A stretch of DNA of 64,000 nucleotides from Rosa chinensis (taxonomy: Eukaryota > Streptophyta > Magnoliopsida > Rosales > Rosaceae), in the NCBI RefSeq assembly GCF_002994745.2, contig NC_037090.1:5949501-6013500 (forward strand), written 5' to 3'. The position numbers and the translations under genes are program-made. Of this stretch, positions 1 through 64,000 are shown in pieces (position 1 is the first letter of the stretch; every line of letters starts with the position of its first letter). Under the pieces are notes generated by a model. The model was given only the letters and a program-made list of their open reading frames with translations. It did no database searches and was not told the origin of the DNA.

Positions 1-510
1 TCTATGTCGGTGAAAGTTTCTCATATCTATTGAGAAGACAGTCAGGTAGAGGATTCTTTAGCTAATTTTGGGGCAAATCAGGTTGGTGTTCATTGGTGGG
101 ACTCTTGTCCTCCTTGTGCACTTGCGGCATATTCCTGAGATTTGGCAGGCCTTCCTAATTTAAGGTTTGCATAGTAGATGTTGGTTGCTTCTCTTGGGTT
201 GTTCTTTTAGGGGTCCTTATTAGTCCTCAACCTTTTCTCTTCTTTACAGATAGGACGATTTGCTATCTTTAATGTTGGAAATTTCAATCTAGTTGTAATG
301 TTTCTTGGTATTGGGAGAGGTTTTGGTTTATGTCTCCCTATTCCATCTTGTATTTTGTTTTTTATTTTTCTAATAAAATAAAATAGAGGGACGGGGGGTT
401 CCCGGGTGTGTGGTCCCCTCTCTATTGTGGGGAGGGTGGGCGCCTTGCACAATGACCACTAATAAGGGGCTAATATCGTCTAATTCTCTATTTTAATTTA
501 TATATATATA
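1..510 (+). mobile_element. 3' end of an L1-type LINE (RNase H tail and 3' UTR), cut by the window edge
   Basis: Plus-strand translation of about the first 160 bases, read through small lesions, gives the C-terminal tail typical of plant LINE RNase H domains: a histidine-isoleucine-tyrosine-arginine-glutamate segment, then LANFGANQVG and HWWDSCPPC. A T-rich 3' UTR follows, with an AATAAAATAAAAT stretch near 372-384 and then a G-rich block. The same 3' UTR layout occurs in the minus-strand copy at 18797-19500, so the two belong to one family. The copy is decayed and no full ORF survives. Its 5' part lies outside the window. Confidence 0.6.
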
Positions 511-690
511 TATGACCCTAATTTGATAACTTTCATATGACAAGATCACAAGAAAGAACACAAGAAAGAGGTGAAGGTCTAAAATAAATTGAAATGTTAT
601 TTAGAAAATAAAATAATTAAAAAAATTTCAATTGATCGTAGTCCATTTACACTGAAAGTTCAGAAATTAGGAGAGGGGAAAATAAATGCA

Positions 691-2504
691 CTAATTTTTT
701 GGCCTAATCTCAATTCCCTCAACAATAAGGCCACCTTTTAGGTGTGCACCCTTAACTTCTTTTAGGCTCATCTTCACATCCTTGTTATAATAACATCCAT
801 CATTGTAAAAGCTCCCCAGTTCAATCTCCATCCATCCATCTGTTCGCTCACGAAGACGTTCTTCCAGAACCCTGATTGGTCTCACACGTTCGTCTACTTC
901 TGTTGTCTTCCGATTTGCACTCAAGTATACAGTGCCTTGTGATTTGTAATTGCCAACTTCAAGTGAAATCTCAGAAGGTAATGAGTCCAAACCATATGCA
1001 CGATTGGCCAACTTGATAACAAGATGAGCACTATAAACTGTTTTTGGTGATAGCAATTGACTATTCATGGTGCCATATATTTCTAGCCACCAGATGGTTC
1101 TGAGTTCAGCAACCTCTGCAAATCTGAATTTGTGGTCGTGTCATAATATTGTGCAAGATAGATAAATTTCAGTGCAATATTTATTTCCCAAATTAATTAC
1201 TTTTGGGCTAGAAATTAGAAAGCAAACCTTGATTCGGAGGAACACTTCCAACTCCAATAGAGAGGATTGCACGCCCATGTAATTGAAAGATCCCTTGCAC
1301 TTAACATGTAACATTTTTTACCTGTTGATTTCTCTATTGAGAACATCTGTGTCATTCACCCATCATGGAGTTAATAGTAGTTATGAAATGAGAATTTAAA
1401 TGGATTATATATGTTCCTATCTTTATTTTTGAAGGAGAAATGTCACAATATTTACAAAGAGACTCGCTATATTTTGTGGCCTGGAAGAATATTCATGTTT
1501 ATGAAGACAAAAAAAAGAAAAGGAAATAGTGTGCTACAACGAAAAACTAATAATAAATTTAATAACCTCACAGAGTATATAGCTGGCATTCGAACTTACG
1601 GTTTGAATACTACTGGATGAGGTTAGATATTAAATGGTCACGAGCAGTGCATCACCGATCGGGAAAGCATTACTCAAAACCGGGTTTAAAGAAATTTTGA
1701 GAAAAATTTGAGTAGTTTTTTTTTTTTTTTTTAAATGACTGGCTCAAAATCTATAATAGGAGTGAAAAATTACTACAATATTGGCTATTGACTTAAATAT
1801 AAAGTAATGTCAATAGTCATATTAATTATTGTGGTAGGCTAGCATCCCAAAGCCACCAATGCATCAACAGGCAATGGATCAAACATGAATTCTTAGTAAT
1901 CAAGAATTCATATTTGTTCCACCGCCTGTCGATGCAAAAGCAACCTTGACGTGTTTGCCTCATCATGTAATTTTGTTGACCCAAGCTGCAAATGCAATTC
2001 TGATAAAAAAAAAAAGGGGCTGCAAATGTAATAATTCAAAGTCAAGATAATATTGGATTACTTATAATCCAATATATATTTGATTAGTTATATAATGCAA
2101 AGCCACTTTTTCAACAAAAAAAAATGCAAAGCCAGCCTGAGGCATCAATTTTCATTTTTTTTGTTTTCCCTTGCCCTGGATTTTGAAACAAAAAAAAAAC
2201 CCAACCTAGCTTAGAACAAAGAAATGGCTGTAGCAAAGATGAAAGTTACCTTTTTACCACAATCGATTAGATTTGGACTGCACAACCTGATGAACAAGTC
2301 CTTGTTGGATGAATAAGGTATTGGAGTGACTAATCTGGACAGAATTTCTGGATAGTCCGACGGCAAAAACATACCCCACAAACTATCCATATCGGCCATG
2401 GCACGAATCGACAACGAGACTAACGAGGAACGACATGCATCTCCGGGAGATGTCAATGATAAAATCTGCTCGAAGCAGTCTTGGGGCAAATCCTCCAAGC
2501 TCAT
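691..2504 (-). CDS. PP2-B: F-box protein of the PP2-B (phloem protein 2-like) family
   Basis: Three coding exons on the minus strand: 2504-2250, 1346-1228 and 1123-691, all with GT-AG borders and matching phases, giving about 268 residues. Exon 1 holds the N-terminal F-box (starts MSLEDLPQDCFEQILS). Exon 2 carries the family signature GKKCYMLSARDLSITW. Exon 3 begins FAEVAELRTIWWLEI and holds the PP2 lectin-like domain, ending VEGIEIRPKN. The first in-frame ATG is three codons upstream at 2513; the ATG at 2504 fits the family's usual start. PP2-B proteins act as SCF ubiquitin-ligase adaptors whose PP2 domain may bind glycans; that is family knowledge. No frameshift or stop is seen, so the gene looks intact. 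Intron 1 (1347-2249) is about 0.9 kb and holds a hairpin. Confidence 0.88.
1861..1935. repeat. Hairpin with 34-nt arms inside PP2-B intron 1
   Basis: The left arm 1861-1894 and right arm 1902-1935 are inverted repeats with about 5 mismatches in 34 positions, separated by a 7-nt loop. The arms share ACAGGC near one end and GAATTCTT next to the loop. The size is compatible with either a small-RNA precursor or a short MITE remnant. I do not recognise a known miRNA in it. Confidence 0.55.
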
Positions 2505-2513
2505 GGTGTACAT

Positions 2514-3309
2514 ATTTATTTATGCGCTTCTAAAGAAAACAACGGACTATATATCAGCATCAAAGGTCCAGGACTCCAGGCCCTGGGAACAGGGAACATA
2601 GCGTTAGGATGACAACATTTTATTTTTTTGGCTCAAGTCATTATCATCATGAGGACATTAAGTTACAATACTTGGGCTCCGGCTGACATTATGACAACAT
2701 CGCGAAATTGAACACATGGAGAGAGAATGTTGACTTGGCTTTCTAAAACTACCTAGGTCCCGCCATGTTAAAGGCACCACCCAAAGCCTCCCAAACAGTG
2801 TTAGGCAAACGTTCTAATGGACAACCCAAGAACTCAGTGAATTAGTTTGAGGATTTGCAACTCTATAGCACCCACGAGAAAGACTCTGGTGGCCGATCTT
2901 GTTAGGATCCAAACAGTGGTATCGGTCAGCAACATACGAAATCGAGATTCGAGAATCTAAACAAAATAGGAAAGAAAAAAAAAAGACACACCACAACTCA
3001 GGTAATTCAATCACTCTCTTATGGTGGATGTCTACGAGATGTAAGCCGATCTTTTCAAAACTATGAAAATTAGATGTAATTTAAGCACAAGTTTGTATGT
3101 CATTGGAGTTTCTCAAATGATCTAATTGCATTAGTTGCTTCTGTTCCCTCATATTACAATTCATATGAAAGAGATCGAAAAACTAAGTCATGTTTTTCTT
3201 TTATTTCCGTTTATAATTATCGCACCAATAATACGTGATCCACTATTTTCAGTATTTTGGTTCCTCATATTATATTCTCACTGCCTCTGCTCCTTTATTA
3301 AAAGTTAAA
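2514..3309. other. Intergenic, upstream of PP2-B
   Basis: AT-rich sequence with no gene-like ORF. It includes the PP2-B promoter side and ends in the AAAGTTAAA target duplication of the neighbouring Mutator-like element. Confidence 0.5.
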
Positions 3310-5088
3310 GAGAGAAAATTCAGCTACCCTCCCCAAACTATGTTGCCAAGGCCAATTTGATACCCGAACTCTCAAAAGTATCAATGTGATACCCAAACAC
3401 ATATTTTGACATCAACGTGATACTTCCGTCCAAAATTTGTGACGGTTCCGTTAAAAATGATCACATGTCGTACATGTGACTAAATTTTAAGGGCAAAGTC
3501 GTACTTTTACACCAATTTTATTATATATATATATTTAAAAAAAAGATATGCTTTTCATCTTCAACTTTTTTTTTTTATCACCATTTTAACACTTTCCATT
3601 TCCCATTCACGAGACTACAAACAACATTCTACTGATTTTTAACAACTTCACCAAGTAACAGATCCAGGTTACCAAGTATCCAAATTTTTTTTTTTTCAAA
3701 GTCAAAGCAGTAGCATTACCACATTTTGTATCTTACACTCAATTAACTGCTATTCCATATAGAACGACATAATTACATTCATCACAATCTGCCTGGTGGC
3801 AAGGGTGATATAGAATTCACCTCACCATCGTAACAAAGTTACAGAGTTTCCCTTTGCATCCTACATCCAGATAAATTTTTTTAAAACAAAAACTACTGCA
3901 TTTTGGCCACAGGTTCAAGTGCTTCAACATTAACCACACTGTTTACTCTGATCACCACCATGCCTATGTTAGTCCTTTCATCACCATTCACTTCTACAGT
4001 ATTATCAACCACCAGATTCATGAACTGGTCAAATCCACGCAAGGTTCCAACAATCATTCGGTTTGCATTTAGCTTGATTTGAAGCTTCTTGTCCATGTAC
4101 TTCTTCAGATCCGGGGGCTGACCTGACCTGCTCATGGTGAAGGATTAGAGAGAGAGGTTTTGCGTGAGGAAGGATTCTTCTTGACCAGATTTGGAAGTTA
4201 ATTCCAATTACTGCAATTCACCATCAACAATCATGTAAACACCTTTTCCAGTTTCAACTGAAATTAACCCAGCAGCTTCCTCTCCTCCAACACTCCAAAA
4301 ACCCAGAAATCCACATCCATTAACCATCTGAATTCCTTATTTCGATTTCAGTCGAAACTGACCCGGTAGCTCATTTCTTCTCCAAAGCTTCAATTTTCCA
4401 GATTCCACAAACCTCATATTCCAAATCAGACAGCAGTGAATTAGGCTTTTCGATTCACAATGACTCATGGCATTATCCAGAGGGAGAGGACGAAATATAG
4501 CTTACCGAACGAAAAAGGTAAGCCGGTGGCTCTCACGGCGGTGTTTGGTGGGTAGTGAGGCGCTGATTCCATTTATGGAGGTGGTTTAGCTCGATTTGGA
4601 CTGGAGGTTGGAGAACGAAGCCATGCAGATTCGATGCCATCGGCGGTGGTGTGTACGGCGATTTTCCACCGTCGGTTGGGGTAGCTGCCTTTGGGTTTTG
4701 ATCGAAATTGGGAGCTGGTTCGAAGGATGGTGGCGGTGACGTGAGGTGGCAACCGGAAGTTGGGTTTCCCGGTGATGGCAGAGAGAAGGAGAGCGGAAGA
4801 GAGAGGTCAGGTCGGGTCGATGCGGAAGAGATAAGATGAAGAAGAAGGAAAAAGAAAAAGAAAAAAAAATGAAATAACAAAAGAAGAGGGTAAATTGGTA
4901 TTTTTCTTTGTTTTTGGTCTTTATGTGCTTGACACGTCACTTTTTTAACGGAACCGTCACGAATTTTGGACGGAAGTATCACGTTGATGTCAAAATATGT
5001 GTTTGGGTATCACATTGATACTTTTGAGAGTTCGGGTATCAAATTGGCCTTGGCAACATAGTTTGGGGAGGGTAGCTGAATTTTTCTC
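3310..5088. mobile_element. Mutator-like element (Pack-MULE) carrying an SmG gene
   Basis: Terminal inverted repeats of about 150 bp (3310-3465 and 4935-5088) start GAGA(GA)AAATTCAGCTACC at both ends and are highly similar. The element is flanked by a perfect 9-bp direct repeat AAAGTTAAA (3301-3309 and 5089-5097), the hallmark of Mutator-superfamily insertion. No transposase is present in the 1.78 kb, so it is non-autonomous. The interior holds an intact SmG coding sequence plus about 400 bp on its 5' side and a GC-richer, CT-rich stretch (4530-4860), consistent with captured host DNA. Confidence 0.85.
3893..4135 (-). CDS. SmG: Small nuclear ribonucleoprotein SmG (Sm core protein)
   Basis: An uninterrupted 80-codon ORF encodes a full-length SmG. 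It starts [17 protein letters not shown] and contains Sm1 ([20 protein letters not shown], about residues 17-36) and Sm2 ([11 protein letters not shown], about 58-68). The length matches plant SmG. SmG is one of seven proteins forming the ring around U1, U2, U4 and U5 snRNAs, in the nucleus. It lies wholly inside a Mutator-like element with 9-bp target duplications, so this is a transposed copy, not the ancestral locus. The CDS has no intron here; whether the parent gene has introns cannot be checked from the window. The frame is open and motifs are conserved, so it may be functional, but expression is unknown. Confidence 0.9.
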
Positions 5089-5097
5089 AAAGTTAAA

Positions 5098-5666
5098 ACG
5101 AATAGTTTCCAATTAAGGTTTTCTTTTTTTGTTTGATTGAGTCTATCAATTAAGGCTGCACACGTACAAAGTCAATAGCACATTCATTAACCTTGTGCAA
5201 AATGCTGCCTAATTTTTGCATTCAAAGCGTACGTGCTGCACTTGAATTACAACAATAGCCCTCCATTGCAAGCTTTACGTCATGGTCTCGTCGAGTACTC
5301 GAGTTTGTATGGGCGCGCTGGTCTTGTTTTGGTTTTTGTTGGTTGGCCTTGGGGCTTCAGTAGCTTCAGTTTAATTAAGGCTTTTTATCAATTTACTATA
5401 GATTTGTATATGCATTGAATAGGTTGATAAAGTTATTTATAATTCACGTTCAAAATCAATTGACAATGAATGTAGCGGCCAAAACCCTTATAAATTTATA
5501 GGCAAAGTCTCATCTTTTCCATGTGTGATCTATATATTCTTAACATGTCCCCACACGTGTGGCGAATTTTTAAATCATACACGTGAATATGGACAACTTT
5601 TGGTGACATGGAGCCCGTGTAGCCATGAGACATACATAAGTGAAATAACCCGATCTGGGATCACGA
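5098..5666. repeat. Intergenic; left copy of a diverged direct repeat
   Basis: About 5450-5570 shares a run of similarity with about 9080-9200 in the same orientation, including CAAAATCAATTG, CTTATAAA and GATCTATATATTCT. The two copies flank the Mutator-like element at 5676-9059 and may be fragments of one repeat family such as solo LTRs. No gene is seen. Confidence 0.4.
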
Positions 5667-5808
5667 TAAAGTAATGGGGGTGAAATTTGCACACCCATAT
5701 TTGCAAACCACACGCCCTTTCATTTTTTTTTAATAATATTTCAACTTACATCTTTTTACACTTTCTAAAATACCTTCAAAGTCAGATTTCTCTTTTTTTC
5801 TTTTTGGG

Positions 5809-5873
<65 letters not shown>

Positions 5874-5965
5874 GACATTCAGAACCTTCTTTCTCAGTTG
5901 GGTGGTGCTTTCTCAGTAGAGAAGCGCAGGCAACTATAGACCATACACGAACATCCTTTCCCTTC

Positions 5966-7566
5966 TTGGCCTTATCCTCTCTCCGTGTTTTCTCCCTCTC
6001 TCACTTTCCTGTACTCTCTCCCATGGAGTCTCTTTCCATGGTCCTCTCCTGTTCTTCTCCACCATTCCAAACCCACCCCAAAACCCAGAAACCACTCACT
6101 TCACTACCAATCTCTCTTCCTAAAACCTCCATTCTCACCTCTCAATCATTCAACTCCCATCCCCTTCAATTTTCCTCCATCAAAAACCTCTTTCACAACC
6201 AACCTAAAACCCATCTCTCCTTTCTCCTCACTGAGCTCATCGCAACCACCGCCATTACTTTCCCTTCTTTTTCTTTTGAAGCCGCAGCTTCCGAGCAAGT
6301 TTTAGACAAAATAAACTTGGAGTCAATCCTGGTCTCAATTGATGAGTTTTTCAACAAGTACCCATATTTCATTGCCGGTTGTATGTTCATTTGGTTGGTT
6401 GGTGTACCTGTAGTTCAAGAGAACTTGAGAAAATATAAGTTCATCTTTGTTCTTAATGCATTCCGAAAATGGTCTTTTTAAATGTACCTAGCAAATTTAT
6501 TTGTTTATACATATTTTTAATTAAACCACCTAATTTTTCAAACTGTCCTTATCTTGTACCTAGCAAAGCAACTATAGTGATGGCAACTTCGCGTCGTCTT
6601 CGTGATGTGCTTAACCCCAATTGCATATTGCTTATCTGCTCCAGCATATAGAATTCAGATACATAAATTTCAAGCTCAGTTTGATTAAAGAGGAAGACAG
6701 AGGGTTGAGGAAGGGATCGGTTGGTTTGCGAAGAAGGGCGTGACGGAGAATTATGGTTTCTCGCCTGCTGAACTAAGTAATATCCCACTACTGGGTTCGT
6801 GATCTCATCTAAAGAGAATTAGATTGGAGAGTGTCTCAATACCTTCAATGACCAAGAACCCCATACAATTAGTGGGTCTAAAAAAGATATCTCTATTCAT
6901 GTGTACCATTGGGAAAGCTTTCAGCGACGGTTCCATCCAAATTTCATACGCATTTCCAAATCTAGAGGAAATTAGCATTGACTATTGCAATGACTTGGTG
7001 GAAATGCCTGCTGACGTATGTGATCTTATTCATCTACGGTTTCTCTACTCATGATTGAGTGGTATTGCTTTTCAATTCAATCAATCATACCAAGAGTTGA
7101 GAACCTTGGAACTCATTTAGAAAAACAAGGACTTAAAACAAGAATTGTTACTAAGCTATAGTACAGTCAAAACCTCATCTTGAAAGAACCCAGAACTGCC
7201 GAAGAAGATTGGTATGAAGCTGGGAAGTTTTCATCGCCTCGTTGGCTTGTTTCTTTAGCTGGGTACAAGAAAAGGTTAGTATGGGAATTTAGGTGGTTTA
7301 ATTAGAAATATTTATACTATATAGAAATTTGCTGGGTACATTTAGAAAGACCCTTCCAGAAACTCAAAGAGGACCTCACTGCTCAGCTATTGGATATTAG
7401 GGACGAGAAGAGTTTGATGTATTTGAGGTCTCCCAACTTGAAGATTGTCAATAAGGATACTGTGAAGGTTCAGTTTTCAGAGGATGATGAAGATGGGTTT
7501 GTAAAGAAGGTTTTGCAGAAGTTCAGAGACCTAGGAAACACTGTTGTCTGTGTTTCGAGAAAGTAA
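5966..7566 (+). pseudogene. STR4A: Captured, truncated STR4A-like rhodanese gene (chloroplast)
   Basis: The first part (5966-6481, in-family ATG probably at 6020) encodes a Ser/Pro-rich transit-peptide-like N-terminus, then INLESILVSIDEFFNKYPYF and a membrane segment AGCMFIWLVGVPVV, ending NAFRK before a stop. A second part, about 7350-7566, resumes with QKLKEDLTAQLLDIRDEKSL and PNLKIVNKDTVKVQFSEDDE, ending NTVVCVSRK before a stop. This is the N-terminal half of the rhodanese domain. Together they match the layout of rhodanese-like protein 4A (family knowledge from memory). No clean GT donor joins the two parts and the C-terminal half is missing, so this is a captured fragment. An NLR-derived piece lies between them. 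Confidence 0.75.
6824..7054 (+). pseudogene. LRR fragment of an RPW8-type (NRG1/ADR1-like) NLR
   Basis: A 76-codon open stretch contains MTKNPIQLVGLKKISLFMC and FPNLEEISIDYCNDLVEMPA, the LRR consensus of helper NLRs with an RPW8-like coiled coil. These normally sense effector-triggered signals as helper resistance proteins; this piece has neither the NB-ARC nor the N-terminal domain and ends in a stop after DLIHLRFLYS. It sits between the two STR4A fragments, so two unrelated host genes share one Mutator-like element. Confidence 0.75.
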
Positions 7567-7667
7567 GTGTAAAACTTTTGCTTTAGCTTCGTCTTTTACA
7601 TGGAGATGTGATTACTTGGTACTAAGTAGAGTTCATCTTGGTCAAAAAATAAACAATTGCTTAAGAT

Positions 7668-8437
7668 TAGGGCCGGGACGGGCCAGTTACTGAGTGATAC
7701 CGAGCCCGATCCCTAAAATATATTTCGGTATGGGTCGGGATGGAATTTTTATTTTCCAAGTTGGTGCTGACGGTACCGAAACCGAACAAATTCGGTACGG
7801 GCCCGGGTCGGGTTTGACACTTAAGAATTTTTTTTTTTAAATGAAAAAAAATGAGCATGCTCTCGAGCGAGCATCTGGAACTTTGGAAGGCTCTAGGTTG
7901 GCTCTAGCCATGAATTACAGCCAACTAAACAAAAACAAAGCAAGCAAACACCGATTTAGAAAGGCATAGACTATCGAAATCCATATACAACTCAAATATC
8001 AATTTTTACAAACCCCGATCTCAACTTTTACAAACTTGGATCTCAAGAAAAGAAAAAATTAAAATTACCCTGCATAATTGCAGATACAATTTCTTTCGTA
8101 GAACATGCACAAATTGACAAAACCCAGATCTTAGAAAAGATAATTAAAATCGATGGGAACAGAGCTGGAGGGCATTCCTTGTGGGTGGTGCAACGATTGT
8201 GGTGCCACCGAGGTTGACCGAAATGGCGGTGGGCCGAGGATGCAGGAGTGCAGTGGTGTGGTGGTGATGTCTTTGAAAAAGAGAAGTTGAATAAAGGGTG
8301 AGGAAAGAAAGGGTGAGGGAGAGAGAGCCACAGAGAGGTGAAGACGAAGAGAGAGAGAGAGAGAGAGAGAACAAAGAAAAGAAACCGAGAGGAATGAAGG
8401 ATAAAAGGGTGAGGGAGAGACAGCCACAGAGAGGTGG

Positions 8438-8479
<42 letters not shown>

Positions 8480-8729
8480 AAAGAAAGTAGGTGGGTCGTG
8501 GGACGTGGGAGGGTAAGATAATATATATTATAGATATTATATATATATTCATATAAATCGGTACGGGTCGGGCCCAAAACGGGACTTAAAAATGAGAACC
8601 GAGGCTCGTCCCTTTTATTCGGTATGGGCCCAACAGTAATTTTTATATTTTAAGTACCGGCCCGTTTTAGTTGCTTTCGGTACGAGCTCTGGTCGGGTTC
8701 GGTACTTCGGTTTTATATGCCCAGCCCTA
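7668..8729. mobile_element. hAT-like non-autonomous element nested in the Pack-MULE
   Basis: The ends are TAGGGCCGGGACGGG (left) and GCCCAGCCCTA (right), flanked by a perfect 8-bp duplication CTTAAGAT (7660-7667 and 8730-8737), as hAT transposons make. Subterminal regions repeat CGGTACGGG/CCCGGGTCGGG-type motifs. No transposase is seen. AG-rich simple repeats occupy about 8345-8480. Confidence 0.8.
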
Positions 8730-9068
8730 CTTAAGATATGTCTATGATGAATGTCTAGGAGTATCGAGCATTGATTTGCTTTATTTATTTATTTATTTTT
8801 TTATCTGAATGTCTTTGTAATCTCAGTATCAAGAAGAAGATGAAAGCTTCAAAAATGAATACAGAGATTGAGATTGATGATAATGGAAGCACCACCTAAC
8901 TGAGAAAGAAGGGTCATAGAGAGAGAGAGAGAGGAAAAAAGAAAGAAAAATCTGACTTTGAGGGTATTTTAGGAAGTGCAAAAAGATGTGAGTTGAAATA
9001 TTATTAAACAAATGAAAGGATGTGTGGTTTGCAAATTTGAGTGTGCAAATTTCACCCCCTAAAGTAAT

Positions 9069-9655
9069 ATTGGGGTTCACATCCCTAAAATCAATTGGCA
9101 ATAGATAAAGTGACCCAAACTCTTATAAACTCATAGACAATGTCTCATTTTTTTCATGTGGGATCTATATATTCTCAACATATCACAACCATTTGATATA
9201 TTTAAACGATAGATTGTTATAGTTGAAGTGGTTATGTTCAGTTGGTAGACATCTTCATGATATATGGTAGTTATGGCTCCGATTTATGATGATTATTAGA
9301 AGTAGGGTTATTTATGGCCCCGATCTGTACTGTTATTCCTATTTGTAATTTTACCATCTTGATAAATGGAATCTCATAGCTTGTGAGCAAAAAAAAAAAA
9401 AAATCACTCTTTTTTTTTGGCCATTCACTACTTCACTAGTAGGTAAATTTAGAAGTCAACAATTTGGATTACTTAACATGTAAATTTTGAGATCACACTG
9501 GTTGCACATTTTCCGGTGTTAAAGAAATGGAGATGTAGAGTAATTATAAACAAAAAATCAATTGACTACCTGAATGAGGATTGTGGTAAAAAAAATGTCA
9601 AAATTTAAGGTAAATGACATTAAGAAGATATTATAAATTCTTAATAACCATCTCA
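9069..9655. other. Intergenic; right copy of the diverged direct repeat
   Basis: About 9080-9200 resembles 5450-5570. A poly-A run lies at 9390-9403. No gene-like ORF. Confidence 0.4.
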
Positions 9656-9658
9656 TTA

Positions 9659-9867
9659 GAGCAAGTTCACTCGTTGGGTGGGTCATTGGGTCAGATATTA
9701 TTCACTATTTTTTTTATGTTTATTTCCACTCTCTGGATGAGTTTGTAGGTTACGAAACTGATCCAGAGTGACTCAGATCAGTTTGAAAACTGTGTCAGTG
9801 ATCCGGATGATAAAAATAAATATAAAAAAATAGTGAATAGTAACTGATCTAATAGGTGATCTTGCTC
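9659..9867. mobile_element. Tourist-like MITE
   Basis: A 209-bp foldback with ends GAGCAAG...CTTGCTC flanked by TTA on each side (9656-9658 and 9868-9870), as PIF/Harbinger-type MITEs are. The two halves pair over most of their length, including the TCACTATTTTTTTTATGTTT/AAATATAAAAAAATAGTGA segments. It lies about 235 bp upstream of the TPR gene start, so it could affect that promoter. Confidence 0.7.
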
Positions 9868-10102
9868 TTAGTACCAGTATTTTAACTGTGATTATCGGTA
9901 ACCTGTATGTTGCATTGTTGGAAGTGACTAGTAAACTTGAGAATTCACCACATACTCGGTTGTCTTTTGGCGCCTTATCCCTCTCTAATCCCAAATCCAG
10001 AACTTTGCAACCTGCACAAACCCATCAAAACTGACTGACCCAAATCCAATCAAGACTCAATCAATTCTTCCACTTCAGTTCAAGATTGCATTTTCTACCT
10101 CA

Positions 10103-12659
10103 ATGGCTATGGCTCTGAACCTCAAACCCACCATTTCCATGTCCCTCACTCCATTCCTAACCTCTCCTCCGTTTTCACTCAAAACCCAGAACAGCTCACT
10201 ATTCTTTAACAGAATCCCTTCAACAATTCAGACACATAAAACCTCATTTCCACTGAGAACCTGCACTAACTCTCAATTCTGTAGCACCAGAAGACTGTTC
10301 CTTCCCTCAGTTTCTGGCATCTGGGATGCCATCACCGGCGGCAACAATCCCCGTGAAGCCGTTGCCGCAATCCGAGGTGGAATGGTTCTGTTTAGACAGG
10401 TAAATTATGCTCCATAGTTGTGAATGTAAACTAAAGTTCGAAACTTTGTTTTGGGATTGAAAGTTCACAACTTTGTTATTGTCAAGGGTGATGTTGCAGG
10501 GTCTGTAGCAGAATTTGACAAGGCAATTGAGCTTGATCCTCGCCAAAAGGCATGTAAGTTAATGTAGCTATTGGTTATGGGTTTGTAGTGAGTTTCGGAT
10601 ATTGATTGTTGGTTAATGGTTTTTATCAGATCTTTGGCAAAGGGGGCTGTCACTTTACTATCTTGATAGGTACTACTAGTTCTTTGATGGGTCTTTGTCC
10701 ATATGTTTTTGTTGGGCTGCTTAGAAAAATGTAGAAGAAAATTGGTGTTTGTTTAAATTTTGAGCAGCAAAAATTACAATGTGTAGATAAAAGTGGAAAG
10801 AGTATCACTTTAGCCAAGATTTGTCAATGGAGCTAAAATTTATTGGTCCCCAAATAGAGGGTAAAATTTTAGAACTGGTTTGGTGAAGCTATGTGTCTAG
10901 GGTTAAATTATTTATCTTTTATGCACAGATTTGAAGAAGGGGCAGAGCAGTTCCGAATAGATGTTGCCCAGAATCCAAATGATACAGAGGAGTCCATTTG
11001 GTGCTTTCTCTGTGAAGCTCAATTATATGGAGTTAAGGAAGCAAGGGAACGGTTTCTTGAGGCAAGTTATTGATACCAAGATAAGGGCTTTGTAGCTTTA
11101 AACTTCAAATATGTCTTTTGGATGTCTATAGGATCATAAATGAGTATCTTTAAGAGGGGATTGTTGTCTTTCTAGTTGAAATTATTTAAATTGCTTTTCA
11201 CTCCCATGTATTGAGTGAGAAGTTCAATAAAATTCTTTCTAACTGCATTTTATATGCATGCAGGTTGGCCAAGATCCAAGACCTGTCATGAGAGAAGCCT
11301 ATAACATGTTTAAAGACGGTGGTGATCCAGAAAAGGTATCTGAGTGAAGCTTTTCCTCTCTGACCAAACATTTTCTTATTTGAGCTTGTAGTTCCTAGGT
11401 GTGGTTAAGGTGTTTATCAGTTCATATGAGATGTTAAGATTATCTTTCTTTCATGTTTGTGTTGAAACATGAACTGTTTAGGGTCATAACACCAGTTTTC
11501 CGGTAGGAAGTTAATTGGAGTAACCGGAAGTTGTTTCAGAACTCATATATAATCTTTCCCTTGTATTCTTTTTCAGTTTACACTCCAGAACCCTTTAATA
11601 AACATCTAGCTTGTGCCTGTTTCTTATATCAGCCCGACTGCTTGCAATAATACCAAGATTTTTATCTGACTCAAGTGATTGATCTTTACTGTGTAGCTTG
11701 CTGATGCATTTAAAAATGGCCGAGACAGTGATTATTTCTATGCTTCTCTATATGCTGGCCTTTACTATGAAGCTCAGGTCTGTTTTAATTATAAGAACTT
11801 TCTCTTAGATCTTCTTCTGGTGTTACAATTTTTACATGTTGTATCTCAATTGAATCTGACTATCCCTGTAAATATATAGAAAGGTCACCGAAGAGTTATG
11901 GTCGAATCACACACAATAAGTAGACTACCAATGGCTTCTCGATGTTTTTCAGAGACGGATAACTTATAGTTAGGAACCAGGAGTTGTTAGATTGATATTC
12001 AGTGCTAGAGCCCTGGACAAGAAATCGTTACTCAAAAACAAAAACACTAATTATCTAAGAATACCTCCATATTTGCTGCTTGTGTATCGATGCACAGTCT
12101 TTGGGTACTTCATCAAATGGTTTATAACTAAGGTTCTGACAAGCTTTTAAGTTCCTTGTTGCAACAAGAAGCTTGTGGCAATGAGCATAAGGACCTCCAT
12201 CTTCCTCAATAGGGCACTTAATGGAGCCTGTTTCATTGAAACAAACTTCTCTGAAATTTCTAAAATTTGTAGATTTATCTTTAATTTTGGCTATTAAGTA
12301 TTCCTAGTGTTAAAGTTTGATAGGTAATAACTAGTGCTGAGAAATTACTGGCTGAACTTGTAGCTTGAAACTAATTGCCTGTGTGTGCTGACTTCCTGCA
12401 TTTCACCCATTTATACAGAAGAAACTGGATGAGGCCAAAGTTCACATCCTTGCTGCTTATCAGTCTTCCTATGGACAAAGGTTCAAAGTCAAAAAATAAT
12501 TCCATTTCATCAAAATCATAAGCTTCTTGTTCTTCTGTAAAGCAATTAACAGTTCAAAATTTTTATAAAGCCAATTTTCTTTCTCATGTCAGATCTGATG
12601 ATTACATGGCCTCTCTTGCCAAAGTTCACTGTGTTTGTCGAAATTGGAGATCTGATTGA
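10103..12659 (+). CDS. Chloroplast-targeted TPR-like superfamily protein
   Basis: Eight coding exons: 10103-10399, 10487-10553, 10630-10669, 10929-11061, 11264-11335, 11697-11777, 12419-12480 and 12593-12659, totalling 819 bp (272 residues). All phases fit. The intron after exon 4 uses a GC donor (GAG|gcaagt). The N-terminus is a Ser/Thr-rich plastid transit peptide. From about residue 75 come GIWDAITGG, then TPR-like helices (GDVAGSVAEFDKAIELDPRQ; RFEEGAEQFRIDVAQNPND) and a conserved C-terminus YFYASLYAGLYYEAQ, QSSYGQRSDDYMASLAKVHC. It belongs to a plant family described as chloroplast or lumenal TPR proteins (from memory); the molecular role is unknown. Partial decayed copies lie downstream to 22.3 kb. 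Confidence 0.85.
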
Positions 12660-12963
12660 AGCTCTTGGTCATTCCTATAACAAAAGTTGGTTCATCATGT
12701 ATTCTAATGTTAATGTACTATATATATAGCTTCGTTGTCGAGGTGAAGTTGGAGCAAGGGAAATCAATCTATTGTAGTATTAGACATATTATGATCACAT
12801 AACTTTGCCCAGAAAAGAAATGAAAAAGCCTTGGGCAATATATTCATTCTCCTATTTGATTCTTAATTATTACTTGTCATCAATTTACAAGCAAGTAAAT
12901 TCAGCAAATAAGCACAATCCAAGCAGAAAGACTTCATGATTAGTGAATAATTAAGAAAATATA

Positions 12964-13240
12964 ATTCATTCATGCACAAAACCTCTGCTCTCTGTTCTTG
13001 GATGCCTCTTTTAGAGCTTTGAAAACAACAATTATTTTCATTGCAGAAAGCTCATCAAATTTGCTCTCTATTCTGGGCCTCAGATTTCCTAAGGTACTTT
13101 CTGATACAAAATCTTTTGGACCGTAGAGAGCTACCATACAGTTTACGGACCCGTCTTGGACCAATTCAAACGCCAAGTATAATTCCCATGCCTGGTTGTA
13201 CTTGGAGAGTAGGAGTAATTCGTCAAATTAGCACCAACGA
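12964..13240 (-). pseudogene. Unrecognised ORF fragment, duplicated downstream
   Basis: Minus-strand reading from about 13240 is open: SKYNQAWELYLAFELVQDG, then YGPKDFVSESTLGNL and KFDELSAMKIIVVFKALKEA, ending REQRFCA. I do not recognise the family. A second copy at about 17230-17560 has stops and shifts in the same reading. It faces the 3' end of the TPR gene, so it could instead be non-coding sequence that happens to be open. Confidence 0.3.
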
Positions 13241-13249
13241 AGGTAATTT

Positions 13250-14400
13250 CTAATTTCATATGTATGAATGATATTTAGTATAAGGGTATATTTACATTTA
13301 TTTTTAAAAGTTCTAATTGAATACCCCAGATGGTCCCAGTCAGTATCTATGTCGGGCTCTGAGTCTATCTTGTAGAGCTGGAACCAGACTTCACCCCGGT
13401 AGTGTTAGTTTGACTCCCGCTTGGCTGTCTGTGCTTAGGTACTTGTGCTGTTTATGCTTGATACCTAACTGCTATGTACACTCTGATTTTGGTAAAATTC
13501 AGTCAGTGATGGATCAAAGGAGCAAAATCTAATTAAATAAGCATACGTTCTATGTTCTAAAAGAAAAATAACTTGTTCCGGCAACTTGTTTTGTTGGGAA
13601 AAGTTGTCCTAGTCTTTATTGAAAAGAAATTGGAAAACCAATCTATAGATATATTTTTTTTTTTGGGAAAACCAATCTATATCTATTGATAATGAGTAGT
13701 GCTATTCAGACTTTCAAATTTTATAAAAAATTAATTTGTTAAATAATAAAACTGCTCGTTGTAAATTCCTTCTTCAAATAAATTACCTCTGCTTTTGTGA
13801 TTTATTTGCATTATGATCTAAATAGCTCTTCAAATGCTTACTACTATCAATTCACGTATAGAAAGAGAAAAGGAGAGAACAAAAGTTTGTTCAAAATTAG
13901 GAGAAGTCTAAATATAAAATTTAAGATGTCTGAATAAACTCATACATTATTAATTTCTCCTACATAAAAAATAATAATAAAAGAATTCGACAACACAAGG
14001 ACCCGCATAAACTGGCATGATGAACGGAGAAGAAACTTGGTCTTCAATTTTTTTCACTTCTATTCAAGGAAAACGTGTGTGTCCAAGACTAATTCCATCC
14101 CATGCGAATGGGAGTTGTGCCTTGCAATTTACCAGCAACCTTGGAAACTACCACTCAAGGGGACTCTCCCAACCATCTGTCAGGAAACAGTTACACTCGC
14201 ACTTCGTACATATACTGATATATGAAATCTTTCACAGTTAAGCAAAAACACACAGGCCAGGAGCAGGTAACTCTGTAAATCTGACCAAACTCCAAAGTCC
14301 CCTTTTGTTTTTTTTTTTGTCCTCTCTCTCTCTCTCTCATCTACGCACCGCTTAATGAACGTATATATACACGCGAATATAGATCATTGAAAAGAGGTAG
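13250..14400. other. Intergenic
   Basis: AT-rich, with no gene-like ORF. A less AT-rich stretch at 13320-13490 is not recognised. A CT-rich run at 14310-14340 precedes the F-box pseudogene and may be part of its old promoter or leader. Confidence 0.4.
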
Positions 14401-14453
14401 CAGAACAAAAGGTGATTGACGATAGAGCGCGCAGATTTAGAACCGCAGAAGGT

Positions 14454-16299
14454 ATGACAGAGCTTTGCAAGATTCGAGATGACATGGTGGTGCAAATCTT
14501 ATCAAGGCTACCACCCAAATCTTTGATGCGATTCAAGTGCATTCAAAAATCGTGGCATGCATACTGTAATAGACAATTGCAAGTTTGTAGCCATGCACCT
14601 CTCCATTTCCACGGTCAACAACAAACTCTTCCCATCATACGTCCTTTTCAAGCGTTTTGTATACGATATATGTGATAATACAGAGATTAACAGGGAAATC
14701 TTCTCAAAGCTGGAATTTTACCATGATATGGATTTTGACGAACATAACAATTATTATACTGTTGAGGATGTCCTTTAGTGCTCCCCTTTCTATGTAGCTA
14801 AAGATGACGGGCCAAAATCTTGCGCTGGAGATTCTAGAATCCGGGTCTTTGTTATGTCATTGCGATGGGATTATTTGAGAAACAATCTTCTTTTGTGCGA
14901 TTTAGTGACCAAGGAATTCAAGCTTGTCCCAGACTCATGCCTTCTTCTCCCTCCCCACATTCTTCAACCAACTGTGCTGTCGGACTTGGTTATGATCCCA
15001 AACACAGAATTGTATCTTGTGGTGAGGACGTACGAAACAAATCCTGATGGCCGTCTCTTTATTTTTCCTCCCAAAGCTGAAGTGTATACCATAGGTACCG
15101 ATTGTTGGGAAGAGATCGGTACAAATTATTTAGAGACCGAAACTACTATCTTTTGGCCCCAGGATTATCCGTTTTATTTTTAGGGAATTTTTTATTGAAT
15201 GGATCATGAGCAAAGAAAGGAATTTCTAGATTGCTATGATAAAGGTGAAGAGAAATACATTAGAGGGGTAATTGTATTTTATGATATATATATGGGTGGC
15301 GAGGCATTTCATCATATATTGCTTCCCGATATTTTATACGGGCCAGTAGCATTTCATGATAAAATGCACCTTGCAGTTTGGAAAGAATCTGTTGTTCTTT
15401 TCGGCTACTATAACATAGGTAGAAGACCTGGGTATCTGTCCATTGCAGGGCCGGTCTTGACATTTTGGAGGCCTGAGGCAAACATTCATACAAATTTTTT
15501 TCTATAATAAATTGAAACTTAAATACACTAGTAGCAATAAAAAAAAAGGAACAAAAAAAAAACATCTATATTGTATTCTTAAATTAGAAAGGACATTAGT
15601 AAAAAACCAGCAATGAAAAAAAAAAGTGTTTAATACAAAAAGAAACCGGAAAAAAAGTGAGAGAATATAAAATGAAACTATTTTTAGCAATGAGAAAAAT
15701 AAAAGAAAAAAAGAAAAAACGAGAACTATTTTGTTTTGAACTTGGGTTGCTTAAAAGGCCACAATGCACACATACCGCTGCTGTAGAGCAGCAACCACTT
15801 ACTGTTATTGCAAAGAATCTATATAAAGTTGTACTGAACTACAATATATATATAAAAAATAAAAACTGTCGGAGGCCCGCTGGAGACCGGTGGCCTGAGG
15901 CGGCGGCCTCAGGCTGCAGCCCTCAGGGTCGGCTCTGGTCCATTGGAATATGGGTGATGGACGATATCGATGGTGTAAATATTTTTTTGGAAAAAACAGT
16001 TAGACTTTGAACCACTTACACCGTCGGTGCATAGAAAAAACAGTTAGACTTTGAGTCACTTACACCGTCGGTGCATAGAATAATTTCCTTTGAACCAAAT
16101 GAATGTTGTGACCATTCAGGGGACGTTACAATTTTGGAAGAGTGTTGAAACTATAATGGATGGCCCAAATGAATGTTTAATTTCCTACAGCCTCAACACC
16201 AAAAAGATTAAGCCTCTTCCCTTTCATATCGTATACCCATATTATTTTCAAATTCTTGCTTGTATGAATAGTATAGTTTCCGTCGTGGGAGGCAACTAG
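14454..16299 (+). pseudogene. SLF/SFBB-like F-box (FBA) pseudogene split by a hAT element
   Basis: The start reads MTELCKIRDDMVVQILSRLP then PKSLMRFKCIQKSWH, a clear F-box. The frame shifts near 14557, continues as CKFVAMHLSISTVNNKL and meets a stop at 14776-14778. Later pieces show the FBA domain: LLLCDLVTKEFKLVPDSCLL, GLGYDPKHRIVS (another frame), AEVYTIGTDCWEEI, and LFGYYNIGRRPGYLSI joined across the insertion to GIWVMDDIDGVN. Further stops follow, with a tandemly duplicated stretch of about 47 bp (15986-16078). The last piece is WKSVETIMDGPNECLISYSL. The layout matches S-locus F-box-like proteins of Rosaceae, which target proteins to SCF complexes. It has at least two frameshifts plus the insertion, so it is non-functional. 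Confidence 0.8.
15446..15937. mobile_element. hAT-like element inserted in the F-box pseudogene
   Basis: The ends are CAGGGCCGGTCTTGA and CTCAGGGTCGGCTCTG, which are imperfect inverted repeats. A perfect 8-bp duplication GTCCATTG (15438-15445 and 15938-15945) flanks it. Removing the 492 bp plus one duplication restores the F-box frame (YLSI to GIWVMDD). No transposase. Confidence 0.82.
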
Positions 16300-16690
16300 C
16301 TCGAGTCATTTGACACTAAGATAGACTGCTGACTGTTTGCACACCATGTACAGTTCTCTATACCACACAGTTAGTTGATTATTGAATTACTTATTTTACC
16401 CTAATATCATATTACAAATTCAGACAAAATTTATTGATTTTTTTGTTGGAAAGCTTTGCCAATAATGATATTTCAGGGATTAACAAAACATTTTGTGGGT
16501 TTTAAGTTCCGCTGAATTATTCCCAAATGCGCGAGTCCAAAGACTACATGACTGATTTGCATATGCAAACAGAAGGTGAAAAGTTCAACAGGATGCTAGT
16601 AAATTGCATATGAGATGGCTGTCAACCAACAGCATCAGTTTCAATAATAGAGGAGCCAGAAGTCCTTTTGTTTCCACATATTAACCCTTC
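16300..16690. other. Intergenic
   Basis: No gene or recognisable element before the TPR-derived duplicate that starts near 16690. Confidence 0.4.
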
Positions 16691-17560
16691 AGTAAAGCAA
16701 TTAACGGTTCAGATTTTTTTTAAACCTAGTTTCGCCTCTCTTGCCAAAGTTCAGTGTCTTTGTTGAAATTGGAGTTTCGATTGAAGCTCTCGGTCATTCT
16801 TAGACAAAAGTTGGTTCATCATGTATTCGATCTGATCTTCATGTACCGTTATAGACCTTCATTGTCGAGGTGAAGAAGGAGGAAGGAATCGATCTCATAT
16901 TGTGGTAATCGACATATTATGACATAGCTATGCCCAGAACAAATGAAAGCTAGCCTTGGCAATATACTCATTTTCCTATAAGATTCTTATAGCTTGATAT
17001 CAATTTCACAAGCAAATTAAGTTATACTCTGCCTCTAATTTTAACAGTCAAATCCAATATTTGGAAAGCTAACCTTGGCAATATACTCATTTTCCTATAA
17101 GATTCTTATAGCTTGATATCAATTTCACAAGCAAATTAAGTTATACTCTGCCTCTAATTTTAACAGTCAAATCCAATGTTTGGATTAAAGTAGAAACTCT
17201 TCATGATTAGTAAGCAAATATAATTCATTCATGCATGCATGCACCAAACCTCTGCTCGATCTCTGTTCTATTGGATGCCTCTTTTAGAGCTTTGATGACA
17301 TACTTTGAAATCCAGTTCACTAGAAAACAACAATTATTTTCACTGCAGAAAGCTCATCAAATCTGCTTTCTTTAATGGGCCTGAGATTTCCTAAGGTACT
17401 TTCTGATACAAAATCTTTTAAACCCTAGAGAGCTACCATACAGTTTATGGACCGTCTTGGACCAATTCAAACGCCAAGTACAATTCCCATGCCTGGTTGT
17501 ACTAGAAGAGTAGGAGTGCTTTGACTACTTAGCAGTGATGAAGCAGACAACGGAGTACTG
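16690..17560 (+). pseudogene. Decayed copy of the TPR gene 3' end and its downstream region
   Basis: About 16736-16795 matches exon 8 of the TPR gene (CTCTTGCCAAAGTTCA and GAAATTGGAG), but the SDDYM start is missing and TGG-AGA-TCT is altered. The following 750 bp parallels 12660-13240, including TTGGTTCATCATGTATTC and the unrecognised minus-strand ORF. Inside, a segment of about 119 bp (from about 16950) is repeated in tandem to about 17190. Confidence 0.7.
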
Positions 17561-18180
17561 TCTGCACATCACATGCTATATGAATCTTCGTGGTCTGTAC
17601 AATTTTGGAGGTTTTGAAGCTCCTTTGTACAAGAGTATGGGCCAAAGTTGAAACAAGTATGGGAATCAATTCTCACTTTTTTTTTTGGTATGGTATGGGC
17701 AGGGAATTGACTCCCATGCACGAGATCATGGTCCTCGTCTCTCCCCCTCTCTCCATCAATTTGATTTCTCTTGAGAAAAAATAGGATTAGCTTGTCTATT
17801 TATTCATGTCCAACTTCCTATTTATACTCACCGCCCCTCAGTTGAAGGATCATCCCCTCAGCCTCTTCATCAACTCGCACGTGTTGTCCTTGATCGCCCT
17901 CTATCCGACTGAACTCTAATTTCAGATGGCCATGCTTAACCAGTTCGAAACACCGAGTCTTCATCTTGGGGGCCATAAAAACTATGGCCAACTTGTAGAA
18001 GGCGACTCGGGGTCCTGAATTGGTTGAGCAAGGCCATTAAAAAGCTCCTAGTTTAGACGGTGGGTGGTGAAAGCGATCAAGAACACATGTATGTTGACTA
18101 TGAGAATTTCTTGCCCAAAGGCATGCCAATCTGCAGAGTTCTTGACAATTAGTTTTTGGTTAAAATGCAACATTACCATG
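17561..18180. other. Intergenic
   Basis: No gene or clear element is seen. An ORF at 17590-17784 is short and unlike any family I know. Confidence 0.35.
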
Positions 18181-18181
18181 C

Positions 18182-18289
18182 CTCCATAGGCTTTATGAAT
18201 GACCGGTCATTGATCTCGGATAACCTACACAGTAAATGTATGCAGGTTGGCCGAGATCAACGACTGGTCATTCATAAAACTTATGGCGA
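18182..18289. repeat. Hairpin made from TPR exon-5 sequence
   Basis: The arms 18182-18225 and 18245-18289 are inverted repeats. The best part shares GAATGACC, TTGATCTCGG and AACC, with about 4 mismatches in 29 positions. The right arm, preceded by ATGTATGCAG, also resembles the acceptor and start of exon 5 of the TPR gene at 11264 (GGTTGGCC-AGATC---GAC-GTCAT). This is an inverted duplication of gene sequence. Confidence 0.6.
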
Positions 18290-18486
18290 GATAAACAATT
18301 TCTTGTCTGAGCTAGTTGTGTGGACGTGTGGTTCACAATGTTGAGTCCAATAATTGACTGCAAACCTCCTGCTTCATGTTTTCATGTTGAAAAACTCATG
18401 CTTTTAGATCATTTTAAAATTTCTACAGGATTTTGATTGGAATCGCTCAACGTTGTTTATGTACTGGTATTGTTTATGTACTCGTG

Positions 18487-18507
18487 TGTGTGTGTGTGTG
18501 TGTGTGT
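18487..18507. repeat. TG microsatellite
   Basis: About ten TG units in a row in otherwise unique sequence. Confidence 0.85.
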
Positions 18508-18649
18508 ATTCTTTTACTATACAAGGTGCAGAACCGTTTAAGAAACTTCAGAACATTTTCCTCAATAAGACACTTCAAGGATACAAAATTAATCTTCTAA
18601 CAAAATGAATATTTGCAAATTTTTTGGTCAGTACAGTTATTAAACCCTG

Positions 18650-18760
18650 GTTTGAAACTATGAAACTTTCGATGATGAGCAAATGCTGGGAGATTACTGG
18701 CCGAGTTTACAGCTCGAAACCAAGTTTTTGTATGTGTGAATGCTGACTATCAAGCTTTCA
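18650..18760 (+). pseudogene. Fragment related to TPR-gene intron 6
   Basis: This stretch resembles 12330-12400, just before TPR exon 7: GAGATTACTGGCCGAG...CAGCTCGAAACCAA matches GAAATTACTGGCTGAA...TAGCTTGAAACTAA, then TGTGTG and GCTGACT. No coding part survives. Confidence 0.5.
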
Positions 18761-18796
18761 GCAATATTTGCAGAACAAACCTAATGAAAGACAACT

Positions 18797-19500
18797 TTTT
18801 TTTTTTTTTTTAAATTAAATAGAGGATTATGCGATATTAGTTCCTCTGCGACAACCGATTTGAGGTGACTGGCCCTTACCCGCAATCTCGAAAGAAAGGG
18901 GGTCATCGCAACCGGGGACCCACCGCCTGTCCCTCAATTTTATTTTATTAATAAAAGAAAAAAAAATCACAAGACGAGAGAGGGAGACAAGAACCAAAAC
19001 CTCTCTGAGAACAAAATGAAATAAAGTACTCAAAGTGAGCACTGAGCTAAACTAGTTATAGACTGATGAATACAGCAACCATGCAGCAAAAACCACGGTT
19101 GCATGAAATCTGTCAAGCACATCAGAATTAAGCTAATACGGAAATTCAGTAAACCTTGTAGATTGTGAACAAGGGCAGCTGAAGCACAAGGAGGGCAAGA
19201 GTCCCACCAATAATGCCCCTCATGATCCATCCCTAGTTAGCTAAACAGTCAGCCACTTGACTCCTTTCTCAATAAATATGTGAAAAACGAATCTGCATAA
19301 AGGAGAGAATGGTATAACAATTGACCCAATCAACACTTAGACGCCAAGGGACTGAGCAATTTCTATTGGCAAGAAAGTGAATTGCTACCGCCGAATCACA
19401 CTCAATCCAGAGAGAAGTCCATCATTTTCCTGATGCTATTAAAACGGCATGAATAATGGCTTGAAGCTCTGCTTTATATCCTTGCTTCATAAACATTACA
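18797..19500 (-). mobile_element. LINE fragment (L1-type, RNase H C-terminus)
   Basis: Reverse translation of about 19500-19140 gives KQGYKAELQAIIHAVLIAS, WTSLWIECDSAVAIHFL and FSHIYREGSQVADCLANQG, an RNase H domain of the plant LINE type with catalytic-type acidic residues. A 3' UTR follows, with an ATAAAATAAAAT stretch, and it ends in A's (poly-T on plus at 18797-18812). It is truncated at its 5' end and has stops. Same family as the copy at 1-510. Confidence 0.75.
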
Positions 19501-19544
19501 CTATTATAAGTCTAGTTCCCTTGCTGATCGTACAGAACAATAAC

Positions 19545-19990
19545 TTACTCACTATACCTCTAATTCACTCACTACACATCTAGAATACAAAAAAAAAAAA
19601 ACTTCTCCCACCCAAAAACTCTCATCCTTCGACCAAACCTTAAAGATCTAGACTAAGAACTTAATAAGAGTTCTGAAACAATTTCTTAGCATTTTAATCA
19701 ACAGCAAAGTTCATACAAGTATTCAAATAATACCTTGTTTAGAGGCTCTGAAGCAATCAATTTTGTCTCCATTAATGACGATTTTTCAACTAGGTTCAAT
19801 AGCTTTTATGCGAATCATTGGTTCTGACATTCTGATTGGAAATGGAACATTATCATGGATGAGCGTAGCATTACTGAAATCTCTGTCATGGGTGATTGCG
19901 TAGAAAACCACATCAAAATCAGATCACCACTTCGACAAAAACTATGGGCACCTAAATCGACCAGTGGCCCGACATATGTGTCACAAAGGC
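19545..19990 (+). repeat. Repeat segment, first of three copies
   Basis: It shares CTAATTCACTCA-TACAC, CTTAATAAGAGTTCTGAAAC, TTGTCTCCATTAATGA and GCGAATCATTGGTTCTGACA with 21095-21450 and 21875-22250. It is unrelated to the coding part of the TPR gene but travels with its exon 2-3 copies. Function not recognised. Confidence 0.6.
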
Positions 19991-20639
19991 CACAACACGA
20001 GTAGAGAAGAAGAGAGAACTCTCGAGAGATAGTGCCTGCCTTCTCCTCCCTTCTTTAAGATTTTCTTTAGGAACATGTTTCAAATCGAACCTAAATTATA
20101 AATCTCGCAGATTAATCCAGAGCACTGATTCCACATATGTAGTGAAATTTGGCTGATAAAGAGTGAATCTAGTGGACTTACATCGAGTCATGATCTTATC
20201 CAACGAACAAAGAGAAATTTCTATTACTGCTTAGCTCAGGGTTAGTAGAGAAGGTGATCGGCGGACGGGGGTCCGTGCTTGCTGATTGATTTAGTGCGGT
20301 AGATGATGGTTACTTGTCAAATATAATACACTAGCATAAAGAAGCTCTGTTTGAGGGCGCATCTTAGCATGGCCGAGTCTGAACTGCTTCAAGTAGGAAG
20401 CTCTGTTTCCGATGTACCCGTACAAAAAGAGTGATGTTTTATGCTTGGCGATACGCCGCATGTTGTATTTTAGCATTCCTAATACAAAATCTGGAGTAGT
20501 AAGTTTAAGCTAGAGTTGTTTCATTGTTCGAATGAAGAGTATGTCGATTGAAATGCAAACGTGCTTCAACTGATTCTCCAAGCTACATCATAGGTAATTG
20601 CACTACATTTCATAAGGTTTTGTGTCTTTGTGCATTCTT

Positions 20640-20910
20640 GGATTGAAGTCAGTGTTGTAAACTAAAGTTTGAAACTTTCGTTTTGGAATTGAAAGTTAAA
20701 AGCTTTGTTATTGTCAAGGGTGATGTTGCAGGGCATGTAGCAGAATTTGACGAGGCATTTGAGCTTGATCCTCGCCAATAGGCATGAGAATCAATTTAGT
20801 TATGGGATATTTGTTTGTGGTGATTTTGGGATATTGATTGTTGGTTAATGGTTGTTATCCGATCTTTGGCGAAGGGGCAGTCACTTTACAATGTTGATAG
20901 GTACTGTTAG
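20640..20910 (+). pseudogene. Decayed copy of TPR exons 2 and 3
   Basis: The acceptor and exon 2 are clear (GTCAAG|GGTGATGTTGCAGG), encoding GDVAGHVAEFDEAFELDPRQ. A TAG stop then replaces the lysine codon. Exon 3 follows after a short intron as GATCTTTGGCGAAGGGGCAG with an internal deletion. It is not translatable. Confidence 0.75.
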
Positions 20911-21094
20911 TTCTTTGATGGGTCTTTTTTCATAGAGAATGAGAGTTTTTATTGGGACCTTTAAATTTGCTTATCTGACCTCTCATACTCTATACACCTC
21001 ATTTTCGCTTTTAAATACAAATCTTTGCTCATTAGACTTTCTTTTGAATTTCAAAAATAAACCTTATGAATAATTCATATACAAAAAAAATAAA

Positions 21095-22260
21095 TTAGTG
21101 TTATACCTCTAATTCACTCATTACACCTCCAGAATACCAAAAAAAAAAAAAAAACACCACCTTCTCTCACCCAAAAACTCTCATCTTCCTACGAAACCTT
21201 AAACAAAGTCTAGACTGAGAACTTAATAAGAGTTCTGAAACAATTTCTTAGCATTTTAATCACAGCAAAGTTTATAAAAGTATTCAAATAATAGCTTGTT
21301 TGGAGGCTCTAAAGCAATGAATTGTGTCTCCATTAATGATGATTTTTCAAATAGGCTCAATAGCTCTTATGCGAATAATTGGTTCTAACATTCGGAAAGG
21401 GAACGTTATCATGGATGAGTGTAAGATCACAGATTTATACCACTATTCTCGTTTCTTTAATAAACAAAAAAGAAAAAAAAGCTTTGTTATTGTCAAGGGT
21501 GATGTTGCAGGGCATGTAGCAGAATTTGACGAGGCATTTGAGCTTGATCCTGGCCAAAAGGCATGAGAATCAATATAGTTATGGGATATTTGTTTGTGGT
21601 GAGTTTGGGATATTGATTGTTGGTTAATGGTTGTTATCCAATCTTTGGTGAAGGGGCAGTCACTTTATAATGTTGATAGGTACTGTTAGCTCTTTGATAG
21701 GTCTTTTTTCATAGAGAATGAGTTTCTATTGGGACTTTTAAATTTGCTCATCTGACCTTTCATACTCTCTACACCTCCTTTTCGCTTTTAAATACAAATC
21801 TTTGCTCATTAGACCTCCTTTTGAATTCCAAAAATAAACCTTAGTTCTATTATTCATATACAGAAAAAATAAATTACTTATTATACCTCTAATTCACTCA
21901 TTACACCTCCATAATACAAAAAAAAAAAAAAAAACAAAACAAAAACCACCTTCTCTCACCCAAAAACTCTCATCTTCCAACGAATCCTTAAACAAAGTCT
22001 AGACTGAGAACTTAATAAGAGTTCTGGAACAATTTCTTAGCACTTTAATCACAACAAAGTTTATAAAAGTATTCCAATAATAGCTTGTTTGGAGGCTCTG
22101 AAGCAGTGAATTGTGTCTCCATTAATGATGATTTTTCAAATAGTCTCAATAGCTCTTATGCGAATCATTGGTTCTGACATTCTGATCGGAAAGGAAACGT
22201 TATTATGGATGAGTGTAAGATCACAGGTTTATCCACTATTCTCACTTCTTTAACAAAAAC
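21095..22260 (+). repeat. Tandem duplication of about 780 bp with a second TPR exon 2-3 copy
   Basis: The block holding TPR exon 2-3 sequence (20640-20910) and the following repeat segment (21095-21450) occurs again at 21480-21690 and 21875-22250, offset by about 780-790 bp. The second exon 2 copy reads GDVAGHVAEFDEAFELDPGQ then KA and a stop, so it is also dead. Confidence 0.65.
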
Positions 22261-22701
22261 AAAAAAGAATAGAACAATACCCGACCTCTGTGTAAGTATA
22301 GCTTAAAACTATTTACTTATCTATCTACATATAGTTGATCTCTCTGTCTCTCCAAGTCATATCACAAAGTAACCAGCATTAATACAGCATGTACTAAATG
22401 AATGGGGCTCTGGCGAAACCTAAACCCTAGCCCTCAGTTATGGCGGCCGGTATCAGCCTCCCCTCTACGTTATCTCATGATGACACTCAGAAGCCGACCT
22501 TGTGCGGCGACCACACAACCTTGTCCTAGGTTACTCATCATCTCTTGCAGGAAGGAAATAGGTGATGTGACAGTTATGGATCAGTGCTCTAGTACGATCA
22601 GACGCAATGGTGATTGGGTGGAAGAATGGCCGTGTCAGATCAGGCCGAGGTGAGGCCGGCTGAAGTATGGGTGGTTCGCAACCGGAAACGACCAACGCAT
22701 A

Positions 22702-24538
22702 TGACGCGCTCAAAGCAAGCGCGCAATTTAACCCTGAAATATCGTTAGTAGTATAAGCAAATAGGGATCGTTCTATTCCGGGGATTGAGGGTACACCTGT
22801 CATTGTGAAACAAATAAAGAAAAGTATTATTTACAAAAATAAAATAAAGAATATAAATATATACAATTGTATAAACAAATAAAGAATTAAAATAATAAAG
22901 TATTATTTACAAAAATAAAATAAAGAATAAATATATACAAGTAAACACAAATAAGGGGGGGATTAGGATTCTTAAAATTAAAATTAAAATAAATAAAATA
23001 AAGAAAACGTAAAAACATATATACAAGGGGGGAACGCAAGGAACAAAGATCAAAATCAATTCCATGTAATCAAATTCGATTCAAACCCTATAATTGTTCT
23101 TCCAAGTCATGAGAGAGGAGTTGATCATGTGAAACATTCGAAAGCAAATGATCTCCCATATTTTACTTTTCAATGCTAATTAACCTAAGCGAAAGCACCT
23201 AGATTAATCCTATCAAACATGCAATCAAGCCCTAGAAAGCTAGTCAATCATGACATGTTCAACGCATTAGACATAGAGAAAGGCTATCAACTCAAGTGTA
23301 CAACTTAGTTATGGAAAAGTCCACCTAATTGCAATCCTCTTCAATTAAATTCGATTCTTGTCCAGAACCTTTACTACTTTTGATTCAAGTTACACAAAAC
23401 GAAAAGTCGATTTCATGTTCTTAAACCTAGCACCAATTACATGCAAATCCTATAAGTGTCGACCCAAATAAGATAAACATATAAAAGTTTTCTGTAAAGC
23501 AAATTTAATCGAACAAACTCACATAAGAGACTTAGAATCACAATTATAGAATTCGAAAACTTTATTTAAACATAGAAATTGGGCTTAAACTTTGCCCTAA
23601 ACATTATTGTTAACTAGAATTCATAGTTTTACAAAATCAAACAAAGAAAACAAGAGAAAGGATATAATACACCTTGAAAGATGAATGATAAAGCCTTGAG
23701 ACGAAGAACTTGAAGATCCTTGAAAGCAAGCAATCTTCTAGGGACGACACAAGGGTGGATGGCGGTTGAGAAATTGATGTATTGCATGGCTTCTCTTTCT
23801 CTTGGCTTGAAAATGAAGAACAAGAAAACTAGAGAATGGAAAAGAAATATGGAGAGGAAATGGAGAGACAAGGAGATGGAATGGATGAAGGAATGTGGTC
23901 TTTTGAGAGTGAGAGGAGAAGTGTATTTATAGCCCAAAAAATGATGAATGGAGGGTGGAGATGAACATAAATAAAGGGCTAGATATGTTAGACAAATTTG
24001 TAAAAAATATCTTCCCACTTGTTTATCACTTGTTCAACTTGAATTGATTTTCCTCCTCAAGATTTTCCACTTGGTTGCAACTTTGATTTTCCTCCTCAAG
24101 ATTTTCCACTTGGTTGCAACTTTGATTTTCCTCCTCAAGATTTTCCACTTAGTTGCAACTTTGATTTTCCTCCTCAAGATTTTCCACTTAGTTGCAACTT
24201 TGATTTTCCTCCTCAAGATTTTCCACTTGGTTGCAACTTTGATTTTCCTCCTCAAGATTTTCCACTTGGTTGCAACTTTGATTTTCCACCTCAAGATTTT
24301 CCACTTGCTTGGAGGTCCTAAAAATAGAAACTAATAAGAAAAATAGAAACTTTCCTAAAATGAAAAATGGCAACTTACTAAAAATGATAAATAGAAACTA
24401 CAAAAATATAAACTTTCTACAAATAGGAACTTTCCCAATCAAAGAATGGAAACTTTCCTAAACAGGATTTTAATAAGGAAATAACGTAAGAAATGTAGGG
24501 AAATGCAGTTAAAACGTCGCATTAAAATGCTCCTATCA
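22702..24538 (-). repeat. 3' LTR of the retrotransposon
   Basis: 1837 bp, paired with 29716-31551. It contains a 39-bp tandem repeat. Next to the host junction (22702-22724) it differs from the other LTR over a short block, TGACGCGCTCAAAGC versus TGACGTCGCTTTTGG. Confidence 0.9.
24046..24310. repeat. 39-bp minisatellite in the 3' LTR
   Basis: Nearly seven copies of a 39-bp unit containing GATTTTCCTCCTCAAG and CCACTTGGTTGCAACTTT. Two inner copies carry CTTAGTTG. As 39 is a multiple of three, long ORFs open on both strands without being genes. The same array is at 31059-31323. Confidence 0.9.
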
Positions 24539-26439
24539 AATTCCCCCACACTTAGCTTTTGCTAGTCCCTTAGCAAAATCACACTAAGACACACACTAAC
24601 ACTCAACGAAAATTAAAGACTCTACAAAAACAATGACTCTATTGCCCTTCAACTTTTTGTCTCAGAAATCTCTTACTTTCACAACATCAAGATTAGCACT
24701 CAACCAAGAATCAATATGTAGATATTCAAGAGTTAATTAAAACATATAATCAACACATACACAAGTAGGACTTGGTTGTGACAATGGTGATGGTTTCTGT
24801 TAAGCATGCTTCGAACAAGTATGATTCATATCCTCACAAGGTATATCCACTCTTTCTTCTCTCAGAATTCAAGACAATGCTTAAAAGCTTATAATCACTC
24901 AATTATATGTGAGAGAAAATATTTTGAGGCAATCAAATAGCTCACATATATAAGAAACGAAAAGCACTTTGTGAATATAATTTTTTTGAAAAGATCTCAT
25001 GAAGGATATCAATTACTTGCACGGATGGACCCAAGCCATAGGTTCAACTCTTGTAACTCATCTCCACATCAAGGGCTGTCCCATCTTAAGGATCAAGAAG
25101 GTCTTCTCAAAGGTTGTAATGGGGCTAAGGCTCAAGGTTTAAAGAAATGAAAGGTAAGGATTTATCAAAATGTCCTAAAAACCTAGCAGAGCAAATGTAG
25201 ATGTAGAGACCTCAAGAAATCCACCAAGGCATTGCAAAAACGTCACTTTCCCTAGAGGTAACATAAAAGGGCCTAATGTCTTCATGTTGGGCCAAATCTT
25301 CATTGTAAACTTCCCTAGAACTATAGTGGAATGGACAAAGGCCAAATTTTTCTGTAGTGGGCCTTCAGTTCAAAGTAAACTCCAAAATCACTAAGTATGG
25401 GGGACTAAAATCCATAAACATTTTTCTTTCTTTTCTTTTCTAGCCGTACACAATTTTTTTCTTTTCTTTTCATTTTTCACGGCTTTCACAATTTTTTTTT
25501 TTTTCATGGACAAGTCTACCCCCACACTTGAACTTTCACCTCTTCTCAATCTTCTTTCTCAATGCCAAATCCTCAAGTAAAGTCCCAAAATATAGCTCCA
25601 CTAAGTTTTTAGAACAAAGGGTAGGAGTGTAGCTATACTAAGGTTCAGGGTTAAGGATTTAAGGGTGATGAAAGAAAAGGCTTAATGTAAGCTCAAAGGG
25701 GTTTATCTAAGAGAGTCCCATGACGGGCACAAATAGGGACACATGCTTATTTGGCAATGGTGATAATTCCTAGGTTGCCTCTATCCCTTCCAGAATCAGG
25801 GCCATGTATTGACAAACGTTTCAACAAGCACAAGAGCGAATTCTAGCATTCTCTAGTCCATCAAACTTAATCTATGGCAAGCAATCAATCAAATGAAAGA
25901 GTAATGAGATCATCAAAACATCGCCAAGAAATTAAGAATATATTTTTCAATTATCACTCCAAGAAAAAGGGACATGGCTCAAATATCTCACATGGGCTTT
26001 TATGAATCAAAACTCATCCTAACATGCTCATATTCTGTACCAAGGTTACGAAATCCATATCCACTACACATGCATGCATTTTTCATATATCTCAATTAAC
26101 CAAAGAATACCATTTTAAAAATCATCTCAATTTTGTGATCCTCTTTTAATCATGATTTTAGAGATATAGAATCATCTTAGACAGTTGAAAGGGCATTCTA
26201 AGACTCAAAAACAAAAACAAAAGTAACTAAATTTTTTTTTTTAAATAATTTAATTTCAACACTTAGGTACGGGAACAGGGAGTCTCGATGTGCAATGGGA
26301 CTGAAACAGCTACCATTTTTCAAGACTATGTTTAATCCAATATACCTTAGTGTATCACAACATCAATTAAAAACACAAAAAAACACAATCCAACTTCAAC
26401 TATTTTTTTTTTTTTTATACTAACTACTAAAAACACAAT
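24539..26439 (-). other. Non-coding interior of the retrotransposon
   Basis: No domain of gag, protease, reverse transcriptase, RNase H or integrase is seen in any frame. The stretch has several T-rich or A-rich runs (for example 25491-25504 and 26402-26416). Confidence 0.6.
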
Positions 26440-26712
26440 AAAGCAATAACCCTTCCCCCATACTTAATTCATGCATTGTCCTCAATGTATAAACAAATAT
26501 AAATCATGCAAAGCATAAATCAAGCATAGAAGAGAAAATTAACACAACGAAACCTAAAACAACCTAAAATTCATGAAAATAAAATAGAAGGAAGAGTTCA
26601 AGAAAGCAAATCTGTGTTTGATGGCTCCTCCACAGCTACAGTTGAAATGGGTTGCCTCCCATGCAGCGCTTAATGTTTAAAGTCTTTCAGCCTAGACTTG
26701 TACCTCCATTTA
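26440..26712 (-). repeat. Left direct repeat flanking the homeobox cargo
   Basis: It shares order and motifs with 28705-28945: CTTCCCCCA-ACTTAA, ATGCATTGTCCTCAATGT, GAAAGCAAATCTG, GGGTTGCCTCCCA-G-AGCGCTT, and a CAGCC...GTACCT end. The two copies bracket 26713-28704. Confidence 0.65.
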
Positions 26713-27240
26713 CTCCTTTGGAGGAGCGGTATGCTGGCGAGTGGCAGCCCTCTTGCTGGTTTCAGCCTTCGGAGGCGGGTCCTCATGTTGTGATGCAGTA
26801 GCGTCCTTGCGAGGAAACCCAGGAGGATAACTCTGCAAGTTATTGACTTCCTGAGCAAGCTTGTTTATTGCAGTGTGACAGCGGATCAAAGAGCAGTTCA
26901 TCTCAGAGATGTAATCGATCATGCAATTGACTCTCCAATCTGTCACCATAATACCATCGCGGAGAGAGGAACGCAAATCATCAATCGAATCCGACAAGCT
27001 TTCCAGGGTGGCCATAGGGCGAGGAGCACGAGCAGCTGGTGAGGAAGAAGACTCTCCGGGATGCAGTCTGGGAGAGCGACGAGGCAGAGGAGGGGGACTG
27101 CGGGTACGCTCACGGATAGGACGATGGTCCCATGGATGAGTAAGCCCAGCTCTAGTGGCCGCTTGACGACCTTCTTCTTCCAAAGAGAGAACATGGCGTT
27201 GATTGACGCCCCTGCGAGGGGTAACCTTGGTTCGAGCCAT
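26713..27240 (-). CDS. Retroelement-borne ORF of unknown function
   Basis: An open frame of about 175 residues starting MARTKVTPRRGVNQRH. It has an Arg/Pro/Ser-rich middle (RTRSPPPLPRRSPRLHPGE) followed by a more helical part (LSDSIDDLRSSLRDGI; INKLAQEVNNLQSYPPGF). The frame is open upstream to 27357, but the MARTK start follows the basic-tail style of retroelement proteins. It resembles ORFs seen in plant non-autonomous gypsy elements, though I cannot name a domain. It is divergent from the WUS-type gene; about 590 bp separate the two starts. Confidence 0.5.
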
Positions 27241-27420
27241 GAGGAAGTAGAAGGAATTTGAAACTGCACGCTTTAGACAAACCTTAGTAAAATCTGGAGG
27301 AGACAAAAAAGGATGTATATGTAAAGCACAAAATAGGGTAGAAATCTCAACAGGCACACGGTTTTAACAAAGCTTCTCCGGGAATGAGAAGAGTTATGAC
27401 AGTTCACGGCCCAAGAAACT

Positions 27421-27720
27421 CCCCCACGTGTAAATATTCCTTTCTTTTCCTGGATTTATGGCATGCTTTCGGCTATAGCTCCTCGAGATTCGTTTGATTC
27501 CCCCACGCGTCCTTCTTTTCCTTGATTCACGGCAATTAAACCTGCTTTCGGCTGTAGCTTGTCTGTCACAGCTCCTCGAGATTCGTTTGGTTCCCCCACG
27601 TGTCTTCCACTCGGCAACAGCTTTTCTGTGTTTGCGGGTGACTTTAATCCAACGCGTAGATTTAATCTCAGAGGTCGTCCATCCAACGGTGGAGATCTGC
27701 TCACTCGTTCTATAATTAGG
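27421..27720 (+). promoter_or_regulatory. Putative promoter of the WUS-type gene with repeated G-box motifs
   Basis: CCCCCACGTGT occurs at 27421-27431 and 27593-27603, with a variant CCCCCACGCGT at 27500-27510. They lie in tandemly related blocks that also share GCTTTCGGCT-TAGCT and CTCGAGATTCGTTTG-TTC. CACGTG is the plant G-box. A TATAATTA box is at 27711-27718, about 115 bp before the ATG. The region could serve both divergent ORFs. Confidence 0.45.
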
Positions 27721-27832
27721 TGCATTCTGAGGGAGCGACTATTCACTCCAAAAGAAAATTCTTCCGAGTTCCATCCTTTCTCTCTCAACCCTTCAGCCTT
27801 TCTTTCGAAACTCCAATCCTTTCTTCATCAAC

Positions 27833-28507
27833 ATGGAACCACGAACTCTGCAACTAATGGAGTTACAAACCCAGCAACAAATGGAATTACAAGCCCAGCA
27901 ACCAACCGAGGAGGGAGGAAGCATCCAAGCAGCCGGGAGTAGTAACCGGTGGGCTCCCACACCGCCTCAACTAAGAATCCTCAAGGGCCTTTACTATGAT
28001 AAGGGTTTTAAGTACCCAACTCCAGAGCAGATTCAAGAGATCTGCCTTCATCTGAAACAGTATGGGCAGATCGAGGACAAGAACGTCTTCTTTTGGTTCC
28101 AGAACCTCAAGGCTCGTGAGAGGCAGAAGTTGAAGGAATTTCGGAACGTTCCGGTTGGTGGATCTCTCGATCTCAATTTTGGATCCACTAGTTCTACTGA
28201 TGATGGTAGATCCATTGATCTAAACTTTGGGTCACGTGTCGGCTATGGTGTTGACCCATATTCCTCCTCACCCTTCAACACTAATACCAGTACTACCTCC
28301 TTTGGCACAACAGGAGGACAATCTTTCATGGAACAACGAGGAGGAGATCACCAGGAGATTGAAACCCTTCCACTATTCCCCATGCATGGTGAGGACATCT
28401 TTGGCAACATGAAGACTACTTCCGAGGGAGGTGGCGGTTATGGCGGTGGCTCTCACATTTCCCTTGAGCTCAGTCTCAACTCCTACAGAGATGCAGACAT
28501 GGCTTAG
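27833..28507 (+). CDS. WUS: WUSCHEL-type (WOX) homeodomain protein inside an LTR retrotransposon
   Basis: An uninterrupted 224-codon ORF. The N-terminus is Gln-rich. A WOX homeodomain spans about residues 38-102 (NRWAPTPPQLRILKGLYYDK ... NVFFWFQNLKARERQK). A perfect WUS-box TLPLFPMHGEDI is at 178-189, and an EAR-like LELSLN is near the C-terminus (211-216), as in WUSCHEL. Two extra DLNFGS repeats (113-118 and 129-134) look like further repression motifs. The helix-3 signature has QNLKAR where WUS has QNHKAR. WUSCHEL maintains stem cells in the shoot meristem and represses or activates transcription through these motifs (family knowledge). The protein is shorter than typical WUS (about 290) and the CDS has no introns, unlike cellular WUS genes. 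It lies antisense within the retrotransposon at 22702-31551. Confidence 0.88.
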   Translation: MEPRTLQLMELQTQQQMELQAQQPTEEGGSIQAAGSSNRWAPTPPQLRILKGLYYDKGFKYPTPEQIQEICLHLKQYGQIEDKNVFFWFQNLKARERQKLKEFRNVPVGGSLDLNFGSTSSTDDGRSIDLNFGSRVGYGVDPYSSSPFNTNTSTTSFGTTGGQSFMEQRGGDHQEIETLPLFPMHGEDIFGNMKTTSEGGGGYGGGSHISLELSLNSYRDADMA

Positions 28508-28704
28508 TATTATTATTATTATTATTATATATATATATATTTTTTAATTTTTAAATTTTTTTTTTTTTTTTTTTTGTAAATAAGACTGAATGAATGCAAT
28601 TTTTTTTTTTAATATTTTTTTAATATTTTTTTTTTATAGAAAGGACTCAAAAATAAAAGACAAATATATATATAGGACTCAAAATGAAAGACAAAAATAT
28701 AAAT
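28508..28704. repeat. Low-complexity A/T stretch after the WUS-type gene
   Basis: ATT and AT microsatellites (28507-28542) and long T-runs (28556-28575). It could hold the 3' end of the WUS-type transcript. No poly-A tail of a retrocopy is seen on the coding strand. Confidence 0.5.
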
Positions 28705-28945
28705 CTCTTCCCCCACACTTAAATATTGCATTATCCTCAATGTAATTAATTAAAAGCATGCAATGAAATAAGTAAGCATAGATAGAAGACATTTATGAAA
28801 ACAAATCCTAAAATAAAAACAATAGAGAAAAAATGAAAAATAAAAAGAAATAGGGAAAGAGAAAGCAAATCTGATTATATTCTGAATTGGGTTGCCTCCC
28901 AAGTAGCGCTTGTATTTTACGTCTTGCAGCCAGACAGTACCTACA
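28705..28945 (-). repeat. Right direct repeat flanking the homeobox cargo
   Basis: Diverged partner of 26440-26712. The shared GGGTTGCCTCCCAAGTAGCG type of sequence is common in plant gypsy-like element interiors. Confidence 0.65.
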
Positions 28946-29693
28946 TTAAATAAAGTTAGTAACTAAAATTAACAAAGAAATACAAAATAAAAACAAGTAT
29001 AACTATTAATTACAAACTACAAGTATTATTAACAAGTATATTGTACATAGGACACAAATTAAGTACACAAGTGAGTATAAAACGTGAAAAGTATTTTTAC
29101 AAGTTTATAGTGTGAAACAACAAAATAATTTACACGTATAGAGTATTCACAAGTATTTCTTTTATTATAAACATTATTGATATCGAATCAAATTCCAAGC
29201 GGTAAATCAAGTGGACGTGCGGCCCAAGTATAGTCGCCTAGACACAAACTCCCTTTCAAATCGTTTGGGCAACCTTACTGAAATGGCCAGGTGGGGGAGG
29301 ACGAACACGAGAGGAAAAATCCATTTTGGCATGAGCTACTCCCACATTGTGGTTTAGGCCCATTTGCAAGCACTTCTGGATTCAAAAACCCGTCATGAAC
29401 GTTGTCCCCTTCCTAGACACCATTTCACATAGGCTTTCTTACTAAGATGAGAAAGTTCATAAGTGTGAAGACAGTTCAACAAGTGTTAATAAAGGCCGCC
29501 CTCAACCTTAAGGGACCTGAGTTAGGTACCAATAAGGGGTTTAGGCCAATATTAACAAAAGAGACTTCACCTATTCCTCTCAATTTACAACCTACAATTA
29601 AAATTCGTGTTCAATAATATAAATAATATTTAAACTAAGTTTTAAACAATTTATATACAATAAATGAAACAATTTAGCAAGTGATTTTTCAAT
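28946..29693 (-). other. Leader region of the retrotransposon
   Basis: AT-rich interior between the primer site and the right direct repeat. No coding domain is seen. Confidence 0.5.
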
Positions 29694-29710
29694 CCCCGGC
29701 AACGGCGCCA
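29694..29710 (-). promoter_or_regulatory. Primer-binding site (tRNA-Asp type)
   Basis: The minus strand reads TGGCGCCGTTGCCGGGG, complementary to the 3' end of plant tRNA-Asp including CCA. It lies 5 bp from the 5' LTR and fixes the orientation of the element as minus. Confidence 0.85.
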
Positions 29711-29715
29711 AAAAT

Positions 29716-31551
29716 TGACGTCGCTTTTGGGAAGCGCGCAATTTAACCCTGAAATATCGTTAGTAGTATAAGCAAATAGGGATCGTTCTATTCCGGGGAT
29801 TGAGGGTACACCTGTCATTGTGAAACAAATAAAGAAAAGTATTATTTACAAAAATAAAATAAAGAATATAAATATATACAATTGTATAAACAAATAAAGA
29901 ATTAAAATAATAAAGTATTATTTACAAAAATAAAATAAAGAATAAATATATACAAGTAAACACAAATAAGGGGGGATTAGGATTCTTAAAATTAAAATTA
30001 AAATAAATAAAATAAAGAAAACGTAAAAACATATATACAAGGGGGAACGCAAGGAACAAAGATCAAAATCAATTCCATGTAATCAAATTCGATTCAAACC
30101 CTATAATTGTTCTTCCAAGTCATGAGAGAGGAGTTGATCATGTGAAACATTCGAAAGCAAATGATCTCCCATATTTTACTTTTCAATGCTAATTAACCTA
30201 AGCGAAAGCACCTAGATTAATCCTATCAAACATGCAATCAAGCCCTAGAAAGCTAGTCAATCATGACATGTTCAACGCATTAGACATAGAGAAAGGCTAT
30301 CAACTCAAGTGTACAACTTAGTTATGGAAAAGTCCACCTAATTGCAATCCTCTTCAATTAAATTCGATTCTTGTCCAGAACCTTTACTACTTTTGATTCA
30401 AGTTACACAAAACGAAAAGTCGATTTCATGTTCTTAAACCTAGCACCAATTACATGCAAATCCTATAAGTGTCGACCCAAATAAGATAAACATATAAAAG
30501 TTTTCTGTAAAGCAAATTTAATCGAACAAACTCACATAAGAGACTTAGAATCACAATTATAGAATTCGAAAACTTTATTTAAACATAGAAATTGGGCTTA
30601 AACTTTGCCCTAAACATTATTGTTAACTAGAATTCATAGTTTTACAAAATCAAACAAAGAAAACAAGAGAAAGGATATAATACACCTTGAAAGATGAATG
30701 ATAAAGCCTTGAGACGAAGAACTTGAAGATCCTTGAAAGCAAGCAATCTTCTAGGGACGACACAAGGGTGGATGGCGGTTGAGAAATTGATGTATTGCAT
30801 GGCTTCTCTTTCTCTTGGCTTGAAAATGAAGAACAAGAAAACTAGAGAATGGAAAAGAAATATGGAGAGGAAATGGAGAGACAAGGAGATGGAATGGATG
30901 AAGGAATGTGGTCTTTTGAGAGTGAGAGGAGAAGTGTATTTATAGCCCAAAAAATGATGAATGGAGGGTGGAGATGAACATAAATAAAGGGCTAGATATG
31001 TTAGACAAATTTGTAAAAAATATCTTCCCACTTGTTTATCACTTGTTCAACTTGAATTGATTTTCCTCCTCAAGATTTTCCACTTGGTTGCAACTTTGAT
31101 TTTCCTCCTCAAGATTTTCCACTTGGTTGCAACTTTGATTTTCCTCCTCAAGATTTTCCACTTAGTTGCAACTTTGATTTTCCTCCTCAAGATTTTCCAC
31201 TTAGTTGCAACTTTGATTTTCCTCCTCAAGATTTTCCACTTGGTTGCAACTTTGATTTTCCTCCTCAAGATTTTCCACTTGGTTGCAACTTTGATTTTCC
31301 ACCTCAAGATTTTCCACTTGCTTGGAGGTCCTAAAAATAGAAACTAATAAGAAAAATAGAAACTTTCCTAAAATGAAAAATGGCAACTTACTAAAAATGA
31401 TAAATAGAAACTACAAAAATATAAACTTTCTACAAATAGGAACTTTCCCAATCAAAGAATGGAAACTTTCCTAAACAGGATTTTAATAAGGAAATAACGT
31501 AAGAAATGTAGGGAAATGCAGTTAAAACGTCGCATTAAAATGCTCCTATCA
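29716..31551 (-). repeat. 5' LTR of the retrotransposon
   Basis: 1836 bp, the partner of 22702-24538. The minisatellite at 31059-31323 is preserved copy for copy. Confidence 0.9.
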
Positions 31552-32431
31552 GCATACAGTCAGGAAGCCACTAGATGAGAGGTTCTGGGTGGCGAACGTG
31601 TGACCTCTGGACCCGAATCCAACCGGCCAAACTCATTTTTGATGGCGGCGCCAGTCTTTGCACTCCAACTGTTGGAAGTGGCGAAGATTGTCGTCGTACA
31701 CTATGAAGCGAATCAGGTTTTGGAGTCTGCAGAGCACGCCGGTGGGGTGTCTGAAACGATGGCGGTGGCTGCATCTGGAGTGGTAGCGACGGCGTAGGAA
31801 GTGCTTGGCAGTGGAGCGACAAGTGGGGTGGCCAGATCGTTTTGGGGGCCCAAATGGAGTGGGTGGCCCAACTCAGTTTGGGTGCTCAAATCATTTTGGA
31901 AGCCCGAACGATTGTGGTGGCCCAAATCAGTTTTGAGGCTAAAATCAAATGGGCCTGGAGTGTCCAAACCGGCTCTGAGTTCCTTTCGGCATTAGGCTCT
32001 TTGGTGGACCCTGCGAATAGACTCCTTTTCTTCTGAGTTTCATATTTGAGATCCCAGAGGATCATTACCCTACAGCTGGAGGCTCGAGAAAAGGGCAAAG
32101 GAAAGCTATAGGTTTTCTTGGTCTTCTTGCCTACTACTAGAAAGTTGGTCTTCTATTACTTTCATCTTAGTTTTCTCTAGTTGTACACCAATTGAGGTAT
32201 CTAGGCGACTATGTTTACTTTTCAAAGAGAGGTTAGTAGTGAGGATTTGTTTCCTTGTAGTTTGGCTCAAATATGTGAGCGTATGTGTTAACAGTGAGGG
32301 TCACATGTCCTTTGCTCGGTAGCTTGTGTCATTTATGATTTTGGTATGAAACAGCATCTGATGTACGTGCCTTCTGGCCATAGATAAATTAATGAAGTTA
32401 TTTATTTTCTCAAAAAAATAGAACAATACCC

Positions 32432-33190
32432 TATTATATTTTACAAGTTTTTCGGTGTTCTGTTCAGAATTTGACAAATAGTTAAAAATAATAATTTAAA
32501 AATGAGTCGAGAATTTTGAGTTTCATCAGTTGTAGAATTTGTTAAAAATCATGATTTGAGAGTAGATATATTTTTGGGACAAAATAAGAACATAAGATTC
32601 AACAAAAAAAAATCGTGCTAAATCCACAGTTGTGGGTGGCAGATGATGATCTCGGTCCATTTCTATTTTTTGGAGAAAGTTCTTTTCTTTTTTTTTTTGA
32701 GAATATTTGGAGAAAGTTCCTTGATTGTGGAAAAGTTGGGAATATGTTGATATATATATGGACTTCTTTAGCCAAGGCCCAAAAATTGGGCCAACATCAC
32801 ATGTAAACAAGGCCGACACTACAGTCCATCTATCAATCTCCAGTCTATTGTCTCCCTATATAAAATTCCCCGCTGTTCCAACCCGAACAGAGCACAATCC
32901 CCTAATTCGAATTAGGGTTCCGTCCAGATCAAAATCCCCTACTCTCTTTCTGCCCCAAATCCAAAACCTGGCCAAACCCTAGAGTCGGGATCAGAACCTC
33001 AATCAACATTACCCATCTCTGAAGCTTTAGTGAGGTAAATTTTGGGTTCGTGTTTCGCTTTTCCTAGATTAATCAAGCTTATACTTGTGTGTTCACAAGA
33101 AACTAAAACCCCTACCTTTACTGACCTGGGTTTAGGGTTTAGGGTGGGGTTCTCTTAATTTTCGATACTAGAAAGCAAGACTATCTAGGG
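32432..33190 (+). promoter_or_regulatory. Promoter and leader of PTP1
   Basis: A CTATATAAAA box at 32856-32865 precedes a CT-rich leader. A probable leader intron runs from 33035 (GAG|gtaaat) to 33188 (ctatctag), ending two bases before the ATG at 33191. The stretch before 32850 has no gene. Confidence 0.5.
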
Positions 33191-34261
33191 ATGCCAAAGA
33201 TCAAGAGGACTAAAAGAAGCAAGAGGAGAAAGGATGATCATGACGTTGTTGATGTGAGAAGACAAAAATCTCAAAAACTGGATTGCTGCCCCTCAGAAAA
33301 ATCCCACCTATTCTCGGAATTCTCCGCCGAGAATCGGCGGAGAGTAGTACTAACCCAGGATCAGTACAAGTATTGCTCCCAGGCTCTCAAATTCTTCCAA
33401 GACAAGCTCGACGAGCCTCGGCAGATTATAGAGGAGTTTCGTAAGGTAAATAAGGGGAGAGCTGAAACTAGGAAGGAGAAGACTTGCAATGTGGCTCTCA
33501 GCAGTGTCAATTGGAGGAAGAACCGCTACGATAATATTGTGCCATATGACCAAAACAGGGTTGTTCTGAAGGACTCATCCAAAAGTGGAAGGGACTACAT
33601 CAATGCCAGCTTCATCACCACAAGCTCGTCTCGGTTTATTGCAACACAAGGTCCACTTCCGAATACGTATGAGGATTTCTGGGAGATGGTGATCCAGTAC
33701 CGTTGCCCTGTTGTGATTATGCTTACTTGCTTGGACATGGATACATGTGGAGATTATTTTCAGGCAGAAGACGAGAGAGAATTTGGGAATGTGTGTATAG
33801 TCACTAAGTGGATGAGAAGTAGCGAGTCTAGTGACACTAATTCTCCGTTAGTGTTGCGGCTTTTGGAGGTCAAGCATAAGGAGAACTCCGAGGAGCCACC
33901 AGTATCGGTTTTGCATATTCAGTATCCTGAATGGCCTGACCATGGAGTTCCCACAGACACGGTTGCTGTTCGCGAAATATTGAAAGGATTGATATATCAA
34001 GAGGCACCACCAGAGGCTGGCCCGATTGTGGTGCACTGTAGTGCAGGTATTGGGAGAACTGGAACATACTGCACAATTCATGATACGATGAAGAGAATTC
34101 TTTCTGGGGACATGTCTGCTTTAGATGTTGCTGATACAGTTGCCACATTCAGGTCTCAGCGAGATGGAATGGTCCAGACGCTGAAGCAATATTGGTTCTG
34201 TTATTCTGCGATCATCGATGAATTGGAAGAACTCATCTCGGATCATCAAGATGAAGAGTAG
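33191..34261 (+). CDS. PTP1: Protein tyrosine phosphatase, PTP1-like
   Basis: A single open frame of 356 codons. The basic N-terminus (KIKRTKRSKRRK) may be a nuclear signal. The classical PTP domain follows in order: KNRYDNIVPYD (from residue 110, substrate-recognition loop), DYINASFI, FIATQGPLPNTYEDFW, the WPDHGVP loop with general acid Asp250, the P-loop HCSAGIGRTG with catalytic Cys283, and the Q-loop SQRDGMVQT. All catalytic residues are present. Plant PTP1 dephosphorylates phosphotyrosine on MAP kinases such as MPK3/6 (family knowledge). The CDS has no intron; if the ortholog in related plants has several, this would be a retrocopy, though a leader intron and a TATA box are visible. Confidence 0.9.
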   Translation: MPKIKRTKRSKRRKDDHDVVDVRRQKSQKLDCCPSEKSHLFSEFSAENRRRVVLTQDQYKYCSQALKFFQDKLDEPRQIIEEFRKVNKGRAETRKEKTCNVALSSVNWRKNRYDNIVPYDQNRVVLKDSSKSGRDYINASFITTSSSRFIATQGPLPNTYEDFWEMVIQYRCPVVIMLTCLDMDTCGDYFQAEDEREFGNVCIVTKWMRSSESSDTNSPLVLRLLEVKHKENSEEPPVSVLHIQYPEWPDHGVPTDTVAVREILKGLIYQEAPPEAGPIVVHCSAGIGRTGTYCTIHDTMKRILSGDMSALDVADTVATFRSQRDGMVQTLKQYWFCYSAIIDELEELISDHQDEE

Positions 34262-35286
34262 TGCTGGATCAGTTGATGCTACATTGCTAACTGTCATTAC
34301 TATCCTAGTAAACAATTTTTGTTTTAGAGGTTTTAAGCCATTGCTAATTTCTTTATTGATTCAAGTAAAATTTATGAATCAGTTATGTTTATATCTGAAT
34401 GAGTGCTTTCATCATCTTTTATGTTAACATTCCGTTGCATTATCACAATTCTAAACAGACATGGGGTTTGTCCAAATTGGAGATTTGCTTGAAGTATTGG
34501 TTCAAGCTCCGAGTCAATCTTTGTGAAAGTTAGTGGATGATTCATGTGTTAGAACACCAATGAGGTGAAGTAAAAGCAAATGTAAATTTTTCCTAGCTCA
34601 GACAAAAAAAATAGCTCTGCCTAAAAGAGAAATATAACGCTTTTGGTGATGTATCATTTTCCTATAAACGTTTCTTTCTTGTCTCCAACCTTTCGTCAAA
34701 GCTCACCAAACTCGGAAACCGAATAATTAATCCACAACAAAATTAGTATTATCAATCTTAAACGTCTTTCTCTTGTAGCTTATTTATTTTTAGTAATTTG
34801 AAAGTTGAAACCCTTATTACATCTTGAACTAAAAAAAGTCGAAACTAAAAGCATTGAGGGAATCAAAAGAAACTCTCTCCAATGATCATTAAGTAACAAG
34901 AGAGTCAGCAAAATCTGCTTCAGTATTCACGGTGAAATTTTCCATATTGTACTCATTTCATTAAAACAGACTCCATGACTTGTTATGAAGTCATTAAGAA
35001 GGACTATCAAGTTTTCTGTTCTGGTCATACATCTCTCTACCAAGTTTATCATAATTCCAAGAAATCAAGCAAAGTGAAACCATTACGCAATTGTTAGCCA
35101 AGCCACAATTTTTCAATTATCATTTAAATCACTATCAATGAGCTGCATAATTTAGCCGTGCACGACAAAATGCTCGACAGGAACATGACTTTGTTTTTTA
35201 ATTTCATGTAGCATCATTCTCTTTAGCGGGTGGAATATCGAATCCCCAACTAGAACCATTCATCCCCTATTCTAGTGATTATACTA
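34262..35286. other. Intergenic
   Basis: Contains the PTP1 3' UTR to roughly 34430. The rest is AT-rich with no gene or element seen. Confidence 0.4.
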
Positions 35287-35574
35287 GGGGAAATGAACAT
35301 TTATCAAATTTCAGCTTAAAAATTGCCCACTTGCACAACGAAGAGTTTTTTAACCTCATTTACCCAAAACACTCTAAGAGATTATTTCCCTATTACCCAA
35401 TTAATTAATTTTTATTCTTTTTATTTATTTTTTAGACTTTTTTGCCCTCTCCTTCTTTCTCACTTAGAGAGAGAAGTCGTTGGTTACCTTGCCGGACTCC
35501 GGTGACTAGTGGCCTGCCTCGGACTCCGGTGACAGGAATCCGGCGACCGGTGAAGGGAATCCGGCGACCAGTCC

Positions 35575-35790
35575 CTAATAATACCTAGTAACCATATTAT
35601 TGCCCCCCAGTAATCATATTATTATCGCCCAAAAATCATATTATTGCCTCCTATAATCATATTATTACCGTCCAGTGAATTGTATGAACTCCCAAAACCA
35701 AAATGAATACACTACAGACACAATTGATCAATTTATAATCATATTATTGGCTCCCAATAATCATATTATTGCCCCCCAATACAAAGTCTA
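35575..35790. repeat. Imperfect minisatellite
   Basis: About seven degenerate copies of a unit near 20-24 bp with the core ATCATATTATTGCCCCCCA, irregularly spaced. Confidence 0.55.
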
Positions 35791-36074
35791 ATGTCTCTAC
35801 TGCCTCCCAATAGACCACCAAAAATGCCCCATTTTGTAGGATTAACAGATAATTTGACTTTAATACACAGAAAACAACAGGTAACTTATCAAAACACCAC
35901 ACTATAGTGATCCATGTCCCTCATATCAAAGTGTACTGGGGGCCAATAATGTGTCTACTGCCCCCAGTAGACCATCAAACAAACCCCACAATTACATTGC
36001 AATGTCAGATTACTCACATTGTTGAACAGATAGTAGATCATTGGACTCCAATCCAATAGACATTAAAAAAAAAA

Positions 36075-37550
36075 GGGCTAAATATTGTTTACTACCCTGT
36101 GGTATGGACCTCGCATCAATTCAGTCCCTTGACTTTCAATTTCATCAAAAACACCCCTGCGGTATTATTTTCTAGTCCAATAGGTTCTTCCGATTCAATT
36201 CAGTCAGTTTCTAACGTTAAATGCTGACGTGGCATTCCAACTCAGCAAAAGTGGGACCTACACGCATGTGAAATTCCCAAAATGACCCTAGGCAACAGAA
36301 TATGCAAAAAAAATCCAAAATTAATTCCAGTTTTGAGGTTGAGGAGATTCGAACCCCTCCCAAAGCATATGCAAATGAATGGCCAAACCACCAGACCGCT
36401 TGCATAGTTTTGGTATATTGCAAACAAAAATAGTATATATCTACATAATTTTTTTTTAAATCTCCACCCACCTCTTTCCTCCTCTCCTCTTCTTCTTCCG
36501 CAACCCGCGCTCCCAAAGCCTCCTTCTCCTGCTCCATGCCTTGCCCTCCAAATTGAAATCGCCGAAACCGCAGACGAAACTCCAACAGCACCACCACCAC
36601 CACCACCACCACCGTCCCCACCGCCAAGCCCGCCTTCTACACTTCTTCTGACCCTGAAAACTTCCAAGCCACCTTCAACCTCAACAGCCTCTACCACTCC
36701 TACCTCTGCCACTTCCTCGCCTCCGCCGCGGACGACCTCCAGACCGTCGTCTCCGTCGACATTGATCTCAGGATAGTCGTCTCCTGCCGCCCCTCCACGC
36801 TGCGATTCGTCGGCAATTTCGTCGTGTTGACCTGCGCCGTCGTGCTGGGGTTTTGGTTGGGTTGGTGAGGTTAGGGTTTGGGAGCGGGTTGGGTTATGGA
36901 AGGGAGAAGGTGGTGACGAGGAATGATAGGAGTCTTGGAGGGAAAGAGGTTGTGGTAGCGAGGATGGAGAAGCCAAGAGCAGAGGAGGTTAGAGTCAAGA
37001 AGAACAGGGGTTTGGCGATTTTGGATAATCACCTATCGTCGGTGAGGAAGAGCTCAATGGTGGCTGGGATGGAGAGAGTTCGCTTCGGGGAGAAGCTTCC
37101 CCAATGGTGGCCAACTGCAACTTCCCCAAGAGAAAGAAGAGGAGGAGAGAGGTGGGTGGGGATTTAAAAAAAAAAACAATATTATGTAGATATACTATTT
37201 TTGTTTGCAATATACCAAAACTATGCAAGTGGTCTGGTGGTTGGGCCATTCATTTGCATATGCTTTGGGAGGGGTTCGAATCTCCTCAACCTCAAAATTG
37301 GAATTAATTTTGGATTTTTCCATATTCTGTTGCCCAGGGTCATTTTGGGAATTTCACATGCGTGTGGGTCCCACTTTTGCTGAGTTGGAATGTCACGTCA
37401 GCAGTTAATGTTAGAAACTGACGGAATTTAATCCGAATGACCTATTGGACGAGAAAATAATACCGTAGGGGTGTTTTTGATGAAATTGAAAATCGAGGGA
37501 CTGAATTGATGCGAGCTCCATACCACAGGGTGGTAAACAGTATTTAGCCC
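36075..37550. mobile_element. Mutator-like element with about 400-bp TIRs, nested
   Basis: The ends are GGGCTAAATA-TGTTTACTACC on both sides, and the similarity continues about 400 bp inward (36075-36480 and 37145-37550). The flanks are runs of A (36066-36074 and 37551-37559), consistent with a 9-bp duplication at a poly-A site. Each TIR contains a tRNA-like block: an A-box-like TGGTCTGGTGGTTGG and B-box-like GGTTCGAATCT (37230-37283 and, inverted, 36345-36400). The interior is GC-rich captured sequence. Confidence 0.75.
36535..37140 (+). pseudogene. Captured fragment of an unrecognised membrane-protein gene
   Basis: The plus strand reads AFYTSSDPENFQATFNLNSL, then DLQTVVSVDI and a hydrophobic stretch FVGNFVVLTCAVVLGFWLG. 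After a stop it continues in another frame (LGYGREKVVTRNDRSLGGKE ... FGEKLPQWWP). The codon-like GC content is unlike the surroundings. I do not know the family. The frame change and lack of a start make it a pseudogene. Confidence 0.5.
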
Positions 37551-37589
37551 AAAAAAAGAAGAAGATGTTATTCCTTAAAACTCCATAGC

Positions 37590-38120
37590 CATCTCCACAA
37601 CACTGTTCTTCAATTTGTCTTCGGTGACCTTCGCTTATCGCCTCCCTCTTCAATCTCTTACGGTTCACATTCACCGGAAGCTCATTCTAGGCCTTCCTGG
37701 CCTGGGTCTGGCCCAACGAACAGGAGCCCTCCGCTTGAGCCAATGCGAAGGTCAATTCGCGCTTCAGCCCCGATCGTTCATCAGCGGGATGCTCTACATG
37801 CAGAACGACCTCGAAATGGCAGCCGCGTCCCTCACCAACAGCTCCGCGACCTCGATCTGTTGCTCAGATCTGGCGTGCTCCGTCGTCTCGCCCCTCGCCT
37901 CTCCAAACATTGAGTCGCGCAAGGCGGTGTTCGAAGCCGGGGCTACCAAATTGAAAGAGAAGGCGGCAATCACCGTCGAAGCCCTCACCGCCGACCCTGA
38001 AAACATCTGGGCTGTTTCGGCATACGGCGGGGTCTCAGTCTTCATGTGCTCCTCCTCCGGCGATGCAGATCCACTCGGTCGGCGCCTCCTCCATTTGCCG
38101 CCTCTTCTGAAAATATGATG
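37590..38120 (+). pseudogene. Captured ARM-repeat protein fragment
   Basis: In one frame RSGVLRRLAPRLSKH appears. After a shift the reading continues RKAVFEAGATKLKEKAAITV and EALTADPENIWAVSAYGGVS, a pattern of plant ARM-repeat proteins. It then runs out of homology. The frameshift and missing remainder make it non-functional. GC-rich against AT-rich flanks. Confidence 0.6.
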
Positions 38121-38178
38121 CCGTGCTGGAGATTCTTGCTCTCTGTCATTGTTTTAGTTGTGGGTGAGAGAGAGAGAG

Positions 38179-38225
<47 letters not shown>

Positions 38226-38374
38226 AGGAGGGGGAGGAGAGAGAAAATAAGTTTCAATTTAATAATAGGGGCAAAATTGTCAAAAGATGTTAGATTGGGT
38301 AAATTGGTTAAAAAACTCTTAGTGGAGTAAGTGAGCAATGTTTATGCTGAAATTAGGTAAGTGGTCACATCCCC

Positions 38375-39330
38375 TATATTTAATTAATTAGCTATAATTA
38401 ATCTCACATATGCATGGGCATTATTGTCACATAGCTTGGCCATCATACGCCCATTTCAAGCATATTCTTAGAGGTAGGCACAAAATATGAATATTCTTTT
38501 TGAGTGATCCTACCATGGGGATATGCCGTAACCAATCAAAATAGTGAGTTCACTGAACCCTTTCATGACGTCATATCTCATATGCAAATTGACCAAAATG
38601 CCTTCATATTCATTTTGAAAGGAATGATGCTTATAAGCTTATAAAATACATGAGTCATGTTTTGGTATTCAATTATTTTGTACACAGTTGTGCATAATTA
38701 CTGTTGGATTCAACTAAAGGGTGGAGAAAAATAAGGCAAATAAATTCATTCTATTTGCCATGTTACTTTTCACTTTTGAATCCAAATCCAAAATAGTTTA
38801 GCACAACTGAGTACAGAATCAAGTGTCATCTAAGTAAGAGTATATGATACAGTATTTCAATGAGGCAAAGTTTCGAACTAACTTTTGTATTTATTTTGAT
38901 TTAAACTTTTCAAGTACCGATAAAAAAAACGAGATTCGAATTTGAGTATACTATATAAAAATATAAAAATAGACACCCGAAATCACAAAAAAAAAAAAAA
39001 CTGCCCAAGAACTCTCACATTGTATGAGTAGAACATAAATCAGATTGATCAAGTATGTATGTAGTAAAAAAAACAATCTAGGTGACTGAGAACATTACTT
39101 ACAGAGTCACAATAGACAAGGAATTTGTGAACGGATTCATGTCTGCAGGGTTGTTATTGTCATTGTAGATGTCGTTCAGATATCCTGCCAACTTGAATCA
39201 AACATGAATCGAGTCAACCCGTCAAAGGTACCACAAAAACTCCCTCCCATCTAGGTTAAGAACTTGAAAAACGACACGTGTTTCCTTAAGAACCAAACTT
39301 CACGAAAACTCCATGTCACCATAGGTGACC
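38375..39330. other. Intergenic before PLD zeta
   Basis: AT-rich, with a poly-A run at 38987-39000. No gene or clear element. Confidence 0.4.
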
Positions 39331-39373
39331 CAAAGCCGCCACCCCCCACTTCCCATTTTCCCGGTACTAAAAC

Positions 39374-39380
39374 TATAAAA
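39374..39380 (+). promoter_or_regulatory. TATA box of PLD zeta
   Basis: TATAAAA about 180 bp before the ATG, followed by a CT-rich leader as in many plant promoters. Confidence 0.5.
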
Positions 39381-39560
39381 ACCGCTTCATTTCTCTGTCA
39401 AAGCTTCTTCTCTCTCAATTTCCAAAACAAAAGTCGAAACTTTGTCTCTCTCGCTTTCTCTCTCTGATTGTCCAAACTCCAAGAGAAGTCTATAAGGATA
39501 TGCAAGAGCAAGAGTTTACTTTATTATTGGTAGTCTTTGAATTGAAGCAAGAGATAGAGG

Positions 39561-42500
39561 ATGTCGTCGGAGAAGCTCATTGGCAAGGGTGCCGTACGCT
39601 CCGACTCGTTCCGGCAATGCGGGGAGATGGTGCCCATTTTTGAAGAGTTGCCGGTGGCCACTATCGTATCGGTGTCGCGCCCCGATACCGGAGATATCAG
39701 CCCCATGCTCTTGTCTTACACAATTGAGTTTCAGTACAAACAGGCATGCTTCTCTCTTTGGATTAAATTTTTAAGCTTTTGTGCAAAAATTGGTTATTTA
39801 TCGTAGCATGGTGTTTGAGTTTTAATTAACAGCTGTTAGAGATCCTGGGATTTTTGTGTTTATTATACGTGGATGAGAAATGAGTTGTATCCCTTCTGGG
39901 ATTTTTGTTTTGTTTTGTTCTGGGTACTAATATTGCATGGAGTAGAATTTAGACTACATGTTAGACGACGCTGTGTTCTTAACCATTTATGTGTTACATT
40001 AGTTTCCGGATGCTGTAGAAACGGTGTACGTTTGTTCAGGATTTGGGGTGATCACGTGCAGTGTCTTCTGAAAAATTTGTGATCGTTTCACTATGGTTTG
40101 TAGACATCATTTTCCTCTCGATGCAAGTAGTAGATTCTTATGTTCTGAATGTATTCGGCTTTAGCAGTTCAAGTGGCGGTTACTGAAGAAAGCATCACAA
40201 GTTCTCTATCTACATTTTGCATTGAAGAAACGCGCAATAATTGAGGAGTTCCATGAGAAACAAGAGCAGGTTTGCCTTATGATTCATATTCTGCACCATA
40301 TGCCTGCATATGGCACTAGGAATGTGCTAATAGTTGAAGTGAGGATATAACTGTTTGACAAGTAGAGGGCATAATCTTTCGTATAACTCTGGTTGGAACT
40401 GTATTTGAAAGGTTAAAGAATGGCTCCACAGCATAGGAATAGCAGATCAGACAGCAGTAGTGGAAGATGATGATGAACCAGATGATGGGGCTGTTCCTTT
40501 ACATAATGAAGATAGTGTTAGAAACAGGTGATTTCTGGCTTCATATGTCCTATTCTCTTTACTGCTGGCACCGAATTTGACCTTATTACCTTAATCTCTT
40601 TGCAGATATGTTCCATCTCGTGCCGCTTTGCCCATCATCCGTCCAGCACTAGGAGGGCAGCAGTCCATCTCAGACCTAGCAAAGGTGGCAATGCAGGGTT
40701 ATTTGAACCATTTTTTGGGAAACATGGATCTAGTGAATTGTCGAGAGGTATGCTCCTTTTTATATTGATGGTGTGATTCTTAGATACTCATTTTTACATT
40801 ATTGTAAGAAGTGGTTTGGATTTGTAGGTCTGCAAATTTTTGGAGGTTTCACAGTTGTCCTTCTTACAAGAGTATGGACCAAAATTGAAAGAAGGTTATG
40901 TCATGGTGAAGCATCTGCCAAAATTTTCAGGGGCCAATTCTGATGTGGCATCTTGTGCTGGCTTTTGTCTGGGTTATTGTAGCAACAATTGGCAAAAGGT
41001 TTTTTCAATGAACTCTTTCTATGAATAGTCTTTTCATAAACAATGTAAAAAGATGCAAAACTGTTCAAAGTTCTGAAATGTAAAATTTGCTTGTTTACCA
41101 ATCCATGCTTGCCTTCAGTTTTCTTTTTCTTCGTAGTGACTTGGATTTTGTATTCATTTCATTCTTTGTCCAATTGCAGGTCTGGGCTGTTTTAAAACCT
41201 GGGTTCTTGGCCTTTCTGGATGATCCTTTTGACACTGAACTTCTAGACATTATCGTTTTCAATGCTCTTCCACCCTCAAATGGAAAAGGATCTGAAAATT
41301 ATTTGGCAAGTCAAATAAAGGAACGAAACCCTTTACGTTATACATTTAGGGTAAGCTTTGTTTTACTTAACTTTTATCTAGGTTGGTTACGGTTTGAGAA
41401 TCTAGCTGCTCTTAAGGGATGTCTTATATAAAAGGACAGTTTTGAAATCTATTAGAGAAGTTGCTTTAAGAATATTCAGCTAAATTACATCCTTACAAGT
41501 GTTGAGACTTGAGATCACTAAATGCAGTTTTTTTCCTATTTAAAGCAGCAAATATATAATTTTCTTCAGGTAATTTCTAACAACCACATCAATATGTAAC
41601 TGTCAAAAGGTTGCTTCTGGAAATCAAAGCTTAAGGATAAGAACCACTAGCAATGCTAAAGTTAAAGATTGGGTTACTGCAATTAATGATGCTGGCCTAA
41701 GGCCTCATGAAGGTTGGTGCCATCCTCATCGCTTCGGTTCCTTTGCTCCTCCCAGGGGTTTGACTGATGATGGGAGTCAAGCTCAGTGGTTTATAGATGG
41801 TGAAGCAGCATTTGAAGCTATTGCTTCCTCTATTGAGGGTGCAAAATCAGAGGTTTTTTTCTTGCCCTGTTTTCACTAGTTAATGGATATTTTTACTGAT
41901 TATAGGTCTCAAACATTAAATTCATACATGCTTCCAGATATTCATTACTGGCTGGTGGCTTTGCCCAGAACTGTATCTAAGACGTCCTTTCAGTATCAAC
42001 TCTTCTTCTAGGCTTGATGCTTTACTAGAAGCAAAAGCCAAGCAAGGGGTTCAGGTAAAAAGTAAAAACACAAATTTTATTTCACATTCTGGATATGAAA
42101 TCTATTCTTCATGGGAATGAGCACAGTGAGTTTGACAATGCTGTTGATCTGCAGATTTACATTCTTCTCTACAAGGAGGTTTCTCTTGCTTTAAAGATCA
42201 ACAGCTTATATAGTAAGAAAAGACTTTCAAATATTCATGAGAATGTGAGAGTAATGCGCTACCCCGACCGTTTTCCCACAGGAATTTACTTATGGTATGC
42301 ACTATCTTGATTCTTGACCTATTCCTCTTCGTAGTTTGAACTGATGTCAAGCTTGAATTTAGCATGCAAGTTTTATGTTATTACTTCCTCAATGATGACC
42401 CACAGATTATTAATGAAAATGTACAGGTCACACCATGAAAAACTTGTCATTGTTGATTATCAGATTTGCTACATTGGAGGATTAGATTTGTGCTTTGGCC

Positions 42501-45500
42501 GTTATGACACGGTTGAACACAAAGTGGGTGACTGCCCTCCTTCTGTATGGCCAGGGAAGGACTATTATAACCCAAGGTATTTCTTTATGCTTCTCTAATT
42601 TGCAGTAGAAATTGCCAGTTTAGCTTCCTAAAAGGCTAGAACAAGGGGGATTTATATCTGTTGGAGTTTTATTAAAGAATATTTCATCCAGACGACTTTT
42701 GGATAGAGAATCCCTTTTTTTTTTTTTTTCTATGACCATTTCAAAGCAATAATTTTTTTTTTTTTTTTTTTTTGGTTGGGATAGAGAATCTGAACCAAAT
42801 TCTTGGGAAGATGTAATGAAAGACGAATTGGAGCGTGAAAAAGTTCCGCGTATGCCATGGCATGATGTCCACTGTGCTCTCTGGGGACCTCCTTGTCGTG
42901 ACATTGCCAGGCACTTTGTTCAGCGGTGGAACCATGCTAAGGTAAATTTTCTGCTACTGATGTTCTCATGGTCATATATTTTCGTTAATATCGTAAGTTT
43001 GTTAACTTAATAAATCATTTGGTAGAGAAACAAAGCTCCAAATGAACAAGCACTTCCACTACTTATGCCTCAACATCACATGGTCATCCCTCATTACATG
43101 GGAAGAAGTAGAGAGATAGACATTGAGAAAAGGAAAGTGGAAGAGACCCAGAATGGGATCCAGAGAGTGAACTCCTTTTCCTCTCTAACACCTTTGCAAA
43201 ATATCCCGTTGCTTTTGCCTCAAGAAGCTGACGGTTTGGAACCTCCTGGTGTAGATCAAAAGTTAAGTGCCCAGCAGATGCATCATTATCCTGTTGACCA
43301 GCCAAATGGGATATCTGGTAGTGTTTCATTATCTTCCAGGAAGCCCAAAGTCAAAGCTTTAGACCCAGATACGCAGATGAATGGTTTGATGGATGATCTT
43401 TATTCTATGGATCTTGAAAGTGGAACCAATATACACTCAATGGCCCAATCTGGCTTGACAGCTTCAAATGAATGGTCAGAAAGTTCAGAGGAAAGTGATC
43501 ATGCTGTTGCTGCTGATGACTGTGGACAAACAGGTCCTCGTACTGCATGCAAATTTCAGGTTAATAATGCCTCTTAATACATTGAATTTGGGTTCTAACA
43601 TATCCGGATTTGTTAAGTTGCTGTTTAGGTCTGTAATGATATCTTACGCTAGAGTGGTGTTATTCAAACCTTCAAATTTCTTCACCTGGCTTCCTGTTTT
43701 TCTGTTACTTTATTATCCACAAGAAACCTTTAATATCAAACTAGCTTTATGTACATTTTGTTTTCTGGTCCATCTAATTAAAGTGTGATGCGTAGGTAAT
43801 TCGAAGTGTGAGCCAGTGGTCTGCTGGAACTAGCCAAACTGAAGAAAGCATACATAATGCTTATTGCTCTCTCATCGAGAAAGCAGAACACTTCGTGTAT
43901 ATTGAGGTTAGACCACTTTCTTGATGAATGGATCGTTCTTTAATTCATTGTATGAGTCAACTCCCTTCTCTTAAAGTTTCTGCTTATGGCTGGTCGTACA
44001 TTTTGTCTAGAAGCTGAAAACTTTCTAAGAAAAATAGGTGACTGCATACATTTATAAAAGAACAATGTTGTATGATTACTTGCTAAATTATTAAAAAAAT
44101 TAAGGGATAAATAAAAAGAGTAGAGGGGTCAGTTTTAGAATGTGGGAAAATCTGGACAGTTGAGTTGGCCTGGAATTTGTAATCATCATGCATGTTTAGG
44201 AAATTTGGGCATACATAGTTAAGGCTACAGTTTTAAGACGAGGATGGGGCTAGGGGATAGTGATGTGGTCCGAAGATAAATTGTCAAATAATCATGAGTT
44301 TGAGATATAGAATTTCCCGTAGGACCATAGGAGTAGCATCCATGATTATCAAACAAATACTCGTGATTTAAATATGACTAGGTTCTGTTCAGAGTACTGA
44401 TTTCGAGTTCTGATCTGATCATCTTGCTATCTTGATCGCTGGTTGCTTCCAGAATCAATTTTTCATATCAGGTCTTTCAGGGGATGAGATTATACAGAAC
44501 CGTATCCTGGAAGTATTGTACAGGCGTATTGTTCTAGCACACAAAGAACAAAAGTGTTTTAGGGTTATTGTTGTCATGCCCCTCTTGCCTGGCTTTCAGG
44601 TAGCCATTATTTGTCTGTTTTCTTTATTCAGAGGCATGCAATTTTTCTCTGAATATTTTTCTAACAGTATTTCCTTTTCATGTGCTTATGGGGCTCCACG
44701 TAATAGGGTGGCGTGGATGATTATGGTGCAGCAACTGTTAGAGCCATTATGCATTGGCAGTATCGAACCATTTGCTGGGAGAAGTATTCAATACTCCATA
44801 AACTTAAAGTTTTGCCTGGTCCTAAGACACATGACTACATTTCTTTCTATGGTCTGAGAACATATGGTAAACTGTTTGAAGATGGCCCTCTATCCACAAG
44901 TCAGGTACTTTTTCGCATTCTGCATATCTTGGTAATATGAAACAAACTCCAATATGAGCCATGAACTTTAACTTGGTTTACCATGGATCCTAATTGTTAT
45001 GCAGGTGTATGTACACAGTAAAGTGATGATTGTAGATGACCGTGTTGCTTTGATTGGATCATCAAATATTAATGACAGAAGTTTACTCGGATCAAGAGAC
45101 TCTGAGGTATGGGTTGTGTTTTTCTTCAAGTTGGCTTTCAGCATGTTTAATGTATTTCTTAGTTCTTTATTTGTGACCTCACAAGTAATCACAAATGTTG
45201 TGGAGAAGAAACACTATGGTGCGGTGTACTTGAGATCGTTTCACATAGATTGATTTTTTTTTTTTTTTGAGGAGATAGATTGATTTTTATGAATGGACAA
45301 CCTGCAAAAATGTTTCAATTGATTATATATTTTCTTATATTTGTTTTAGATTGGTGTAGTTATAGAAGATAAAGAGTTTCTTGAATCGTCCATGGCCGGA
45401 CAGCCTTGGAAGGCCGGAAAGTTTTCTTATAGTCTTAGGTGCTCCCTGTGGTCTGAACACCTGGGTCTTCATGCAGGAGAGGTTGGTAACCTTTGATAAA

Positions 45501-46179
45501 TCCTAGATATTCTATGGTTACTCAAGTTTTTGCAACCTACATTTTTTCAGTTGTTATTCATGCATGTCTTCCTCATTTGAAGGTAAACACTCTTTTATTT
45601 TTAATCATTCAGATAAATCAAATCAGCGATCCTGTGTCAGACTCAACATACAAAGATCTGTGGCTAGCGACTGCAAAGGTGAAACTTGCAAGATCTATAA
45701 CCAGTTCATGTTTTTCGTATTTTGCTTTCTGCTTTTCTTCTATGCTCCCTTACCTAATTAAAGTATCTCCAATATTCTGCAGGAAAATTTAATTATCTAC
45801 CAAGATGTATTTTCTTGTATTCCGAATGATTCTATAAACTCAAGGTACAATACTATACTACCAAAGTTCTCTACTCTCGTTTCTTTGCTCTATGCACTCT
45901 AAAAGTTCTATTATCTCCGTCAACTACAGAGCTGCTCTCAGAGAATCCATCGCTTTTTGGAAAGAGAAGCTCGGTCACACTACAATCGATCTGGGAATAG
46001 CTCCTAAGAAGCTAGAATCCTGGGAGAATGGAGAGATTAAAGAAACCGATCCAATGGAAAGACTGAAACATATAAGGGGACATCTTGTTTCCTTTCCTTT
46101 AGAGTTTATGAACCAAGAAGATTTGAGACCAGTGTTTAATGAAAGTGAATTTTATACATCTCCTCAAGTATTTATGTAA
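39561..46179 (+). CDS. PLDZETA1: Phospholipase D zeta (PX-PH type)
   Basis: Twenty coding exons: 39561-39743, 40168-40269, 40412-40527, 40606-40747, 40828-40998, 41180-41350, 41610-41852, 41938-42054, 42155-42294, 42427-42576, 42785-42941, 43026-43559, 43796-43906, 44453-44599, 44707-44904, 45005-45106, 45350-45481, 45613-45678, 45783-45844, 45930-46179. They sum to 3294 bp, 1097 residues, as expected for the zeta class. Order: PX domain (about 35-130), PH domain (about 190-350), HKD motif 1 HHEKLVIVD (His465, Lys467, Asp472), HKD motif 2 [10 protein letters not shown] (His898, Lys900, Asp905). The enzyme hydrolyses phosphatidylcholine to phosphatidic acid at membranes and is known for roles in phosphate starvation, root hairs and vesicle traffic. 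Intron 1 has a GC donor (CAG|gcatgc). Zeta1 versus zeta2 is not certain. No lesion is seen. Confidence 0.93.
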
Positions 46180-46698
46180 GTGTTATATTTCATGAGAAGG
46201 CAGCAAAAATTTGGTATGATTAATAGTGGCACCATCTGTTTTACTTACAATTGTATATAGTTCCACACAACAATGACAGAACAGAACAATACTTACAGAA
46301 ATTAAAGAAAGTGACCAAATTCACGCCTTGTTGGCATTCATGTATATATTGTAAAGAACTAATTTCTAGTTGTAAAATGTAAATGCACGTCTTTTCTTCT
46401 TCTTCTTCTTCTTTTTATAATTTTTATAATTTTTATTGAAGTGTCTTTATGTTTCTTTCCTCGGTAAATATTTTCTGAATTGCTTATTTTCTGCAATTGA
46501 GAAAGCAATCTTAGTCCCTAATGCATCCATCACAATTTTGGCAAATCCATCATCATATTTAGAAATCAAGCATACGGATACTAAATTACATAACAGAACA
46601 GTGTTAAAATGTGTACATAATTCTATCTTGTAGCATTTGCTACATTGTTTATATTGCAAGTGTTTCAACTTTGTGGAATTGTATCCAGAAGATCTTGT
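46180..46698. other. Convergent 3' region between PLD zeta and ABCG11
   Basis: Both 3' UTRs end here. T-rich with a CTT microsatellite at about 46394-46412; no further gene. Confidence 0.5.
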
Positions 46699-49600
46699 CT
46701 ACCTCGTCAACCTTTTACCAGTTGCATAGGTCCTCAAAGAAGGGGACTGTGTGAGACCATCAGGAGCAATATTTGTGTTTTGGATGGCATGTTTCTGTTG
46801 CAGTCTTCTCCTCGCCATATAACCTCGAATCCAAGGTGAGACATCCTCACTGTACTTGATCATGATGAAAAAGATGATCCGGTAGGCAACAATCATGCTG
46901 AATATAACACCAAGGTCTATCCATTTTGATCTGCTGACGTTAATCTGGAACACATTTACTAGGATGTAGTCACCTGGTATCTTAATTTGATCCGGTGTCT
47001 CGTTGTCAAACATTAAGCCGGCCAAGTCATTCTGATATTGACCCTGAGATTCAAACAAGCATGTTTTAGTTCCAATTCTTTGAGACACATTTATCAGCAA
47101 GTGATATTCAACAGAAGACAGCTGTTTTACCTGTAGAGCCCAGAAGTGGAAGCTGATGTATGACATCGGGTAACGCCAGACTGGCTTAGGGATGTCATTT
47201 GGTAGCCTGAAGTAGCCGGAGACTAGCATGAATATGCCCTGAAATATGAAGAAAACCACAAACATTCATCAATATGGTTCGACGCTTGAAGCAAATATAC
47301 TCCAAAATGATAATTCTTTTCTGATATTGACCTGAATTCCGGCCCCTATGATGATACCCATGAGGAAGTTAGGAATAACGCTGGCTATCGCCATCATCAA
47401 GCTCTCAACTACAGTGACACATGCATAGAGGCACAACACAAAGAAGAGGTAATGCTCGAAGCCTGGATGGAGACCGACCATGAAGTAACAGATAGTTCCG
47501 GCCAGAAAGGTAATAAGTATCAGGAATGGCATTGCAGAGAATGTGTTGCTGAGGACAAAGGCAGTGACACCATAGTGACCATTCAACCTCTCTCTTTGGA
47601 AAACCTGGTAAAATTAACGTGGTGATCAGAAACGATGTATACTACCATGACATCAAAGTAGACATTAGGTCTGAAATAAAGAGACATACCTTCATATCCT
47701 CTACAAATGAAGGAAACCCGCCAATTGACATGAAAGTGACAAAACCAAAAACAAAAGATGCACATGAACCCCTTGCCTGCAGTCACAAAAATGACAAACC
47801 TGAATGAATTTGAGATTCCACATGTAGATATGATTTTAATTACTCAGCAAATAGCATACCAGAATCGAAGCGTAACCAGTTCCAATATTCAGATAGATGG
47901 TTCCGATACAAACGACAACAACAATGTAAATGACAAGCCTGAGCCAGTAATAGCCAAAGTCCCTTGACATGTTGACAAATGAACGCCTTGTCAATGTTAA
48001 GGTCTGCATTAGGAAACTAGCCTGACTTCCTCCAGAGTCCAAAACAGTCCCTTTCTGCAGCATATGACAAAATCGTCAAATCTTTGTAGTAACTAACAAG
48101 TATCAGTACACAAATCCCACTTTATTAACATAAAACACTTACAACTTTGGATATCTCTGCAACTTTTTCTGTAGCTGCATAAGAGTATTGTGAACTACGA
48201 TAGGAATCAACAAGGACTCTTATAGCTTCAGAGGTGGAAATCTTCTCCAGAGGATCATCGCTTGCCTCAAACTGGTAGTAGATAAGATACCAGTATCGAG
48301 TTTTATCAAAAGTGAAAATTACGTATGACAGAAAGATGAGAAGGAAAAAGTTCTATATGTACGTACCCTGAGTTTCATGGACCCTTTCAGTGTGGCCTTT
48401 ACTTTATCAAAGTCAGAGTTTACACATCTAAGAAAATGATCAGATGGATTCCTCAAAGCAGGGCAGGGAAAACCAGCTTGTGAAAAGAACTGCAAACATG
48501 TTGCAATGAATATGTAACTAAGAGCTCCTCACAATTAATCATAATTTCATGAACCAAATTAATTAGTGATGGATCGTAAAGACTGATCAAGATACTCACC
48601 TCATATGCCTCAGAGGCCTGACCAAAGTAAACTGTTTTGCCACCAGAAAGCAAGTACAGTTGATCAAATAGTTCAAAGACTTCACTGCTTGGCTGGTGAA
48701 TTGAAGCTATCACAGTCCTTCCATCTCGTGATAGAGCACGTAGTGTCTGTGTTACAAAAAATGCTGAAGCACTGCGATGAATTAAAGCCCAAATGGTCAT
48801 TAGCAGACTCACCCTATAACAGAACAATGCAGTATATACTGGAAACCAATTCTAAATTTATGATAACAAAAAAAAAAATCACATAGCTTTTTGCAGAGAT
48901 GGAAGTCATACTCACAATCTGAGCATACTAGTTACAAAATATTTTGAGCATATAAATTACGAAGAACAGCATATAGACAAAACAATTTAAGTATAAAATT
49001 TTTGAAGAACAGCATATTGACAAAGTACTAGATACTAATAGTATTACTTTATCCACTAATTAAAAAGCAAGAGTACATGATATAATATATACCTATCTAG
49101 TCCACTGGTTGGCTCATCAAGAAAGAGCAATCTAGGCCTCATCAAGATCTCCACAGCAATGCTGACCCTTCTCTTTTCTCCCCCACTGATCCCACGCAAA
49201 TGCCAATTCCCAATAACTGTATCGGCGCAATCCTGCAGACCCATTTCTATGATTGTCCTCTCCACCAGTGCTTGCTTCTCCGACCTCCCCATCTTATCCG
49301 GCAGCCTCAATCTAGCCGAGTACGATATCGTCTCTCTTACAGTCAGAGTCCCAATCAAATTGTCATCTTGGGTCACATATGCCTAAACCAATTTCCACCA
49401 CAACACATAAACGACACACATGAATCAAAAACAGAGCAAAAACAGAGGAGAAACAGAGATGGACTCACAGCAGTGCCGAAAGAGAGCTTTCTTTTGCGGC
49501 CATTGAGTAAAACAGAGCCAGAAAGGAAGGCATTGGAAGCCAAACGGCTAGAGAGAGCATCAAGCAAGGTTGATTTGCCTGAACCAGAAGGGCCCATCAA

Positions 49601-49867
49601 AGCTGTGAAGCCTCCAGGCTCTGCATAACCAGTTAAACCCTCCAAAACCGTCTGAGTCTCACCGTTGCTCAGAGTCACCATCACCGTCAGATCCTTCCAC
49701 GTCAGCCTCGCCGACACATCCCCTACTATTTCCACACTGGCCTTCTCCCTCCATAGAGTCTCACTCAGAGGACTAAGTCCACCAGCCACAATCCCATTTC
49801 CAGAGGGCTTGCTGCTCTCAATCTCCGTCATAGCATTTTCTGCTACTGGGTTTCTCTTCTCCGTCAT
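46699..49867 (-). CDS. ABCG11: ABC transporter G family half-transporter, ABCG11 (WBC11)-like
   Basis: Ten exons on the minus strand: 49867-49469, 49382-49093, 48771-48600, 48489-48367, 48271-48143, 48054-47860, 47776-47690, 47604-47332, 47238-47131 and 47043-46699, totalling 2121 bp (706 residues; Arabidopsis ABCG11 has 703). The nucleotide-binding domain comes first: Walker [10 protein letters not shown] (92-100), Q-loop AYVTQDDNL, signature ISGGEKRR (198-205), Walker B LLFLDEP. The six-helix membrane domain follows ([20 protein letters not shown] onward). The C-terminus ends [16 protein letters not shown]11 exports cutin and wax precursors at the epidermal plasma membrane as a homodimer or with ABCG12. 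All motifs are intact. Confidence 0.93.
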
Positions 49868-51250
49868 TACTACTCAAAATTCTCTGAATTTTTCTGGGTT
49901 GTGATTGTGTTTAAGAAGGAAGGTATGGAATGAAAGATGTGAGTGAAGAAATGGGGGTTGCGTGAAATTGACTGAGAGAGGTTAGGAGAAGCAATATTAT
50001 ACCAATCCCATGCAAAATGTGCCTCCTCACGTTTGAATCTTTTTTGTGTTTTGGAAGAAGAAAAAAAACACTAATTTATTTGGTGCTTGTTTTCCATTAC
50101 TTGCTAGAGAGCTTTGAACCTGAAACAAACCAATATGAAGAAGAAAAGAGAGGCGGTGCTGAGCATGATCTGCTCCCATTGTTATCCAGCAATTAATGGG
50201 CTCTGGTTGAGATTGGTGGGAGCATTTAATACCAAAACTAATACCAACATGACCCCAATCCCATCGCTTGGCCGCTTGGGACGGCTACATCAGTGACAAG
50301 TCCAACCAACAACCAATTTTCATGTCTAGGGTGGATTCACAATAAGGAAAATGGACATGATAATTGAAAAGGAGGACGACTGTTTAATCGACTCTCGGGT
50401 CAACTATCAATTAATAGAAAGTGGTTGATGAATGTAGGCATGGCTATGAATATATGTGAAATGCCCGTCATACCGCCCAATAGTTAATACTCGAAGGCTT
50501 GAGCTGTCATCTCTACCTAGAGAGGAGTATAGTGTTATGGGCACTTGGGCAGCTCTATTTGGCCCCCCTTCCACATCATAAACACTAGCAGTTAGCATAG
50601 CAATCACTAATAACTCAGGCGGTTGAGGCAATTGAGGTGATCCCCAAGTCTTGTTTTGCCTTTGAGTTAACCCTTTTACAAATGTTCATGCTTCAAATGT
50701 AGAGTTAATTGGTCACATATATATAACCGCATCTTCGTGCTGTCCATTTATACAAATGGGTGTATCGCTATTCGAGTTGAGAATGCAAATGTGTTGTGCA
50801 ACTGTGGACTTCTGGTATAGATGTAAATCCAACCTCTCATGGAGTTCCATTTTAGATTCATAGTAGGACTCCTAAGATAGGAAAAAGGAAAGTAGAACAT
50901 GTTAGTTACGCTTTAAATTATTTTTCAATTAACACACAAAGGAGGCCGAAATATCTATTAAACCAATGTAAAGTTAAAAGAAAAGTATCATTAATACTCT
51001 TATGTCTCGTTTGGTTTGCAGAATTGGAATATTGGGAAAAAAATATTCAGTCATTTCTTATATCTCGACTGCACAGTGATATCCGAAATCGATTCCTTTA
51101 ACTTCAATCGCAATGTCAAATTCTTATTGGCAAAAATTTCTTTCGAAAATTGAATATAATTTTCAAGGCTCACAAGATTGAGTATGTTTGATTTAGTTTG
51201 AAGTGGAGTTAGGTAAGGTTTTGTGGGCCAAGTGGAGGAAGCAACCATGA
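49868..51250. other. Intergenic, ABCG11 promoter side
   Basis: No gene. The minus-strand TATAATATT at about 49994-50002 could be the ABCG11 TATA element. The rest is unassigned. Confidence 0.35.
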
Positions 51251-51259
51251 CGTCAACTA

Positions 51260-51532
51260 AAGGGTGTTTTGTTATAGGAAAACAAAAGTCAAAGCTTTAG
51301 CATCTTTTTCTTCTCCAACTCCAACAGATTCTCTATTTTACAGCAATCTCTAAAATCTCCATATCATTCCTTAAAATTTTATAGATTGCTGTAAATATAG
51401 GGAGTTTGGTTTTCTCTTTCCTCACTTTCCCTAAAATAGGGATAGTTATAGGGAATCTGTTAGAGCAAAAGATGCTCATTTTTCCCTAAAGTAGAGAAAA
51501 ATCAAAATATGGGGAACCTGTTGGAGTTGCTC
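51260..51532. mobile_element. Tourist-like MITE, left end eroded
   Basis: Clearly related to 61562-61845 in the same orientation (CTCCAACTCCAA-AG, CAGCAATCTCTAAAAT, GGGATAGTTATAGGGAATCTG). The right end GTTGGAGTTGCTC is followed by TTA. The left terminal repeat is not recognisable. Confidence 0.6.
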
Positions 51533-51649
51533 TTAGGCTCTCAAACAAGTTAAGGTTTCGTTCGGGATCCTCAAAAACTTGCTTCAAAAGACATTGAACT
51601 TGTCTTGGTAATTACGAAATGTGAATTGATGGAACATGTACGCCTCACT

Positions 51650-51945
51650 AGCACTGACCGGTCCTAATCGCTACCCCGCAAAGTTTCAAATCCAATAATT
51701 AATTAATCTTAGTCATCAAAATTTGGCATACAAAACAAAGATGGGAGAAAATTCCACACATGAGATTGATAATTATACATTATACATATAACTAAACGCA
51801 TTGATCGGCCCTAATCGCTACCCCGCAAAGTTTTCAAATCCAATAATTAATTAATCTTAATCATCAAAATTTGGCATACACAACAAAGATGGGAGAAGAT
51901 TCCACACATGAGATTGATAATTATACATTATACATATAACTAAAG
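51650..51945. repeat. 147-bp tandem duplication
   Basis: Two adjacent copies, offset by 147 bp, share CCTAATCGCTACCCCGCAAAG, CAATAATTAATTAATCTTA and TGAGATTGATAATTATACAT with few differences, indicating a recent duplication. Confidence 0.85.
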
Positions 51946-52191
51946 TTGAGTTTATTATTCACAACTGTTTACTCGGAATAAGAAATGATGGTTTTACCCC
52001 CTGCTTCCAACTGAATTTACAATTATGCCATATCCTTTCAATTTTTTTTTTGTTTTTGAGGGAGAACAATGTTCACTTGGGATAGGAAATGACCATTTTG
52101 CTCCGACTTCTGATTGAAATTATAGTTCTGCTATATCCTTTATTTATTTATTTTTTTAAGGGATAACAATTCTGTTTTGTATTTGTAAATT

Positions 52192-55100
52192 GAGAAAATT
52201 GTCCGTACGGTACCCGACATTTGCCTCCTTATAACTTTTGGTACTTGAACTTAAAAAAATATCAATACAGTACTTGAGGTTCTTTGCCCGATTGAAGATT
52301 GGTACATATGGCCGTTACCTCCATTACGGAGATTGCAAGGTGGCAATTTTGAACTTAAAATAACCAATTTACCCTCTTTTTTTTTTTGTTCTCTCTCTCC
52401 CCCTCACTGTTCTTCTTTCTCTCTCTTTCCAGATCAAAGATCCAAGATGCAATTTTGATAAAACTTTAGTCATTGTGGCTTTGTGCAGGCCTATTGTATT
52501 TGTCTTGATTGATATTATAAACCCAATTTCTCAGTTGAGAGAGTTTTAAGTGCCAATCTGGGTAGAATTATAGGACATAGCAAAAGCATGCATGAAGAAT
52601 AAGGGAGAGAGGATCCTCTCCTAATCTTCTATTTTATCTAACCTACCTAAGCTTTGAAGAAGATTAAGACACGTGTCAGTATCGAATCCAATGGCCTACA
52701 ACTAACTCATGCTTTGTTTTAATTTTCATTGCCCATCTTTCTTTTGTCTTTCTCTCTCCTTCGTAGTGATCACTCTCTGATTCCTCTTTATTGAAAATCA
52801 TTAGTGATTGACCCAGAAAAAGCTCAATCCACAATGCATATCCCAAAATTTAAGGGATGAACCGATGAAGAACAAGCCCAGATAAAGATGATATAATCAA
52901 GTAAAATTAATCAAACAAATGAAGGAGCTCAAATCTTGAACTGGAAATCGACCAAAACCAATCGAAGAAGTAGTGCCGACGGATCGATGATCATGTATTA
53001 GCGTGAGCCGTGGAGACTCTAATACCATGTTATCAAACCCAGAAGAAATACAATTCACTTAGCAATCAGCACCCTTAACAATACTCTTAAGTGGGTTTCG
53101 ATGGGTTTGATGGGAGCTCTTGATTTTCATAAATTTTCATAGAGTTTTAGGGAAGAAGCAATGGTGATTGTGCTCATTTTGAGATTCTATTTTGATATTG
53201 TGGTAATTGATTTCGTTGATATGGTATGTAATACTCAGATTCATACATAGACCCAGGTCCTCTACTTAAGAAGAGCGCACAGGGGTGGTGATAGAAGTAT
53301 GAGATTTTGGGTTTGGTAATTAGGATAGAAGAACAGAAAGAAAGAGAGAGAGAAAGAACGGAAGTGAGAAGATAAAGTACAGACAGAAGAAACAAGGTTG
53401 GGAAAAGACAAAATAAAAGTTCAAAATAAGAGAGAAAAATCCTGTGAGTTTGTTGTAAACCATTGGATCTCATAAAAGCCATGTGTCATCACCTTATTCA
53501 AAGCTTATGTAGATTGTTGGGTTAGGAGAGGATCCGGATCCAGATCCGAAGAGTAATTAGTTTGGGTTTCGGGATTTTGATGACGGGTTCTTCTGCACAA
53601 GTAAAACACATTGCTTCAAGTAGACAAAAATTTAAAGGATTTCACTTCAAATTTAGCCATTTAGGTCAAATGAAGAATCTAATAACCCCATGAATTTTGG
53701 TAAGATAACGGCTTTTGTAATGCAATTCCTACATAGAGAACCTGAAAGAAGATAGTCATAATCCTTGCTCTCGTTAGCTATTGCTCTTGTACCACCTTTT
53801 GGCAACCTTAAACAAAAAAAAACCCAAAATTGAAATTAATCAAAATCCATAAATCAAAACACACCACCACACTAATAGGCTGGCAAACCGGGCAAGTCCC
53901 ATGAACCAGGCAAGCATCAAAATCCTAGTCGAATCAATCTTTTCCTCAATGACATCCAAAGTCCCAGACTTGTCTTGAGAAGCCGAAAGAAACATCCCAA
54001 AAGTGCTCGAAAGAGAGAGGAACCAAATCTTAGAATAACACCCAACAAATTCACTCATCAGATTCTAGTTACTTAATCGTAAGCCCAAATCAACTATCAC
54101 ACTATCAGACCAGTCTTCAAGCTTCTATTTGGACATTGAATCCATCAATTCAAGAATCACTTCTTGTAATTAATATACATAAAAATACCCACATATCACA
54201 TATGTATTCAATCAAAAACCCATATCTTCCTGATTCTCATGTGAAGAAAAACCCAGAAAAAATTAGTCTCTCGGGCCGTGATGATTGGATTGGGGGTGGA
54301 AAAGAAGATGAAAAAAGGAGATAGGATGGACTGGAAAGCCTCAAATTCTCAATCCCAAACCACACTCAAATTACTTTTCTTGAATTTTTCAGAGAAAGAA
54401 AGTCCGATTGAGAGTGAGTTTGAGTCGGAAAGAAACGGAGGACTCGATTCGGAGCTTGTGTAATTCCATAGTTTCATTTGCAGAAGTCGACGATGACTTG
54501 GGGTTTTCGTTGTGAATAGGCATTGTGTTCTTGACGTAGAAGACTTGGTACTGGGCGGTGGTGGTGGCGGTATAGGAGAAGGAGGAACGGGTTTGATCGT
54601 CGGGTGATGAAGAAGTGAGGAAGGTGCACAAGAAGAGGATGAACCACTTGAGGAGTACCAATGAGAGAGACGTAAAAAAAATAAAAAAAAGCTTGGAAGG
54701 ACGTATATATCCTTCAAAAATTGACAGCTGAAAGACACTGTAACAGAGCTAACAGCTCTAGGTAGGCCTCATCATTTAGCCCTAAGCCCACTCGGCCCAT
54801 AGGGCCGAAGCTCTACCCTTTCTCAAATAGGGTAGGGTAAGGGTCATGCAAATGAAGCCCGACCCTACCCTACGGCCCGGCCAGTTTGAGCCCGTTAGGG
54901 CCAAGCCCGGCCCGGCCCTTTAAGCCCTCCCAATTAAGCCCTAATAATTTTCTATTTTTTGAATATGTTTCTCTTTAGTCTATAACATACAACTTATCTC
55001 TTTTTTGTAATTGATTTCCTAAGCTTTATTTTCTTTAATTTTTGTTTCCTTTGTTAAACAAAAATTAATTTTGGGAGATTTAGAGAGATAGTTAATTGAA

Positions 55101-55573
55101 TATAACCATCTTAACTAATATTTATAAATGTTATTTATAAGTTAATTCCAATATACATATTTATATTAAATATGATCAACAAAAAACAATGAGTCTTGTA
55201 TTACCTATATAATTAACCATTGAGCCACATTTTGAGATAAAAAATAAAAATAAAATATTTCTTTTTGTTAAACAAATTAAGGCCCTTTTAGGCCCATTTC
55301 GACCCTATTTGGCCCTATTCGGAAGGCCGACCCGACCCGGCCCTTTCAGCCCTAGTGGCTCGGGCCTTTCGGGTGAGTAAGGGTTAGCATATTTAAGCCC
55401 CGGGCCGACCCTAAATTTTGTTGACTTTGACTAGGCCCCGCCCATGATGACCCCTAGCTCTAGGTACCAATTTTCGGTCGAGCAAAGAACTTCAGGTACC
55501 GTATTGATATTGTTTGAAATTCAGGTACCAAAAGTTATAAGGAGGCAAACGTCGGGTACCATACGGACTTCCC
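52192..55573. mobile_element. Mutator-like element with 9-bp target duplication
   Basis: TIRs of about 110 bp (52192 to about 52310; about 55465 to 55573) share TCCGTA-GGTACCCGAC, TTTGCCTCCTTATAAC and TTTTGGTAC. A perfect 9-bp duplication TTGTAAATT lies at 52183-52191 and 55574-55582. No transposase. The interior has CT-rich stretches near 52380-52430 and minus-strand ORFs at 53174-53482 and 54349-54738 with signal-peptide-like or Pro/Ser-rich translations that I do not recognise, possibly captured DNA. A hAT-like element is nested at 54763-55456. Confidence 0.8.
54763..55456. mobile_element. hAT-like element nested in the Mutator-like element
   Basis: The ends TAGGCCTCATCAT and ATGATGACCCCTA are inverted repeats. 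An 8-bp duplication GCTCTAGG lies at 54755-54762 and 55457-55464. Subterminal GGCCC-rich motifs (GCCCGGCCC, GGCCCTTT) face inward from both ends. The core is AT-rich and non-coding. Confidence 0.78.
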
Positions 55574-55582
55574 TTGTAAATT

Positions 55583-56730
55583 TCTACAAATCATGTAAAA
55601 AGTTTATTTTGTGTTGGATCTCATTTGTTGTTAATCTATTATTAACAACAAAACAAATCATATTCTAAGTAGCGCCAATATCAATATATGAAACTTGAAA
55701 AAGAAAAAGAAAAAACAAACCCGCATCATCGCAGTTTAATTTGCTAGTTTGCTCTAAGCATGTGAAACTAGAAACTAAACAAAAAACAATTTGGAAATAA
55801 AAAGACCCAACCCAATTAGACCGAAAGGCCTGACCATGGCCCAATCACCTAAGCCTAACCACAAAGAACAAGCCTAGAAGTAGAACACCGACGAAGCAAC
55901 ACCAGCGTCGCTTGACGCCAATTCCACCCCTGTCGCCACTGACAAGCTCCGAAGCTGCAGTCACATCGAACCAACCTGGAAGCCACCCTGCCAGCGTACC
56001 CAGCTTCCACCTTTCAAATCAAACTCGGAGAAATTAAGGTATATACCAGTTGCTCTGGTTAAAGTTTCAATCTTTTTACTGCCCTGTGAATTTTGGTGTT
56101 TTGGTATGGTCAACTTGCTCATTTCAATCATTCTATTACTGTATCTTATGTTAATTTGAACTGGGTGAATGCATTCAAGGAGAAAAATGTGAGCTCTTTT
56201 ATATATCAGAATGGTAAGATTAAGAGCTAAATGCACCTTTAACTTGTTGACACTTTGGGACATTGATTCTTAGTTTTGTTGAACTCTAAGTTGTGGGTAT
56301 GTAAGGCGTAGACATAAGCTTTCTGATCTGTGTTTAATGTGTTTTGTAAGTAATGAAATATATGAATTAGCAACAACCCCATTTTGGTTTTTTTGTTGGT
56401 TCTTGTTGTTAAAGGTCTAGGTTATAGTTCAAGTGGCTGATCCTTACTGGGTTTGAAAACAATGCCTTGAGTTTACTTGTTCATCGGCAACTGATCTGCC
56501 CAAAATAACTTCATCAACTTTGTGAGCAACTACCACTTTAATTGCAATACACCTCCATCCCGGTGTGTGACCTCGATTTCATAGGACATATCTTTCGCTA
56601 TACATTCTATCTTTGTTTTCATTTTGGACTGCCTCACCATTACATTGATGCTAGTACTTTTTGGCAATCAACTGCAGGCACTTCTTGAATTACAGGAAAG
56701 ATTTGGAATAAAGGTTAGCGAGTGTACTTG
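55583..56730 (+). other. Upstream region of TEN1
   Basis: A GC-richer block at 55800-55990 may contain the first leader exon, with a possible donor after AAATTAAG at about 56037. No separate gene is seen. Confidence 0.35.
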
Positions 56731-58515
56731 ATGGCATCGTCTCCAATGGAATCTGGGGCATTGGTTTTATTGCAAGACCTACATCCATTTTCACCATACT
56801 TTAAGCAAGGGGCTTCACTAAGAGTAACCGGAAAGTAAGACTTCCGTTCTTCCAATGTTAAGTGGTCTTTTCAATTTAGATAAATGTTCATAGTGTTTTT
56901 CTTTTAGTTTCTTTTCAATCATCAGCGATAAATAACCTCCCTGGTATTAGGACCTTCAATTATGACATTTTCCTAGGATTAAACTTGGAAGGTCATTCTC
57001 CAAATTGTATTTTTAGTGGCAGATTGGGTAAAAGAGTTCATATTATGGCTGGCTGTGTTCATCTTAGGAGCATTTGATGCATCCTTAATGGTGACAGAGC
57101 TCGTGGAGATGATGGGGCAGAAGAGAGATGAAGTCGAGTTAAAATTGAAGCATTGGAGATGTGATTGGTTTTGCCTATTTAGGCACTGGTAACAATCAGA
57201 TAATGATAGTTGTTTAGTGATTTGTGAGATACTAGTCATGACAGTAGAGTGTTGGCAGATAAGGGGGGGACTTGATGAATTAGATTAATGAGATACTAGC
57301 CAATACCATATTCTCGGGGTAAATGTGGTATCTTGAGTTGATGGCAATGTATGATGATATCTTTGGTGTATGGTTGAATGAGTAGATGATATGGAGGCAG
57401 CAGCTTTAGTGGTAATGGTTGCACACTAGTGATTGTAACCGTAGCACTGACAGAGGTTTGGAGCAACATTATATAGATTTGGTTATGGTGGTTGCATGAT
57501 GAGGTAGTAGTTTCGCTAGAAGTTTTTTAGTAAAGGTGTCAATGAAGAAAACTTCGACTTTGCAGGTCCTGACTAAATGTCGAGACTCGAGACTTGTACA
57601 TCTTGTTCTTTAAGAGATTCAAAGTCTCCTGGAGCCACTGATACATATAGAATGACGATTTCAGTGGTGCAGGAAACAAGAGAAAAATAAAAGCAGCTAA
57701 CTAAATGTATATGAGTTTATGTATTAGGGTCCAGCTGTGTGCCTGTGACTATGTAATGCAATCCCCTATCAACTCCGTCTAGTGAGTTATCTGGGCGTAC
57801 TGTACTCTAAAGAAGTTTAAAGAACAGTAGTTCATGTCATAAGCTACAGTTAAAAGATTCTTTTGCTGACCTGGGGAATATCTTGGTTGGTACCAAACTA
57901 CCAACAAAATATGATCTTCTATGTCTCCATGTGCCCATGCATGCAGGCGTTTTTCATTTCTTAATGCTAATTGTAATAAATGATACACATCTTAGACTTA
58001 AATTGAGCTTAATAATTAGAAACATGTCACTAATAATTGGAAATAGGTCAACTGATTCAAACAATGGTTGCTGGTTGGTTGCAGCGTTAAATTATAGTTT
58101 CATTTCTGAGTAGGATTCTGCAATATCATTAGGAATCTTAACATCCTTTGTCTCTTTGGCAGGTTACAAGGGTATTCTGTTGAGACAGCTATTGCCACAG
58201 TAGTTGATGGAAATGACAGCTTAAAGATCGACACCAAACTCCTCAGAGAGCTTAACATTCGGGTTGGATCCATGTACCAGTTCATCGGCGAACTGCATAT
58301 TGAACCCAATAATGAGGTAAGCGGTATACAAAAATCCAGTTACAAGTTACAACAAATGAAATGGTATAAGCTCTAGTCTGCTTGTTATTTCTCAGGCAGT
58401 CTTGCAAGCACGTGTGGGTAGGAATGTTGATGGCATTGACCTCAAGCTCTATTATCAGTCTCTGCAATTGCTAAGACAATTTCAAGCCAATCATCTGAAG
58501 AACCCAACAGCTTAA
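56731..58515 (+). CDS. TEN1: CST complex subunit TEN1
   Basis: Three exons: 56731-56834, 58163-58316, 58396-58515, total 378 bp (125 residues, the normal length for plant TEN1). The protein starts MASSPMESGALVLLQDLHPF and contains GASLRVTGKLQGYSVETAIA, a central strand region RVGSMYQFIGELHIEP, and AVLQARVGRNVDGIDLKLYY, the plant TEN1 OB-fold pattern. It ends FQANHLKNPTA. TEN1 with CTC1 and STN1 protects telomere ends and aids lagging-strand fill-in in the nucleus; loss causes meristem disorganisation in Arabidopsis. Intron 1 is long (1.3 kb). No lesion. Confidence 0.9.
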
Positions 58516-58868
58516 CACAGTTCTAGTTTGAGAAGGCTTTTGTGGAGATTCAAAGGTATTGTAGTGACTAGTGAGTGAAATTCATATGAATTTACTATAG
58601 TGTTGCCAGAGTTACTTTGTGACTTAGTAACCAGAAGAATCATGCTCTTGAAGATTGTAATATTCTAATCAGACTTCATTGATGACTTAAAAGAACCATG
58701 GGAACCAAAAGGAGCTGCACTTGCTTTGTGGCATTGTTGACTGACTTGACATACATCTCTTTAAAAGCAACAATCCCCATAATGTTGTAATCTCATCAAC
58801 CCACTATCTACCCTTATCAACCCACTTTCCATTCCCAAAATGTCAAAACGCATACAAAATTACCAAAT

Positions 58869-59500
58869 GGGAGAAATATCACTTTGGTCATCAAACTATG
58901 GCTCGCTCGACACTTTGGTCATCCAACTTTTAAAAACTTCATTTTGGTCATCGAACTATATCACCGTATATCACTTTGGTCATTCCGTCAGTTTTCTCCG
59001 TTTTCTCTGTTAACTCTAGGGGTATTTGGAGATGAAATGTTTTACCCGCCATTTTTATAACTTAATCTAATTTTCCCCGCCTAAGCATAAAACTCCATCC
59101 AATTTTGCCAACTTTTCCTTCCTTTTATTCATGCATTCATCATCAATAATCAAAGCATGCAACAAAGAAAAATAATCGAGTCAGAGAATGATTCAAAGTG
59201 AGGGAATATAATAGGAAGAAAAATATTGATTTAATAAATTGAGGAATTATAAAAGGAGGGAAAAGTTGGCAAAATTGGTTAAAGTTTTATGTTTAGGCGG
59301 GAAAAGTTGGATTAAGTTATAAAAATGGCGAGTAAACCTTTAAATCTCTAAAATATCCTTGGAGTTAACAGAGAAAACAGACAGAATGACCAAAGTGATA
59401 TGTGATGATATAGTTCGATGACCAAAATGAAATTTTTAAAAGTTGGATGACCAAAGTGTCGAGCGAGCCATAGTTCGATGACCAAAGTGATATTTCTGCC
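58869..59500. mobile_element. Foldback Mutator-like MITE
   Basis: 632 bp with inverted repeats of nearly 300 bp at each end (GGGAGAAATATCACTTTGGTC / GACCAAAGTGATATTTCTGCC, the latter read from plus). The sequence CACTTTGGTCATC recurs four times in each arm. A perfect 9-bp duplication TTACCAAAT lies at 58860-58868 and 59501-59509. No coding capacity. It lies about 350 bp after TEN1. Confidence 0.85.
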
Positions 59501-59509
59501 TTACCAAAT

Positions 59510-61558
59510 TTAGAGAGAATAGATAAACTTAGATAGTGTTGTGTATACACCTTCTCTTTGTTGCTATCGTGATGCATAAACATATTAAGTCACGTAATGA
59601 AATGAGTGTATGCAATCATGACTCATCATCATATTCCGATATTCCTTCAACAATGTAATAATTACATTGTAATTTCCCTTCACACCCTCACCCATCAAAC
59701 AACTCCAAATTCTCATCATAGTGCCTAATCCAAACTCTCATTAAGGGGTAAAGTTCATTGATGACCTCTTAGTAAACCAAATTGGCAAATTCAATAACGT
59801 TGTTGGCCTGGATTTTTCCCAGGTCCATTCATGCATGCCCTACCCCAAGTCATCACCAACCCTTAACGTTTCCTACTGTCCTTATCTGGGGCACCGACCC
59901 GCACCTCATTGCTGCGTCCTACGTGGCATCCATCCATTGGTCCAAATACACGCGGTGCTTGACCCATGTAATCACCTCCCTACTTTACTCGCCGTCCTCA
60001 TGTCAATGCGGTCGGAACGGTGCGGAGTACTTGATATCTGTACATTACGTGTTCCATAATAGCACAAAATATCTCCCGGATTAACTGTTTTCACACTTTT
60101 TGGTAGAACGAAATTTCTACTGACTAGGTGCCAGTGCCACCAAAATATCACACGGACTAACTGTTTTCACACTTTTGGTAAAAAAATTGCAAACAAGATT
60201 TACCCCTTTTTGGGAAATGCAAAGAAGATTTTACTGATTAGGTGACTACCCACTGACTCAGCTTGGGTCACTAGTCACAGAAGTTGGTACTGTAAAAAAA
60301 CCTTGGTCACAGAATTTTCTGTGGTGGAGATTAGTCGGCAAGACTAGAGAATCCAATATGTATGAGTCATATCATAAAAACCATGGACTAAATGACTAAA
60401 TCATCATCTTGGACCGACATAACCACATGGTCAAAGGCAAAATCATATTAGCTTTTTCTGAACGTACACTTTCATCGCGGGGTCGGATCAACAAATTTGT
60501 TCTGTCATCTAATAGATTATCGCCGCGTATATAAATTACATGAAAGTAAAAATATTCCGAATGTTTTTTTTTTATAGAAGTATGAAGTGTTTTAAATGTG
60601 ATTGTTTCTTAAAAGTAATTGGTGGAGCGAATATGTTATGTAATAATATCATTTTTCTCTTTTATGATATCAGTAGTCTTTCTTTATTTAATCTCTGACA
60701 CGTATATAACGCGCATAAGTTCAATGAATCATTGTAATAGACCCTTTATCTTTTACTGTTTAAGGACATGATAGCTAGATTTGGATTAGAGTTCATTTGC
60801 TGGTGCTTAGACTTGGGGGTTTAGGTGAGTTGAGGCGTGCGATAAGGTATTGCTGTGTGTTGTTTGTTAACTTTTTCCCGTTTGGTAATCAAACGTATGA
60901 TTGCTATCCATTACCACATTCCTAGGCTTTACAGCCTTGCTTGATTTTAATAGCTTTCTTCTGTGGAGACTTCTGCTTGTTTTTACATACCCGCGCACAC
61001 CCAAATGGGAGTAAAAGACTATGAGAATCTCTCAAGTTGGACCTTTACCAGATCGGGAAAACAAAGGAATAACGCATGATTCTACTGGAAAAGAGAAATT
61101 TAGAGTAGAAAGTTGTCAATATTATTTTAATTATAAATTTTATCGTTGATTATAATAGTTTCTCTTTTATTATAATAGTTCAAAATACCAAACATCATAT
61201 AAATTGAGTGTAAATATGACTTGATTGTGTTTGGTTGGGAGCTAAGTTATCACAAAATTTCTAACTAAGAGAATATGCATTAATAATAGAGTTCAAATTG
61301 GACCTGTTCATGCTGGTTCTAAACTAGATTATCATTTCAAATTTAATAATAAGCTTCTTAGTTCTTTAAGTTTGATAAACAACTTTAATATCTCAAGAAC
61401 TATCTTGTTTTAGTTGTTTATTACGAATGATATTCATAGAAATTTAAAGAATTTAGGTGACATGTCGTCCTCCGTTATTTTCAATATACTAATTATGTAT
61501 AAGAAGACACCCGCTAAAATATTAATGTTGAGTTTAATTGTCAAAACACCATATAAAC
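59510..61558. other. Intergenic
   Basis: No gene-like ORF with family resemblance. AT-rich except 59800-60030, which I cannot assign. Confidence 0.35.
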
Positions 61559-61561
61559 TTA

Positions 61562-61845
61562 GAGCAACTCTAACAACTTCATTATAATTTCTGTATTATA
61601 GGCAAGCAAAAATCAAAGCTTTAACCTTTTTTTTTCTCCAACTCCAATAGTACGTACAGTAATCTCTAAAATTTCCATAATTATTCATTGAAAAATTTTA
61701 GAGATTGCTGTAAATTTAGAGAATTTAATTTTCTCTTTCCCCACTATTCCTAAAATGAGGATAGTTATAGGGAATCTGTTTGAGCAAAACATGTTCATTT
61801 TTCCCTAAAATAAAGAAAAATTAAAATATGTTGTTAGAGTTGCTC
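61562..61845. mobile_element. Tourist-like MITE, complete
   Basis: 284 bp with ends GAGCAACTCTAACA and GTTAGAGTTGCTC, flanked by TTA (61559-61561 and 61846-61848). It is the intact relative of 51260-51532. Confidence 0.75.
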
Positions 61846-61848
61846 TTA

Positions 61849-64000
61849 GTAAATAATTATCAATTTACACCCTAAATTTGTAATTACGGAAATTATATAC
61901 ATTAAATGAAAAATAATTTAATACTAGCCTCTTAACATGTGCTCCGCACATGTCAATTTGCTTATTTTCTTAAAAAACAAAATTGTAAATCATGTGTACG
62001 AACATCCAATCTTATATTTGGGGAAATTTCTCAGTTTATATTAGAGATGTTATTTCCTATTTTATCCTAATTAATTCGCATGCATAAATTGCATGCATAA
62101 ATTAATTTTTATATTTTTTTGTTAGTAATATTTTATTTCTACTTTTTTTTTTTTTACTATTGCAGTTATAAATCCCACTCTTTGGACAATGCTATCCCAC
62201 TCCCTCACTCTCACCTCTCACCTCCCACGTTAGGTTTTGCTTCTTTTTTTTTCTTTTTTTTTGTTTCCAATATTTTAAATTACCATTATATCTTTTATGT
62301 GTTAGATTATAAATTATAGAGTTTTTCATGAACCATGGGTAAAATAGGTAGTTCAAAAATTTAACCATTCTCCCTGAGAATTGGCTTAATTATATAAGAT
62401 ATAATGATTTCTCGTTTCTTGACCTAATAAAATAATCATGTTCCATAACCATCTAACTACTCGTTCATTTTTATATGAATTACTTGTACGGGGCCTATGG
62501 TATGGGGTTTAGAATAGATTAAGTAAAATGATTAAGACCGATGCATGGTTTAGACTAGCATTTTCAATGTATTGGAAATTTGGAATTAGCAGATGGTCAC
62601 TACAAAGCCACGTGTACGGTAGAGCATGTATTAAGTGGACAACAAATTTAATTTTCAATACAACTTTTCATGTTAGTATTTTAGGGAATGTGACATGCTC
62701 CGAAGTTGAAGTTTGAAGGATTCTACAGTTAATTAACCCTAATTCAGTTTTATAATCTGCAAAACTGTGGCTGAATGCTATGGAACTGATTAAACATTTT
62801 GCTTCTTCATCTTGTTTCCAATTTTGTGGCTACTAGCTCGTATAGATTATGGTATCATTGCACCTTTGTTTTTGAGTAGATATTTCATTCTGGCCACAAA
62901 TCGTTGACCGCCTTCAAGTCAACCTTTAGAACATAATAATTACATAGACCCAGAAAAGAATCATTCAACAGTCTGTATGATCATATGGAAAACACATAGA
63001 CCTAAATAACATGTGAACCATGCATATAAAGTTATAAACACCAAAAAAGAACAATGTATTACATGCACATGTATATACATGTACATATTATGAAGGAGGA
63101 TTTAGATCGTTTCGACCTCTATCTACCGATGATGATGGAAATCATTTTAATGGGTTCATTCACGGTACATTAATGTAGTCATATGTCAAGTAAATCAGTT
63201 CAATATAGAGATAGTCTAGCTCCATACACTGATAGATGAATTTAGCCTAATCTCAAGTCAGTCTGCGACTATAAGGAGCTGATTTACTACGATAAAGAAT
63301 TACTCTACATTTAATGTATCGATATGTTAGTATAACACAATATTTTTCTTATTTTATATGTCTTCTTTCACAAATAATTCCTACCAAAGAAGCATTTGAG
63401 ATAAAAAAAAAAGAAAAATAGTGTAACAGGCAGATTATCATTATTTTCATTTAACCTTATCATCACGCGATTGTTCTAGTTTGTACAATTTAAATGATTA
63501 TACGATTTTCCACTGTTCCTGAATTATAGATCAATAGTACACAAAACAAAAGAGTAACAGTGTACACTATTCACTTCTTTATATTTCATAACCGAAGTAC
63601 AAATCACAACACTTCTCCTTTGCATATATAAATGGGGAAAGAAGCTCAACTATTTTTGGGAGCGCATAAAGCAAAACTAGCAGAGACTCACAGGACGTAA
63701 GAGTTTGTATCGCGCATTATTTGTATAAAATCTTCTAGCTCCTTGTGTGCTTTGTTTTCTTCTCCTTCGGTAAATATCATCATCTATATTTCAGTACCAA
63801 ACAAAAACACAATCATTCACAAGGTTAAGGAGAGAGCGGCTCACGGTGGGTACAGCTATGGATTCTGATCGATCTCTATCTTCATTTCCTCAAAGTCTCA
63901 GCTGGGCTTGTCGGAATTGCGCCAAGTTCCGGTCGTTGAAACCTGTTTTCCGGCAACTGCGTCAGGTTCCAGAAGGTTTCTAGCTTAGTCTCCGATTTTG
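61849..64000. other. Intergenic; possible start of a transcription unit at the right edge
   Basis: Mostly AT-rich without genes. ATATATAAATGG near 63624-63635 could be a TATA element. An ORF from 63859 (MDSDRSLSSFPQSLSWAC) stops at about 63982 and is not a recognised protein, so any gene here would continue past the window. Confidence 0.3.

Follow-up and report, generated by a model that had tools for sequence, protein, structure and literature searches.

Rose LTR retrotransposons that carry an antisense WUSCHEL-type frame, and its probable capture through RNA

Introduction

An LTR retrotransposon of 8,850 bp in Rosa chinensis, located at 22702-31551 (minus strand) of the window, that is, of the whole 64,000-nucleotide stretch of DNA analysed here, carries an open WUSCHEL-type reading frame antisense to its own direction. 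We consider it probable that a Ty3/Gypsy element captured WUSCHEL (WUS), which maintains the stem cells of plants, through RNA, that the lineage then multiplied, and that the frames were retained for the benefit of the elements. Rose elements have spread well over a hundred readable WUS copies.

The WOX family of rose has been described as RcWOX1-381 in clades I-V, with an expansion found only in Rosa, and its members were treated as host genes, for which genome duplication or hybrid breeding was suggested (PMC11405225); the string "transpos" is absent from the main text of that article. The motifs of RcWOX clade V with TLPLFPMHGEDI and SHISLELSLNSYRDADMA (PMC11405225) are those of the window element, and WUS-carrying elements probably account for most of the "381 WOX genes". 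A retrotransposon explanation is thereby offered for a published oddity whose cause was left open, and studies of rose that count genes, build phylogenies or measure expression may lump cellular WOX genes together with genes of elements.

Architecture of the window element

The element is bordered by the target-site duplication GCATA (left copy 22697-22701, right copy 31552-31556) and, read on the minus strand, runs from a 5' LTR at 29716-31551 to a 3' LTR at 22702-24538, which has TG...CA ends. Over 1,820 aligned sites the LTRs show no substitution and two 1-nt gaps, a count that excludes the terminal ~17 nt of the U5 end, in which five substitutions and one gap separate the copies. CTATAAATA lies within the 3' LTR (23924-23932, minus strand) and has its counterpart in the 5' LTR at 30937-30945. 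The polypurine tract GTGTGGGGGAATT (24539-24551, minus strand) abuts the 3' LTR, and the primer-binding site TGGCGCCGTTGCCGGGGA (29693-29710, minus strand) stands 5 nt off the 5' LTR; we take it to be tRNA-Asp-like, and the motif is also present in six of the six other whole elements of the same class, class A. An ARAGORN search of the window gave no tRNA. The near-identical LTRs, target duplication, primer site and polypurine tract reported in the first-pass annotation are thus all present, and no pol was found: rose RT, RNase H, integrase, PMD and gag-like frame pieces gave no match inside the window element (tblastn, E 0.01), as in a non-autonomous LTR retrotransposon. Membership in Athila is decided by RT phylogeny together with a tRNA-Asp primer site, and class A has the primer motif and no RT. 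Of 20 ten-kb loci compared, 6 are built in the same way, and chance is therefore excluded.

Inside the element a pair of direct repeats (67%; upstream copy 28707-28947, downstream copy 26452-26710, both minus strand) flanks a block of two head-to-head frames. ORF2 (26710-27240, minus strand, 176 codons) is in element sense, and the captured WUS frame (27833-28507, plus strand, 224 codons) is antisense to the element, as had been noticed at first reading. ORF2 belongs to no Pfam family, its predicted structure is helical at low confidence (pLDDT 60, pTM 0.27), and it could have arisen from gag or stand in for it. In the rose genome it is full length in all 150 rows scored (the best 150 of 696 candidates), three of which have a stop. 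The spacer that separates the frames (27241-27832, plus strand) contains two G-boxes CACGTG (27425-27430 and 27597-27602) and, 123 bp upstream of the WUS frame, the TATA-like CTATAA (27710-27715) that the annotation had also pointed out; the comparison of spacer motifs covered rows with CAACATGGAAC and sufficient upstream sequence. These motifs may belong to a putative promoter for the WUS frame, and the part of the spacer at 27572-27753 resembles (70%) the element DNA immediately upstream of the captured WUS in an older copy, L051.

Features of the WUSCHEL-type protein

The description of a full-length frame with WOX homeodomain, exact WUS-box and EAR-like end is borne out. The window frame matches Homeodomain of Pfam (E 6.1e-11) and the WUSCHEL homeodomain structure 6ry3 (E 7.8e-22), with the homeodomain at residues 38-101 (27944-28135, plus strand); the WUS-box TLPLFPMH occupies residues 178-185 (28364-28387, plus strand) within TLPLFPMHGED, and the EAR-type SLELSL residues 210-215 (28460-28477, plus strand). 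The base-contacting homeodomain residues are retained, and R38, N83, Q89, N90 and R94 are kept in every row compared of classes A (22), B (9) and C (4). Q89 is not universal, since 10 of 66 rose database clusters have WFxN without WFQN. Among 33 chosen proteins T178, L179, L181 and P183 of the WUS-box and L211-L215 of the EAR motif are invariant, and the respective patterns are kept in 59/66 and 57/66 of the database clusters. A WOX homeodomain with R38, Q89, N90 and R94, the presence of WUS-box and EAR, and descent from the cellular gene all place the frame in the WUS clade.

Capture of WUS through RNA

The canonical WUS gene of rose is located at C2:11.71 Mb, by which its supposed absence was rejected, and it contains introns of 86 and 335 bp, both of the GT-AG type. 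The window frame has no intron, as first stated, but it spans neither of the WUS splice junctions, so that this absence proves nothing about capture and it is the relatives that supply the proof. The older copy L051 aligns gaplessly with canonical rose WUS over 877 of 897 coding bases (95.2%), with 40 of 40 bases across each of both splice junctions; at junction 2 the same 40/40 holds in all four older copies (L051-L054). In these four the match to WUS ends at one common position ahead of the stop codon of WUS, and the element flanks are common as well. Further out L052 reaches integrase and L053 reaches RT, both on the opposite strand, and in L051 and L054 neither was found within the 3.7-3.9 kb compared. 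Stops occur in three of the four. RNA capture is supported because the older copies join the WUS exons exactly at the intron positions and share one 3' breakpoint in retrotransposon surroundings. In a WOX tree that includes cellular WUS, as the annotation had proposed, canonical rose WUS and the element copies group together inside Rosoideae WUS, and 23 of 24 element copies are on one starred branch.

The proposal of an RNA intermediate therefore stands for an older event, not for the window element itself: the joins and surroundings support a capture that predates the window element and entered a different, pol-bearing one, of whose lineage the window element is a young non-autonomous descendant with ORF2 as a second conserved frame. 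The leader alignment of canonical WUS with the copies has a 338-bp gap, for which a third intron was considered and rejected; a 16-base direct repeat borders the segment in the canonical gene, and it looks like a later insertion.

Multiplication and carrier classes

The surmise that such elements have multiplied agrees with the genome searches, which scored the best 40 of 652, 150 of 688 and 150 of 696 candidates, so that their totals are lower bounds and weighted towards well-kept copies. The WUS-type frame has 688 candidates; among the best 150 listed, 139 are still open, without a stop, and at least 71 stand head-to-head with ORF2. All seven whole class A elements have their own perfect 5-bp target duplications, and these differ from one another. 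An intact WUS frame was present in six of six loci drawn at random from the ORF2 list (117 rows, after removal of loci sampled before and of neighbours of the 40 best WUS copies; 12 drawn, first 6 examined). In one comparison of 57 class A copies 40 were assigned by WUS identity alone, and L034, a locus on C4 with 95% in ORF2 and 80% in WUS, was excluded.

There are at least three kinds of carrier. L010, L017 and L024 have the order RT-RNase H-integrase, followed by antisense WUS and PMD. WUS thus lies antisense and downstream of pol in all three ten-kb loci where pol adjoins WUS, and again in L052; these pol-bearing loci were found by WUS, and the stretches examined end before their 3' LTR. 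The class B gag-like frame, so named by position, gave no Pfam family in L011 and a match below cut-off in L015.

Selection on the frames

The copies used for dN/dS and N:S were drawn from the homeodomain-score list (best 150 of 693 candidates), with L050 and the window copy added. The dN/dS against the parent gene, a check suggested at first reading, is 0.20 for the class A homeodomain and 0.38 for class B against canonical rose WUS; between classes, omega of the homeodomain is 0.22 (A vs C) and 0.27 (A vs B), with L034 listed under A as well as under C. Among 23 class A rows of ORF2, shared changes have N:S 11:12 (expected ratio 2.62; p 0.011) and private changes 35:14, which is neutral. For WUS (22 class A rows, excluding L035 with its broken frame and L049, which is the window copy itself), shared changes are weakly depleted (28:16, p 0.078), and the low private ratio (36:25, p 0.007) may stem from choosing copies by homeodomain score. 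Since protein-changing differences are depleted, the source elements seem to need both the WUS-type and the ORF2 protein, and the test for WUS is weaker than that for ORF2. The dS against canonical WUS is 0.86 in the homeodomain and 0.23 in the C-terminus, so the copies are mosaics.

Proposed history and alternative readings

We suggest that during rose history a pol-bearing LTR retrotransposon acquired a copy of spliced WUS mRNA, antisense and downstream of pol, and that this original carrier was Ty3/Gypsy, as the order RT, RNase H, integrase would indicate. The lineage then multiplied and split into several carriers, part of them with pol and part without; the window element represents a young carrier with its own LTRs and ORF2, presumably borrowing the missing enzymes from other elements. 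Elements with readable WUS and ORF2 frames may have left more descendants, a step supported by the depletion of replacement changes. The WUS-type protein would most likely be a nuclear DNA-binding accessory protein that serves the element and is expressed from an antisense promoter derived from the element.

A more specific proposal, which we place on the unlikely side, is that WUS was kept, much as transforming retroviruses keep growth genes, since its protein, expressed from the antisense promoter of the element, acts in or enlarges the stem-cell lineage bound for the germ line, or makes chromatin there accessible to new insertions; were this true, some shoot or flower traits of rose could derive from mobile WUS. 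The idea that the LTRs are driven by the element's own WUS was rejected, the WUS motifs TGAWTGAW and TTAATSS being not enriched in seven class A LTRs.

It is unlikely, too, that WUS was captured by accident and is intact merely because a few recent master elements multiplied too fast for decay. Such a history would suit the 0-7 substitutions between the LTRs of the seven whole class A elements and the 96-100% likeness of the best-scored copies. It would also suit the noncoding parts of class A, which are almost as similar as the frames (592-bp region 91-98%, INT5b 93-97%), a likeness to which exchange between elements contributes, and the silence of most rose-only WOX genes in one published data set, where 359 of 364 were almost unexpressed in rooting RNA-seq (PMC11405225). 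It does not suit the depletion of replacement changes among shared variants and at deep divergence, nor DNA-contact residues that are the same across classes despite a homeodomain dS of 0.24-0.85.

The antisense transcription might matter in place of the protein, its RNA tuning element RNA or silencing, a way of acting that has been proposed for antisense transcription in related elements (PMC7264820); for the rose family we find it improbable, as the constraint is at codon level and 22 of 23 class A loci, identified through a homeodomain or WUS match, keep the WUS frame open. That unrelated element families took up WUS independently, several times over, might be read from the flanking DNA, which differs among carriers, and from L009 with its different LTR pair and primer-like motif TGGTATCAGAGC, but the breakpoint and flanks common to the four older copies, the match of class A upstream DNA to that beside the capture in L051 and the single starred branch make this very improbable. 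Multiplication of a host WOX gene by whole-genome, tandem or segmental duplication, as has been suggested for rose, is hardly tenable and already contradicted for the copies seen: these crowd chromosome 2 in the list and a few follow in ~7-kb tandem steps, but such a step has the length of an LTR and an internal region together, the outcome expected from recombination between LTRs, the target duplications differ in 7/7 elements, the introns are exactly lost in older copies, and an LTR pair is present at 6/6 class A ten-kb loci. Under RNA capture with retention for the benefit of the element, the WUS-type protein most likely acts for the element, in the manner of the accessory genes that Grande or Retand carry in antisense.

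Comparison with known systems

Acutely transforming retroviruses are defective, captured host growth genes from spliced mRNA and depend on helpers. The rose element is likewise defective, with a cellular growth regulator from spliced mRNA and a presumed requirement for helper proteins; unlike theirs, its cargo is antisense, has its own promoter-like region, is inherited through the germ line and is known here from sequence alone. In orchids, Ty3/Gypsy elements have an AlkB m6A demethylase frame fixed in the Gypsy lineage of one genus (PMC9289625), which similarly places a functional domain of host origin inside a Gypsy lineage. The screen of 121 genomes in that article detects loci by the RT domain, which is absent from rose class A, and the main text of that article has no mention of Rosa, homeo or WUS (PMC9289625). 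The orchid AlkB is an enzyme, whereas the rose cargo is a developmental regulator. LONELY GUY makes active cytokinin, acting upstream of WUS in the shoot meristem. Citrus Gypsy elements carry a YgdH/LONELY GUY-type domain (PMC9289625), another gene in another plant. If the stem-cell proposal held, the two together would make regulators of shoot stem cells a recurrent prize for plant retrotransposons.

A close likeness is that to the aORF-3R genes of Ty3/Gypsy elements (Grande gene23, RIRE2, Retand, PvRetro13), which lie antisense downstream of pol, ahead of the 3' LTR, and occur in the majority of a family's copies; for gene23 of Grande a promoter of its own and a nuclear product are described (PMC7264820). 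The rose loci compared with them were found by WUS. TRP28 is typical of Retand (PMC11963269), whereas the rose frames scanned gave PMD and no TRP28 among 17 locus proteins. The aORF-3R proteins have no clear similarity to others, and their origin as transduced genes was doubted (PMC7264820), whereas the gene of the rose elements has a known parent, exons and capture joint. Rose thus provides an antisense accessory gene of plant retrotransposons with its parent known down to the exon joins, and as the DNA binding of that parent is well studied, the role of such genes becomes testable.

The element and its WUSCHEL-type frame

All the LTR element parts named in the first-pass annotation are present at 22702-31551 of the window (C3:5949501-6013500 of the 515-Mb rose assembly). 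The full-length open WUS-type frame that it had described (27833-28507, + strand) encodes 224 residues including a homeodomain, TLPLFPMHGED and SLELSL, and the closest solved structure to this homeodomain is WUSCHEL 6ry3. Two G-boxes lie upstream of the frame together with CTATAA, a TATA-like box. Of 23 upstream sequences, one being the window again, all contain at least one G-box and 21 have CTATAA at position -119 or -123; the G-box count of the window was matched in none of 300 shuffles. In the linker (28151-28340), SLDLNFGS/SIDLNFGS repeats are multiplied in the element copies, where canonical WUS has a single SISHNFGS, and LDLN is similar to EAR-type repression motifs. In the window element (22702-22720 and 29716-29735) and in locus L026, the paired LTRs are nearly identical apart from their final ~17 nt at the U5 end, and this end varies from element to element as well. 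Immediately left of the element, a direct repeat (21002-22192) has a step of ~780 bp and pieces 88-95% alike.

A family of WUS carriers

WUS carriers are a family rather than a single event. Of 7,998 sequences scored in a protein search with the WUS frame, 279 were relatives at E ≤ 0.001, and 120 of these were listed. The rose tally comprises 66 clusters (64 plus 2 from a second search; 4 assigned to rose by likeness) standing for 375 member sequences; among these clusters WFxN is kept in 56, WFQN in 46, the WUS-box pattern in 59 and the EAR pattern in 57. Against the rose genome, the frame as DNA gave 652 candidates, the best 40 of which were scored and were all 97-100% identical with lengths divisible by three. 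As protein it gave 688 candidates; scoring 150 of them yielded 162 matches, and the 150 listed show 88-100% identity and a stop in 11, the final ten covering part of the frame only. ORF2, a second frame of 176 codons without Pfam family, gave 696 candidates when searched as protein; the 150 scored are all full length, with a stop in 3. ORF2 stands head-to-head within about 2.2 kb of at least 71 of the 150 listed WUS matches, and each of six random picks from the ORF2 matches had an intact WUS frame.

The suggested multiplication of WUS-carrying elements was borne out by these candidates and by the structure of the fetched loci. The architecture of the window element, here called class A, recurs in six of 20 ten-kb loci (L018, L019, L020, L025, L026, L027), in the order LTR, 3' internal region, ORF2, promoter-like region, WUS, 5' internal region, LTR. 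Each of the six has an LTR pair, the window's primer motif and a target duplication read by eye (CCCAC, TTCAC, ACTAT, TGGTC, GGTCA, CCGCC); with the window's GCATA, the 5-bp duplications differ in all seven elements. Substitutions between paired LTRs number 0, 2, 2, 0, 7, 6 and 7, window first. ORF2 is 97.4-98.5% identical to that of the window in all six, the noncoding parts are nearly as alike (ORF2-WUS intervening region 91-98%, part adjacent to the primer site 93-97%), and the LTRs match at 82-91% across 65-100% of their length.

Twelve loci (L010-L017, L021-L024) form class B, from which ORF2 is absent, as is the window-type LTR within the ten-kb loci apart from partial matches of 82-83% in L022. 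In L010, L017 and L024, RT, RNase H and integrase are followed by WUS and PMD, both antisense to pol. In the remaining nine, a frame that we label gag-like (no Pfam family) adjoins WUS on the other strand, and PMD or part of it is present in six of the nine, in the opposite direction in L015. Class C (L009, L028) differs from both; L009 has an LTR pair and a different primer-like motif. Close to the primer site, ~370 bp (window 29202-29577) show ~90% similarity between class A and nine of the twelve class B loci, although similarity in the homeodomain DNA is only 66-72%; this points to recent exchange between carriers. Copies of ORF2 or WUS also recur at ~7.0-kb steps (C7:15789514/15796522/15803532; C3:1455964/1462992); since this spacing equals one LTR together with the internal region, they are probably tandem multimers from LTR recombination.

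Probable origin by capture of spliced WUS mRNA

With Fragaria WUS as the search sequence, canonical rose WUS was located at C2:11711808-11713110, where 86-bp and 335-bp introns interrupt it; the same search also returned intronless copies. The proposed capture through RNA is supported by exact exon joins in four older copies (L051-L054). L051 aligns gap-free over 877 of the 897 coding bases (95.2% identity) and matches both joins at 40/40 bases. L052, L053 and L054 match join 2 at 40/40 bases each, while at join 1 the match breaks off at base 1200 of the canonical stretch and resumes at 1323, the intron plus about 36 coding bases being gone. The canonical match stops at the identical base in all four, class B element DNA flanks them, and three of the four contain stops. 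From these sequences, the joins, common end and flanks are best read as one capture of a spliced mRNA. Window 27572-27753 is similar (70%) to what lies upstream of the capture in L051, so today's promoter-like region comes from the element and not from the WUS promoter.

In a tree that includes canonical rose WUS, 23 element copies (all but P0127) form a starred branch (support 99/98); canonical rose WUS joins them at 85/66 and P0127 at 94/78, all within one Rosoideae fork (100/100). R. rugosa copies are part of the element branch, so the capture precedes the split of these roses unless copies spread by crossing. In the canonical leader, a 338-bp stretch (L055 sense strand, 267-604) lies between 16-base direct repeats; it is missing in L051 and L052 and thus probably arrived after the capture.

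Selection and possible function

Within class A, pN/pS is 0.54 for WUS (homeodomain 0.25, C-terminus 0.71) and 0.52 for ORF2. At depth, homeodomain omega is 0.20 (canonical-A), 0.38 (canonical-B), 0.22 (A-C) and 0.27 (A-B), and that of the C-terminus 0.35-0.66. Shared ORF2 variants have an N:S of 11:12, where 2.62 is expected (p 0.011), and private ones 35:14 (p 0.49). Constraint among inherited variants with neutrality among private ones is the pattern that a family should show if its source element needs the protein and its dead copies do not. WUS variants point in the same direction: in class B, N:S is 9:9 for shared variants (p 0.02) and 32:16 for private ones (p 0.12), and in class A 28:16 for shared (p 0.078) and 36:25 for private ones (p 0.007), the class A shared signal being weak and partly exposed to sampling. 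R38, Q89, N90 and R94, which read bases in the WUS structure according to PMC7203112, are retained in every class A, B and C sequence compared; notable class A changes are Y86F and H91L. The same source describes G-box binding by WUS, so self-regulation through the upstream G-boxes is possible. No excess of WUS sites was found in the LTRs. We favour a putative nuclear accessory protein serving the element.

Uneven genome map

The best 150 of 696 ORF2 candidates are confined to C1 56.5-67.8, C2 33.8-88.4, C3 0.5-16.5, C7 2.7-18.7 and C5 89.0 Mb and contig C43; L034, on C4, carries an ORF2 that is less closely related (95%). Fifty-seven class A copies occupy 13 ten-Mb bins versus 34.5 expected (0 of 20,000 simulations), and 12 class B copies occupy 12 bins. 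Young class A copies with the best scores are limited to a few chromosome blocks, and the 12 class B copies are spread. Old Blush is a hybrid, and blocks of one-parent ancestry in which class A multiplied would possibly account for both this map and the published chromosome 2 excess.

Comparison with known systems

According to PMC11405225, R. chinensis has 381 WOX genes (364 in rose-only clades), R. multiflora 170 and R. rugosa 105; no collinear WOX pairs were found within rose, and genome duplication or breeding history was proposed for the expansion, with more evidence called for. The clade V motifs given there are those of the window element. Searches of an open-licence library showed no paper tying rose WUS copies to a retrotransposon. 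The captured gene, the documented capture and the scale look new. The kind of phenomenon is known, since host-domain capture by Gypsy elements is already reported: as with WUS in the rose elements, a host domain was captured in the orchid AlkB, Citrus LONELY GUY-type and Aegilops B3 elements described in PMC9289625.
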